Shown here piece by piece: positions 1-46,097 of a stretch of DNA of 46,097 nt. The position numbers and the translations under genes are program-made. Under the pieces are notes generated by a model. That model saw only the letters and a program-made list of their open reading frames with translations. It was not told the DNA's origin and did no database searches. The DNA comes from a bacterium (GTDB lineage: Bacteria > UBP6 > UBA1177), in assembly GCA_017405875.1 (NCBI GenBank), contig JAFQZM010000034.1:1-46097 (forward strand), written 5' to 3'. Positions within the stretch are counted from its first letter, which is position 1. The number at the start of each line of letters is the position of its first letter.

Positions 1-126
1 GATCGACCTCGATTCATCCCCGGCAGTGGAACGTCCGTGGTATGAGCTTCCAAATATGATAGCCTATTTTGACTTCTTCCAGAAACATTCGGTAAAATTC
101 CGGCAATCAAACTCTCAAGCGAAGAA

Positions 127-510
127 ATGATGAAAAAAAGCGATGCGAAGTATCTCGTCGTAGACTTTTTTTCGCTTATGTGCGAACCGTGCAAAAGGTC
201 GCTTCCTAAGTGGGAAGAGTTTCTCAAGGAAAACAAGTCAAAAGGGATAGAATTCATTCTTGTGTCGCTTCCAGCCGAGGGAAACCTGAAGAAAAACGAA
301 AAGGATCTCAAAAATTATTTCAAGCAGAACAAGTTCTCTTTCGAGACGGTTTTTGACAAATATTCAGTTGTCGGCAAAAAGTTCGGTGTCGTCGAAAAAT
401 CTGGAGACGTAATTCTTCCCATGATTTTTGTCATTGACAAGTCAGGAAAACTCCTTTTCAAAACCGATTCTTTTGATGATGCGATGGCGAAAATCAAAGC
501 TCTTGAATAG
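127..510 (+). CDS. Thioredoxin-like (TlpA/AhpC-type) protein, 5' end uncertain
   Basis: A 127-residue thioredoxin-fold protein. The redox motif CEPC (Cys19, Cys22) follows the strand YLVVDFFSLM, and the late part has 'LPMIFVIDKSGKLLF', the usual cis-proline strand of TlpA-like proteins. Such proteins reduce or oxidise disulfides, usually in the periplasm. No signal peptide is visible from this start. In the same frame, bases 73-126 encode 'FGKIPAIKLSSEE', which looks like the conserved lead-in of a TlpA domain, but no start codon lies between the in-frame stop at 70-72 and ATG 127. The real gene may therefore begin further upstream in another frame. It converges on the LPP20-like gene with 2 bases between the stops. 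Fold assignment is good; start and exact role are uncertain. Confidence 0.7.
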   Translation: MMKKSDAKYLVVDFFSLMCEPCKRSLPKWEEFLKENKSKGIEFILVSLPAEGNLKKNEKDLKNYFKQNKFSFETVFDKYSVVGKKFGVVEKSGDVILPMIFVIDKSGKLLFKTDSFDDAMAKIKALE

Positions 511-512
511 AG

Positions 513-1382
513 CTAAATCTGCTCTGCAATTTCCTGAACTGCTTTCGTGATGCCGCCTGAAACGGCTTCGTTTCTGCTGTATGCGGCTCCTTTGCTTTCA
601 ACTGCCCAGCGGTTTATTGTTTCGCCGGTAAGAAGGTTGAAAAGTTCCGCTTTGACTTCGATTATCGAGTAAAATTCGCCGCTGTATTCTTCCGATTTTG
701 TTTCTTTGACTTCGATTTTAAAGAGAAATGCCTTGTTTGAAGTTGCGGAAACTGCGGAAAGGTCGCCGGTTTCCTCGAATTTCATTTCCTGATTGAGTTT
801 GATTCCTTTCTTGTTGAAAGCGGGGAAGAGTTCGCGGATTTTGTCGGCAGCTTCGGGAATGTCCGATTTCAAAGCCCAAACTCCGAAGCCGTCGACTTCG
901 GTTTTGATTCTTGCAAGTTCTGTTTTCGGGATTGAAATGAGGACGAAAGCATTGTATTTTTTACCTTCTTTTTTTGAATGAAAGCATTCGGTGAATTTGT
1001 CTTTGATGTGATAGTTTTTGACTTCGATCTGCTTGCCGGTTACCGAACTTTTTACACCGATAACGTAAGAATATTCTCCGTTTTCCTCGATTTCACGCGA
1101 TTTGAATTCGCTTTTGACAGATACTCCGAATGAGTTGCTGACTTTTGCAAAAGCGTTCTGCTGAGCCAGATTAACGGCATCTTCTTCAGAATTTGATTCG
1201 CTTGATTCTCCGACCCAGAGAACAACATCCGATTTATCAATTTTTTCCGGAATTTTTGTCCATTCAGGTCTGTTTGTGCCTTCACTCTGCATTGGATTTC
1301 CATCTGAACGCTGCTCAGCGCTTCCGCATGAAACAAGCAGGAATATTAAGAAAAGAGCAAGTGATAAAACTTTGGTTTTCAC
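513..1382 (-). CDS. LPP20-like lipoprotein
   Basis: A 289-residue secreted lipoprotein with a short signal peptide and lipobox LVSC (Cys19, followed by Gly). The segment 'VVLWVGESSESNSEEDAVNLA' and the following alanine-rich helix match the LPP20 family pattern: a Trp/Val-Gly strand, then a helix of repeated Ala and Asn. A second alpha-beta unit follows, with 'SIIEVKAELFNLLTGETINRW' near the end. The molecular role of the family is not settled; members are surface or periplasmic lipoproteins. It is the last gene of the long minus-strand run, 14 bases after the GspE-N-like gene. Family call is from the motif and overall pattern only. Confidence 0.6.
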   Translation of the reverse strand: MKTKVLSLALFLIFLLVSCGSAEQRSDGNPMQSEGTNRPEWTKIPEKIDKSDVVLWVGESSESNSEEDAVNLAQQNAFAKVSNSFGVSVKSEFKSREIEENGEYSYVIGVKSSVTGKQIEVKNYHIKDKFTECFHSKKEGKKYNAFVLISIPKTELARIKTEVDGFGVWALKSDIPEAADKIRELFPAFNKKGIKLNQEMKFEETGDLSAVSATSNKAFLFKIEVKETKSEEYSGEFYSIIEVKAELFNLLTGETINRWAVESKGAAYSRNEAVSGGITKAVQEIAEQI

Positions 1383-1396
1383 GTATGTTCTCCTGA

Positions 1397-2248
1397 TTAT
1401 TTAGCTAAGAATTCGATCTGGTCTCTGTCGACTTTCGGGTTGATTATCATAAAAAACAGCCGTTTCGTGTCGTCCGATGTAACGAGAACGACTTTGTCAC
1501 TCTTTTTTATGCCGATATTCGTGAAAAGAAGGATTTTTTCGGTATGGCTGAGGGAGTTCATGACTGTTTCCGGAACAAATTCGGTGTAGGTTCTCGTAAA
1601 GAGCTCTTTAAAGGTTGAAAGCGATTTTAACGGAAAGCGGCTTGTCATGGACTCTTCCTTGAAAATAACCGATTCGCCGTTTTCAAGTTCGAGTGTGTAA
1701 ATCTGTTCCGACGCCTCTTTCAGCTTCTTTTTGGTAGTTATGATTTTGACGGCTTTATCGGAAAAGAGTTCGTTATTCGGCTCAAGCTGCAGAAGAACAG
1801 AAGTGAATCGGTCGATATCGAAGAGAAAGTGTTTCGCCGCGATTCTTTTGAAAGTCGAAGCCGGAATGTGGATGAAATCGATGCTGAATCCCGGAAATAT
1901 TTTGATGATGGTCTCTCTGATCTGTGGTGTCAGGGCTGAGTTTATGAAGCCGATAACGATTTCTTTCGTCTCTTTTTTGAATGAAACGGGAAGGGCGAGC
2001 AGTCTTGTTATTACGTCGGGAGTGAAAAACCTCGCGAAAAAGTCGTCGGACATGAACCCCTTCTTTTCTTCGTACATAACGGGATAGCCCTCTTTTTCGT
2101 AGAATTTCGCAAGTTTCTTTTCATCGATCATCCCTTTTGAAATGGCAAACCAGATCGGATCTACGTTTTTTTTCATTTTCAGGATTTTGTTTGCGTTTTC
2201 CGAAGAAATAACACCGTCCTGAACCATTTTCAGCATCAGATTTCTCAT
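1397..2248 (-). CDS. GspE/PilB N-terminal-domain-like protein without ATPase
   Basis: A 283-residue soluble protein. Residues about 1-60 (MRNLMLKMVQDGVIS..., then 'AISKGMIDEKKLAKFYEKEG') look like the helical start of GspE/PilB/MshE N-terminal domains. The following part ('LPVSFKKETKEIVIGFINSA' and 'FIHIPASTFKRIAAKHF') resembles the second lobe. No Walker motifs are present, so this is a stand-alone domain, perhaps a signalling or assembly adaptor; some MshEN domains bind cyclic di-GMP. ATG 2248 was chosen over the longer frame from 2275 because GGAG lies 8 bases before it and the longer start would run into nadE. Assignment is moderate and function inferred. Confidence 0.5.
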   Translation of the reverse strand: MRNLMLKMVQDGVISSENANKILKMKKNVDPIWFAISKGMIDEKKLAKFYEKEGYPVMYEEKKGFMSDDFFARFFTPDVITRLLALPVSFKKETKEIVIGFINSALTPQIRETIIKIFPGFSIDFIHIPASTFKRIAAKHFLFDIDRFTSVLLQLEPNNELFSDKAVKIITTKKKLKEASEQIYTLELENGESVIFKEESMTSRFPLKSLSTFKELFTRTYTEFVPETVMNSLSHTEKILLFTNIGIKKSDKVVLVTSDDTKRLFFMIINPKVDRDQIEFLAK

Positions 2249-2261
2249 ATTGAAATCTCCG

Positions 2262-3047
2262 TTAAATAGTAGCAATTATAGGAACTTTTCTTTTGTACTT
2301 CATTGAATTTATCCGCGCTTTTACAAATCTGACGAGTTTTTCGTCAAACCCTTCGCGGATGATATCTTCTTCGCTCATGCCCAGATCGGAAACCGCATGG
2401 ATGACAGGATCCATCTGGATGTATGAGTATCCGATTTCGCCTTCGTCGGTCTGACCTTCGAAAAGGTCTGCGCTCGGAGCTTTTTCAATTACGCTCGCAG
2501 GAAGTCCCAGAAAGCGGGCGAATTCGAAAATGTCGGTTTTGTAAAGGCTTCCGATCGGGTTTATAGCCGATGCGCCGTCGCCGAACATCGTGAAATATCC
2601 GAGTTCGATCTCGCTTTTGTTGCCGGTGCCGAGCACTATCGCGCCGTTTGCCGCCGAGAAGTCGAAAAGGGTGATCATTCTTGTTCTCGCCATGATGTTG
2701 CCGAGGCGCCCTTTTCTCGAAAAGTCGGGATTTGTCATGTTGTTTGCCGCGAATGTGTCGACAACTGCCGAAATTTCTATTTTCAGGCTGTTGATTCCTG
2801 TATTTTCAACGACTTTGAGAGCGTCTTCAATGCTTTTTGCGCTTGAAGTTTTGTACGGCATGAGTATTCCCGTGACGTTTTCTTTTCCCAAAGCTCTTGC
2901 TGCAAGTGCCGCAACCAGTGCGCTGTCAAGCCCGCCGGAAAGTCCTACGACCGCTTTTTTGAGCCCTGTTTTTCCGATTTCTGAAACTAAAAACGAGGTG
3001 AGCTTTTTCTCAAGTTCTGCAAAATCCAATTTTGGAAGAGTTATCAT
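2262..3047 (-). CDS. nadE: NAD+ synthase, ammonia-dependent type
   Basis: Makes NAD+ from nicotinate adenine dinucleotide with ATP and ammonia, the last step of NAD synthesis in the cytoplasm. The 261-residue length is that of the single-domain ammonia-using form; there is no N-terminal glutaminase (nitrilase) domain. The ATP-pyrophosphatase P-loop SGGLDS is at residues 37-42. Later come 'GTGNKSE' and 'KAPSADLFEGQTDEGEIG', both characteristic of NadE. Its start overlaps the end of the upstream RecO-like gene by 4 bases (ATGA), implying translational coupling, and the GspE-N-like gene follows closely downstream. Identification is firm. Confidence 0.95.
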   Translation of the reverse strand: MITLPKLDFAELEKKLTSFLVSEIGKTGLKKAVVGLSGGLDSALVAALAARALGKENVTGILMPYKTSSAKSIEDALKVVENTGINSLKIEISAVVDTFAANNMTNPDFSRKGRLGNIMARTRMITLFDFSAANGAIVLGTGNKSEIELGYFTMFGDGASAINPIGSLYKTDIFEFARFLGLPASVIEKAPSADLFEGQTDEGEIGYSYIQMDPVIHAVSDLGMSEEDIIREGFDEKLVRFVKARINSMKYKRKVPIIATI

Positions 3048-3535
3048 GCGTTTCCTCTCATTTTGAGTTGATTTAATAATGATTTCCGTATGTTGAGCGA
3101 ATTTGAAAAATAGTCTGAAAGAAGATTCTCCTTTTTTTCGTCGCTTGAAAAACCTGAAACCGTGCAGTAGTCGCTTTCTATCGAATCAAGTGCTTTTGAA
3201 TCGAAGTCGTTCATAAGCGCCGAGCGGCATTTTCTGATGAATTCAAGTTCCGATTCGTCCGGCATCGTGAAAGAGTGGGCGAGTTCGGCCAACCATGAAG
3301 CGGCAATAAAGTTGCGCGGATTTCTGCGGAGCGGCGCTGTCTCTTCAAGCGAAATAAAATCGTCTAAAAAGTAGGTGTTGTTTTTTTTGCTGAGAACCAC
3401 TTCGCAGTTTTCGAAAAGGGAGAAATTGTCATGCTTCGAGAAAAAGCGGAAAGTTTCGCCTTCTTTGGAAATCGTGTGGAAAAATCCGTTTCCGTGAGAT
3501 TTTTTGTAGGTTATGGTTCCCTGTACGATATACAT
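3044..3535 (-). CDS. Small protein, possibly a minimal RecO-like OB-fold protein
   Basis: A 163-residue protein I do not firmly recognise. Residues 1-60 ('MYIVQGTITYKKSHGNGFF', 'EGETFRFFSKHD', 'FENCEVVLSKKNNTYFLDDF') read as a small beta barrel. Then come a helical middle and a helical tail ('LLSDYFSNSLNIRKSLLNQL'). This order resembles RecO (OB fold, helices, last helix), which helps load RecA, but the protein is about 70 residues shorter than usual and lacks zinc cysteines. Its ATG shares one base with the TPR gene stop (TAATG) and its end overlaps nadE, so it belongs to a tightly coupled operon. Treat the RecO idea as a weak lead. Confidence 0.35.
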   Translation of the reverse strand: MYIVQGTITYKKSHGNGFFHTISKEGETFRFFSKHDNFSLFENCEVVLSKKNNTYFLDDFISLEETAPLRRNPRNFIAASWLAELAHSFTMPDESELEFIRKCRSALMNDFDSKALDSIESDYCTVSGFSSDEKKENLLSDYFSNSLNIRKSLLNQLKMRGNA

Positions 3536-4374
3536 TAGTTTACCGATTCGATCTGCTGCTTCTTTTCAGGTTTTTTGCGTTCAATCTCAGTCGTTACGCC
3601 TAACTGTTTGGCAAGGTCGACACATTCGCTCAAAAACGGTATTGCGACTTCTTTCGTGTTGATTGCCTGAACTTCGAGGCATCTGCGCAGATAGGTTTGA
3701 CCGAGCTCTTCGTTTTTCAGAACGTACATTTTGAGGGCGCCGCGGTAAAGGGCTTCTACGTCGAACGGGAAATATTCAAGAGCTTTCTTGTAATTTTCCG
3801 CAGCGAGTTCGTTCAGATTCTGCTCGTCGTACATAATTCCGAGCTGCTTGTAAGCCTCTGAATGCGTTCCGCGCATTTTGATCGCCGCTTCGAAATGCTG
3901 TTTTGCAAGATCGTAGCGTTTCTGCATCCGGTAAACTATGCCGATGTTCGTTTCGGCGTAGTGCGGACGCGGATACATCGTGTCTGCAAGGACTGCCTGA
4001 AACTCTTCGAGAGCTTTGTCGAACTGCCTCTGCTCAAGGTAAAGCGCACCGAGGTTATTCCGTGCATCGGTGAACTTTTTGTCGATTTTCAAAGCCTGTT
4101 TGAAGTTTTCCTCCGCCTTTTTCTCGTCGTGTTCGATCATGAAAACGAGACCGAGCGTGTTGTAATACTGCGGAAGATCCGGCGCCGCTTCAATAGCCAG
4201 CATGATTTCGCGTCTTGCTTTGATGTAGTCGCCCTGGTTCAATGCGGCAAGACCGAGCTGGTAGTGACCGTCGCTTTTTCTTTCGTCACTTATGGTTTTC
4301 GTGTCTGCCGAAGAGCATGAAACAAGGAGCTGAAACAGAACGAAAATTAAAGATAACAGTTTGATTTTATTCAA
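3535..4374 (-). CDS. TPR-repeat lipoprotein (PilF/PilW-like)
   Basis: A 279-residue lipoprotein with lipobox LVSC (Cys20 followed by Ser-Ser, an outer-membrane type signal). After a short linker come about five tetratricopeptide repeats from residue 35 to 230, recognisable by 'YNTLGLVF', 'ARNNLGALYLEQRQFDKALE', 'YAETNIGIVYRMQKRYDLA' and 'AYKQLGIMYDEQNLNELA'. TPR lipoproteins of this build act as scaffolds at the outer membrane, PilF/PilW being the pilus-secretin pilotin. No pilus genes are in the window, so the partner is unknown. It lies 20 bases after the outer membrane protein gene and is coupled to the next gene. Fold is certain, role inferred. Confidence 0.8.
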   Translation of the reverse strand: MNKIKLLSLIFVLFQLLVSCSSADTKTISDERKSDGHYQLGLAALNQGDYIKARREIMLAIEAAPDLPQYYNTLGLVFMIEHDEKKAEENFKQALKIDKKFTDARNNLGALYLEQRQFDKALEEFQAVLADTMYPRPHYAETNIGIVYRMQKRYDLAKQHFEAAIKMRGTHSEAYKQLGIMYDEQNLNELAAENYKKALEYFPFDVEALYRGALKMYVLKNEELGQTYLRRCLEVQAINTKEVAIPFLSECVDLAKQLGVTTEIERKKPEKKQQIESVN

Positions 4375-4394
4375 GTTTTCCTCTTTGTTGAGAA

Positions 4395-6431
4395 TTATTT
4401 CTTCTCTTCTTTCTTGTCAGCTTTTTTATCAGCTTTTTTGTCTTCTTTGCCGGATCTGCCCCATTCCCAGCCGAATTCGACATCTGCACCTAAATCCCAC
4501 GATGAAACGTAGTGACCTTCAAGGTTGTCGTGCGGACGCGGATTTTTAGCATTCCAGAAAGTCCAGTGTTTGCCGGCGTAGCCGTTGATGTAGAGGAACG
4601 GAAGGATCTGAAGTCTGACGACGCCTCTGAAAAGCGAACTTACGTGGCTGTCGGAGAAAAGTTCTTTCGCGCTTCCGAAGCCGCGTTTGTAGTATGAAAC
4701 CATCATCTTCAGGATCCAGAGATCGGGCAGTTCGAGGTGTGCGAAAAGCGATGAAGATTCGGGAAGTTTTTCGTAACCTACAGAAAGCGATATCCATGTC
4801 TTGAAACTGTAACTGAGTTCTCCGTAGAAAGAACCGACGAACTTGTCGTCAGAATCGTTCATAAGGTGCCAGTATTTCGAGCGGCCGTCGGGCTGGAAGT
4901 CTTTTGCGCCGTAGATGTTCGTCATCATCTCTATACGTTCGATATCGTAGAAAGTATCGAAGAAAGAAGGAATGTACGAATCGTGGTGAGCTCTTCCTTC
5001 AAGCTGGATTCTGATCGCGTGCTGATTCTTGCTGTCGAGGTTGAATCTTCCCAAAAGACCGAATGTGAAACCGCCTTTTACGAAGTCTTTCTTGAACCAC
5101 GAATAGTCGGTGAAAGCCTTGATATCGACTTTTTCGTTTTTGAACAGTTTAAGCTCGAAGTCGATGCCCTGCATATAAAGGAATTCGTCTTCCAGAATTA
5201 TCGGACGACCTTTTGAATCAACCGATATTCTGGGAAGTCTGCTGTCTTTACCGTTGATATACTCATCGGGATCGTAGTCATAGTATTTTTCATACTGCAA
5301 TTTTGTCGGAGCGTTTCTGTCGGCAACGAAAGAATATCCGAACGAAACACTTCTTGCATGGTAGTTTCCGATTGCGGAGAAGGGCTTTAAGAAAACGAGA
5401 CCGCCGAAAATGTTTCCTCTCGCGACATCTCCCAGAAGTGCTTCAAAACCGCCGTAATCGAAGTACCAGTTGAGTTTTGCCGACATTGTTGAAAACGTCG
5501 AGTCGTGGTTCGGAATGTAGCGTTTGAGGATCGTTCCGTGTCCGATCGTCTGTGCGAAGTTGCTGCCGATCGAAAGATAAAGGTTGTCTTCGGAAGTTCC
5601 TATCTGCAAATATCTGAGGATTTTGAGGTAATCCTGCCACTCATCCCAATCTTCAGTTCTGAAGCGGATGCTGTGGTCGTTGTCGTTAATGTCTGTGCTG
5701 ACAAGACGGACATTGAGCGGAACGTGAAGCCCGAAAATAAGATCGAGTTCTTTTTCGCTGACCGGCTCTTTTATGAGTTTGTCGAAGTGCATTGAAAATT
5801 TCGGGGTGATAACGAGGTAAAGTTCATCATCCATCAATTTGACACCGGCAGCAAGACCTGCGCTGTTGTATGGTGAAATGATTTCGTTCGCACCGATGTT
5901 TGCGACTTCGCCTTTCCAGAAAGTCTTTTCGATCTCTCTGATTCTCATATCGTTGTCTGATTTTTCCTTTTTGTCAGCCGGTTTCGGCTCTTCAGCTGCC
6001 GCGGTCTTTTGTTCTGCAGGCTTCGGCTCCTCAGCTTTTGCAGGCTGCTGCTCAGCCGGTTTCGGCTCTTCAGCTGCTGCGGGCTGCTGCTCAGCCGGTT
6101 TCGGTTCTTCAGCTGCTGCGGGCTGCTGCTCGGCCTGTTTGGGTTCTTCATCTGCTGCGGGCTGCTGCTCGGCCTGTTTGGGTTCTTCAGCCGCTGCTGG
6201 CTGCTGCTCTGCGGGTTTCGGTTCTTCTGCCGCTGCTGCGGGCTGCTGCTCAGCCGGTTTCGGTTCTTCAGCTTTTGCAGGCTGCTGCTCGGCAGGCTTC
6301 GGCTCTTCAGCTGCTGCGGGCTGCTGCTCTGCGGGTTTGGGTTCTTCTGCCGGAGCGTTTTCCTGCGCGAAAAGAGTTCCGAAGAGTAATGCAAACAATG
6401 TCAAAAAGGTCAAAATCTTCAAATTTTTCAT
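4395..6431 (-). CDS. Outer membrane beta-barrel protein with Pro/Ala/Glu repeat arm
   Basis: A 678-residue exported protein. Residues 1-22 are a signal peptide ending in 'LFAQ'. Residues about 26-157 are roughly ten copies of a 13-residue unit of the form AEEPKPAEQQPAA. From about residue 165 on, alternating hydrophobic and aromatic strands ('GFTFGLLGRFNL', 'GSFYGELSYSFKTWISLSVGY', 'WDLGADVEFGWEWG') suggest a large beta barrel, and the last 18 residues are Lys/Asp/Glu-rich. The repeat arm probably spans the periplasm or touches peptidoglycan. A charged tail after the last strand is unusual, because barrel proteins normally end in an aromatic residue. GGAG lies 9 bases before the ATG. Specific substrate or family is not recognised. 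Confidence 0.7.
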   Translation of the reverse strand: MKNLKILTFLTLFALLFGTLFAQENAPAEEPKPAEQQPAAAEEPKPAEQQPAKAEEPKPAEQQPAAAAEEPKPAEQQPAAAEEPKQAEQQPAADEEPKQAEQQPAAAEEPKPAEQQPAAAEEPKPAEQQPAKAEEPKPAEQKTAAAEEPKPADKKEKSDNDMRIREIEKTFWKGEVANIGANEIISPYNSAGLAAGVKLMDDELYLVITPKFSMHFDKLIKEPVSEKELDLIFGLHVPLNVRLVSTDINDNDHSIRFRTEDWDEWQDYLKILRYLQIGTSEDNLYLSIGSNFAQTIGHGTILKRYIPNHDSTFSTMSAKLNWYFDYGGFEALLGDVARGNIFGGLVFLKPFSAIGNYHARSVSFGYSFVADRNAPTKLQYEKYYDYDPDEYINGKDSRLPRISVDSKGRPIILEDEFLYMQGIDFELKLFKNEKVDIKAFTDYSWFKKDFVKGGFTFGLLGRFNLDSKNQHAIRIQLEGRAHHDSYIPSFFDTFYDIERIEMMTNIYGAKDFQPDGRSKYWHLMNDSDDKFVGSFYGELSYSFKTWISLSVGYEKLPESSSLFAHLELPDLWILKMMVSYYKRGFGSAKELFSDSHVSSLFRGVVRLQILPFLYINGYAGKHWTFWNAKNPRPHDNLEGHYVSSWDLGADVEFGWEWGRSGKEDKKADKKADKKEEKK
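5963..6360. repeat. 39-base coding tandem repeat in the outer membrane protein gene
   Basis: About ten copies of a 39-base unit (13 codons) encode AEEPKPAEQQPAA-type units. Copies differ by small changes: PKP to PKQ in two neighbours, QQPAA to QQPAK in two, one extra Ala codon in one. The near-identical DNA would allow copy number to change by slippage or recombination without breaking the frame. The repeat also creates long open antisense frames that are not genes. Confidence 0.9.
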
Positions 6432-6465
6432 GCTTTTCTCCGCTTATAACAAAAAAAACGCCTAA

Positions 6466-6493
6466 AATATATTGATATATAAGAAAAATGCAA
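6466..6493 (-). promoter_or_regulatory. Predicted sigma70-type promoter of the beta-barrel gene
   Basis: On the minus strand, TTGCAT (-35) and TATATT (-10) are separated by 16 bases, ending 34 bases before the start codon. The region lies between aspC and the outer membrane protein gene and is very AT-rich. Confidence 0.5.
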
Positions 6494-6546
6494 ACTTAAA
6501 GGAGCTTTTTTTACGGATAAAGTGAGAAAATATGAAAAAAATGAAA

Positions 6547-7755
6547 TTAATGCAGCTTGGTCAGCGCTTCCCTGATTCTTCTAACGGCTTCAACGAGTTT
6601 ATCCAGTGAGGTGGCGTAGGAAATGCGGATGCAGTCTCCGTTGCCGAAGGATTTGCCGGCCACACAGGCTACATGGGCGTTGTAAAGCAGCCACATGCAG
6701 AGGTCGTCGCTGTCCTTAATGACGGTCTCGCCGTCGGTCTTGCCGTAGTAATATTTCATGTCGGGGAAGACATAGAATGCGCCTGCCGGTGTATTGCACT
6801 TCACGCCGGGGATCTCGTTCATCATCTTAACGACGGTATCGCGGCGTTCACGGAAAGCCTTCATCATGTTTCTGATCTCATCCGAGTTCTCAGGACAAAG
6901 CTCAAGGGCTTTTACAGCTGCGGCCTGTGCGATGGTGCAGATACCTGAAGTGATCTGTCCCTGGATCTTGTTGGCAGCCTTGACGATAGCCTGAGGAGCC
7001 GCGATATAGCCGATTCTCCAGCCGGTCATTGCATAGCCTTTTGCAACGCCGTTGACGATGACGAGACGGTCTTTCAGAAAGTCGAACTGGCCCATGCTCT
7101 CGTGTTTGTGCTCGTACTGTATGAACTCATAGATTTCGTCGGAGATGACGATGATATTCGGGTGTTTCCTCAGCACTTCGGCGATGGAAGAAAGTTCAGC
7201 CTTTGTGAAAACGCTGCCGCTCGGGTTGCAGGGCGTATTGATGAGAAGAGCCTTTGTTTTTGGAGTAATAGCCTTCTCAAAATCCGCTGCGGTGATTTTG
7301 AAGTCGTGGGCCATATCGCTCTTAACGATGACCGGCACGCCGCCGCTCAGTTTTACCATTTCGGGATAGGATACCCAGAAAGGAGCGGGAATGATGACCT
7401 CGTCGCCGTCGTTGAGGATTGCCTGCAGTACATTGTTGATAGCCTGCTTCGCGCCGTTTGAAACAAGGATGTCGCTCTCTTTGTAGTCAAGGCCGTTGTC
7501 GCGTTTCAGTTTCTCTGCGATCGCCTTGCGCAATGCCGGTGTGCCCGGAACAGGCGGGTAGTGCGTATCGTTGTTGTTGATAGCGTCGATAGCGGCCTGC
7601 TTGGCCGATACCGGTGTATTGAAGTCGGGTTCACCAATACTCAGGCTGATGACATCTATGCCTTGGGCTTTAAGTTCACGGCTCTTGTTAGTCATAGCCA
7701 GAGTGGCTGATTCAGTCATGTTCAAAACTCTGTTTGAAAGTGTGATTTCGCTCAT
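6547..7755 (-). CDS. aspC: Aspartate aminotransferase (class I, PLP-dependent)
   Basis: Transfers the amino group between aspartate and 2-oxoglutarate; a cytoplasmic PLP enzyme of amino acid metabolism. At 402 residues it has normal length. The Schiff-base lysine is Lys239 in VAKGYAMTGWRIGY. 'NTPCNPSGSVF', 'ISDEIYE' and the late 'CIRISYATS' are typical of class I aminotransferases. The wording of the whole protein ('SATLAMTNKSRELKAQG', 'YPPVPGTPALR', 'PAPFWVSYPEMVKLSGG') is very close to what I know of Bacteroidetes AspC proteins, and its codons look richer in GC and CTG than those of its neighbours, so transfer is possible. It follows the LeuC-type gene by 22 bases, with GGAG before the ATG, and is probably co-transcribed with it. 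Confidence 0.92.
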   Translation of the reverse strand: MSEITLSNRVLNMTESATLAMTNKSRELKAQGIDVISLSIGEPDFNTPVSAKQAAIDAINNNDTHYPPVPGTPALRKAIAEKLKRDNGLDYKESDILVSNGAKQAINNVLQAILNDGDEVIIPAPFWVSYPEMVKLSGGVPVIVKSDMAHDFKITAADFEKAITPKTKALLINTPCNPSGSVFTKAELSSIAEVLRKHPNIIVISDEIYEFIQYEHKHESMGQFDFLKDRLVIVNGVAKGYAMTGWRIGYIAAPQAIVKAANKIQGQITSGICTIAQAAAVKALELCPENSDEIRNMMKAFRERRDTVVKMMNEIPGVKCNTPAGAFYVFPDMKYYYGKTDGETVIKDSDDLCMWLLYNAHVACVAGKSFGNGDCIRISYATSLDKLVEAVRRIREALTKLH

Positions 7756-7777
7756 GATTTTTTAATCTCCATGTAAA

Positions 7778-9034
7778 TTAAAGGTCTGTCGGAGAGCAGA
7801 TGAAGCCTTTTATTGCGGTCGCAGCGGCAGTCGCCGGGCTTGCGAGATATATCTCGGACTGGTTGCAGCCCATTCTGCCTTTGAAGTTTCGGTTTGCCGT
7901 GCTGACAGTGATTTCGCCGGGTGCCATGATACCTTCGTGTGCACCGAGACATGGTCCGCAGCCGGGGTTAAGGATAATCCCGCCCGCTTCGACGAAAATT
8001 TTGAAAAGTCCTTCTTCCATCGCCTTGAGATAGATGTCGGAACTTGCCGGAAGAACGAGAAGCCTCGTCTCTTTCGCGATATGTTTGCCTTTGAGTATCT
8101 CAGCGGCGATCCTGAAGTCTTCGATCCGGCCGTTCGTGCATGTTCCGATCAGCACCTGGTTGACTTTGACGTCGTGCATGCTGCTGACTTTGCTGACGTT
8201 GTCTACCGTGTGCGGCATTGCGACCATCGGCTCGATCTCGGAAACGTCAATCTCAAGAGTTTCTGCGTATTCGGCATCTGCATCGGGATAGATCGGAGTG
8301 TAGGCGTCACGCGGGATTCCGTGTTTTTCAAGGAAGCTGAAAACTTTCTCGTCGGGTGCCATGTATCCGTTTTTCGCACCGATTTCAACTGACATATTCG
8401 TAAAAACGAGTCTGTCTGCAAGTTCGATGTTTTCAATGTAATCGCCTGAAAACTCTACGCTTTTATAAAGTGCACCGTCAACTTTGATAAGTCCTGCGAT
8501 GTGAAGGAGAACGTCTTTTGACGAAACATAGGGTTTCGGCTTTCCCTTGAGGACGATTTTCATCGATTCGGGAACTTTGAGCCAGATTTCGCCTGTCGCC
8601 CAGATGCCCGCCGATTCGCTTCTGCCGATACCGGTCGAGAATGCGCCGAGCGCGCCGTATGTTACCGTGTGGGAGTCGCTGCCGACGATGAATTTGCCGG
8701 GAAGCGCGAAACCTTCTTCAACCGTGACCTGGTGGCATATTCCGCGGCCGCAGTCGTAGAAATTCTTTATTCCCTGTTCCTTGATGAACTGACGCACAGT
8801 CTGGTGGTTTGTCGCCGCCTTTTCGTTTGCAGCCGGTACGATGTGGTCAAGAATTATCAGGATCTGATTCGGATCATCGACCTTTTTTCCACCCATTTTC
8901 TTGAAGGTGGAATAGATCGCCGCGCTGTTGTCATGTGTAAGAACGTGGTCCGGTCTGATAGTCAGGATAGTTCCCGGAACGACCGGTCTTCCCGCCATTT
9001 TCGAAAAAATCTTCTCAGCAAAAGTCTGTCCCAT
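7778..9034 (-). CDS. LeuC/homoaconitase-type dehydratase large subunit
   Basis: A 418-residue aconitase-superfamily large subunit, in the length class of archaeal-type LeuC and homoaconitase (bacterial long LeuC is about 465). The [4Fe-4S] ligands are visible: Cys299 in IGTCTNGR, and Cys359 and Cys362 in NPGCGPCLG. 'VGSDSHTVTYGALGAF' is the conserved active-site strand. It would isomerise 3-isopropylmalate (leucine synthesis) or a homologous 2-alkylmalate. The required small (swivelling) subunit gene is not adjacent, where it usually is. The next gene downstream is aspartate aminotransferase, which gives no clear pathway. The start has GAGGTG just before it. Superfamily is certain, substrate is not. 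Confidence 0.85.
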   Translation of the reverse strand: MGQTFAEKIFSKMAGRPVVPGTILTIRPDHVLTHDNSAAIYSTFKKMGGKKVDDPNQILIILDHIVPAANEKAATNHQTVRQFIKEQGIKNFYDCGRGICHQVTVEEGFALPGKFIVGSDSHTVTYGALGAFSTGIGRSESAGIWATGEIWLKVPESMKIVLKGKPKPYVSSKDVLLHIAGLIKVDGALYKSVEFSGDYIENIELADRLVFTNMSVEIGAKNGYMAPDEKVFSFLEKHGIPRDAYTPIYPDADAEYAETLEIDVSEIEPMVAMPHTVDNVSKVSSMHDVKVNQVLIGTCTNGRIEDFRIAAEILKGKHIAKETRLLVLPASSDIYLKAMEEGLFKIFVEAGGIILNPGCGPCLGAHEGIMAPGEITVSTANRNFKGRMGCNQSEIYLASPATAAATAIKGFICSPTDL

Positions 9035-9116
9035 TTTTCACCTCGTAATTGAACAAAAACCTAAAAATCGGCGGATTTTGGCACTTTTTAAGAATAACTC
9101 AACTTTTTATGTGATT

Positions 9117-10106
9117 TTAATTAACGCAGGAGTGACCGTTCCAGTTGAAACCCTCTTTGCATTTGAAGCGGCATTCGTTGCCGTATTCGATATAACATTT
9201 GACTACTCCGTCTTCAACTTTCAATTCTCCGCAGTTGCAGGAGTAGTAGCATTTTCCGGTCGTTTCTTCAAAAGTATAGTCGTTGCTGCAGCCTGTAACA
9301 GTGTTTGGCAGAGCTTCTCCGTTATAGGTGTATGGCTGAGTCAGTTCGACCTGGACACCGTTTTTTATGCGGTAAAGCGTGCCCGACCCGCAGCAGGGTT
9401 TTGCTGAATCTTTGAATGTTCCGCTTTCCGGATTATATTCGTTGAAACACTGTTCTATCGCTGTTTTTCCGTTTTTGTCGATGAATATCGTTCCGGCATC
9501 TGTTTCTTCAAGGTATGCTCCCGGTATTATCCTTCCGCATTCGACGCATTCATTGTTTTTCGGAGCTGTTCCTTCGGGGCAGGAAACCTGTGTAGTGTTA
9601 TGAGGCTCTTCGGGCATAACTACGAGAGTCGTTTTTGCCGCTTCTTCATTGTAAACCGGTTCGGTAGAGTAATTTTCAAAATCCGGGTTCCCATAGATCA
9701 CCAACATACATTCCGAGGGATTCCACTCTGCGTTTTCCGGAAGCTCTTCGCAGCGGTAGTCTACCGTAACTCCCTTGTCATCGATCACTTCCTCTTCGGA
9801 GTTGTCATAGTCATGGGTTTCGTCGTCCTCGTCCTGCAGAGTGTCTCCGTCATATTCCGGAGCGGTATCACCATCAACAGGTGTCGTATCACTGTCGTCG
9901 GGAAGAGTGTCGCCTTCAACAGGGGTCGTATCGCTGTCATCGATAACTGTGTCGCCTTCATCCGGTGAAGGAACAGTGTCGGCATCGTCATCATTTTGAG
10001 TTTCCTGCTGTTCTGAGGATCCCGGCGTCGTGATCCTTATGCCTTCATCGCATGAAACTGCACAAAACAGTGCGGAAACTGCAAGAATCGCAAAGATTTT
10101 TTTCAT
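9117..10106 (-). CDS. Acidic-linker, cysteine-rich lipoprotein of unknown function
   Basis: A 329-residue lipoprotein. The signal peptide ends in AVSC (Cys19), and the next residue is Asp, which in enterobacteria keeps lipoproteins in the inner membrane. Residues about 39-115 are an Asp/Glu/Thr/Pro linker with a 14-residue repeat (GDT..DDSDTTPV.). The rest is cysteine-rich, with 'CPEGTAPKNNECVECG', 'CNCGELK' and a final 'CRFKCKEGFNWNGHSCVN' that resembles an EGF-like loop. The start at 10106 was chosen because GGAGG lies 7 bases upstream, whereas the longer frame has no such site. It has its own promoter behind rarA. Function unknown; a surface adhesion or binding role is a guess. Confidence 0.75.
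   Translation of the reverse strand: MKKIFAILAVSALFCAVSCDEGIRITTPGSSEQQETQNDDDADTVPSPDEGDTVIDDSDTTPVEGDTLPDDSDTTPVDGDTAPEYDGDTLQDEDDETHDYDNSEEEVIDDKGVTVDYRCEELPENAEWNPSECMLVIYGNPDFENYSTEPVYNEEAAKTTLVVMPEEPHNTTQVSCPEGTAPKNNECVECGRIIPGAYLEETDAGTIFIDKNGKTAIEQCFNEYNPESGTFKDSAKPCCGSGTLYRIKNGVQVELTQPYTYNGEALPNTVTGCSNDYTFEETTGKCYYSCNCGELKVEDGVVKCYIEYGNECRFKCKEGFNWNGHSCVN
9831..9956. repeat. 42-base coding tandem repeat (acidic linker)
   Basis: Three tandem units of 14 codons (GDTVIDDSDTTPVE, GDTLPDDSDTTPVD, GDTAPEYDGDTLQD) in the lipoprotein linker. The first two are nearly identical at DNA level; the third has drifted. Confidence 0.8.
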
Positions 10107-10155
10107 GGCACTGCCTCCGTAAAGTTGATAAGTTACAAATATCAAAAAACAACAA

Positions 10156-10183
10156 ATTATAAGGAAAAACGGAAAAATGGCAA
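10156..10183 (-). promoter_or_regulatory. Predicted promoter of the 9117-10106 lipoprotein
   Basis: Minus-strand TTGCCA, 16 bases, then a perfect TATAAT, ending 49 bases before the start codon and lying just after the rarA stop. It is one of the best matches in the window. Confidence 0.6.
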
Positions 10184-10187
10184 CGAA

Positions 10188-11417
10188 TTATTTTTTGATT
10201 TTTTCCCAGTATTCTTTGATTTTTGCTTCGTAGCCGATGTTTTTCATCCTGTAGAATTGCGGCGGCTCGACATCCCCTGGGAAATAGCGCTGGTCGACCC
10301 AGTGGTTTTCGTAATCGTGCGGATATTTGTAGTTTCCTTTCTCTTCGCCGGGAGCAAAAGAGGAGTCGTTGATGAGGTGATTCGGGATCTCAAGTGTCGG
10401 GTTTTCCTTGAAATAATCTTCGGCGGCGTGAAGTCCAAGATAACTTGCGTTGCTTTTGGGAGCGGTTGCCAGATAGTTAACGATGTGGGCTAAAATTATC
10501 TTTCCTTCCGGATATCCCACGGCCTGAAAGGCGTGAAGTGCTGCTACTGCGAGCTCAAGCGCCCTCGGATCGGCGTTTCCCACGTCTTCGGAAGCAAAAA
10601 TTATCATTCTGCGAAGTAAAAACAGCGGGTTGTCGCCCGATTCTATCATTTTGATGAGATAGTAAAGCGCTGCGTCGGGGTCACTGCCGCGGAGACTTTT
10701 GATGAAAGCAGAGATAGTGCGGTAGTGAAAGTCTCCCGTTTTGTCGTACTGATTGGGATTTTCGACCAACTCCATCACGTTTTCCCGCGTGATTTTGCCG
10801 CCTCCGCTAAGGTGGAATGCGCTTTCCATGATAGAAACTGCGATGCGTACATCTCCGGAAGCCTCTTTTGCAATAATTTCAAGGAGTTCTTCATCAATTT
10901 CGGCCTTAAGATAATCGACCGCGCGGTGCAAAACCGTGATTATGTCGGAAACTGAAATTTTCGAGAAACGGACGCTTCTGGCGCGTGAAAGCAGGGCGTT
11001 GTTGACATAAAACGACGGATTTTCGGTAGTTGCACCGATAAAAATAACACCTTCGTTTTCGATCATCGGCAGAAAAATATCCTGCTGCGCCTTGTTGAAG
11101 CGGTGGATCTCGTCGATAAAAACAATCTGCTTGTCAACGAAAACCGATTCTCTGTCTTTGTAAAGTATCTTTTTTATGTCTGCGGAACTGTCGGTTACTG
11201 CTGAAAATTTGTAGAGTTTTGCTCCGTAAAGCCCTGCTGCGATGCGCGCAACCGTCGTTTTGCCGGTTCCGGGCGGGCCGTAAAAGACCATCGAGGGGAG
11301 AAAGCCGGATTTAAGGAACGATTTCAAAAGTTTTATGACATTCTGCTGACCTACGACTTCATCGAATGTTTCGGGCCGGAGCACCGAATACAGAGGAATG
11401 TAAGCTGAATCGTTCAT
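10188..11417 (-). CDS. rarA: Replication-associated recombination protein A (RarA/MgsA AAA+ ATPase)
   Basis: A 409-residue AAA+ ATPase related to clamp loaders, which acts at stalled replication forks. The Walker A motif GPPGTGKT is at residues 47-54 and Walker B 'VFIDEIHRF' near residue 100. '[19 protein letters not shown]' is the sensor and arginine-finger region typical of RarA/WRNIP1. The C-terminal part ('[19 protein letters not shown]', '[17 protein letters not shown]', '[12 protein letters not shown]') is the RarA-specific tetramerisation half. Its start overlaps the upstream ApbE-like gene by 4 bases, so the two are translated in coupling. Identification is firm. Confidence 0.95.
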
Positions 11418-13078
11418 TTCTTTTTGGCCGGAACCGTGCCGTCGGGATTGAGGCCGCGAGCCTTGTAGTCGGCTTTGATTTTAGCCTCTTTAACATCTTC
11501 CGGAGTCATGAAAAGCTCTTTGTGCTTTTCGGGAACGAATACGGTCGAATCGTTTTTGAGGACTGCGAAAATCGTGTTGGGAAAACCTTTTTCGTGGTCG
11601 GCGATCCGTGCGTCGTCCGAGATGAAAAGAGAGTAGGAGAGCATGCGTGCTCTGACCGGATCTTCCTCGTCAATTACGAACGCAGCCAGATTGTTTTCAA
11701 CATTTTCGGCTGTTCTCCAGTCGACCGGAGTATCGTATTTGCGGAACATTGTCTTTTTGATCGGATCAAAGAAGTAGGTTTTGTCCGGATAATCCTTTTT
11801 GAGCTGGATGAGATAAGCGTTTTTCGCGTCGTATTCCTTAATGGAATCGAGGTCTTTTCTTATTTTTTCGCTAAGCTCTTCCATCCTCACCATTATCACA
11901 TTTTCGTTACGCCGCGTGATGACGAAATAACCTTCTTCAGGCATGAGCTTTATCGCGCCGCGTATTTTGTCTGTGACTGAGAAAGGATCGTCGATCGAAA
12001 CAGACCAGCGGACGTATTCTTTCGGGAGTTTCCACATTCCGTGGCGGTCTCCGAGATAAATGAGATAGTTGAATTTCACTTTCGGCAGTTTTTCCTTGAG
12101 CTGCTTCATGAAAAGGGCTTCCCTGAAGAAGTTTACGTCAATGCTGACGTTCGGGCTCAGGATTTTTACGCTTTTTTTCTCATCGTTGAGCTCGATTTTT
12201 TTAGGATCTGCGTACGGAACAAACGCTTTTGCATTCTCGAATTTCGGAGCTTCGTCGATCGTCGAGTGGATTTTGATGTGCGCTAAAATGTTGAGCAGGA
12301 GCGCCTTTTTTTCGTTTTCGGAAATCGAAGAGGGTTTAGAAAGGGCGTCTTTCAGCATTCTTGCAAAAGTTTTATCCGCCATTTTGTAGATCTGATCAGC
12401 GATATCCTCTACCGAAGATGCCGAGTCGGTCTTTTCCTTCGTCAGAGTGTCGAGAAGTTTCTTTCTGTTCTGAATTTCGCTGGGGGAAAGCATCGGATTG
12501 TCGAAAAGATAGTTAAGAACGACTTCTGCTTTTGCGTAAGCCGTTGATTTCTTTTTGTAATTCCGATACTGACGATCCCAGAATCCAGAAATTTCGCCCG
12601 AAGCCAGGTTGTAGTAAGAAATTTCAGACATTTTTTTGCCGGTTTCAAGAAGCCCGTAAAGCGCAGGGAACGACGAAAGATTCTGCTCTTCCTTAATAGT
12701 TTCGCCGGTTTTTGAGTGAGTCTCGTTTATGAGCTTGGCGACATTCAGCATTTCGTTCACTTCGTTTTCAGACTGCCGGATCATCGCGTAAAACTCTTTG
12801 CTCCAGAATTCCGAACCAAGATTAGTAGCTCTTATCACGAGTTTGTTTTCTTCAAAAACCGTGTAGGTTATAGGCTGTTCCACGAAAAAATCTTTGTAGT
12901 AATCGGAATACTGCTTTGCTGCGGCAAAACGGTCGTATTCTTTATCACTCGTCCATTTGATCATGAAATAGAGGAAAAGCCCGCCGACAATGATAAGCAG
13001 GATTAAATAGCGCCAGTGTGAACTGCCGTTTCTTCCGGTGGCAAGTTCCGAGGCGCGAACTTTTCTTTTGGGAGACAT
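11414..13078 (-). CDS. Membrane-anchored protein with a degenerate ApbE (flavin transferase) fold
   Basis: A 554-residue protein with a basic N-terminus, one membrane helix (residues about 24-42) and a long extracytoplasmic part. The order of segments follows the ApbE FAD:protein FMN transferase family. 'SFPALYGLLETGKKMSEISY...' ending in 'GFW' matches the family's 'GaFD...LW' region. 'KKIELNDEKKSVKILSPNVS' leads into a 'NYLIYLGDRHG' strand near residue 342 (usually NLGGD), then 'WSVSIDDPFS', then 'RARMLSYSLF' where active enzymes have DADALST. The aspartates that bind magnesium there read as Arg, and the KG motif is missing, so it is probably inactive as a transferase. It sits between khpA (1-base overlap) and rarA (4-base overlap). 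The alignment is from memory. Confidence 0.5.
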   Translation of the reverse strand: MSPKRKVRASELATGRNGSSHWRYLILLIIVGGLFLYFMIKWTSDKEYDRFAAAKQYSDYYKDFFVEQPITYTVFEENKLVIRATNLGSEFWSKEFYAMIRQSENEVNEMLNVAKLINETHSKTGETIKEEQNLSSFPALYGLLETGKKMSEISYYNLASGEISGFWDRQYRNYKKKSTAYAKAEVVLNYLFDNPMLSPSEIQNRKKLLDTLTKEKTDSASSVEDIADQIYKMADKTFARMLKDALSKPSSISENEKKALLLNILAHIKIHSTIDEAPKFENAKAFVPYADPKKIELNDEKKSVKILSPNVSIDVNFFREALFMKQLKEKLPKVKFNYLIYLGDRHGMWKLPKEYVRWSVSIDDPFSVTDKIRGAIKLMPEEGYFVITRRNENVIMVRMEELSEKIRKDLDSIKEYDAKNAYLIQLKKDYPDKTYFFDPIKKTMFRKYDTPVDWRTAENVENNLAAFVIDEEDPVRARMLSYSLFISDDARIADHEKGFPNTIFAVLKNDSTVFVPEKHKELFMTPEDVKEAKIKADYKARGLNPDGTVPAKKK

Positions 13079-13317
13079 TATTTGTTCTCTTCGATGATTT
13101 CCAAAACGACTTTCTGATTCTGACGGCTTGCAACTGCGCTGATGAGCGTGCGGAGAGCGTTTGCGGTTCTGCCGCTTTTGCCGATGACTTTGCCTACATC
13201 TTCCGGAGCGACCCTGAGTTCGATGATGGCGGTATTCTTTCCTTCGATGTAGCTGACTTCAACTGCCTCGGGAACATCAACCAGTTTTTTTGCAATAAAT
13301 TCAACAAATTCTTTCAT
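13078..13317 (-). CDS. khpA: KH-domain RNA-binding protein KhpA
   Basis: A 79-residue single KH domain protein (YlqC/KhpA family) that binds RNA in the cytoplasm, usually with KhpB/EloR. The RNA-binding GKVIGKSGR loop is at residues 42-50, followed by the helix 'TANALRTLISA'. Start ATG 13317 has GGAGG 6 bases upstream, so a longer frame from a TTG at 13329 is unlikely. Its stop shares one base with the start of the ApbE-like gene (TAATG). In many genomes this gene lies between rpsP and rimM; here it leads a different operon. Confidence 0.9.
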   Translation of the reverse strand: MKEFVEFIAKKLVDVPEAVEVSYIEGKNTAIIELRVAPEDVGKVIGKSGRTANALRTLISAVASRQNQKVVLEIIEENK

Positions 13318-13372
13318 GAGATCCTCCAAATGATCAGGTTAGAAAACAACTCTTAACACGACAAAACATATA

Positions 13373-13400
13373 ATTTTATATGGTTTTTGATGAAATGCAA
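13373..13400 (-). promoter_or_regulatory. Predicted promoter of khpA-apbE-like-rarA operon
   Basis: Minus-strand TTGCAT, 16 bases, TAAAAT, ending 55 bases before the khpA start. The -10 box lies inside a perfect AT-only hairpin (7-base arms CATATAA/TTATATG, bases 13367-13382). Confidence 0.5.
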
Positions 13401-13412
13401 TTTTTTATAAAA

Positions 13413-14981
13413 TTATTGTTGTCCTGTTCCAGGTTTGTGTTCGTAAACATCCCACCTGAAGTTGTCGATGAGAACAAGGGAATCGTACTGCGCATCGTTC
13501 AGATCCCAGATGGCGAGTCTCAAAGTGATGATTTCGCCGCCTTTAACATTTCCGCGAGTCGTGAGCCAGCCTGTTCCGCCGTGTGATTCAAAGCCTGTTC
13601 CCTTAAGTTCTTCCGTTCCTGTGCAGGATGTTACTTCGACATGGTAGTTTTGAGCATTGTTTCCGTTTACGTTTTTGCATTGAGTAAAAAGCCCTGCCGG
13701 AGCTAAATTTATACCTACAGGGTTGCCGTTGCTGTCCATCGCAAGATTTTTATCGGTCGGATTCTGCAAAGCAGGATTGCTGCTTTTGTAATCTGAATCA
13801 AGAAGCGCAATGAAAAAGTCGTTGTACTGCGAGCATATCCACTTCGGGTATTCTTCTGTCAAAAAATAGATGTTGAAACTGAATGATTTTGCTGTTTTCG
13901 GAGTTTTTATCCTCATTTTAAGCATAACTGCATTGCGGACACCTCCTTTGGTTCCGGAATGATCTTCTCCGGTTTCTTCGTCTTTGCATACCGGAGCTGC
14001 CGGAAATTCATTGTCATTCGCTTCAAGCCAGTCTTCCGGAGCGCCTGAATAATTATCCAAAGAGGTGTATCCGGTGAAAGGATCTGTGACCAATCCTGTA
14101 CTCAAACCAAGCATGAGTCCGCCTTCACGCGGTTTTATGAGATCGCCGAGTTTTGAAAGCATACCGTTGCTTCCTTTGTGGACATTGGAGGATTTGCCTG
14201 TCGGAGTCAGTATTTCTGCGCTTATAAGCCCCCATTCCTCAGAATCTTCAGTTGTAGTCTGGCAGATGCCTATTGCTTTTGCGTAATCGTAAGGATCGGT
14301 CGAATCCTGCTGGATTTCCGAATCGCAGTCGTAAATAATTTCTTCATGTTCATATATACAGAGATGATCCTGATTTCCGCTATCCCATGCTTCTTTCGGG
14401 AACGGACAGACGTCTGTCGTTTCACAGCAGTCGGAACATGAGCCGTGCCCGTCACCGTCGAAATCGGTTCCGTCGTCAACGACACCGTTGCAGTCGTCGT
14501 CAATGCCGTTGCCGCAGAGTTCGTTGCCGGTTTCGTAAACAGGAAGAACTTCGCCAACGCATTTTCCCCATTTTCCGTCATCTTTGCAGGTGCTTATTCC
14601 GGCTTTGCACGGACCGATATTTTCCGTTTCCGGAAGTCCCTGATAGTTGCATTTCTGTGTGTCACCGGGAGTGCAGTTTCCGGTTATCGGATCGTTGTCA
14701 TCGGGGTTTTCCGGATTTTCAGTGTCTCCGACATCTTCGGAATGGTCGGCATCGTTTTTTTCAGGTGCATCGGAATCACTGTCGTTTTTTTCATTTTCTT
14801 CGTCAGAGCTTTCAATACAAATTTTCTTTTCGGAATCGCATGTCAGACCTATCATACAGTCAAAAGCCGATTCGCATTTTTGACCGATGCCGGCAGTATT
14901 TTCCTCATCTTCGTCATCGGAGCATGAAACGAACAAAAATACAAAAAACGCAAGCAATATACCGAGTTTGAAAAGCTTCAT
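13413..14981 (-). CDS. MopE-type, choice-of-anchor-L-like lipoprotein (paralog 1)
   Basis: A 522-residue lipoprotein, Cys20 in FVSC followed by Ser-Asp-Asp. Order: lipid anchor; four-cysteine module C-x5-C-x5-C-x6-C (about residues 32-51); acidic Asp/Glu/Asn/Pro linker; a 'CTPGDTQKCNYQG' segment; the MopE putative metal-binding motif 'LCGNGIDDDCNGVVDDG' followed by 'DFDGDGHGSC'; then a C-terminal beta domain with 'FNIYFLTEEYPKWICSQYND' and 'FFIALLDSD', as in choice-of-anchor-L domains. It ends in GTGQQ, like its neighbour. Such proteins are cell-surface and probably bind calcium or copper through the DxDxDG loops. The start was chosen for GGAG at the right distance; the annotated frame could extend 8 codons upstream. 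Confidence 0.8.
   Translation of the reverse strand: MKLFKLGILLAFFVFLFVSCSDDEDEENTAGIGQKCESAFDCMIGLTCDSEKKICIESSDEENEKNDSDSDAPEKNDADHSEDVGDTENPENPDDNDPITGNCTPGDTQKCNYQGLPETENIGPCKAGISTCKDDGKWGKCVGEVLPVYETGNELCGNGIDDDCNGVVDDGTDFDGDGHGSCSDCCETTDVCPFPKEAWDSGNQDHLCIYEHEEIIYDCDSEIQQDSTDPYDYAKAIGICQTTTEDSEEWGLISAEILTPTGKSSNVHKGSNGMLSKLGDLIKPREGGLMLGLSTGLVTDPFTGYTSLDNYSGAPEDWLEANDNEFPAAPVCKDEETGEDHSGTKGGVRNAVMLKMRIKTPKTAKSFSFNIYFLTEEYPKWICSQYNDFFIALLDSDYKSSNPALQNPTDKNLAMDSNGNPVGINLAPAGLFTQCKNVNGNNAQNYHVEVTSCTGTEELKGTGFESHGGTGWLTTRGNVKGGEIITLRLAIWDLNDAQYDSLVLIDNFRWDVYEHKPGTGQQ
14455..14522. repeat. 68-base block identical to 16227-16294
   Basis: Encodes the MopE metal-binding motif. The DNA is identical over 68 bases to the matching part of the neighbouring paralog, including silent positions, while flanking sequence has diverged. 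Confidence 0.85.
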
Positions 14982-15028
14982 CCTATTCTCCAGCACAAAG
15001 ACCATTAATTAGTCGGTAAAAACTTAAA

Positions 15029-16768
15029 TTACTGCTGACCGGTTCCCGCTTTTGCAGGTTTCGGAAGCCACTTGAAACCATCGAGAAGGACTGTCGAATC
15101 CCACGAATGGTCTGGACCGTAGCTGACTTCTCCCTGTTCCCAAAGCGCAAGCCTCAAAGTTATCGTTTCGCCGGGAACGACGTTTCCGCGCGTTGTGAGC
15201 CAGCCTGTGCCGCCGCTGCTGAAAGAGTCGAAACCGGTGCCTTCAAGGAGAGTGGTTCCCTGAGTGCAGTTCGAAGCATAGCTGCCGTTTGAGCCGCATA
15301 CCATAAAAAGCCCGTTCGGAGCAAGGTCTACACCGACAGGATTGCCTTTGTCATCTTTTGCCAGGTTTTTGTCGTAAGGATTCTGAAATTCGTCATCGGG
15401 ATAAGTTGTATTGTGTTCCGAATCAAGCAGAGCGATGAAGAAGTCGTTGTAGTTGTTATCGTTACATACCGTATTTGGGTATTCAACTGAAAAGAAAAAA
15501 AGGTTGAACTGGAAAGCTCTGGCATTCATAGGCGCTTTCACTTTGAGCGTAAGCATGATCGGGTCCTGAACGGAAGGAATAGTTTTGTTTTCGCACTGAT
15601 TCGAAAGTTCTTCCGTTACGGTGGTTCCTCCGCATGAAGGGGATTTCGGGATTGCACAGTTCGGCATCATATTTATCCAATCCGAAGGAATTTTGCTTGC
15701 AGTTTTCATGTCACCTGCTTCCAAAGTTGCACACTCGGCATCTTTTGTCGGTTTGTTCCACGGACCAGTCGAAAGAATTGCGATTTTTGAGCCTTCCATC
15801 GGAGTGATGTTGTTGCCGAATTTCGGTTCTGCAGCAAAAGTTTTGTAGTCGTTTTCGTAATATGGCATAGAGCGGCTTGTTCTGTCGGATTTGTTGTATG
15901 TGGAGCCGAATAAACCTGAACCGCACGAATTGTCTGCAATATATTCCGTTACCGGATCTCCGGCGAGTGAAATTTCTGCTGAGACAAGCTGGTCGCCGCA
16001 GATTCCCATTGCGTGAGCAAGTTTTATCGCGTTGCCTGCGTAGTCACCGACAGCAAGCGGTTCGTCAGTACCGTCGCATGAAGTAGCTTCGTCAACTTCA
16101 CCGTTGCAGTTGTTATCGACTTCATCGCCGATCATTTCGTAAGCTCCGGGATATATTGTAGCCGGATCAAATCCGTTGCAGCTGGATGCAGTTTCGCAGC
16201 AGTCGGAGCATGCGCCGAAACCGTCGCCGTCGAAATCGGTTCCGTCGTCAACGACACCGTTGCAGTCGTCGTCAATGCCGTTGCCGCAGAGTTCTGCGCC
16301 GATTTCGTTTACCGGCAGAACTTCGCCAACGCATTTTCCCCATGTTCCGTCTTCTTTGCATGTGCTGATTCCGCGTCTGCACGGACCTACGTTCTCTGTG
16401 GCAGGATCAGCCTGATAGTCGCATCCGCATGTGTCGCCTGGGGTGCACGGGCTGCTCATTGAACACTCTTTTACAGGAGGATTATTGTTGCCGGAATCGG
16501 TATCTGTGTTATCGGAACTGCTGCCGGTGTCTGAGTCATCGCCGGAATGGTTGCTGTCACTGTCGGAAACATCTGAATTGTTGCCGTTTCCGGATTGCGA
16601 TGTGCAGACTTTCTGTTCAGGATGGCAGTAATATCCTACAGGACAGTCCAAATTAGAAGAGCATGCCGCGCCTTGATTGTTGCCCTCGTTTTCGTCCTCA
16701 TCGCCTGTGCAAGAAACAAAGCAAAGTACAAAAACTGCGGGTATTAGAATAAGTCTTAAAAGTTTCAT
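15029..16768 (-). CDS. MopE-type, choice-of-anchor-L-like lipoprotein (paralog 2)
   Basis: A 579-residue paralog of the next gene, with lipobox FVSC (Cys20, then Thr-Gly). It has the same build: four-cysteine module (CSSNLDC...), a Ser/Asn/Asp linker, 'CTPGDTCGCDYQADPATENV', the MopE motif 'LCGNGIDDDCNGVVDDG', and a second, shorter 'VDNNCNGEVDE' copy that paralog 1 lacks. The C-terminal domain has 'FQFNLFFFSVEYPNTVCNDN', 'FFIALLDSE', 'GTGWLTTRGNV' and ends in GTGQQ. ATG 16768 is preceded by GGAGG; a 21-codon upstream extension has no such site. The two paralogs lie head to tail 47 bases apart and probably arose by tandem duplication. Surface location is likely; ligand unknown. Confidence 0.8.
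   Translation of the reverse strand: MKLLRLILIPAVFVLCFVSCTGDEDENEGNNQGAACSSNLDCPVGYYCHPEQKVCTSQSGNGNNSDVSDSDSNHSGDDSDTGSSSDNTDTDSGNNNPPVKECSMSSPCTPGDTCGCDYQADPATENVGPCRRGISTCKEDGTWGKCVGEVLPVNEIGAELCGNGIDDDCNGVVDDGTDFDGDGFGACSDCCETASSCNGFDPATIYPGAYEMIGDEVDNNCNGEVDEATSCDGTDEPLAVGDYAGNAIKLAHAMGICGDQLVSAEISLAGDPVTEYIADNSCGSGLFGSTYNKSDRTSRSMPYYENDYKTFAAEPKFGNNITPMEGSKIAILSTGPWNKPTKDAECATLEAGDMKTASKIPSDWINMMPNCAIPKSPSCGGTTVTEELSNQCENKTIPSVQDPIMLTLKVKAPMNARAFQFNLFFFSVEYPNTVCNDNNYNDFFIALLDSEHNTTYPDDEFQNPYDKNLAKDDKGNPVGVDLAPNGLFMVCGSNGSYASNCTQGTTLLEGTGFDSFSSGGTGWLTTRGNVVPGETITLRLALWEQGEVSYGPDHSWDSTVLLDGFKWLPKPAKAGTGQQ
16227..16294. repeat. 68-base block identical to 14455-14522
   Basis: Second copy of the MopE-motif DNA block in the upstream paralog. 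Identity stops sharply after 'gagttc', beyond which the two genes differ. Confidence 0.85.
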
Positions 16769-16802
16769 AGTATCCTCCAATACAGAAACCAAAATTGCCT
16801 TA

Positions 16803-16831
16803 ATTATAGATTTGTAATGAAAAATAATCAA
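16803..16831 (-). promoter_or_regulatory. Predicted promoter of MopE-type paralog 2
   Basis: Minus-strand TTGATT, 17 bases, perfect TATAAT, ending 34 bases before the start codon. It separates this gene from the upstream IgGFc-binding-like gene. Confidence 0.5.
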
Positions 16832-16852
16832 GTGAAATGGAAAAGCGTTTTT

Positions 16853-18946
16853 CTAGTTGATGCTTAATTTTTCGAAGTTGAGACCGCCGGGATATGCGTA
16901 GCTTACATCCTGTTCCCAACCGTAGACAAAAAGTCCGCACGGATTTTCAGAGCAGGTGAGAGTGTGGTTTTTGAAAGCCGATCCGAGGTCGACTATCGCG
17001 TATGAGAAGTCTGTTCCTTCGATTTTTTTGATGTTTGTTACGGCACTTCCGTCAAGAACAGGCGCTTCGCCGGTCGTCATAACGATAGTTGCATAGTTGG
17101 AAACATAGCTTCCCGGTGTCAGGAAAAGGTAGTCTTTTCTAAACTGCTCGTACGGCGGAATAAGCATCATTGCAGGGTCGCCTACACATTCGTCGGTGTG
17201 ATCCGACTGGCATGTTGCCGAAATCATATCTGCTCCTGTGAGATACTGTGCAACCATGATCTGTTTGTCGGCTTCTACTTCAAGAGTTCCTTTGAAGTAA
17301 AATTCGGAATATTCTCCTGCATTGAGTTCGGTTTTGACATCACTGACTGTGAAAGATTTCCAGCCGGAAGGAACGGCTATTTTTTCAGGTGTTGCCGGTT
17401 TGAAAGTAAGTTTTGTTTCGTCTTCACTTGCGTAAATTCTGACAAGATCCCACTCTTTACCTTTTTCTTTCGTTTTTACGAGAATGTATTTTTTACCCCA
17501 AGTCTGAACCGGGAAAAGCTGCTGCTCGATATGGTCGCAGTAACCGTAACCGTTCGGAATATTGGCACAGTCAACGCCTGAAAATACTGCAAACGGGTGG
17601 CAGTCTGATTTTTCAGAATCGCAGTAAATCTTTGATCCCGATAAATCGCCTGAGGCCTCAATTTGAGCGACCTGACCTTTTTTCAGAGTAATTGTTCCGT
17701 CCGAATCTGCAGCAATTGCAGGAATTCCGTTTGACGCTGTGATTGCCACTTTCGGTTTAACAGTTATGACAGTGTCTTCATTGCTTAAACCGATTACGGT
17801 AGCATATGTAACTGACCCGCTTGTGTGTGCAGAAACGACATAATTAGTGTAAACACTTGGTGTAGGAATGAGAAGCGAAGCATCGTTTGAGTAAGAACCA
17901 CCGCAGTAAATAGTACCGAGCATAGCGCATGATAAAGCATTGTAATCAGCGCTCATACCGCTTTCTGTGAACGGGTTTTTGCCGCTGTTGTCGATCGGCG
18001 AGAACTGATAAATCGTGACTGGAAGGTCTGTTTTGACATGCAGACTGTCCCATTTCAAACCTTTCCCGGAGATGTTTTTGTCGTTCGGCAGCATAACTAT
18101 TCCGAGTTTGCCGGGAGCTATAGAAAGTCCTCTCGAAGTAGTCATTGTCATGCAGGCTGTGTCGTTGTCAATGCAGAAATAATTTTTACCGAGGTCAACT
18201 TCTCCGCTTTCCGAAGATAGAGAGATGTCAACAGTGACAGTATCGGTCGTGCTTGTGTTGCTTACAGTCAAAGCAAAAATCGGGTCGCTTCTCGAAGTAT
18301 TCATAAAAATAGTTGTGTAGAAATCGCAGCCCTGATAACTGTGATTCTTTGCCGCCTCTTCACAAAGAGAGACGCATGAACCGTTCTGGCAGTATCCGCT
18401 TTTGCAGTCTTCAACGACTTCGGAAGAGAGAAGACCTTTCTCACTGCATTTGAATACTTTCGAGTAGTCATCTTCGGAGCATATCGATTCTCCCGGAGTG
18501 CATATCTGCTGAACGCATTTGTCATTGTTGCAGACAGATGCATCGCCGCATTTTACCGATTCTTCTCCCGTTCCATCTTTGTTGCAGCGTATGATGTTTT
18601 CGAAATTCTCGGGATCGCATCTCAAAAGTTCACCCGCCGTGCATGGAGTTTCCGGATTTACAGGGTCGTTGTTTTTGTCAGGATCTTCCGTGTCGCCTGA
18701 ATCGGAATCATCTGAATCAACGGGATCATTCTCGTCAGGAATTTCCGAATGGTCGCTGTCACCCGATAATGACGTGCATATCTTTTTTTCGGGGTCACAG
18801 ATTGCACCTGTCGGACAATCCCAGGTCGACTCGCAAGGATCTCCGATACCTGACACAGTGTCAGCTTCGTCATCTTCATCACCTGTGCATGAAGCAAAAA
18901 GAAGCGCGAGGATTGCTAAAATCGCAAAAAGATAAAATTTTTTCAT
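16853..18946 (-). CDS. IgGFc-binding-domain-like cysteine-rich lipoprotein
   Basis: A 697-residue lipoprotein (lipobox FASC, Cys20, then Thr-Gly). After the anchor come the four-cysteine module CESTWDC...CDPEKKIC, an Asp/Ser/Pro linker, and three short cysteine units (to about residue 205). The large C-terminal region matches the IgGFc-binding N-terminal domain pattern: 'HIEQQLFPVQTWGKKYILVK', 'YLTGAD', 'GDPAMMLIPPYEQFRKDYLF', 'VYGW' and 'SYAYPGGLNF'. In animals this domain is found in FCGBP; in bacteria it occurs in secreted proteins, often of Myxococcota, with unproved ligand. It leads the minus-strand block and its promoter faces that of GDP-fucose synthase. Domain call is strong, biological role unknown. 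Confidence 0.8.
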   Translation of the reverse strand: MKKFYLFAILAILALLFASCTGDEDDEADTVSGIGDPCESTWDCPTGAICDPEKKICTSLSGDSDHSEIPDENDPVDSDDSDSGDTEDPDKNNDPVNPETPCTAGELLRCDPENFENIIRCNKDGTGEESVKCGDASVCNNDKCVQQICTPGESICSEDDYSKVFKCSEKGLLSSEVVEDCKSGYCQNGSCVSLCEEAAKNHSYQGCDFYTTIFMNTSRSDPIFALTVSNTSTTDTVTVDISLSSESGEVDLGKNYFCIDNDTACMTMTTSRGLSIAPGKLGIVMLPNDKNISGKGLKWDSLHVKTDLPVTIYQFSPIDNSGKNPFTESGMSADYNALSCAMLGTIYCGGSYSNDASLLIPTPSVYTNYVVSAHTSGSVTYATVIGLSNEDTVITVKPKVAITASNGIPAIAADSDGTITLKKGQVAQIEASGDLSGSKIYCDSEKSDCHPFAVFSGVDCANIPNGYGYCDHIEQQLFPVQTWGKKYILVKTKEKGKEWDLVRIYASEDETKLTFKPATPEKIAVPSGWKSFTVSDVKTELNAGEYSEFYFKGTLEVEADKQIMVAQYLTGADMISATCQSDHTDECVGDPAMMLIPPYEQFRKDYLFLTPGSYVSNYATIVMTTGEAPVLDGSAVTNIKKIEGTDFSYAIVDLGSAFKNHTLTCSENPCGLFVYGWEQDVSYAYPGGLNFEKLSIN

Positions 18947-18981
18947 GTAAAACTCCCAAATTCAACACCATAAAACATCAA

Positions 18982-19009
18982 ATTTTAAGCAGAAACCAAA
19001 AAAAATCAA
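18982..19009 (-). promoter_or_regulatory. Predicted promoter of the IgGFc-binding-like gene
   Basis: Minus-strand TTGATT, 16 bases, TAAAAT, ending 35 bases before the start codon. It lies just left of the octamer array and faces away from it. Confidence 0.45.
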
Positions 19010-19020
19010 ATGCTTTTTTC

Positions 19021-19079
19021 GCCGCCGTCGTAATCCCGAGATCCCGTGATTACGTGATTCCGATAAAATTGGCGGCGGC
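19021..19079. repeat. GC-armed octamer array 1
   Basis: Perfect 7-base inverted arms GCCGCCG (19021-19027) and CGGCGGC (19073-19079) enclose five tandem 8-base units at 19030-19069: gtaatccc, gagatccc, gtgattac, gtgattcc, gataaaat. All begin with G and have A at position 4; all but the last end in C. GTAATC at the left pairs with GATTAC in unit 3. The array lies between two divergent promoters and its right arm overlaps the -35 box of the rightward one. Confidence 0.8.
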
Positions 19080-19097
19080 AAGAAAAAGTGCTATAAG
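19069..19097 (+). promoter_or_regulatory. Predicted promoter of GDP-fucose synthase
   Basis: TTGGCG, 17 bases, TATAAG, ending 30 bases before ATG 19128. The -35 box includes part of the right arm of octamer array 1, so any structure or protein at the array could affect it. Confidence 0.45.
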
Positions 19098-19127
19098 GCT
19101 TGGAATTTTTGTTTCGGGGGTATATTC

Positions 19128-20093
19128 ATGGAAAAAAATTCTTTGATTTTCGTTGCCGGTCACAAAGGGCTTGTCGGCAGCGCACTTGTCCGCGAACTCA
19201 AGTCAAAAGGTTACAACAACCTCATAATGAAAACTTCTTCGGAGCTTGATCTTACGAATCAGGTCGAAACGGAGAAATTTTTCGCAGAAAACAGACCGGA
19301 ATACGTCTTTCTTGCAGCGGCGCGCGTCGGCGGCATAGGTGCGAACAACAGTTTCCGCGCCGACATGATCTACAACAACCTTATGATCGAATCGAACGTG
19401 ATCCACAATTCGTATAAATTCGGCGTCAAAAAGCTCCTTTTCCTCGGTTCGAGCTGCATTTATCCGAAGTTTGCTCCGCAGCCGATGAACGAAAACGTGC
19501 TTCTTACGAGCGAACTCGAATACACGAACGAACCTTACGCGATAGCCAAAATCGCGGGACTCAAAATGTGCGAATCCTATAACATTCAGTACGGAACCGA
19601 CTTCATTTCAGTCATGCCGACCAATCTTTACGGCGAAAACGACTTGTTCAATCTCGAAAAAGGTCACGTTCTACCGGTTATGATAAGGAAATTTCACGAG
19701 GCGAAAGTTCAGGGGCGCGATTTCGTCGAACTCTGGGGAACGGGCAAACCGCGAAGAGAGTTCCTTTACAGCGGCGATTTAGCCGAAGCTGTCGTCAAAA
19801 TCATGGAAGAAGTCTCTTTCTCCGATCTGACCAAAGGAATGACCGAGATCCGCAACACACACATAAACGTCGGAACAGGCGAAGACATCACGATTTACGA
19901 GCTTGCCTACATCATCAAAGACATCGTCAGTTACGACGGAGACATCGTCTGGGACAGTTCGAAACCCGACGGAACGCCGCAGAAACTTCTCGACATTTCG
20001 AAAATAAAAAGTTTCGGCTGGAAACCGCGCACGAAACTCACCGACGGAATCGAGCACGTTTACCGCTGGTATGTCAGAAATAATGCAGATTAG
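19128..20093 (+). CDS. fcl: GDP-L-fucose synthase (epimerase/reductase)
   Basis: Converts GDP-4-keto-6-deoxymannose to GDP-L-fucose with NADPH, supplying fucose for surface polysaccharide. The 321-residue protein is an extended short-chain dehydrogenase: cofactor loop 'VAGHKGLVGSALVREL', 'LAAARVGGIGANN', 'LFLGSSCIYP' (catalytic Ser near 108), and the catalytic pair Tyr137 and Lys141 in YAIAK. 'PTNLYGENDLF', 'GKPRREFLYSGDLAEA' and 'INVGTGEDITI' are typical of WcaG/Fcl. The partner GDP-mannose dehydratase is not in the window. GGGGG lies 7 bases before the start. Identification is firm. Confidence 0.93.
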   Translation: MEKNSLIFVAGHKGLVGSALVRELKSKGYNNLIMKTSSELDLTNQVETEKFFAENRPEYVFLAAARVGGIGANNSFRADMIYNNLMIESNVIHNSYKFGVKKLLFLGSSCIYPKFAPQPMNENVLLTSELEYTNEPYAIAKIAGLKMCESYNIQYGTDFISVMPTNLYGENDLFNLEKGHVLPVMIRKFHEAKVQGRDFVELWGTGKPRREFLYSGDLAEAVVKIMEEVSFSDLTKGMTEIRNTHINVGTGEDITIYELAYIIKDIVSYDGDIVWDSSKPDGTPQKLLDISKIKSFGWKPRTKLTDGIEHVYRWYVRNNAD

Positions 20094-20105
20094 GAGTAAT
20101 GATCA

Positions 20106-21011
20106 ATGCTTCTTTATGCAGACAAGATTTTCTCGAAAGAATGGTTTAAAAGTTTATATTTGATTATTCAGGGAGCGCTGATTGCCGCTTTCGGCTACAA
20201 CTTTTTTCTTATTCCTTATAAGATAATTCCCGGCGGTCTCATGGGTCTCAGCAGCGTTTTCTACCATTTGGTGGGAATTCCGGTCGGTCTTCTCACGATA
20301 ATTCTCAATATCCCGCTTATCCTGCTTGGCATGAAGATTCTGGGCAACCGTTTCGGCTACAAAACGATACTCGGAATGACTCTTCTTTCGGTTTTCAACG
20401 ACGGAATGAACTATTTCTGGCACGACGTTACGCTGACAGACGACATTTTTTTGAGCTGCATCATCGGCGGAACCCTGGTCGGAGCAGGTGTTGCTTCTAT
20501 TTTCAAGGCTAAGGCGACTACCGGCGGCACCGACATCATAGCCCAGCTTTTCCACGTTAAATTCAAGTTTTCGACAGGAAAAGTCGTCCTTTTTGCAAAC
20601 ATAATCTTCCTTTCTCTCGGTGCTTTGTCGATCCACTTGAAAAGTCCCGAAACTACCGAATTTTTCAAAATGATAGTTTACGCGATAGTCGCGCAGTTCA
20701 CAACGGCGAAAGTACTTGACGTAATCCTTGAAGGAACCTCCTATTACAAAGGGATTTTCATCATTTCGAACAAGTATGACGAGGTCAAGGAAAAGCTTCT
20801 CAACCAGATGCGACGCGGCGGAACGATGATCCACGGACGCGGAATGTTCAAGGACGACGAGCGCAAAATCATCTTCACTGCAGTGAGCAGGCGCGAATCG
20901 GCATTCCTCAAAGAGTACATCAAATCGATTGATCCGCAGGCTTTCATCATCATTTTCCAGACAAACGAAATTTACGGGCAGGGATTTCTGCCGGTTAAGG
21001 ATATTGAGTAG
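20106..21011 (+). CDS. YitT-family integral membrane protein (DUF161 + DUF2179)
   Basis: A 301-residue inner membrane protein. About five or six hydrophobic helices fill residues 15-210, with the family landmarks 'FLIPYKIIPGGLMGLS', 'LNIPLILLG' and 'KATTGGTDIIAQL'. The C-terminal soluble DUF2179 domain has 'YDEVKEKLLNQMRRGGTMIHG' and 'SIDPQAFIIIFQTNEIYGQGF'. The family is widespread and may transport small solutes, but the substrate is not established. It starts 12 bases after fcl and is probably co-transcribed with it. It converges on the patatin gene; the space between is filled by octamer elements. Confidence 0.88.
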   Translation: MLLYADKIFSKEWFKSLYLIIQGALIAAFGYNFFLIPYKIIPGGLMGLSSVFYHLVGIPVGLLTIILNIPLILLGMKILGNRFGYKTILGMTLLSVFNDGMNYFWHDVTLTDDIFLSCIIGGTLVGAGVASIFKAKATTGGTDIIAQLFHVKFKFSTGKVVLFANIIFLSLGALSIHLKSPETTEFFKMIVYAIVAQFTTAKVLDVILEGTSYYKGIFIISNKYDEVKEKLLNQMRRGGTMIHGRGMFKDDERKIIFTAVSRRESAFLKEYIKSIDPQAFIIIFQTNEIYGQGFLPVKDIE

Positions 21012-21074
21012 CGGCGCTGAATCTTGCCGGGATCACGAGATCCCGTGATTCCGCAATCCCGAAGCGCCGCTTTT
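21011..21074. repeat. GC-armed octamer array 2A, terminator-like
   Basis: Perfect 8-base inverted arms GCGGCGCT (21011-21018) and AGCGCCGC (21063-21070), the right one followed by TTTT. Inside are four tandem octamers at 21029-21060: gggatcac, gagatccc, gtgattcc, gcaatccc, all starting with G, with A at position 4, T at 5 and C at 8. GGGATC and GATCCC form an inner hairpin. A 14-base string, gagatcccgtgatt, is shared with array 1. The left arm begins on the last base of the yitT stop codon, so a terminator role for that gene is plausible. Confidence 0.8.
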
Positions 21075-21134
21075 GCCGCCGCCGATATCTCGATATATCG
21101 TTATCTCGTTATTTCGATATTATTTTGCGGCGGC
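21075..21134. repeat. GC-armed octamer array 2B
   Basis: Perfect 8-base inverted arms GCCGCCGC (21075-21082) and GCGGCGGC (21127-21134) enclose five octamers at 21084-21123: gatatctc, gatatatc, gttatctc, gttatttc, gatattat. Again every unit starts with G and has A at 4, and only the last lacks the final C. The array covers the patatin stop codon and the right arm encodes its last alanines. Confidence 0.8.
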
Positions 21135-21980
21135 TAAGAATTCTTTTATTTCCTCAAGGTGTTCCGCCGCAACTCTGCGTCCTTCTTCGTAGACGCGCCT
21201 GAGTTCGTCTTTGTTCTTTTCTGTTCTGCTGATTCCGAGCGGTTTTTCGGGGCAGATGATGAATGCCGCGCCCTGTTTTTCGCGTGAAAAAATGTAGCGC
21301 CTCTGTTCGTTGTAGACTTCGTGGCGTACTTTCAGCGCCTTTATAAGTGTCGGATATTTGCGGAGCAGGATTTTCATCAGCGGCAGAAATTTTATCGGCT
21401 GCTTTGTGAAATCGCGCGGCTGGGTGAGGAGTACGATATTTTTTGTAAAGCCTATGCTTTCAAAGTATTCGAGCGGGATCGAATCGGTCGAACCGCCGTC
21501 GATATATTTTCTTCCTTCGATTTCAACAGGTCTCGAGACTCCGGGCATCGAGGCTGAAGCTCTCATCCAGAGCGTGTCTTCTTCGCGGCAGTCGACCAGT
21601 TTTTTGTAGTGCGTGATTCCTGTGTCGGCATCTGTGACGACGACATAAAACTCCATCGGATTTTTGATGTAGGTGTCGTAGTCGAACAGGTCGAGCTTGT
21701 TCGGAATCTGATTGTAGCAGAAATCGACATTGTAAAGGTCTCCAGAAGTAAAAAGCGAATGAAAGCTGCAGTAGCGCTTGTCTCCGGCATATTTCAGGTT
21801 GTACCGGATCGCTCTTCCTATCTGTTTCGATTTCAGGTTGCAGCCGAAAGTCGCGCCGGCAGAGACGCCGATCGCGCCGTCAAAAGTGATGCCGTTTTCC
21901 ATGAGCACGTCAAGCACGCCCGTTGTGAACATTCCGCGCATTGCGCCGCCTTCAAGCACGATCCCCGTTTTTTCCGCCAT
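21120..21980 (-). CDS. Patatin-like phospholipase (YjjU/RssA type)
   Basis: A 286-residue cytoplasmic or membrane-associated lipid acyl hydrolase. The oxyanion-hole loop EGGAMRGMFT is at residues 10-19, the nucleophile Ser40 in GVSAG, and the catalytic Asp161 in DGGSTDSIP, so the Ser-Asp dyad is complete. No signal peptide is present. The last residues (Leu-Ala-Ala-Ala-Lys) are encoded by the right arm of octamer array 2B, so that element has shaped the C-terminus. GGAGG lies before the start. Family is firm; substrate unknown. Confidence 0.9.
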   Translation of the reverse strand: MAEKTGIVLEGGAMRGMFTTGVLDVLMENGITFDGAIGVSAGATFGCNLKSKQIGRAIRYNLKYAGDKRYCSFHSLFTSGDLYNVDFCYNQIPNKLDLFDYDTYIKNPMEFYVVVTDADTGITHYKKLVDCREEDTLWMRASASMPGVSRPVEIEGRKYIDGGSTDSIPLEYFESIGFTKNIVLLTQPRDFTKQPIKFLPLMKILLRKYPTLIKALKVRHEVYNEQRRYIFSREKQGAAFIICPEKPLGISRTEKNKDELRRVYEEGRRVAAEHLEEIKEFLAAAK

Positions 21981-22065
21981 GAATGCCTCCTTAAGCAGAC
22001 AAAGAGTTGCTTTTTAGCATAACTTCTCTGAAATTCAAGATGTTTGAAAAAAATTGTTTCTGCAA

Positions 22066-22093
22066 TTGACTTATTTGAACGAGTGCTTATTTA
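22066..22093 (+). promoter_or_regulatory. Predicted promoter of lon
   Basis: TTGACT, 16 bases, TATTTA, ending 31 bases before ATG 22125. The -35 box is good and the -10 weak. No inverted repeat of the CIRCE heat-shock type is visible. Confidence 0.35.
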
Positions 22094-22124
22094 CTTCCAC
22101 GTTTTATTGTTTTGCGAGGTGACA

Positions 22125-24500
22125 ATGAGCGTTGAAAATTTTGATCTGACAGAGATTCCGGCAACTTTACCGCTGTTCGTTCTGAATGACAGCGTCCTTT
22201 TTCCTTTAATGATTTTAGGAATCGGGCACACGGCAGGTCCGGCGTTTTCAAATCTGCTCAAAGCGGCTGAATCGACCGGAAACTATGTCGTAGTTGCCGC
22301 AAGAAAGCACGATAAACCAGAAGTTCCGTCAAACGATCTGCATCTGACTGCGGAAGATATCTATCCTGTCGCAACGATTGCGGCTGTCGCAAGGGAAAGG
22401 AGCGGTGCCGGTGCCGGCGGCGGCGCTATTCTCAAAGGTTTGAAGAAAGTAAGGATAAAATCGACATTTTTCGATACTAATTTCCAGGTCGGTTTCGCGA
22501 AAGTCGAAGTCATCGAGGAAGATACGTATTTTCAGGAAAGCGACAAACTGCTTATGCGGACGGCGATGGCTGAAATCAGAAGAATGATCGACATGCTGGT
22601 TCAAATGAACCGCGTTCCTGCCGGAATGTTCAAGGATTTCAAGAATATAAGCGATCCGGCGAGACTTTCTGAATTTGTGGCGTCCAACTTTATGAGAAGT
22701 GTTGCCGATATGCAGAAAGTCCTTGAGGAAAACTCTCCGATGAAAAAACTGGAGATGGCGCAGAGAATTCTCGAGGACGCTCTTGCATTTGCGCAGGTTC
22801 AGAACGATATAAAGCGCAAAACGATGGAACGGCTTGACAAAGGGCAGAAGGATATGATTCTGCGCGAGCAGATAAAACAGATCCAGAACGAACTGGGCGA
22901 GGGCGATCCTTTTTCTGCAAGTATCAGGGATTACGAGAAAAAACTTGAAGAAGGTCTGCTTCCCGAGCAGGCTGTTCCCGAGGTTAAAAAACAGATCGAG
23001 CGGCTGAAAAGCATGAGTCCGTTTTCGCAGGATTCTTCAATGCTCTCTTCGTGGATTGACTCTGTTTTCGAGCTTCCGTGGAAAACTTCTACCGAGGACA
23101 ACAAAGACATAAACGAGGCTGAAAAGGTGCTACAGGCCGATCACTACGGTCTTGAAGACGTAAAAGAGCGTATTCTGGAATTTCTTGCTGTACGTCAGAT
23201 AAAAGGCGACCAGAATTCGAAATCTCCGATACTCTGCTTCGTGGGGCCTCCCGGAGTCGGCAAAACTTCGCTCGGAAAGTCGATCGCACGTGCTTTGAAG
23301 CGCAAATTCTACCGCCTGAGTCTGGGCGGCTTGCACGATGAGGCCGAGATCCGTGGTCACAGGCGGACTTACGTCGGCGCGATGCAGGGAAAGATTTTGA
23401 AAGGACTTACGAACTGCAAGTCTAATAACCCTGTTTTCATGCTCGACGAGATAGACAAACTGGGAAAAGATTTCCGCGGCGATCCGTCGTCGGCACTGCT
23501 CGAAGTGCTCGATCCCGAGCAGAATTTCTCGTTTTTGGATAACTATATCGGAATTCCGTTTGACTTGAGCAAAGTCTTTTTCATTGCGACGGCAAACTGG
23601 GAAGACACGATTCCCGAACCGCTCAAAGACAGGATGGAAGTCATCAGGCTTTCGGGTTACACTGACTTGGAACGTATTGAAATCGCCAAGAAATATCTGA
23701 TCCCGAGACAGCTTGAAAACAACGGCCTTGCCCCGAAAGAGATCCAGTTTACGAAAGAAGCTCTTCTTTTCATTTCGAGAAGATATACCCGTGAAGCGGG
23801 CGTCAGAAACCTCGAAAGGTGCATCGGTTCGATCTGCCGCAAAACAGCGACTCTCAAAGTCCAGAAAAAGGATTTTGCGAAGAAGATCTCTCCAAAAGTG
23901 GTCGAGCAGTATCTCAAACTTCCTCCTTTTTCTGAGCACGATTTCGACGAAGAAAAGAGGGCAGGAGTCATCACAGGACTTGCATGGACGCAGTACGGCG
24001 GCGCGACTCTGAAAATCGAAGCAAATTCGATGAAAGGCAGCGGAAACCTGCTTCTTACCGGAAAACTGGGCGAAGTCATGCAGGAATCGGCGCGTATCGC
24101 TCTTTCATTCATCCGCAGCAACGCGGCTAAATTCGGTCTCGGAGCCGATTTCACGATAAGCGACAAGGATATTCACATCCACTTCCCGGCGGGAGCTACT
24201 CCGAAAGACGGTCCGAGTGCCGGAATCGCGATAACTTCGGCACTTTTAAGCCTCTTTTTGAACAAGGCGATTGACCCGAAAACCGCGATGACAGGCGAGA
24301 TCAGCCTAACAGGCGAAGTGCTTCCCATCGGCGGACTCAAGGAAAAACTTCTCGCCGCAAAACGCAACGAAGTGAACAAAGTCTTCATTCCGGAGCAGAA
24401 CCGCGCCCTTTATGAAAGCATCGAAGACGAGATAAAATCAGGGATCGACGTCGTTTTCGTCAGGGAATACAACGACGTTTTCAAAGTTTTGTTCGGGTAA
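22125..24500 (+). CDS. lon: ATP-dependent Lon protease
   Basis: A 791-residue cytoplasmic AAA+ serine protease that degrades misfolded and regulatory proteins. It has the N-terminal substrate domain (residues 10-200, 'LPLFVLNDSVLFP'), a coiled middle, Walker A GPPGVGKT at 374-381, Walker B 'VFMLDEIDKLG', and the C-terminal protease domain with catalytic Ser698 in PKDGPSAG and Lys741 in GGLKEK. Length is normal. ATG 22125 was chosen over an earlier in-frame ATG at 22044 because GAGGT precedes it and the first 27 codons lie across the predicted promoter. A Gly/Ala-rich insert ('RSGAGAGGGA', about residue 95) is unusual in the N-domain. hslVU lies 4 kb downstream. Confidence 0.97.
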   Translation: MSVENFDLTEIPATLPLFVLNDSVLFPLMILGIGHTAGPAFSNLLKAAESTGNYVVVAARKHDKPEVPSNDLHLTAEDIYPVATIAAVARERSGAGAGGGAILKGLKKVRIKSTFFDTNFQVGFAKVEVIEEDTYFQESDKLLMRTAMAEIRRMIDMLVQMNRVPAGMFKDFKNISDPARLSEFVASNFMRSVADMQKVLEENSPMKKLEMAQRILEDALAFAQVQNDIKRKTMERLDKGQKDMILREQIKQIQNELGEGDPFSASIRDYEKKLEEGLLPEQAVPEVKKQIERLKSMSPFSQDSSMLSSWIDSVFELPWKTSTEDNKDINEAEKVLQADHYGLEDVKERILEFLAVRQIKGDQNSKSPILCFVGPPGVGKTSLGKSIARALKRKFYRLSLGGLHDEAEIRGHRRTYVGAMQGKILKGLTNCKSNNPVFMLDEIDKLGKDFRGDPSSALLEVLDPEQNFSFLDNYIGIPFDLSKVFFIATANWEDTIPEPLKDRMEVIRLSGYTDLERIEIAKKYLIPRQLENNGLAPKEIQFTKEALLFISRRYTREAGVRNLERCIGSICRKTATLKVQKKDFAKKISPKVVEQYLKLPPFSEHDFDEEKRAGVITGLAWTQYGGATLKIEANSMKGSGNLLLTGKLGEVMQESARIALSFIRSNAAKFGLGADFTISDKDIHIHFPAGATPKDGPSAGIAITSALLSLFLNKAIDPKTAMTGEISLTGEVLPIGGLKEKLLAAKRNEVNKVFIPEQNRALYESIEDEIKSGIDVVFVREYNDVFKVLFG

Positions 24501-24514
24501 GATGGTGTCGGGAA

Positions 24515-24542
24515 TTGACAAGCAGCATATAATTACTATATA
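24515..24542 (+). promoter_or_regulatory. Predicted promoter of panD
   Basis: Perfect TTGACA, 16 bases, TATATA, ending 38 bases before the panD start. It is located just after the lon stop, so panD and the genes behind it can be transcribed apart from lon. Confidence 0.55.
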
Positions 24543-24580
24543 TACAGCCGTTTTTTTGCTGAGTATGTTCTGAGGATACT

Positions 24581-24928
24581 ATGTTCGGTAAGTTTTTGAA
24601 GTCGAAAATTCATCGTGCAACGGTTACGGGCGCCGATATAAATTATCAGGGAAGTATCACGATAGATAGAGAACTGATGGCTGCGGCTGACTTGCAACCG
24701 TTTGAATTTGTTGATATTTGGGATGTTACGAACGGCTCGAGGATAGAAACTTACGTCATCGAAGGCGAAGCAGGTTCGGGCTGCATCTGCATCAACGGTG
24801 CTGCGGCTCATCTTGTCACAAAAGGTGATCTGGTTATAATCGCTTCGCACAGATATATTTCGGAAGGCGAAACTGTTCCGGAACCGAAGATCGTTTTCGT
24901 CGATTCAAACAACAAGCCCGTTCATTAG
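24581..24928 (+). CDS. panD: Aspartate 1-decarboxylase (pyruvoyl enzyme)
   Basis: Makes beta-alanine from aspartate for pantothenate and coenzyme A. The 115-residue proenzyme cleaves itself between Gly24 and Ser25 (YQGSITID) to create the pyruvoyl group; both residues are at the classical positions. '[15 protein letters not shown]' and '[19 protein letters not shown]' are family signatures. No other pantothenate genes are nearby. A PilZ gene follows after 8 bases. Confidence 0.95.
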
Positions 24929-24936
24929 AGGTTTTC

Positions 24937-25293
24937 ATGGAAAAGAAACAAAGAGTTTTCGGCAGAGCGCCGATCTCGCTCAACATCTCTCTTTCTGAAG
25001 ATTCTGACGATATCCGTATAAAATTCGACACGGCAAACTTGAGCGAAGGGGGTATTTTCGTAAAATCGTCGCTGCTTTGGGAGCCGGGTCAGGTTTTCAA
25101 ACTTTCGTTCACGCTTCCCGGAACCGAAAAAGAGATAAACGTGAAGGGCGTTGTTGCCAGAAGTGACGACAAATACTCGATTTTTACGGAAACCGATTCC
25201 TCGATTCCCGGAATGGGGATAAAATTCATCGATCTGAGTGACGAAGACAGAAAAATCATCAAAGATTTCATTTCGCAGCTTGATTCCAAATAA
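24937..25293 (+). CDS. Stand-alone PilZ-domain protein (TIGR02266-like)
   Basis: A 118-residue protein consisting of one PilZ-type barrel: an N-terminal 'RVFGRAPI' segment (basic RxxxR-like), the strand 'ANLSEGGIFVKS' and 'GMGIKFIDLSDEDRKIIKDF'. PilZ domains bind cyclic di-GMP and pass the signal to motility, envelope or secretion partners. This variant resembles the paralogous domain that is expanded in Myxococcus. It has only one complete arginine pair, so ligand binding is likely but not certain. It lies in a close-set run with panD and the next two genes. Confidence 0.8.
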   Translation: MEKKQRVFGRAPISLNISLSEDSDDIRIKFDTANLSEGGIFVKSSLLWEPGQVFKLSFTLPGTEKEINVKGVVARSDDKYSIFTETDSSIPGMGIKFIDLSDEDRKIIKDFISQLDSK

Positions 25294-25316
25294 ACGTTTT
25301 TAGCCGACAGGTGAAA

Positions 25317-25823
25317 ATGCAGGATAGTGAAAATAACAATAAAAAAGAGTATGTCTCAGGAAGGCGCAGACGCTTTCTGTGGGGCATGCTTGCCCTAGTA
25401 CTCTTCGGCGCGATACTTTATTCTGCAAGCATTGTTGGTGATTATGCCGAAGAAAACGACATCGAAAATCTTGATGAAGCAAAAGACTATTTTGTCACGG
25501 TATTGAAGAAAGATATTGCGATTTTCCCTGAAGGCGAGGCGCCCGAAGAGGAAAAAAACGATGCTGAAAAAGAGGAAAAATCGATAAATCTCCTCAAAGC
25601 TCCGCTTCTTCTCAACTGCTCGGTTGAAGACGGCAAAGCTATTGTAAAAGAGCCTTTCGAAGTTGCAAAAAACAAGGTGACTGATGCTGTCTTTGAACTC
25701 GGCAGTCACGGAAAAACACTGTATTCATTGGGTTTTTCTTCAAAGGAGAATAATGTTTTCTGCCGCGGGACACTGAAGGAAGGCGAGAAAAAAATATTTG
25801 TTTACTACTGCGAAAAGATATGA
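25317..25823 (+). CDS. Single-helix membrane protein of unknown function
   Basis: A 168-residue protein I do not recognise. After a Lys/Arg-rich start (about residues 9-19) comes one membrane helix ('FLWGMLALVLFGAILYSASI'), then an acidic stretch with Glu/Lys runs and a C-terminal beta-rich part with two cysteines ('LLNCSVEDGKAIV', 'VFCRGTLKEGEKKIFVYYC'). The topology would be N-in, C-out. ATG 25317 is preferred to GTG 25311 because AGGTG lies just before it. Its end overlaps the cation exporter gene by 4 bases (ATGA), so the two products are made together. Confidence 0.65.
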   Translation: MQDSENNNKKEYVSGRRRRFLWGMLALVLFGAILYSASIVGDYAEENDIENLDEAKDYFVTVLKKDIAIFPEGEAPEEEKNDAEKEEKSINLLKAPLLLNCSVEDGKAIVKEPFEVAKNKVTDAVFELGSHGKTLYSLGFSSKENNVFCRGTLKEGEKKIFVYYCEKI

Positions 25824-26719
25824 CCGGAAACTGCAGTTCAACTGAAAAAAAGATAAAGCGCGTCACGGCAGTCGGGCTTTTTGCCAACTTAATTCTAACT
25901 GTTTTCAAGATTCTGGCAGGTTATTTCGGGAACAGCCAGACAGTCATTGCCGACGGTATCCACAGCCTGAGCGATTCTGTGACCGACATTGCAGTTATCA
26001 TCGGTTCTTCGCTCTGGAGTGCGCCGCCTGACGAGGAACATCCTCACGGTCACAGGAGAATCGAGACTTTTATCACAGCCGTTATCGGAATCGCGCTTTT
26101 TGCCGTTGCTTTCGGTATCGGTAGAAACGCGATAGTCACTTTCAACGATCCCGACGAGGCTCCGACCTGGGTCGCTTTCGCTGCGGCGCTCATTTCAGTC
26201 ATCGTGAAAGAGGCTTTGTATCAGTACACTTACCGTTTCGGGAAAAATCTCAAGTCGTCGGCAGTCATGGCGAACGCCTGGCACCACAGAAGCGACGCGA
26301 TAAGCTCTGTTCCGGCGGCTGTTGCCGTAATAATCTCAATGAATTTGCCTGCTTATCCATATATCGACAACATCGGCGCACTTCTGGTTTCGCTCTTTAT
26401 CGTCTGGACTGCGTTCAAAATTTCGTGGGATGCGATTCTCGAGCTCACGGACATCGGAGCCGACAAGGCGATATGCGAATCGATAGAATGCGCCGCAAAA
26501 GGAGTCGAGGGTGTAAAAAGCATACACAAGTGCAGAACAAGAAAATACGGAAGCGGAATCCAGGTCGATCTTCACATTCAGGTCGATCCCGAAATAACTG
26601 TCCGCGAAGGGCATGCGATAGGGCACAAAGTCGAAGACGAGCTTTTCAAAAATCACGATGTCCTTGATGTTATCGTCCATGTCGAGCCTTTCGGAGAGGA
26701 CGGTTCTGAAAAAAACTAG
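25820..26719 (+). CDS. Cation diffusion facilitator (divalent metal exporter)
   Basis: A 299-residue inner membrane transporter exporting zinc, iron, manganese or similar ions in exchange for protons. Six hydrophobic helices span residues 15-205. Metal-site residues are visible in '[13 protein letters not shown]' (Asp45, His48, Asp52), 'HPHGHRRIE' and '[12 protein letters not shown]'. The C-terminal cytoplasmic domain (residues 210-299, '[10 protein letters not shown]') is the CDF dimerisation domain. Overall it resembles the FieF/MamM subgroup. It is translationally coupled to the upstream one-helix protein and followed by hslV after 8 bases. Metal specificity cannot be read from sequence. 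Confidence 0.92.
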
Positions 26720-26727
26720 GAGGAAAT

Positions 26728-27276
26728 ATGTTTGAAGGAACAACCATTATCTGCGTAAGAGACAAGTCGTCGGTAATAATCGCCGGAGACGGTCAGGTCA
26801 CTTTCGGGAATACCGTTCTCAAAGGGAACGCCCGCAAGGTGAGGAGGCTCGCCGAAGGACGCATCATCGCCGGTTTTGCAGGTTCGACGGCTGACGCTGT
26901 CACTCTTTTTGAGATTTTTGAAGAAAAACTCAAAAAATATAACTACCAGCTCAAAAAATCGGCGGTAGAACTGAGCAAGGCGTGGAGAAAAGACCGCGTT
27001 TTGGGAAAACTCGAAGCACTGCTTCTTGTCGCGGACAGCGAGGAGACTCTTCTTATTTCGGGAAGCGGAGACGTTCTCGAGCCTGAAAAAAACATCATCG
27101 CGATAGGTTCCGGCGGGAACTATGCATACGCAGCGGCAGTCGCACTCAGCGAAAACACCAAGCTTTCTTCTCACGAGATCGCACTCAGATCGCTTAAAAT
27201 CGCGTCCGACATCTGCATTTACACCAATTCCAACTTCTCTTTTGAAGAGATCAGAATGAACGGAGAAAAGAAATGA
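26728..27276 (+). CDS. hslV: ATP-dependent protease peptidase subunit HslV
   Basis: Proteasome-like peptidase that forms a double hexamer capped by HslU. The 182-residue protein begins MFEG before the catalytic Thr5, so a 4-residue propeptide must be removed; 'TTIICVRD', '[12 protein letters not shown]', 'GFAGSTADA' and 'AIGSGGNYA' are canonical. GGAGG lies 5 bases before the start. It overlaps hslU by 4 bases, as usual for this pair. Confidence 0.97.
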
Positions 27277-28664
27277 GCAAATATTCAGTTGATGAACTTA
27301 CTCCGAAGCGTGTCGTTGAAGAGCTCAACCGCTTCATAATCGGGCAGGACGATGCGAAAAAAGCGGTCGCAGTCGCACTCAGAAACCGCTGGAGACGCTC
27401 GAAAATAGAGGACGAGTTTTTGAAAAAGGAGATAACTCCGAGAAATATCCTTATGTCGGGACCGACCGGTGTCGGTAAAACAGAGATCGCAAGAAGACTT
27501 GCCGAGATCTCGAACGCACCGTTTTTAAAGGTCGAAGCTACCAAGTTCACCGAAGTCGGATACGTCGGCAGAGATGTCGAATCGATGATAAAAGACCTGG
27601 TCAAACACGCTGTCAACGAGAAAAAAAGGATCGAAACCGAGATCGTCTACAAAAAGGCGGAGAGCGTTGCGGTCGAAAAAATTCTGGACATGCTAAATGT
27701 TCCGAATCCTGAAAAACTTTCCAAAGACGAGGAAGGTTACGAAGAAAAGTACAAAAGGCAGGCTGATTACCGCAAAAAAATGGCTGACAAGCTCGAAAAC
27801 GGCAAACTTGACGACAAAAAGGTGAGCGTTCCGATAAAACCGACTGCTCCGATCCCTGTTTTCGAAGTTATCAGCGGCTCAGGCGGCATCGAAGAGATCG
27901 ATTCGATGATAAAGGACATGATGAGCAACATTTTCCCGCCCAACGGTCCGCAGCAGAAGGGGAAAAAGGAGAAGACGATGCCTGTTTCGGAGGCTTTCGA
28001 ATACATTCTCCAGACCGAGGCCGAAAAGATGCTCGACCACGAAAAGATAGTCAGAGAAGCTCTTGAATGGGTCGAGGAAGACGGCATAATCTTCATCGAC
28101 GAGATCGACAAGATCATCGCAAGCGGCTCATCCCACGGGCCTGATGTTTCCCGCGAAGGCGTTCAGCGCGACATTCTGCCGATAGTCGAAGGCTGCATCG
28201 TCAACACAAAATACGGACCTGTAAAGACTGACCACATACTTTTCATCGCGGCGGGCGCTTTCCACATGAATTCTCCTGAAGATCTTATTCCCGAGCTTCA
28301 GGGGCGTTTCCCGATAAAGGCGCAGCTTATGTCGCTCACGAAAAAGGATTTTGTCAGGATCTTGTCAGAGACCGAAAACTCGCTTCCCGTGCAGTATGCC
28401 GAGCTTATGAAGTCTGAAAACGTGACGCTCAACTTCACTCCGTCAGGAATAGAAGAAATTGCAGCAATCGCTTTTGAAGAAAACAGCACGACGCAGGATA
28501 TAGGGGCGAGAAGGCTTCAGTCGGTCATGGAAATCCTGCTTGAAGATATTTCCTTCAACGCTTCAGAAAAGAAAGGAAGCAAAGTAAAAATCGACAAGGC
28601 TTACGTCACAAAGTGGTATAAGTCGGCGAAAGAAAACGAAAAACTGGCCAACTACATAATTTAG
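27273..28664 (+). CDS. hslU: ATP-dependent protease ATPase subunit HslU
   Basis: AAA+ unfoldase of the HslVU protease. The 463-residue protein has Walker A GPTGVGKT at residues 63-70, the pore motif 'GYVGRD', Walker B '[10 protein letters not shown]', an intermediate domain (about residues 120-240), 'ELQGRFPI', and the C-terminal '[10 protein letters not shown]' tail that docks into HslV and activates it. In the intermediate domain the stretch '[16 protein letters not shown]' is typical. It is translationally coupled to hslV. Confidence 0.97.
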
Positions 28665-28672
28665 GAGCGACT

Positions 28673-28933
28673 ATGAACTATCAATATGCGACAAGCGGAA
28701 CCTGTTCCGAGCTTATAATTTTCGATATCGACGAAAACACCGTCGTTACGAACATCAGATTCATCGGCGGCTGCAACGGAAACCTCAAAGCCGTTTCCAA
28801 ACTCGTTGACGGTTGGACTGCTCAGCAGATTGCCGATAAACTTCTTGGCAACGAATGCGGTTTCAAAGGAACTTCGTGCGCCGACCAGCTTGCAAAAGCA
28901 GTCCTCGAAGCTGCAGGAAAGGTCGGAAAATGA
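28673..28933 (+). CDS. TSCPD-domain protein (TIGR03905 family)
   Basis: An 86-residue protein matching the TSCPD family: 'YATSGTCSELIIFDID', 'IRFIGGCNGNLKAVSKLVDG' and 'CGFKGTSCADQLAKAV'. Four cysteines (in GTCS, GGCN, ECG and TSCAD) are kept and could bind metal. The domain also occurs as a C-terminal part of ribonucleotide reductases and alone in many anaerobes; its function is not established. It starts 8 bases after hslU and overlaps the following lipoprotein gene by 4 bases. Confidence 0.85.
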   Translation: MNYQYATSGTCSELIIFDIDENTVVTNIRFIGGCNGNLKAVSKLVDGWTAQQIADKLLGNECGFKGTSCADQLAKAVLEAAGKVGK

Positions 28934-30513
28934 AGAAGAGAATAATTATTTTGTCCTTAATGTTAGTATTATTTGTGTCGTGTTCATCAGGCGGCAAATC
29001 AAACGATGATTCCGACATTATTCCCGATGACGATCTTGATTCGGATGATACTGAAACTGTCAATGAAGATGCTGATCTTGAAGAAGATGTTGATTTTATT
29101 GAGGATTCAGAAGTTGCTGACGAAGATACGGTAGACTTTTCCGACAATCCCTATTTTGAAGCTTACGGCGCGGCGAATTATAATGTGGCTTACTATTATT
29201 ATGGCGATGAGCCCACACCATCGAAAGATCCTGAAAATGTAAAGATCTTGTGGTCGGAAAGATGCGGTCTGCAGTGCGAGCCTCTGCCTTACGATCTATG
29301 CGCCGAGAACTATCCGTTTGAACCTTTAATCATCCCAGCCGATTCTAAAACTCCGAAAAAAGAAGAAAAAGGCGGCGCAGGATCATTCCAGTGCGACGCT
29401 ATGCTTTCACCTGGATATTGGTACAGCAGTTACAGCGGTTCTCTGGCGTTCAACCAGTTCGAAGGCAAGGTCGTATATCTTCTGCATTACAGTGGGTCGT
29501 GGCAAAGCGGAGGAACCTACGTTTATGATTTGAACAGCCGCAAAGTCGAGAGATACGGCAGGGCTTATATGGACGGCTGGCAGAATAAAAAGTATCATTT
29601 TATTGCAACTTTTGATGATCGTGTCAGTTCTTCCATTGACGAGACCAGCCCTTATTTCGGTACAAGTTATTTTTATTTGTACTATTATGACAAAGAGACT
29701 GACACTTACGGTTTTGCTCTTAAATTGGATCAAGATCCAACAAACATTGTCGATGTCCGCGCCAGTGAAACATATCTTTTTGCAAGTCTCTATTTTGATG
29801 GTGAACCGTATGATTTCAGGCTTATGTATACCAAAATAGGAGAGTGGGACAACTGGAAAGAGTTGCAGTACCAGAGAGAGGAACTGTACGGAAATCCCCG
29901 CAGAGTCGAATATCCGTCGCTTAACGGTAGTCTGCTCACTTATAGAGACCGTGAAGGAATGATTCATTTATGCGATCTCGAAATAGGAGATTCGAGCTGC
30001 GTTCAGATCGCGAAAGGTATTTTTCCGGCTTTTAAGGATAAAAACACGATAGTTTACCGCACTTACAAAGATGAAACAGACGACAATTATATATTTGCAG
30101 CTGATATTTCCGATATAAATGAGATAAAGTACTCTGAACTTTACAACCTCGGCAGTTCGTGGACAATCTTCCACACTATTGATGAAGAAGGAAAGTATAT
30201 GGTCGCGAAAAGAGGCTCTCCTGATCCCGAAGACCCTGAAGATTCTAACGCTGACATATATGACTATTGCATTTTCCGCTTTTCAGATTCAAAACTTGTC
30301 TGTTTTGATGAACCGTTTGACCTCAAGATAATGAAAAACGACGGCTTTATTTATCAGAACAAACTGGTTTTTCTCACTACCGAAGACCTGGTCGTAAGAG
30401 ATCTTGAGTGTTACTGCGATTTTTATCCTGAAAAATGTCCTTTGATCGATTACACTCCGAATCCGGAAAATCCGAAAAAACCTTGGGGTTATGACTGGAA
30501 GCCTGAAAACTGA
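28930..30513 (+). CDS. Acidic-linker lipoprotein, possibly beta-propeller
   Basis: A 527-residue lipoprotein, lipobox FVSC (Cys18, then Ser-Ser). Residues 25-75 are almost entirely Asp/Glu/Ser/Val/Thr. The rest is rich in Tyr, Trp and Asp and shows recurring beta units ('GGTYVYDLNSRKVERYG', 'SYFYLYYYDKETDTYGF', 'EGMIHLCDLEIGDSSCVQ'), compatible with a beta propeller. No catalytic motif is seen. It lacks the four-cysteine module found in several other lipoproteins here. It was placed at ATG 28930, overlapping the TSCPD stop, because the longer open frame runs through that gene. It converges on the Lcl-type gene with 3 bases between. Function unknown. Confidence 0.75.
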   Translation: MKKRIIILSLMLVLFVSCSSGGKSNDDSDIIPDDDLDSDDTETVNEDADLEEDVDFIEDSEVADEDTVDFSDNPYFEAYGAANYNVAYYYYGDEPTPSKDPENVKILWSERCGLQCEPLPYDLCAENYPFEPLIIPADSKTPKKEEKGGAGSFQCDAMLSPGYWYSSYSGSLAFNQFEGKVVYLLHYSGSWQSGGTYVYDLNSRKVERYGRAYMDGWQNKKYHFIATFDDRVSSSIDETSPYFGTSYFYLYYYDKETDTYGFALKLDQDPTNIVDVRASETYLFASLYFDGEPYDFRLMYTKIGEWDNWKELQYQREELYGNPRRVEYPSLNGSLLTYRDREGMIHLCDLEIGDSSCVQIAKGIFPAFKDKNTIVYRTYKDETDDNYIFAADISDINEIKYSELYNLGSSWTIFHTIDEEGKYMVAKRGSPDPEDPEDSNADIYDYCIFRFSDSKLVCFDEPFDLKIMKNDGFIYQNKLVFLTTEDLVVRDLECYCDFYPEKCPLIDYTPNPENPKKPWGYDWKPEN

Positions 30514-30516
30514 TTG

Positions 30517-31797
30517 TTATTTGGCGTTTCTTACGCAGCGGACAAATACATCTTTGGTTTTGTCCAGGCGCCATACCATGCCGTCATAAAAATACTGGGC
30601 CCATGCATAAGTCGGATCGCTTACATAGGAAGAAGAACTCCAGTAATAAAAAATGCCTTCCATATCAGGAAAATCCGAAGCAGGCGCTTCGGCTTCGTAA
30701 TTGATAAGAGAGGCCAGTTCGTTTTTATTGGGCAGTCTCCAGTCGTCAAAGCCGGCATACTCAAGATTTTCGCAGTAGGCGAGAGCTTCTTTCCATGTCA
30801 AGTTGATTGAATCGGTGTTTTTCTGCCAGATAAGCCCTGAAACGCTTTCATGCACGATCTCTTCTCCGTTTACAACGGATGTCTTGAAAGAAGGCGCAGG
30901 ATTTGTTCCTTTCATGCACATAAAATAGTGAGTTGTTTCATCATTGTTGAAGTGCATGATTTGTCCGTCATAAATTCCTGCAGCCCAGGACAAATTGAAG
31001 TTGAAATAGCAATAATTCCCTGTCCACAAGTAAGCATCATCGCTGTCAGGCATTTCAGGAAAATATTCGTTATTTAAAGCCGGATGGTCTTTGCCGTTGT
31101 CAATGATCGTAAGAAGTTCCTGCGGCGTAGGCAGATTCCAATCGTCATCGGCAAAGCTGATATTGTTGCAATGACTCCGTGATCCTCCCCAACTGTATGT
31201 TTTGTGCATAGGCACTTTTCTCCACTGAAATCCGGTATTGACATCCTCGACGACTTGTTCACCCGAAACTATTCTGAACTGGAATTTTTGTTTTGCACAT
31301 TTGTCCGTATATTGAGCATCCTGACCGTAAAAATCTTCTCCGGGCTCAGGACACGGAATTTCCTCTGTTTCATTGTAGCATTTGTCCTGGTTTGTACAGA
31401 TGTTGCCCAACTTGAGACGTTTTGTTTTTTCAAGATGTTCGCTCTCGTACAGGTCTTCATCCGGCTCATCATCCTTGAGATCTTCTTCTTTCTTTATGCA
31501 GATATTGTTGTCTGTGTCACAAACAAGTCCGATATTACAGGTTTTGTTTGGGTAACATTCACCGCCTAGAGTCCCGCGCTTTTTCTCCGAAGCAGGTTCT
31601 TCCTCTTCATAATCATCGTCTTTTATTTCCTCTTCTTCTTCGGTATCTGTCAGTTCGTCTTCAGTAGTGTCGGCAGGATCCTCGTCGTTAATTATTCCTT
31701 CCGAATCGGGAGTTTCGTTTGCCTTTTTTGAGTTGCCGCAACTGACGATTAGGATAAAAAAGAAAAGAATTATGAAAACTAAACATGATTTTTTCAT
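30517..31797 (-). CDS. Lipoprotein with two Lcl-type (DUF1566) domains
   Basis: A 426-residue lipoprotein (lipobox IVSC, Cys20, then Gly-Asn). A Glu/Asp linker is followed by the four-cysteine module CYPNKTC...CDTDNNIC, then two Lcl C-terminal-like domains: 'VNTGFQWRKVP' with 'DDDWNLPTPQELLTI' (about residues 185-290), and 'SVSGLIWQKN' with 'FDDWRLPNKNELASLI' (about 310-425), the second ending in 'DVFVRCVRN'. This domain is named after the Legionella collagen-like adhesin and is common in surface proteins. GGAGG lies before the start, and two promoter-like sites lie upstream. Probably a surface-binding protein. Confidence 0.85.
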   Translation of the reverse strand: MKKSCLVFIILFFFILIVSCGNSKKANETPDSEGIINDEDPADTTEDELTDTEEEEEIKDDDYEEEEPASEKKRGTLGGECYPNKTCNIGLVCDTDNNICIKKEEDLKDDEPDEDLYESEHLEKTKRLKLGNICTNQDKCYNETEEIPCPEPGEDFYGQDAQYTDKCAKQKFQFRIVSGEQVVEDVNTGFQWRKVPMHKTYSWGGSRSHCNNISFADDDWNLPTPQELLTIIDNGKDHPALNNEYFPEMPDSDDAYLWTGNYCYFNFNLSWAAGIYDGQIMHFNNDETTHYFMCMKGTNPAPSFKTSVVNGEEIVHESVSGLIWQKNTDSINLTWKEALAYCENLEYAGFDDWRLPNKNELASLINYEAEAPASDFPDMEGIFYYWSSSSYVSDPTYAWAQYFYDGMVWRLDKTKDVFVRCVRNAK

Positions 31798-31809
31798 GTT
31801 GCCTCCGAA

Positions 31810-31837
31810 TTTATAAAACTAAAGTCCGCAAAAACAA
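31810..31837 (-). promoter_or_regulatory. Predicted proximal promoter of the Lcl-type lipoprotein
   Basis: Minus-strand TTGTTT, 16 bases, TATAAA, ending 12 bases before the start codon. The short leader makes this the less likely of the two sites. Confidence 0.35.
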
Positions 31838-31840
31838 AAT

Positions 31841-31868
31841 ATCATAAGAAAATCGCGGAAAAAAGCAA
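31841..31868 (-). promoter_or_regulatory. Predicted distal promoter of the Lcl-type lipoprotein
   Basis: Minus-strand TTGCTT, 16 bases, TATGAT (one mismatch to TATAAT), ending 43 bases before the start codon. Confidence 0.4.
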
Positions 31869-31880
31869 TTTGGAAAATGA

Positions 31881-32549
31881 TCAGCTGAAATAGGGCGTTC
31901 GCCTTGCCAGAGTGAGCCCGTTCACGCTTGCGGCTCCGTTTTTTTTCAAAAGTTTCGCTATCTCTTCGATCGTTGAAGCGGTCGTACAGACATCATCCAC
32001 AATCAGAAATTTTTCTCCTTTTACGCTTCGGGTGAGGGCGAAGGCATCTTTCAGGTTTTTTGTCCTCTCTTCGTAGTCAAGCCCCGCCTGATGCGCTGTT
32101 TTTCTGATTTTCTTCAATAATTTCGGGTCAAATTTCAAGTTGTGCCTTCGGGCAAGCCTGTCTGCAAAAATTTCAGCCTGATTGAAAGAGCGTAGGATTT
32201 TATCCCAGAATCTCATCGGCGGAAAGACGACGGTTCTTCCTTCAATAAGTTCGATAGGTGCGTTTTCTGCAAGGTATCGCCCTAAAATTTCGGCAATGCT
32301 TCTCACTTTGCCGTATTTCATTTCCGAAATCAGTTTTGAAATGCTTCCGCTGTAGATGAAAAGTGAAAATATTTTATCAAAGTGCAGCTTTTTTCCTTTG
32401 CACGAAAAACATTCCGGCTCATCCGGAGTCAGCGTGAAATTCCCGCATTTCGGGCATCTTCTTTCGCAGGAAAGTGCAAATTTTGCACATTCCTTACACA
32501 AAAAATTCTGATTTTCAGCGATGCCGCCGCAGATAAGACATGAGTTCAT
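31881..32549 (-). CDS. ComF-family phosphoribosyltransferase-like protein
   Basis: A 222-residue ComF-type protein, linked to DNA uptake in naturally competent bacteria and of uncertain role elsewhere. The N-terminus carries zinc-finger cysteine pairs (CLICGG, CKEC, CPKCG, CFSCKG). Then comes the region 'SGSISKLISEMKYGKVRSIA', and near residue 190 the PRPP-binding motif FLIVDDVCTTASTI. ATG 32549 places the first cysteine pair at the start, as in the family; a longer open frame to 32729 would overlap the divergent ArnT-like gene and its promoter. The ribosome-binding site is weak. No other competence genes are in the window. Confidence 0.88.
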   Translation of the reverse strand: MNSCLICGGIAENQNFLCKECAKFALSCERRCPKCGNFTLTPDEPECFSCKGKKLHFDKIFSLFIYSGSISKLISEMKYGKVRSIAEILGRYLAENAPIELIEGRTVVFPPMRFWDKILRSFNQAEIFADRLARRHNLKFDPKLLKKIRKTAHQAGLDYEERTKNLKDAFALTRSVKGEKFLIVDDVCTTASTIEEIAKLLKKNGAASVNGLTLARRTPYFS

Positions 32550-32628
32550 TAAAATGTCTTTACTAAAAATTAACAAAATTGCGGTGAAAATATATTTTTT
32601 ATTTGAAAATTTGCAAGACTGTATTTTT

Positions 32629-32656
32629 TTGACTTGCATATCAAGCACTTTATAAT
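32629..32656 (+). promoter_or_regulatory. Predicted promoter of the ArnT-like operon
   Basis: TTGACT, 16 bases, perfect TATAAT, ending 31 bases before ATG 32688. Very good match and spacing. Confidence 0.6.
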
Positions 32657-32687
32657 TTGCGGCTTTGTTGTTTTTAAGGAGTTTTTT

Positions 32688-34916
32688 ATGGATAAAAAAG
32701 AAGGACTTCATGCGGTTATTCTTGAACACCCGCGTATTTTTTTAGCTATACTTTCGGCGCTTTTCTTTCTGCCGCTTCTTGGAAGTTATCCCGTTTTAGG
32801 GCAGTGGGAGCCTCATTACGGCAGAGTCGCGATGGAGATGATGGCAAACGGCTCTTGGGACTGGTTTTTAGATCCGGTTTATCTCGGAAAGCATAATTTC
32901 TGGTCGAAACCGATTTTCTGTTTCTGGATGGTTTTTCCCTTCATGAAGATTTTCGGTCCGACCGAGCTCGCACTCAGGCTTCCTTTTGCGATAAACGGAA
33001 TATTTTTTGTTCTGCTCATTCATTTTATCGCTGAAAAGATCCTCAAAGATCCGCTGAAAGCGCTTGTTGCCGCATTTGTCGCGATTTTTACGCCTTACAC
33101 CTACATGATCACAAGACAATTCATGTGGGATATAACTTTTGTCACTTTTCTCACAGGTTCAATCGGTTTTCTTTACATCGGGCAGCGCGACAGCGACAAA
33201 AAACTGATCCGTCTGTCTTATCTTTTCATGGGTCTCGGAATGCTCACGAAAGGGCTTCTTGCTGTATGTTTCCCGATTGCGGCGATGCTTCTCTGGATGA
33301 TTGCAACTCTTGATTATTCCAAAGGATTCAAGGCGGTTATAAAAGACGCAGTAGACTTTGTTTTTTCTCTCAGACCTTTTGAAGGGCTTGCGATCTTCCT
33401 CGTTGTTTCGCTTCCGTGGTATCTCTATATGGGTGTAAAGCACGGAGCGCCTTTCTATAAAGAGTTTTTCATGGAACACCATTTCGGACGCCTTGAAGGA
33501 ACGATAGACAAGCCCGACGGACCGTTTGAATTTTATATCTGGCAGCTTTCGCTCGGTGCGTTCCCGTGGGTTGCATTCCTCATTCCGGCACTTTTTTCTG
33601 CAGCCGGGAAAGTTAGGAAAAATAAAGATTTGGCTTTTGTAGTCCTCACATTTTTCTTTTTGTTCCTTTTCTTTACTCTTGCTGCGACAAAGTTTCCGCA
33701 CTACGTTTTTCCCGTAGTTCCGTTCATGGTGATGATTCTTGCTGAAGGGTTTGTCGATCTTTTGAGAAGCGAAAAACTTCCGAAAGTTTATACCGTTATC
33801 GGCGTTGTTTCGGCGCTTTTCCTTATTCTTATCGCAAAGGATATCGGAACCGGCTTCAACTATGCCGACATGATTTATCTCATCACGACTCACCACGTCC
33901 AGACCTGGTTCGGGCGCGTTTTCGATCCGGTTCCGGTGCTTGCGGTTTTTGTTCCGCTGATGGCGTTTTTCATTCTTCTGCCTGTAGTTAAGCCCGGTAA
34001 AAAAATCCTTTTTGTGATTTCTGCAGCCGCTTTTTCGCTTGTTGCCGTCGTCTGGTCCGGATATATAAATTTTGTCTGGGTGCCTAATATGCTTGAAGTT
34101 TTTACTCCTAAGCACCTTGTCGAAAAATACTTCGAAATGAAAAAGCCGGGTGACAAAATCGTAGATTTCCACAACTGGAAAAACCGCTCGATGTATTTTT
34201 ATCTCGGTCTTGACGAACAGCTTCTGCGTTACACGAAAGTCGAGCAGATTCAGCAGCTTCTTGAGAAAAATCCGAATAATACAGTTTTCATAACTACTAA
34301 AAAGGATAGAGTTTCCGAGCTTCGCGCCGCACTTCTGGACAAGCCCGGAATCCCGATAACGAAAGTTGCCGACGATGAGGTCGATACCTACATGGAAATC
34401 GAGATGTTCACTGCTTCGATGCAGGATAAAAACGCCGATTTATCCGACAAGTGGAAGAAAAATCTGCTCGAAGAGTCGCAGATTCCGTCGAATATCAAAA
34501 AAATAAACGGAACTTTGGGTGGCAGAACGATCGAAATCATCGGCTATGACATCAACAAACAGCGTTTCGATCCGGGCGAAGAGATCGAACTTACGCTTTA
34601 CTACAGAGTTTTGAAAGAGACGGATAAAAACTGGAAGGTTTTCTTCCACTTCGATGTTTACAGCGGGGCGCTGCCGCACTCGTTCAAACTTGACGACTAT
34701 CCGCAGCAGGGCTATCTGCCGACTACGAAATGGACTCCCGGAATGATCCTCAAAGACACTTTCAAAGTGAATGTGCCGAGATCGCATCCCGGCGGCGGAG
34801 TCAAGATATATACCGGATTTTACGAAGAAAATACGCGGATGGATGTCGATAAGGAATCTTTCAACGACGGTCAGAAACGCTTTATTCTGGGAACTTTCAA
34901 CGTAAATATAAAGTAA
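32688..34916 (+). CDS. ArnT-like membrane glycosyltransferase (GT39/GT83) with C-terminal beta domain
   Basis: A 742-residue inner membrane protein. About twelve hydrophobic helices fill residues 15-480. The first periplasmic loop has 'GQWEPHYGRVAMEMMANGSW' with the acidic residue used for catalysis in this fold, and 'TRQFMWDITFVTFL' and 'GMLTKGLL' are family landmarks. It should move a sugar from a polyprenyl phosphate carrier to lipid A, protein or another envelope acceptor. Residues about 500-742 are a soluble periplasmic part with a beta-sandwich look ('ELTLYYRVLKETDKNWKVFF', 'VKIYTGFYEENTRM'), not usual for ArnT. Start has AAGGAG upstream. The TlpA gene begins on its stop codon (TAATG). 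Confidence 0.85.
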   Translation: MDKKEGLHAVILEHPRIFLAILSALFFLPLLGSYPVLGQWEPHYGRVAMEMMANGSWDWFLDPVYLGKHNFWSKPIFCFWMVFPFMKIFGPTELALRLPFAINGIFFVLLIHFIAEKILKDPLKALVAAFVAIFTPYTYMITRQFMWDITFVTFLTGSIGFLYIGQRDSDKKLIRLSYLFMGLGMLTKGLLAVCFPIAAMLLWMIATLDYSKGFKAVIKDAVDFVFSLRPFEGLAIFLVVSLPWYLYMGVKHGAPFYKEFFMEHHFGRLEGTIDKPDGPFEFYIWQLSLGAFPWVAFLIPALFSAAGKVRKNKDLAFVVLTFFFLFLFFTLAATKFPHYVFPVVPFMVMILAEGFVDLLRSEKLPKVYTVIGVVSALFLILIAKDIGTGFNYADMIYLITTHHVQTWFGRVFDPVPVLAVFVPLMAFFILLPVVKPGKKILFVISAAAFSLVAVVWSGYINFVWVPNMLEVFTPKHLVEKYFEMKKPGDKIVDFHNWKNRSMYFYLGLDEQLLRYTKVEQIQQLLEKNPNNTVFITTKKDRVSELRAALLDKPGIPITKVADDEVDTYMEIEMFTASMQDKNADLSDKWKKNLLEESQIPSNIKKINGTLGGRTIEIIGYDINKQRFDPGEEIELTLYYRVLKETDKNWKVFFHFDVYSGALPHSFKLDDYPQQGYLPTTKWTPGMILKDTFKVNVPRSHPGGGVKIYTGFYEENTRMDVDKESFNDGQKRFILGTFNVNIK

Positions 34917-35395
34917 TGGAAGAGAAAAAGAGCAGCAGAATTTTTCACATCATCATTTTTGCGCTGGTAATAGCAGTGCTTCTGTTCAATGTTTTTTCCT
35001 ATTTCGGCGCATCGATATTCCTTCCAGGGCGCGAACTCCGCGAAATTTCTGGCGTTGATCCGCAGACGGGACGCAGAACTTCACTGAATATTTCGCAGGG
35101 AACAGTCATTCTCAACATCTGGGCGACATGGTGCGGAGCGTGCCTTGCCGAAATGCCCGAAATCAACAAAATTGCAGAAAAACATCAGGTTTACGGCGCG
35201 ATAAAACCGGCTTTTAAATACGAAATCTACCGCGAAGCTAAACCCGGCTTCAAAAGCGTCATCGCGCAGGATAAATTTTTCGAAGATCTCTACATTTCCG
35301 TCCTTCCGACAACGCTTCTCATTCAGGACGGCGTGATAAAAAAAGTCCATTCAGGCACGATGACAAGCGATTTTGTTGAAGAGTGGGTTAAATAA
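34916..35395 (+). CDS. Membrane-anchored TlpA-like thioredoxin
   Basis: A 159-residue periplasmic thioredoxin held by one N-terminal helix (residues 9-30). The redox motif is CGAC (Cys73, Cys76) in WATWCGACLAEMPE, and the cis-proline is in 'SVLPTTLLIQDG'. About 45 residues between the active site and the cis-proline strand are normal. It probably keeps cysteines of a periplasmic partner reduced. One-base overlap with the ArnT-like gene means joint translation, so that protein or the transglutaminase (with a catalytic cysteine) downstream may be the client; this is inference. Confidence 0.88.
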   Translation: MEEKKSSRIFHIIIFALVIAVLLFNVFSYFGASIFLPGRELREISGVDPQTGRRTSLNISQGTVILNIWATWCGACLAEMPEINKIAEKHQVYGAIKPAFKYEIYREAKPGFKSVIAQDKFFEDLYISVLPTTLLIQDGVIKKVHSGTMTSDFVEEWVK

Positions 35396-35423
35396 ATTTC
35401 ATTCCGTAAAATTTAAGATTCAG

Positions 35424-35429
35424 TATAAT
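35424..35429 (+). promoter_or_regulatory. Possible -10 box before the transglutaminase gene
   Basis: A perfect TATAAT, 26 bases before the TTG start. The hexamer 16 bases upstream is TTCCGT, a poor -35, so an activator would be needed if this is a promoter. Confidence 0.3.
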
Positions 35430-35455
35430 CACACGGTTTTGTTTTGAGGTGATTT

Positions 35456-37402
35456 TTGAGATTCCCGCCGCTTTTCATAGGTTTTTCAACGATTTTCTGG
35501 GGTTTCTGTGCCGGCTGGGAAGTCTTTTCGATAGCTGCCGCCGTTATTTTCGAGGCGCACAACCTCATAAAAACGCGCTTTGATCTGCAGAAAAAGGATT
35601 TTGTCCGTATTTCCGACCTCAGCTCTCTCGTTATGTTCATTCTCCTTTTTTATTCCTATGTCGAAAACGAGCCGCGGATGATTTTCCTGGGTTTTATCAC
35701 GACTCTGCCGATAATTTTCATGCCGCTTCTTTTCGCCCAGCTTTTCAGCACTTCCGACAAAGTCGTTATCGGAACTAAATTCGGCAAAAGGATACACGCT
35801 CATGCGCCGGTCGATATAAGGACTCTTTACATTCTGTCGGTACTTTTTGCGACTGCGGCGGCAAATATCAAAAGCGTGTGGTTCATCGCTCTCTTTATGC
35901 TGATAATATTCGTCGTTCTTTCGGGAACCGTGAAGGATTTAAAGTCTTTCAAACGTTATCTGAAGTTCTGCTTTATAGCTGTTTTTATTACGGTTTTGAT
36001 TGGTGCAACGGTTGTGGGCGGGCATTTTCTGATAAGCCGTAAGATGATGCAGTGGTATAACGACTGGTATGCGTCGCTGAGTGCAGATCCTTTCAAAACT
36101 TCAACTTCTATGGGGGAAATCGGAAAAATGAAACTTTCGGGAGAAATCGTTTTCAGAGTTTATCCCGAAAAGAAAGTGCCGCTTCCGCTTTATATAAAGG
36201 AGGCCGATTACAATGTCGTCGTCGGAAACACTTGGTATGCTCGTCCTAGAAAAACGGATTCTGTTTTTCCGGACAAAGATATGGAGTGGCAGTTTTTCGG
36301 GGTCGGAGAAGGAAAAAATAAGATGAAAATTTCGATCTGGATGAATAAGAACAAAGGCGAAGGTGTGCTACCTCTTCCTGACGGTGCAAAAAGGGCTACC
36401 GAGCTTGATGTCGCCGGAATAGAAAGAAGTATTCTTGGTGCGATATATGTCGAGGAAGGACCGGAACTTCTTGAGTTTACAATAACTTACGATCCTGAAG
36501 AGAGTTTTGAGCCAGAGCCCGGAAGATCGGATCTTTTTGTTCCGAAGCAGGAAAAGGCTGTAATTGACGAAGTTATGCGCAGTAACGGGCTGACAGGTGT
36601 GACTCCTGAAGAAACTTTTGCAAATATCGAGCGGTTTTTTGCCGGCTTTACTTATACGCTTGATCTGAAAAACAAGGCGGAAGAATCAGTTTTGTCGGAT
36701 TTTTTGAACAACACACATGCAGGACACTGCGAATACTTCGCGACAGCAACAGTCTTAATGCTTCGGAGTGCAGGAATTGCGGCGAGATACCGGACGGGAT
36801 ATATGCTTGATGAATACGACACTTTTGAAAATGCGCTTTTGGCGAGAAAGCGCGACGCTCATGCATGGGTTATAGCTTACATCGGAGACGGCTGGAAAAC
36901 CATTGATCTGACTCCGCCGCAGTGGAAACTTGCCGATTCAGACGGAAAATCGTTTTTCGAGCCGGTGAGCGATTTTATGTCGTGGATAAAGATGAAATAT
37001 GAAAATTACAGAAGGAAAAAAAGCACCGAATTCAACAGGATTCTGATTGCCGCGGCTTCGATCCTTACGATTTTTCTGATGGTTCGGGTTTATCTCCGCA
37101 AAAGGCGCGTGAAAAAGGCTGAGTCTGATGAAATAAAGCCTCTTTTTGAAGCGGCAGGGCTTGATTCTCCTCTTTATAAAATGCTTGACTACTACGCTGA
37201 AAACGGCCTGACGCGTGAAGATAGCGAGACCCTGCGATGCTGGATAGAAAAGAACAGTGAAAAATTGGGCGGAAACATTGATTTTTCCGCACTCGTCAGA
37301 CTGCACGAGGAGCTTCGTTTCGATACCGGCGGCGACAAAGCGGCTCTCATGGCAGAGCTTGTGAAAGAATACAAAGAGTGGAAAAAATCAAAGGAGAGCT
37401 GA
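35456..37402 (+). CDS. TgpA-like membrane transglutaminase-fold protein
   Basis: A 648-residue membrane protein: about six helices (residues 5-200), a periplasmic region with the transglutaminase core, one more helix near 525-545 and a cytoplasmic tail. The triad is Cys425 in GHCEYFAT, His469 in DAHAWV and Asp484 in TIDLTPP, with 'GIAARYRTGY' between. Such proteins (TgpA/DUF3488 type) are usually next to a MoxR ATPase, absent here. The start is a TTG with GAGGTGAT 4-5 bases upstream; no ATG is available before well into the first helix. Role in envelope is likely, substrate unknown. Confidence 0.85.
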   Translation: MRFPPLFIGFSTIFWGFCAGWEVFSIAAAVIFEAHNLIKTRFDLQKKDFVRISDLSSLVMFILLFYSYVENEPRMIFLGFITTLPIIFMPLLFAQLFSTSDKVVIGTKFGKRIHAHAPVDIRTLYILSVLFATAAANIKSVWFIALFMLIIFVVLSGTVKDLKSFKRYLKFCFIAVFITVLIGATVVGGHFLISRKMMQWYNDWYASLSADPFKTSTSMGEIGKMKLSGEIVFRVYPEKKVPLPLYIKEADYNVVVGNTWYARPRKTDSVFPDKDMEWQFFGVGEGKNKMKISIWMNKNKGEGVLPLPDGAKRATELDVAGIERSILGAIYVEEGPELLEFTITYDPEESFEPEPGRSDLFVPKQEKAVIDEVMRSNGLTGVTPEETFANIERFFAGFTYTLDLKNKAEESVLSDFLNNTHAGHCEYFATATVLMLRSAGIAARYRTGYMLDEYDTFENALLARKRDAHAWVIAYIGDGWKTIDLTPPQWKLADSDGKSFFEPVSDFMSWIKMKYENYRRKKSTEFNRILIAAASILTIFLMVRVYLRKRRVKKAESDEIKPLFEAAGLDSPLYKMLDYYAENGLTREDSETLRCWIEKNSEKLGGNIDFSALVRLHEELRFDTGGDKAALMAELVKEYKEWKKSKES

Positions 37403-37408
37403 TTTTGT

Positions 37409-37436
37409 TTGCAGAATTTGCAATAACAATTAGAAT
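37409..37436 (+). promoter_or_regulatory. Predicted promoter of purC
   Basis: TTGCAG, 16 bases, TAGAAT, ending 41 bases before ATG 37478. No purine riboswitch fold is evident in the short leader. Confidence 0.45.
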
Positions 37437-37477
37437 CGCGCGGTTGTTTTTTTAATGATTTTTTAAAGGAGGATACA

Positions 37478-38365
37478 ATGCTTAGGATTGAGAAAGTTGC
37501 AGGAAAAGATGTTTTGATGGAATCGGAAATTCCTTTTTTGAAGCTTTTCAAAAAGGGTAAGGTACGCGAAGTTTACGAGCTCGGCGATTATCTTCTGATA
37601 GTTGCGACCGACAGAATCAGTGCGTTCGACGTCGTTATGAAAACGGGTGTTCCGTCAAAGGGAATCTACCTTACGCAGCAGTCGGCTTTCTGGTTCAAAT
37701 TCATAAAAGAACACGGTTTCAGCACTCACTTCGTAAGTGACGACGTTGAAGAAATAGCTCAGATTACAGGCGAAAAGAGACTTCTCGACCTTCCGTGGCT
37801 CAAGGGCAGGGTAATGCTCGGAAAACGCGCCGAAGTTCTTCCGGTAGAAGCTGTATGCCGCTTCAGAATTTTCGGTTCTGCTGTTTCAGCACTCAAAAAC
37901 AACACCTGGATCTGGGACAAGATCGAAGCTGACGACTTTTCTGAAGGCTCGCTCATCAAAAACGGCCCGATCTTCACTCCGACCGAAAAATCGGAAACGG
38001 ACGACAAAATCACTTTCGACCAGATGGTGACCCTTATCGGATCAAAGGAGACAGCGCAGCAGGTAAAAGACACTACGATCAGACTTTTCAAACTCTGCCA
38101 CGACTACGCGCTTGAAAATTTCGGATTTGAAATCGCAGACGGCAAGGTCGAATACGGCTTTATCGACGGCGTTCTTTCGCTTGTTGATGAGACTTTCACG
38201 AGTGACAGCGCCCGTTTCATCCCCGACAAATCGAAGGAAGTTTTCAGAAAATGGCTCACTGACCACAACTTGAGAAAAGTCGCTGCAGTCCTTCCGGACG
38301 AAGTCGCAATGATGGTTTCTGATTTGTACAGAAGCCAGTGCCTTGATATGAAAATCAAACTTTAA
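37478..38365 (+). CDS. purC: SAICAR synthetase (purC)
   Basis: Joins aspartate to CAIR with ATP in purine synthesis. The 295-residue protein starts with the glycine-rich nucleotide loop 'FKKGKVREVYELGDYLLIV', followed by 'ATDRISAFDVVM', 'KGIYLTQQSAFWFKF', 'PVEAVCRFRIFGSA', 'PIFTPTEKSETDD' and 'DFGF'-like 'EYGFIDGVLSLVDE'. A few family positions differ: 'VCRFRIFGSA' instead of the common 'VVRGYLxGS', and TEKSETDD instead of TTKAE.GD. It is the longer type, close to eukaryote-like and Bacteroidetes enzymes. A near-perfect AAGGAGG lies before the start. Octamer array 3 starts 11 bases after its stop. Confidence 0.93.
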   Translation: MLRIEKVAGKDVLMESEIPFLKLFKKGKVREVYELGDYLLIVATDRISAFDVVMKTGVPSKGIYLTQQSAFWFKFIKEHGFSTHFVSDDVEEIAQITGEKRLLDLPWLKGRVMLGKRAEVLPVEAVCRFRIFGSAVSALKNNTWIWDKIEADDFSEGSLIKNGPIFTPTEKSETDDKITFDQMVTLIGSKETAQQVKDTTIRLFKLCHDYALENFGFEIADGKVEYGFIDGVLSLVDETFTSDSARFIPDKSKEVFRKWLTDHNLRKVAAVLPDEVAMMVSDLYRSQCLDMKIKL

Positions 38366-38376
38366 TCAAAAAAAAC

Positions 38377-38445
38377 GTAACGACGTAACGACGTCACGCC
38401 GTAACGAAAAGCAAGAAAAACGTAACGACGTCACGCCGTAACGAT
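38377..38445. repeat. Octamer array 3 (two blocks, no GC arms)
   Basis: Four octamers at 38377-38408 (gtaacgac, gtaacgac, gtcacgcc, gtaacgaa), a 13-base A-rich spacer, and three at 38422-38445 (gtaacgac, gtcacgcc, gtaacgat). A 24-base string is repeated exactly at 38384-38407 and 38421-38444. Each unit starts with G and has A at 4 and C at 5; the final C is lost only in the last unit of each block. It lies between convergent purC and the ankyrin gene. No perfect GC arms and no clear hairpin flank it. Confidence 0.8.
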
Positions 38446-38455
38446 ATATTCGAAA

Positions 38456-39259
38456 TTATTCAGCTTTGGGTTCTTCTTTGACTTCTTCAGCAGCCGGAGC
38501 TTCAGGAGACGTCTCAGGTGACGTCTCTACAGGTTTTTCTTCAACTTTCGGCTGAGCCGGAGCTTTGAGAGCGTTGAGAACTGCTTCGTAGTGCTCTTTT
38601 CTGTCGGAGAACTGCGGCATGTATTCGTTAGCCAAGTCTTCAGCACCTTTGCCGTCTTCGTTTTTGAGGGTTCTGTCTGCGCCTGCATTGATGAGGATTT
38701 CAACGACTTTGTCGTTTCCTCTCTGAGCGGCGATCATAAGAGCAGACTGTTTTTTCGCATCAAGTGCGTTAACGTCGCTGCCTGCCTTTACGAGCTCTTC
38801 AACAACTGTCGGCATGCCTGTCCAAGCTGCCCAGAGAAGGGCAGTCCAGCTGTCTTCGTCAACAGCTTTGACATCCGCGCCGTTTTCAAGAAGAAGTTTC
38901 GTCATTTCGAATCTTTTTTCTTCAAGGCTCGGTTTTTCGACTTCTGTTCCGTCTTCTTTCTTGGAAGTCGATTTTTTTGTGATGAGTTCTCTGTCACCGT
39001 AGTTGAGATAAGCGACCCACATAAGCGGAGTTCTTTTCTGCTCATCCTGCTGGTTGACAGTTTTTGCGTCTTTGCCGACGATCTCTTTCATCTTGTCGAT
39101 GTTATCCTGGATTATCGGGGAAACGAGAGGACTTTCCTCTACATCGCCGCGAAGCTGGTCAAAGCCGAGTTTTACGACGAAAGCGAAAACGAGACCTGCG
39201 ATCATAAGGATAAGACCGTCTTTAAGTATTGCTTTGTAGTTTACATTTTTCTTAGCCAT
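38456..39259 (-). CDS. Membrane-anchored ankyrin-repeat protein
   Basis: A 267-residue protein with one N-terminal membrane helix (about residues 15-32) and, outside it, three to four ankyrin repeats: 'RTPLMWVAYLNYGD', 'LLLENGADVKAVDEDSWTAL', 'LVKAGSDVNALDAKKQSALM' and 'ILINAGADRTLKNEDGKGAE'. The last 35 residues are Pro/Glu/Ala/Lys-rich and disordered. Ankyrin repeats bind other proteins; in bacteria such single-helix forms often work in the periplasm. GGAGGG lies before ATG 39259. It follows the transporter gene by 10 bases and is probably expressed with it, so it may bind or regulate that transporter. Confidence 0.82.
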   Translation of the reverse strand: MAKKNVNYKAILKDGLILMIAGLVFAFVVKLGFDQLRGDVEESPLVSPIIQDNIDKMKEIVGKDAKTVNQQDEQKRTPLMWVAYLNYGDRELITKKSTSKKEDGTEVEKPSLEEKRFEMTKLLLENGADVKAVDEDSWTALLWAAWTGMPTVVEELVKAGSDVNALDAKKQSALMIAAQRGNDKVVEILINAGADRTLKNEDGKGAEDLANEYMPQFSDRKEHYEAVLNALKAPAQPKVEEKPVETSPETSPEAPAAEEVKEEPKAE

Positions 39260-39269
39260 GATTCCCTCC

Positions 39270-40673
39270 TTATGCCTCTGCCTTTGCTTCTTCTTTCTGA
39301 GCTTGTGCAACTTCTTTCTGAGCTTCTTCAGGTGCATTGTCCTGAGTGAGCGTTCTCTTGAGTGCGACTACCGCGATCGGGCTGATGATAGCGAGAGCGA
39401 AGTAGATCATCCACATAAATTCAGGGCTTTCGAGGTATTCGATGTTTCCTGTTTCGATCTTAGCCTTGACGCCGTCGTAGCATAGACTTGCGATAAGAAG
39501 TCCCGAAACGAAGCCGTTTATAGGCCTTGCGATGAACATCGGAAGAGCCGAAAGACCCATGTAGGAAGCAACTTTATCCTTCGGAGCGACAGATGCGACG
39601 TATTCGGTGAATCTGGGCGAGAAAATAAGTTCACCGACTGCGAAAACGAGGATCTGTGCGATGATTACGAATCTGTAAGCCTGGTCAAGGTTGTTGATTC
39701 CGGGGATTGCAAGGAACCATTCGCCCGGGAATGCAAGGAAAAGAAGCGAAAGAGCCGAAAGGGTCATACCTACGACCAGAAGTTTTACGATGTTGAATTT
39801 GCCGATGAAATTCATCGTAAGTGCAAGACCGACCGTGATGATGAGCGGGTTGAGCGAGTTTACTGCACCGAGCTGGAAGTCAGCGAACATCGTTCTAAGG
39901 TAATACTTCGGCATAACCATCGTCTGGTGTGTGAAAACGAGACGGACGCCGAGAGTGAGGCAGAGGAAAAGAACGAGTTTCTGGAAAGCTTTTTCCTTCC
40001 AGACTTCAGCGAAGATTTTGAGCGGGGTTTTGACTTCGCCGCTGCCATCGTCTTCGTCTTTTTCTTCCATATTGTCTTCATTGATAAGGAAAGCGCAGAG
40101 GAAGCATACTGCACTCATTACGAAACCGAACGTGAAAATCGCAAGGTTTCCTTTGACAGGGCCGAGCGCGTTTCTGAAACCGTCGCAAACTGCAACGCCT
40201 GCAAGCATTGCGCCGATGTTCATGATGAGGTAGTAAAGGTTGAAACCCTTACCGCGGTTGTCCTTGTTCGTGAAGTGACGCAGAGCCGTGCTTGTGATCG
40301 TGACAAGCATTGCCGTGCCGAGTGCCATGATGAAAAGAAGTCCGCCGATCGAATACTGAAGGAGCTTGCCTTCCATGAGACCGGGGAAAACGCCCATTCC
40401 GAGACGGCTCACCATGAGCAGGATCGTCGCGAAAATGAAAGATTTCTTGTCGCCGATAACGTCACAGATCGAGCCGACCGTGAACATGAAAGCGGTGATG
40501 AACAGGAAGAAATAGCCCTGCCAAGCACCTGCTTCGTAGTCGCTGAAACCTACGTTGTCGGTGAGGAACATCGAAAGAATGATGATAACCGAGAAATAAG
40601 AAAGACCGTCAAAGAACTGGATGGCGTTGACCAACCAGAACTCTTTGTTGAAACCACCTAAAGTTTTTGCCAT
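39270..40673 (-). CDS. MFS transporter, POT (oligopeptide:proton symporter)-like
   Basis: A 467-residue inner membrane protein with about twelve helices. 'GGFNKEFWLVNAIQFFDGLS', 'GSICDVIGDKKSF' (the A-like loop of the major facilitator superfamily) and 'GFNLYYLIMNIGAMLAGV' resemble the proton-dependent oligopeptide transporter group, although the classical ExxERFxYY motif is not seen. A central acidic loop ('NMEEKDEDDGSGEVKTP') joins the two halves. The tail is Ala/Glu/Lys-rich. A strong AAGGAGGTG site precedes ATG 40673. Peptide substrate is plausible, not proved. Confidence 0.75.
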   Translation of the reverse strand: MAKTLGGFNKEFWLVNAIQFFDGLSYFSVIIILSMFLTDNVGFSDYEAGAWQGYFFLFITAFMFTVGSICDVIGDKKSFIFATILLMVSRLGMGVFPGLMEGKLLQYSIGGLLFIMALGTAMLVTITSTALRHFTNKDNRGKGFNLYYLIMNIGAMLAGVAVCDGFRNALGPVKGNLAIFTFGFVMSAVCFLCAFLINEDNMEEKDEDDGSGEVKTPLKIFAEVWKEKAFQKLVLFLCLTLGVRLVFTHQTMVMPKYYLRTMFADFQLGAVNSLNPLIITVGLALTMNFIGKFNIVKLLVVGMTLSALSLLFLAFPGEWFLAIPGINNLDQAYRFVIIAQILVFAVGELIFSPRFTEYVASVAPKDKVASYMGLSALPMFIARPINGFVSGLLIASLCYDGVKAKIETGNIEYLESPEFMWMIYFALAIISPIAVVALKRTLTQDNAPEEAQKEVAQAQKEEAKAEA

Positions 40674-40788
40674 AAAACACCTCCTTAAAAAAAACGGCGC
40701 AGTTTCCACAAAAATCGTCTTTAAGTCAAAAAAAATGTTTGAAGCAACCTAATATAAGAATTTTTTATGAGATTCGGGGCGGTTTTAT

Positions 40789-42180
40789 TTAGAATTCCGC
40801 GTTTTTCGGAGTTCTCGGGAATGGTATGACGTCACGGATATTCTGCATTCCGGTGATGTACATTATCATGCGCTCAAAGCCGAGACCGTAGCCTGCATGC
40901 GGGTTCGAGCCGAATCTGCGGAGATCAAGATACCACCAGTAATCCTCTTTTTTGAGGCCGAGTTCTTCGATCCTCTTGAGAAGTCTGTCGTAGCGTTCTT
41001 CTCTCTGGCTTCCGCCGATGATTTCGCCTACGCCCGGAACGAGCAGATCCATCGCCGCAACGGTCTTGTTGTCCTCGTTCATCCTCATGTAGAAAGCCTT
41101 GATTTCTTTCGGATAGTCGATGACGAAAACCGGTTTTTTGAGCAGTTCTTCGGTGATGTATCTTTCGTGCTCGGTCTGGAGGTCGCAGCCCCATTCGACC
41201 GGATATTCGAACTGTTTGCCAGACTTTTTGAGAAGTTCGATGGCTTCGGTGTAGGTGATCTTGCCGAACTCGGAATCTTTAATGAAATTCAGCCTTTCGA
41301 GCAAAGTCTTGTCAACGAAGCTGTTGAAAAATTCCATCTCTTCGGGTGCTTTTTCAAGGACGAAGTTGATGATGTACTTGACCATATCTTCAGCAAGTTT
41401 CATGTCGTCGTGAAGGTCTGCGAAAGCGATTTCCGGTTCGATCATCCAGAATTCGCTCGCATGACGCTGAGTGTATGAGTTTTCGGCTCTGAAAGTGGGG
41501 CCGAAAGTATAGACGTTTCTGAATGCCGCGCAGTAGTTTTCAACGGCAAGCTGGCCTGAAACGGTGAGGTTCGTTGCCTTTCCGAAGAAATCTTCGCCGT
41601 AGTTTATGCTGCCGTCGTCTTTCTTCGGCAGGTTGTTGAAATCCAGAGTCGTGACCTGGAACATTTCGCCTGCACCTTCGCAGTCGCTGCCCGTGATTAT
41701 CGGAGTGTGAACGTAAACGAAGCCTCTTTCCTGAAAGAACGAGTGGATCGCGAAAGCGACAAGGCTGCGGATCCTGAAAACGGCGTTGTATATGTTCGCT
41801 CTCGGTCTCAAGTGGGCGATCGTCCTCATATATTCAAGGGTGTGTCTCTTTTTCTGAAGCGGGAAGTCCTCGTCGCTCGTGCCGACAACTTCTACTTTTT
41901 CGGCTTTGATCTCGAAGGGCTGCTTGTCGCCTGCGCTTTCAACGACTTTTCCTTCAACTCTGACTGCGCTGCCCGTGCCGAGCTTCGTTATCTCTTTGTA
42001 ATTCGGAAGATCCGACTCGAAAACTATCTGAATATTTTTGAAAAACGAGCCGTCGTTGAGTTCGATGAAGCCGAAAGCGTTGCTTGCGCGGATCGTTCTG
42101 ACCCAGCCTGAAACCTCGACAACTTTGCCCATAAACTTTTCAGTTTCTCTGAAAATTGACTTTACAAGAACCTTTTCCAT
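40789..42180 (-). CDS. asnS: Asparaginyl-tRNA synthetase
   Basis: Charges tRNA-Asn with asparagine. The 463-residue class IIb enzyme has an N-terminal OB-fold anticodon domain (residues 15-105, '[20 protein letters not shown]'), motif 2 around '[20 protein letters not shown]', and motif 3 '[23 protein letters not shown]'. AsnRS rather than AspRS is indicated by '[20 protein letters not shown]' and '[11 protein letters not shown]'. The cell can thus charge Asn directly. The lipoprotein gene lies 84 bases upstream, with a promoter in between. Confidence 0.96.
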
Positions 42181-42216
42181 GTTTTTTCTCCATAAAAAAC
42201 TTTCAAAACGGGCGGT

Positions 42217-42244
42217 AATATAATCTCAAAACCGCGATTTTCAA
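42217..42244 (-). promoter_or_regulatory. Predicted promoter of asnS
   Basis: Minus-strand TTGAAA, 16 bases, TATATT, ending 36 bases before the start codon. Confidence 0.5.
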
Positions 42245-42264
42245 GTAAATTACATTTTGAAATA

Positions 42265-43314
42265 TTATTGAGGACAGTCCAGATCAATCCTGTTGACACA
42301 GGTCCATTTAGAGCCGTATTCTTCGTCTTCAACGCACAGACACCAGTCAATTTCAGTGATTCCGTCTGCACAGAGCCACTTCATTATGTCGCCTGTTTCT
42401 TTTTCCCAGCAACCGTAACAGCTCACCTCGTCTTCAACCCATTCACCGTCTGAACAGGATGCAGCCCTGCATTCACTGGAAATCTTGTCGCCTTCGTTGT
42501 ATTTTCTGCCTGAGCTGTCTTCGCACCCATGCTGTAATCCGTCTATTTCCACTACACCGTCGACTAAGATTTGAAACTGAACAGTTATTAAAGAATCCGC
42601 AGTTTTGAATGCGGCGGTATTTTCACCGGTGTCTATAGAAAAAGAAAGCCCTTTTTCCGCATTGTAAGAATAGATTTCAGCATAGTCGAGATCTGAAACA
42701 GAAGAGGAAATGTATCCTTCGTACGGGTGAAAAGAGACGGTTTTAAAAATTTCGTTGTCAGTTGGAAAATAAAAATCCGGACACTCTGCATAACAGTCGA
42801 CATCGCCGTAAACATAATAAATATCGCAGCCTGAAATCTGGGAAAGAGTTATCGAATCAGGGATGAAATCAGGACACGGAACCGATTCATTTTTTTCTTT
42901 ACACTTTTTTTTGAAAACTATTGTTGTTTCCTGCAGTTTTGGCAGAAGTTCATCCGGATCAAAATAGCAGTAGCTGTTAGAAAATCCTGATTCTCTGACG
43001 CAGTCGTCAAAAACCGAGCTTTCATCCCTCGTGAATGAAGTCGATCCGTAAGATTTTTTACCATTGCATGAGCCGCCGCCGGATGGAGGTTCTTCAGGAT
43101 CATCGTCCGGTTTTATGTTGCCGGAATTGTCATCGTCATTTGTCGTATCGGGATTGTCGGGAGTTATGTCGCCGTCGTAGGTTTCAACAGTGTCAATGTC
43201 TGAATCGTTTGTTTCTTCAGAATCGGGATTTTCATTTTGTTTTTCGTTCTTTGAACTGCCGCACGCAATCAGAAACGACATTAAAATAATGCCGATAAAA
43301 AGGAGCTTTTTCAT
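42265..43314 (-). CDS. Acidic-linker cysteine-rich lipoprotein of unknown function
   Basis: A 349-residue lipoprotein, lipobox LIAC (Cys18, then Gly-Ser). Residues 25-80 are an Asp/Glu/Asn/Pro/Thr linker. The body has about 20 cysteines, including 'CNGKK', 'CPDFIPD', 'CDIYYVYGDVDCYAECPDFY', and a C-terminal part with 'CSDGEWVEDEVSCYGCWEKE' and 'CLCVEDEEYGSKWTCVN' that resembles small disulfide-bonded repeats. The four-cysteine module of the other lipoproteins is absent. ATG 43314 was chosen for its GGAGG site. It begins 16 bases after glgA and may be transcribed with it. Function unknown. Confidence 0.75.
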   Translation of the reverse strand: MKKLLFIGIILMSFLIACGSSKNEKQNENPDSEETNDSDIDTVETYDGDITPDNPDTTNDDDNSGNIKPDDDPEEPPSGGGSCNGKKSYGSTSFTRDESSVFDDCVRESGFSNSYCYFDPDELLPKLQETTIVFKKKCKEKNESVPCPDFIPDSITLSQISGCDIYYVYGDVDCYAECPDFYFPTDNEIFKTVSFHPYEGYISSSVSDLDYAEIYSYNAEKGLSFSIDTGENTAAFKTADSLITVQFQILVDGVVEIDGLQHGCEDSSGRKYNEGDKISSECRAASCSDGEWVEDEVSCYGCWEKETGDIMKWLCADGITEIDWCLCVEDEEYGSKWTCVNRIDLDCPQ

Positions 43315-43330
43315 TTTTGCCTCCAAGATG

Positions 43331-44779
43331 TCACGCTGTATAAATCTTCTCGTATTCTTTCGCCGAATTTTTCCAGCTGAAATCGCATTTCATCGCCGCT
43401 TTGCGCATAGCGGTGAAGTGTTTCGGACGGTCGAAGTAGGTGCTGACTGCCCAGCCGACGGTGTCGAAGATCGCATCGGGTGAGAGGTAGTCGAATTTGA
43501 AGCCCGTTCCGCTGCCGGTAGCTTCGTCATACTGCGTTATCGTATCAGCAAGTCCTCCGGTGTTGCGGACGATGGGAAGTGTGCCGTATTTAAGCGAATA
43601 GATCTGGTTGAGCCCGCACGGCTCGTAGCGTGACGGCATTATGAAAAAGTCGCTTCCTGCTTCGACTAAATGAGACATTTCATCGCTGTAGCCTGTGAAA
43701 CAGCCGACTTTTCCAGCTCTTTCGGCAGAAAGCCACTTGAAAAAGTTCTCTAAATCACTCTCTCCCGAGCCCATTACTGCAAACTGGACGAGCATCGAGT
43801 CAACGATTCGTTCGACTGTTTTTGCCAGAATATCGAGTCCTTTCTGGTGAGCGAAACGGCTCACAACACCGATGACGGGGATATTTTCATCTTCAAAAAG
43901 GCTGAAACGCTGCTGCAGAGCCTTTTTGCAGGCAACTTTTCCCTTGAAACTGCGCGCCGAATAGTTTTCAGGAATGGTTTTGTCAGTCTTCGGGTCCCAC
44001 ACCGAATAATCGACTCCGTTGAGGATTCCGATGTAGCGCTCTCCTTTGTTTCTGAGGTACGGCGCAAGGCCGTAGCTCTGCGATCCGTCGAGAGTCTCAG
44101 CCGCATATTTCGGGCTTACAGTCGTCACGAAATCGGCGAAATGGATGCCGCCTTTGAGAAAGTTGACTCTGCCGTAGTCTTCAAAAACGCCGCTGTTGAA
44201 ATATTTCCAGTCAAAACCGCAGTAATCCAGGCAGTCGGCGCCGTAGATCCCCTGATATCCGATATTGTGGATGGTAAGGACAGTCCTTGCTTTGTCGATC
44301 CCGCTTTCGCCCCAGTCCCAAGTCTTGACGTAGGCGCATACTGCCGCAGTCTGCCAGTCGTGAACGTGGATCACGTCAGGTCTGAAATCCATGTCGCGCA
44401 GAAGCTGGAGCGCGGCGCGGCTGAAAAAGGCGAAACGGTAGGGATTATCCTGAAAATCGTTGTTGAAACTGTCGCAGTAAATCCCTTCGCGCAGGAAGTA
44501 TTTGTTCGATTCAACGAAAAAAACTTCGACATTTTTGCTTAAATTACCTTTTTTGACCGAGCACCACTCTTCGATCCCGCAACCCATGTGGACGCACATT
44601 TCATCAAAAAACGTGCTGATCTCAAAGTCTTTCGAGCTCACAGCCTGATAGTAGGGCAGGATCACGACGACTTTGTGGCCGAGATCGGCAAGTGCCTGTG
44701 AGAGCGATCCGACGACATCGGCAAGTCCGCCCGTTTTTACGAAAGGATAGCATTCTGAAGCGATAAACGCGATTTTCAT
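43331..44779 (-). CDS. glgA: Glycogen (ADP-glucose starch) synthase
   Basis: Extends alpha-1,4-glucan chains from ADP-glucose; GT5 family, GT-B fold. The 482-residue protein starts with 'MKIAFIASECYPFVKTGGLADV', where KTGGLADV binds the nucleotide sugar. 'HVHDWQTAAV', 'LTIHNIGYQG', 'GILNGVDYSVWDP', 'VSRFAHQKGLD' and 'PSRYEPCGLNQIYSLKYGTL' are further family blocks. The start is preceded by GGGGG. With the phosphorylase at the end of the window it indicates glycogen storage. Confidence 0.96.
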   Translation of the reverse strand: MKIAFIASECYPFVKTGGLADVVGSLSQALADLGHKVVVILPYYQAVSSKDFEISTFFDEMCVHMGCGIEEWCSVKKGNLSKNVEVFFVESNKYFLREGIYCDSFNNDFQDNPYRFAFFSRAALQLLRDMDFRPDVIHVHDWQTAAVCAYVKTWDWGESGIDKARTVLTIHNIGYQGIYGADCLDYCGFDWKYFNSGVFEDYGRVNFLKGGIHFADFVTTVSPKYAAETLDGSQSYGLAPYLRNKGERYIGILNGVDYSVWDPKTDKTIPENYSARSFKGKVACKKALQQRFSLFEDENIPVIGVVSRFAHQKGLDILAKTVERIVDSMLVQFAVMGSGESDLENFFKWLSAERAGKVGCFTGYSDEMSHLVEAGSDFFIMPSRYEPCGLNQIYSLKYGTLPIVRNTGGLADTITQYDEATGSGTGFKFDYLSPDAIFDTVGWAVSTYFDRPKHFTAMRKAAMKCDFSWKNSAKEYEKIYTA

Positions 44780-44811
44780 GAATTTCCCCCTTAAGACGAC
44801 AATAACGCAAA

Positions 44812-44839
44812 ATTATAGGCGAAATCGTGAAAAAGGCAA
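44812..44839 (-). promoter_or_regulatory. Predicted promoter of glgA
   Basis: Minus-strand TTGCCT, 16 bases, perfect TATAAT, ending 32 bases before the start codon; back to back with the rightward GT2 promoter (10 bases between). Confidence 0.6.
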
Positions 44840-44849
44840 TACATAAAAT

Positions 44850-44877
44850 TTGCCAAGCGTTCAGTATCAGCTAAAAT
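44850..44877 (+). promoter_or_regulatory. Predicted promoter of the GT2 glycosyltransferase
   Basis: TTGCCA, 16 bases, TAAAAT, ending 24 bases before ATG 44902. Confidence 0.5.
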
Positions 44878-44901
44878 ATTCCGCTTTTTTGTGAGGATCT
44901 C

Positions 44902-45717
44902 ATGTCAGAGCCGCTTGTTTCAGTCATAATTCCTACTTTCAACCGCGCAAAAGTCGTCGGGCGCGCAGTAAATTCAGTGTTGAACCAGACTTTTAAGGAT
45001 TTCGAGTGCATTGTCGTCGATGACGGCTCAACTGATGAAACAGATTCGGTTCTGAGTGGATTTGCCGATAAAATCAAAGTGGTAAAAACTGAAAACCGAG
45101 GTGTTTCAGCTGCGAGAAATCTTGGCGCAAAGCTCTCAATAGGAAAGTATATCGCGTTTTTAGACAGCGACGACGAGTGGGAAGCGCAGAAACTGCAGAA
45201 ACAGCTTGATTTCATGCAGAAAAGCGGTTTCCGCATAACGCAAACCGACGAAACGTGGGTAAGAAACGGAAAATTCGTAAATAAATCAACTAAATACATT
45301 CGTCCGAGCGGCGATATTTTTTACAACTGTCTTGAAGTGTGCGCCGTCACTCCGAGCAGTGTGATGATGGAAAAAACGCTTTTTTTCGAATACGGCGGCT
45401 TTGACGAAACAATTCCAGTCTGCGAAGACTACGACCTGTGGCTCAGAATGTCTCTCAAAGAAAAATTCGGTCTAATTGACGAGCCTCTCATCATAAAATA
45501 CGGCGGAAACGCTGACCAGCTTTCAAATTCTGCGTGTCTCGATAAATACAGAATAATCAGTCTTTTCAATATGTTGCATAAAAACGCCGCGTTGAGTGAC
45601 GAAAAGAAAAAAGCTCTTGAAGAAGTTCTTGCAAAAAAAGTGAAAATCTATTCCGAAGGTGCAAGAAAAAGAGGAAAATTCGATGAAGCGGATTGGGCTG
45701 AAGGGCTTTTGAATTAG
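44902..45717 (+). CDS. Family 2 glycosyltransferase
   Basis: A 271-residue GT-A fold enzyme transferring a sugar from a nucleotide donor to an unknown acceptor, probably surface polysaccharide. The N-terminal 'VSVIIPTFNRAKVVGRAVNS' block, 'VVDDGSTDETDSV', 'NRGVSAARNLGA' and the metal-binding 'FLDSDDEW' are all present, and 'FDETIPVCEDYDLWLRM' carries the ED base. No membrane helix is seen. GAGGA precedes the start. Its stop overlaps the end of the convergent glgP by 4 bases. The linkage to the glycogen genes may be only positional. Confidence 0.92.
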   Translation: MSEPLVSVIIPTFNRAKVVGRAVNSVLNQTFKDFECIVVDDGSTDETDSVLSGFADKIKVVKTENRGVSAARNLGAKLSIGKYIAFLDSDDEWEAQKLQKQLDFMQKSGFRITQTDETWVRNGKFVNKSTKYIRPSGDIFYNCLEVCAVTPSSVMMEKTLFFEYGGFDETIPVCEDYDLWLRMSLKEKFGLIDEPLIIKYGGNADQLSNSACLDKYRIISLFNMLHKNAALSDEKKKALEEVLAKKVKIYSEGARKRGKFDEADWAEGLLN

Positions 45718-46097
45718 TCGATTTCGACTTTTACCGGTTTGATGTTCCAGATATCTTCGGCGTATTCGCGGATCGTTCTGTCGGATGAGAATTTGCCGCT
45801 TCTCGCGGTGTTGAGGATCGACATTTTTGTCCAAGCGGTCTTGTCGAGATAGAATTTTTCGACTTTATCCTGCATATCGACGTATGAGCGGTAGTCGGCA
45901 AGCAGCATGTAGTTGTCGCCGTAGTTGACCAAGTCATCGTAAAGCCTTGAAAATATTCCGGGTTCTGAGTTGAAATGGTCATTTTTGATCATGTCGAGAA
46001 CCTGTCTGAGTTCCGCATCTGATTCGTAATAGGTTCTCGGATTGTAGCCTGTCATCTTCATTTCGCTTACTTCATTCGCCTTGAGCCCGAAAATGAA
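45714..46097 (-). CDS. glgP: Glycogen phosphorylase, C-terminal end (cut by window edge)
   Basis: The last 127 residues of a GT35 phosphorylase. From the window edge it reads 'FIFGLKANEV', then 'YYESDAELRQVLDMI', 'MLLADYRSYVDMQDKVEKFY' and 'WTKMSILNTARSGKFSSDRT' followed by 'IREYAEDIW', the standard end of the family. The open frame runs out of the window without a start, so most of the gene, with the PLP lysine, lies beyond. It releases glucose 1-phosphate from glycogen and pairs with GlgA in storage and use. Convergent with the GT2 gene, overlapping by 4 bases. Confidence 0.93.
   Translation of the reverse strand, partial: FIFGLKANEVSEMKMTGYNPRTYYESDAELRQVLDMIKNDHFNSEPGIFSRLYDDLVNYGDNYMLLADYRSYVDMQDKVEKFYLDKTAWTKMSILNTARSGKFSSDRTIREYAEDIWNIKPVKVEID

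Follow-up and report, generated by a model that had tools for sequence, protein, structure and literature searches.

Short octamer-array elements with a conserved CG/AT spacing, and an oppositely oriented pair between convergent yitT- and patatin-family genes

Contiguous short repeats can be bound by dimers of ribbon-helix-helix proteins, as in the case of the met boxes of MetJ. Another type of short repeat comprises the Rickettsia palindromic elements and MITE-like sequences, which are small and palindromic, are found also inside reading frames, and exist as homologous copies that are not known to have a periodic degenerate core. In parS of pSM19035, as it is described in PMC9499535, contiguous heptads are bound by ribbon-helix-helix dimers, one dimer each; the unit is the 7-bp non-palindromic WATCACW, there are six sites of 7-10 repeats, and four contiguous heptads are given as the functional minimum. 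REPs are characterized in PMC3733652 as palindromes of 20-40 bp, most of them with a GTAG or CGTC tag, the CGTC REPs being said to have no dedicated transposase.

We consider a window of 46,097 nucleotides, that is, the whole stretch of DNA that was analysed, where a yitT-family gene and a gene of a patatin-like phospholipase converge. The gap between them is filled by two elements, 2A (21011-21070) and 2B (21075-21134) (Table 1). Direct reading confirmed what had been noticed from the sequence alone, namely, that the two elements abut with only four T between them and take up the whole gap, and the coordinates bear out that 2A starts on the last base of one stop codon, while 2B ends inside the other gene: the arm GCGGCGCT begins with the final G of TAG, the stop codon of yitT (21009-21011), and 2B overlaps the patatin-like gene by 15 bases, so that the last codons of the latter (AAAK-stop) come from 2B.

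Table 1. Genes, elements and element parts in the window
Feature	Positions	Strand	Remark
Array 1, an element of this kind with its core at 19029-19062	19020..19079	+	divergent gap upstream of the epimerase-family gene 19128-20093
yitT-family membrane protein gene	20106..21011	+	YitT_membrane and DUF2179 domains
2A outer arm GCGGCGCT	21011..21018	-	read directly; predicted to pair with 21063-21070
2A long linker, minus-strand GCAAGATTC	21019..21027	-	similar to the RYAAGATT-like linker seen in numerous other elements
2A core (four octamers in 34 bp; grammar of class E, CG(NNATNNCG)x4)	21028..21061	-	pattern match
2A inner arm AGCGCCGC	21063..21070	-	read directly, predicted fold
TTTT spacer between 2A and 2B	21071..21074	.	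read directly
2B inner arm GCCGCCGC	21075..21082	+	read directly
2B core (four octamers in 34 bp; grammar of class E)	21083..21116	+	pattern match
2B long linker ATATTATTTT, includes the patatin stop codon (21120-21122, minus strand)	21117..21126	+	read directly
Patatin-like phospholipase gene	21120..21980	-	Patatin and DUF6363 domains
2B outer arm GCGGCGGC, within the patatin ORF	21127..21134	+	read directly
Two class-O octamer arrays (CGTNACGN)n	38376..38443	.	fill another convergent gap of the window

As had been proposed, 2A and 2B share a common plan, comprising a core of 34 bp, one short and one long linker, and inverted GC-rich arms, each 8 bases long. The short linker is one base in 2A and is absent in 2B, and the long linker has 9-10 bases. 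Since the long linker is on the left in 2A and on the right in 2B, the elements are of the same kind and oppositely oriented, a relation missed by the sequence-only reading, and TTTT separates their short-linker ends, which are turned towards each other. The core, hereinafter class E, is CG followed by four repeats of NNATNNCG, that is, CG-NN-AT-NN octamers closed by a fifth CG, and this grammar is self-complementary. The five units of 2B, the last of them degenerate, had been counted correctly; we re-read them as four octamers (21083-21116) and an AT-rich linker. No match to an Rfam RNA family scored above the gathering score in the whole window.

In the whole 2.51-Mb genome, the four-unit pattern had 37+39 matches (both strands) and its reversed control, 0+0; this whole-genome count is unbiased. 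Segments self-similar at lag 8 were observed 14 times in 240,342 bases of the genome, compared to 0-6 for other lags from 4 to 20, and none in each of three shuffles; alternation of AT and CG at step 4 yielded 47 arrays in 51 stretches, compared to 0-3 at steps 3, 5, 6, and 7, while nine other dinucleotide pairs in the same stretches yielded 0-4 arrays and the shuffles, 0, 1, and 1. The densities in these two scans are biased upward, as the stretches were partly picked for matching.

Among the 61 genomes searched, the octamer grammar is present in all 15 genomes of the genus and in none of the 46 others, which include four genomes of the same family. Of the 28 genomes of the phylum, only the 15 that belong to the genus have the 34-bp pattern, whereas its reversed control matched (2+2) only in one genome of the same family (G018; here, G000 denotes the genome analysed, other G numbers, compared genomes, C numbers, contigs, and L numbers, sequence stretches). 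The number of perfect 34-bp cores is 29 in the analysed genome and varies from 4 to 56 in the 14 other genus members, the lowest counts (4) being under ten. The core lengths, measured from CG to CG in runs of at least two octamers (n = 32), are 34 bp in 22 cases, 18 bp in six, 26 bp in three, and 42 bp in one; they come from 615,393 bases taken as whole stretches, and, as the contigs were partly chosen for holding elements, no density is claimed. Inverted arms enclose 75 of the 94 cores with context, 19 being without arms by the rule used, and the commonest distance from arm to arm is 46-47 bases (44 of 100 class-E arm pairs, some elements being counted repeatedly). A similarity-based repeat search recovered only a part of this repeat family in the analysed genome, and no description of such octamer arrays was found among the titles and abstract openings listed by searches of open-licence literature. 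Publications listed for the name UBP6 dealt with the ubiquitin protease so called or with other eukaryotic subjects, and the genus itself seems to be known from assemblies only.

The pattern was also found in 50 stretches of IMG/VR at 68 places, 33 with at least three different units and four with arms; many of the remaining places are simple repeats. Given the mostly unarmed arrays in viral contigs without an assigned host, the grammar may reach beyond the genus.

Two other core classes were observed. Class-O arrays, (CGTNACGN)n, occur in ten of the 15 genus members and in none of the 46 other genomes, and no class-O array was enclosed by any of the 181 GC-arm pairs in the sequence gathered for the arm survey. 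The nonamer class, (ACHHTADDG)n, is situated at some places between GC arms of the same kind; its exact pattern occurs only in G000 and G006 (two of 61 genomes), with one control match, in G014. In two cases a class-E core and a period-9 array occupy the same place in different genomes: one is on contig C15 of G000, compared with G006 and G010, and the other is a place in the phage contig L226, where the G005 and G004 copies have a period-9 array and the G002 copy has neither.

Similarly to REPs, REPINs, and the GTAG- and CGTC-tagged repeats, as these are described in PMC3733652 and PMC3116915, the octamer elements are short intergenic palindromes present in tens of copies, which lie near stop codons and are enriched in convergent gaps, often form doublets, and sometimes fall in coding sequence. 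The copy numbers and the arms given above agree with this, as does the location of 21 of 26 cores outside predicted coding sequence. Unlike the REPs of PMC3733652, they consist mostly of a tandem core with half of its positions free, and no Y1 (RAYT-type) transposase was matched in the analysed genome (PF01797, E 0.001), while five of 14 control genomes were positive. Hence a RAYT-driven REP was rejected; the missing Y1 match counts against GTAG REPs only, because CGTC REPs are described as lacking a dedicated transposase (PMC3733652). As for an unpaired GTAG or CGTC tag at one end, none was noticed, and composition reveals no fixed tetranucleotide in the flanks of 75 elements.

The likeness to parS of pSM19035, as given in PMC9499535, is in the contiguous short units, four octamers being usual here and four heptads being the minimum there; the differences are the 8-bp unit, the palindromic grammar, and the 4 to 56 perfect cores per genome. 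As in arrays of the ribbon-helix-helix type, the number of units is largely fixed (34 bp in 22 of 32 runs) and positions are constrained. The search for the Omega family (PF07764) gave no match in the analysed genome and none in the controls either, and hence is uninformative. The Rickettsia palindromic and MITE-like elements resemble the octamer elements in size, palindromy, and copies in ORFs, and are set apart by the general description of their homologous copies given at the outset. Inverted arms are also a MITE feature; no target duplication was clear in five filled/empty comparisons made by eye, and at some of these sites the surroundings are T-runs or A-runs.

For the 26 cores of at least 26 bp in the stretches taken whole, we observed 12 in convergent, five in tandem, and four in divergent gaps, and five inside predicted coding sequence. 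Convergent gaps hold 12 of the 21 intergenic cores but constitute only 52 of 500 gaps (P = 2e-7, cores of doublets being counted singly). In the catalogue of the analysed genome (42 distinct cores), 20 cores are in convergent, 11 in tandem, and seven in divergent gaps, three are in coding sequence, and one is at a contig end. The genes were called by a codon-usage script, which was compared with the ORF list only around the 21011-21134 locus. The copies in coding sequence (five of 26) are at odds with a purely intergenic role.

The yitT gene adjoins the patatin gene in 11 relatives of the same genus from ruminant guts, among them assemblies from yak rumen and reticulum, water-buffalo abomasum, reindeer, and red deer, and the gap is differently occupied. 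By eye, there is a class-E array in G002 and G003, E followed by an O-like array in G004 and G013, class O in G007, G008, and G012, and shortened remnants in G009 and G014; in G006, there is no element, and the patatin frame extends into yitT. A strict pattern count in the same gap yielded E in G002, G003, G004, and G010, O in G007, G008, G012, and G013, and neither E nor O in G006, G009, and G014. The gap of G010 contains one array, the left end of which is that of 2A, while the right end, from the last octamer on, is that of 2B; most simply, a deletion passing through both cores would have fused the left portion of 2A to the last octamer of 2B. In front of the epimerase-family gene, array 1 lacks one octamer in G002 and is accompanied by a second element; G010 has no element there, and a T-run adjoins an A-rich stretch at the empty site. 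Elsewhere, relatives lack single octamers or entire elements.

Thus, the elements come and go as units, since the arrays in this gap differ among relatives, deletions follow the octamer, the core can be of another class, and one site is empty. The sequence-only reading had suggested exactly this comparison of the gap in related strains, and the unit-wise gain and loss across the 11 relatives answers it; its proposal of insertions of a palindromic mobile repeat gains support from the differing gap contents, the empty gap of G006, the fusion in G010, and a copy on a phage contig. The idea that every core arose independently, without inheritance, was rejected, as some orthologous cores are identical: those at C15:74502 and C19:8337 of G000 equal those at C27:109305 and C41:8289 of G006, respectively. 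The data show an element family with a usual core of 34 bp, which undergoes gain, loss, fusion, and core replacement at orthologous sites.

To compare the fixed (CG/AT) and free positions, the orthologous places of 42 G000 cores were sought by flanking DNA in G006 stretches fetched whole; 15 of them were anchored at both flanks, three at one flank, and one was too far apart. Eight of the 15 were ungapped and were counted, while seven were gapped or absent and were not, although the grammar, judged by eye, is largely preserved in two or three of those with gaps. In the eight cores, one of 140 fixed positions changed, compared to 45 of 124 free positions (Fisher P = 3e-16; P = 4e-8 against the one-branch fourfold expectation of 0.134). 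Four of the eight G006 partners had led to their contig by a grammar match; in the other four, which were free of choice by pattern, the changes are at one of 68 fixed positions and at 23 of 60 free ones (P = 5e-8 and 6.5e-4 in the same two comparisons), all in one species pair. In a larger set, which comprises every ungapped G000-G006 pair after deduplication and takes in loci fetched by their match to the grammar, the changes are 2/234 at fixed positions, 65/208 at free ones, and 53/392 in linkers and arms, while 1143 of 4272 fourfold sites of the window genes changed between these genomes. The first count had been 2/738 versus 233/656 for fixed and free positions, with pairs taken from both directions, 26 of 67 left out as gapped, and loci fetched by grammar; the constraint is therefore judged from the eight cores and the four free of choice.

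Hence there is a strong constraint on the CG/AT positions between the two species, while on the free positions little is visible beyond a lineage-dependent avoidance of certain letters, and their rate of change is similar to that of fourfold sites or higher. The change at free positions is uneven (0 to 13 of 16 per core pair), suggesting that some elements have drifted and that others have had their cores replaced. A strict alphabet, with no G before CG and no C after it, holds for at least 98% per position in G000, G006, and G010; as a defining rule it was dropped, since it fails in G005, G008, G009, and G012 (words such as ATGTCG/CGACAT). Something in the cells probably reads the spaced CG/AT pattern, although the selection on CG/AT could also stem from an enzyme moving the element.

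With moderate confidence, we interpret 2A and 2B as oppositely oriented copies of a mobile, recombining short element, the core of which would be a DNA array of palindromic sites for a putative dimeric protein. The core would function as double-stranded DNA with four adjacent two-fold-symmetric sites; presumably, one dimer would bind per octamer, the binding being co-operative, and four sites in a row would be needed, like the four heptads of pSM19035 (as given in PMC9499535). Insertion and recombination would carry the elements to gene ends, where they would be tolerated. More tentatively, the genus may keep the many chromosomal copies, written in a degenerate code of usually fixed total length, for a putative dimeric protein that would form a higher-order complex at gene ends, with an insulating, nucleoid-organising, or partition-like role, the sister codes, that is, the CGTNACGN octamers and the period-9 ACHHTADDG, swapping with it at the same site. 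What usually defines a family of short intergenic repeats is sequence conservation, while here it is the spacing rule, two fixed and two free bases over usually 34 bp, that is conserved; hence the family is a natural experiment on the positions needed by a DNA reader, and the identity of the putative reader could be tested directly with a labelled oligonucleotide.

Alternatively, the family could be a selfish miniature element of the REP or MITE type without a host role, where CG/AT is kept only for recognition by the moving enzyme, a possibility that we regard as real but doubtful. It is consistent with the empty sites, with the preference for convergent gene ends, as described for REPs in PMC3733652, and with the AT-rich relatives, where the elements form a recognisable, ordinary dispersed family (17 copies from the best matches are approximately 82-90% like the L226 element). 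The L226 copy itself is on an IMG/VR contig that is Mu-like: the portal and F-like proteins are clear, the Mu transposase (DDE_2) is just above the cut-off, and the DNA is 87-97% alike to pieces of several genus members. In this contig, an armed class-E element (1171-1290) is situated between a transposase-like and an ATPase-like gene. However, the CG/AT positions are constrained at sites common to two species, where a resident selfish copy should decay; the missing Y1 match and the lack of a target duplication recognisable by eye in the five comparisons also count against this explanation.

The sequence-only reading had also raised a bidirectional terminator built from repeats, which, as an intrinsic terminator, is not supported and seems improbable. 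Both whole elements, arms included, indeed fold far better than shuffles (z = -5.67 and -4.53 for 2A and 2B on the plus strand; -3.91 and -4.70 on the other strand), TTTT follows 2A on the plus strand, and 42 of 78 gene ends lie within 20 bases of an element or overlap it. But an intrinsic terminator would have a GC stem, a short loop, and a U-tract, whereas in the 75 armed elements four T are seen within 8 bases after the hairpin on only five of 150 strand-sides, compared to 35 of 150 for four A (AAAA is found in 11.4% of intergenic 8-mers), and the usual arm distance far exceeds a terminator loop. Besides, 16 of 72 armed elements are in divergent gaps, and the cores have no complementarity. 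No terminator was called at 21011-21134 by a scan with the loop limit of 3-8, which would miss a long-loop hairpin. The 2A element, with TTTT on the plus strand, could still act weakly as a terminator for yitT.

Slightly less probable still is an RNA hairpin at the 3' end of transcripts that would protect from exonucleases or recruit an RNA-binding protein. The GC arms could close a stem, many elements adjoin stop codons, and the same grammar is present in both transcripts; on the other hand, there is no covariation in the core. In 100 cores from three genomes, the reverse-complement agreement of free dinucleotides stays at about the chance level in each of the 16 pairs (z from -1.9 to 1.6), whereas agreement between octamers in direct orientation is raised; in the first 39 cores, two complementary pairs were raised (38 vs 26.2 and 37 vs 24.8 of 78), and this was gone in the 100 cores. 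The cores also fold more weakly than surrogates keeping the grammar (-10.61 vs -11.78 kcal/mol, all 30 surrogate sets being lower), and a hairpin core was rejected by these two tests. Elements in tandem gaps have the long linker on the upstream side in ten cases and on the downstream side in eight, hence no clear orientation relative to transcription, and elements are found between divergent genes as well. Because there is no covariation and no folding excess in the core, few U-tracts, and no orientation bias, we infer that the core acts as double-stranded DNA that would be read in either direction, as in the preferred interpretation of an array of protein-binding sites.

A plain octamer microsatellite arising by slippage, without constraint, is highly implausible: the direct octamer-to-octamer agreement in the same 100 cores is indeed raised in all 12 pairs (z from 2.2 to 5.0), and orthologous elements differ by single octamers, but the lengths cluster at 34 bp, changes are nearly absent from half of the positions and present at the others, and the units differ mutually, unlike those of a young microsatellite.

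Several other repeats were noted. At two orthologous places, L117 3427-3613 (G000:C40) and L092 13744-13897 (G006:C1), class-E cores are repeated, partly at 51 bp; in G000:C40 they are inside a predicted gene, and their fixed positions are mostly kept relative to G006:C1. The viral contigs L220, L238, L241, L242, L243, L249, and L255 carry mostly unarmed CG-NN-AT-NN arrays with unlike units, often with G before CG. A different short dispersed repeat, around CTCTCCAGTGTGGAGAGGG, is situated in L226 at 4978-5050 and also matches G020, G021, G022, and G023, which belong to other families of the order. Finally, the window contains a 39-bp tandem repeat of 9.5 copies (5974-6347) within a predicted gene.
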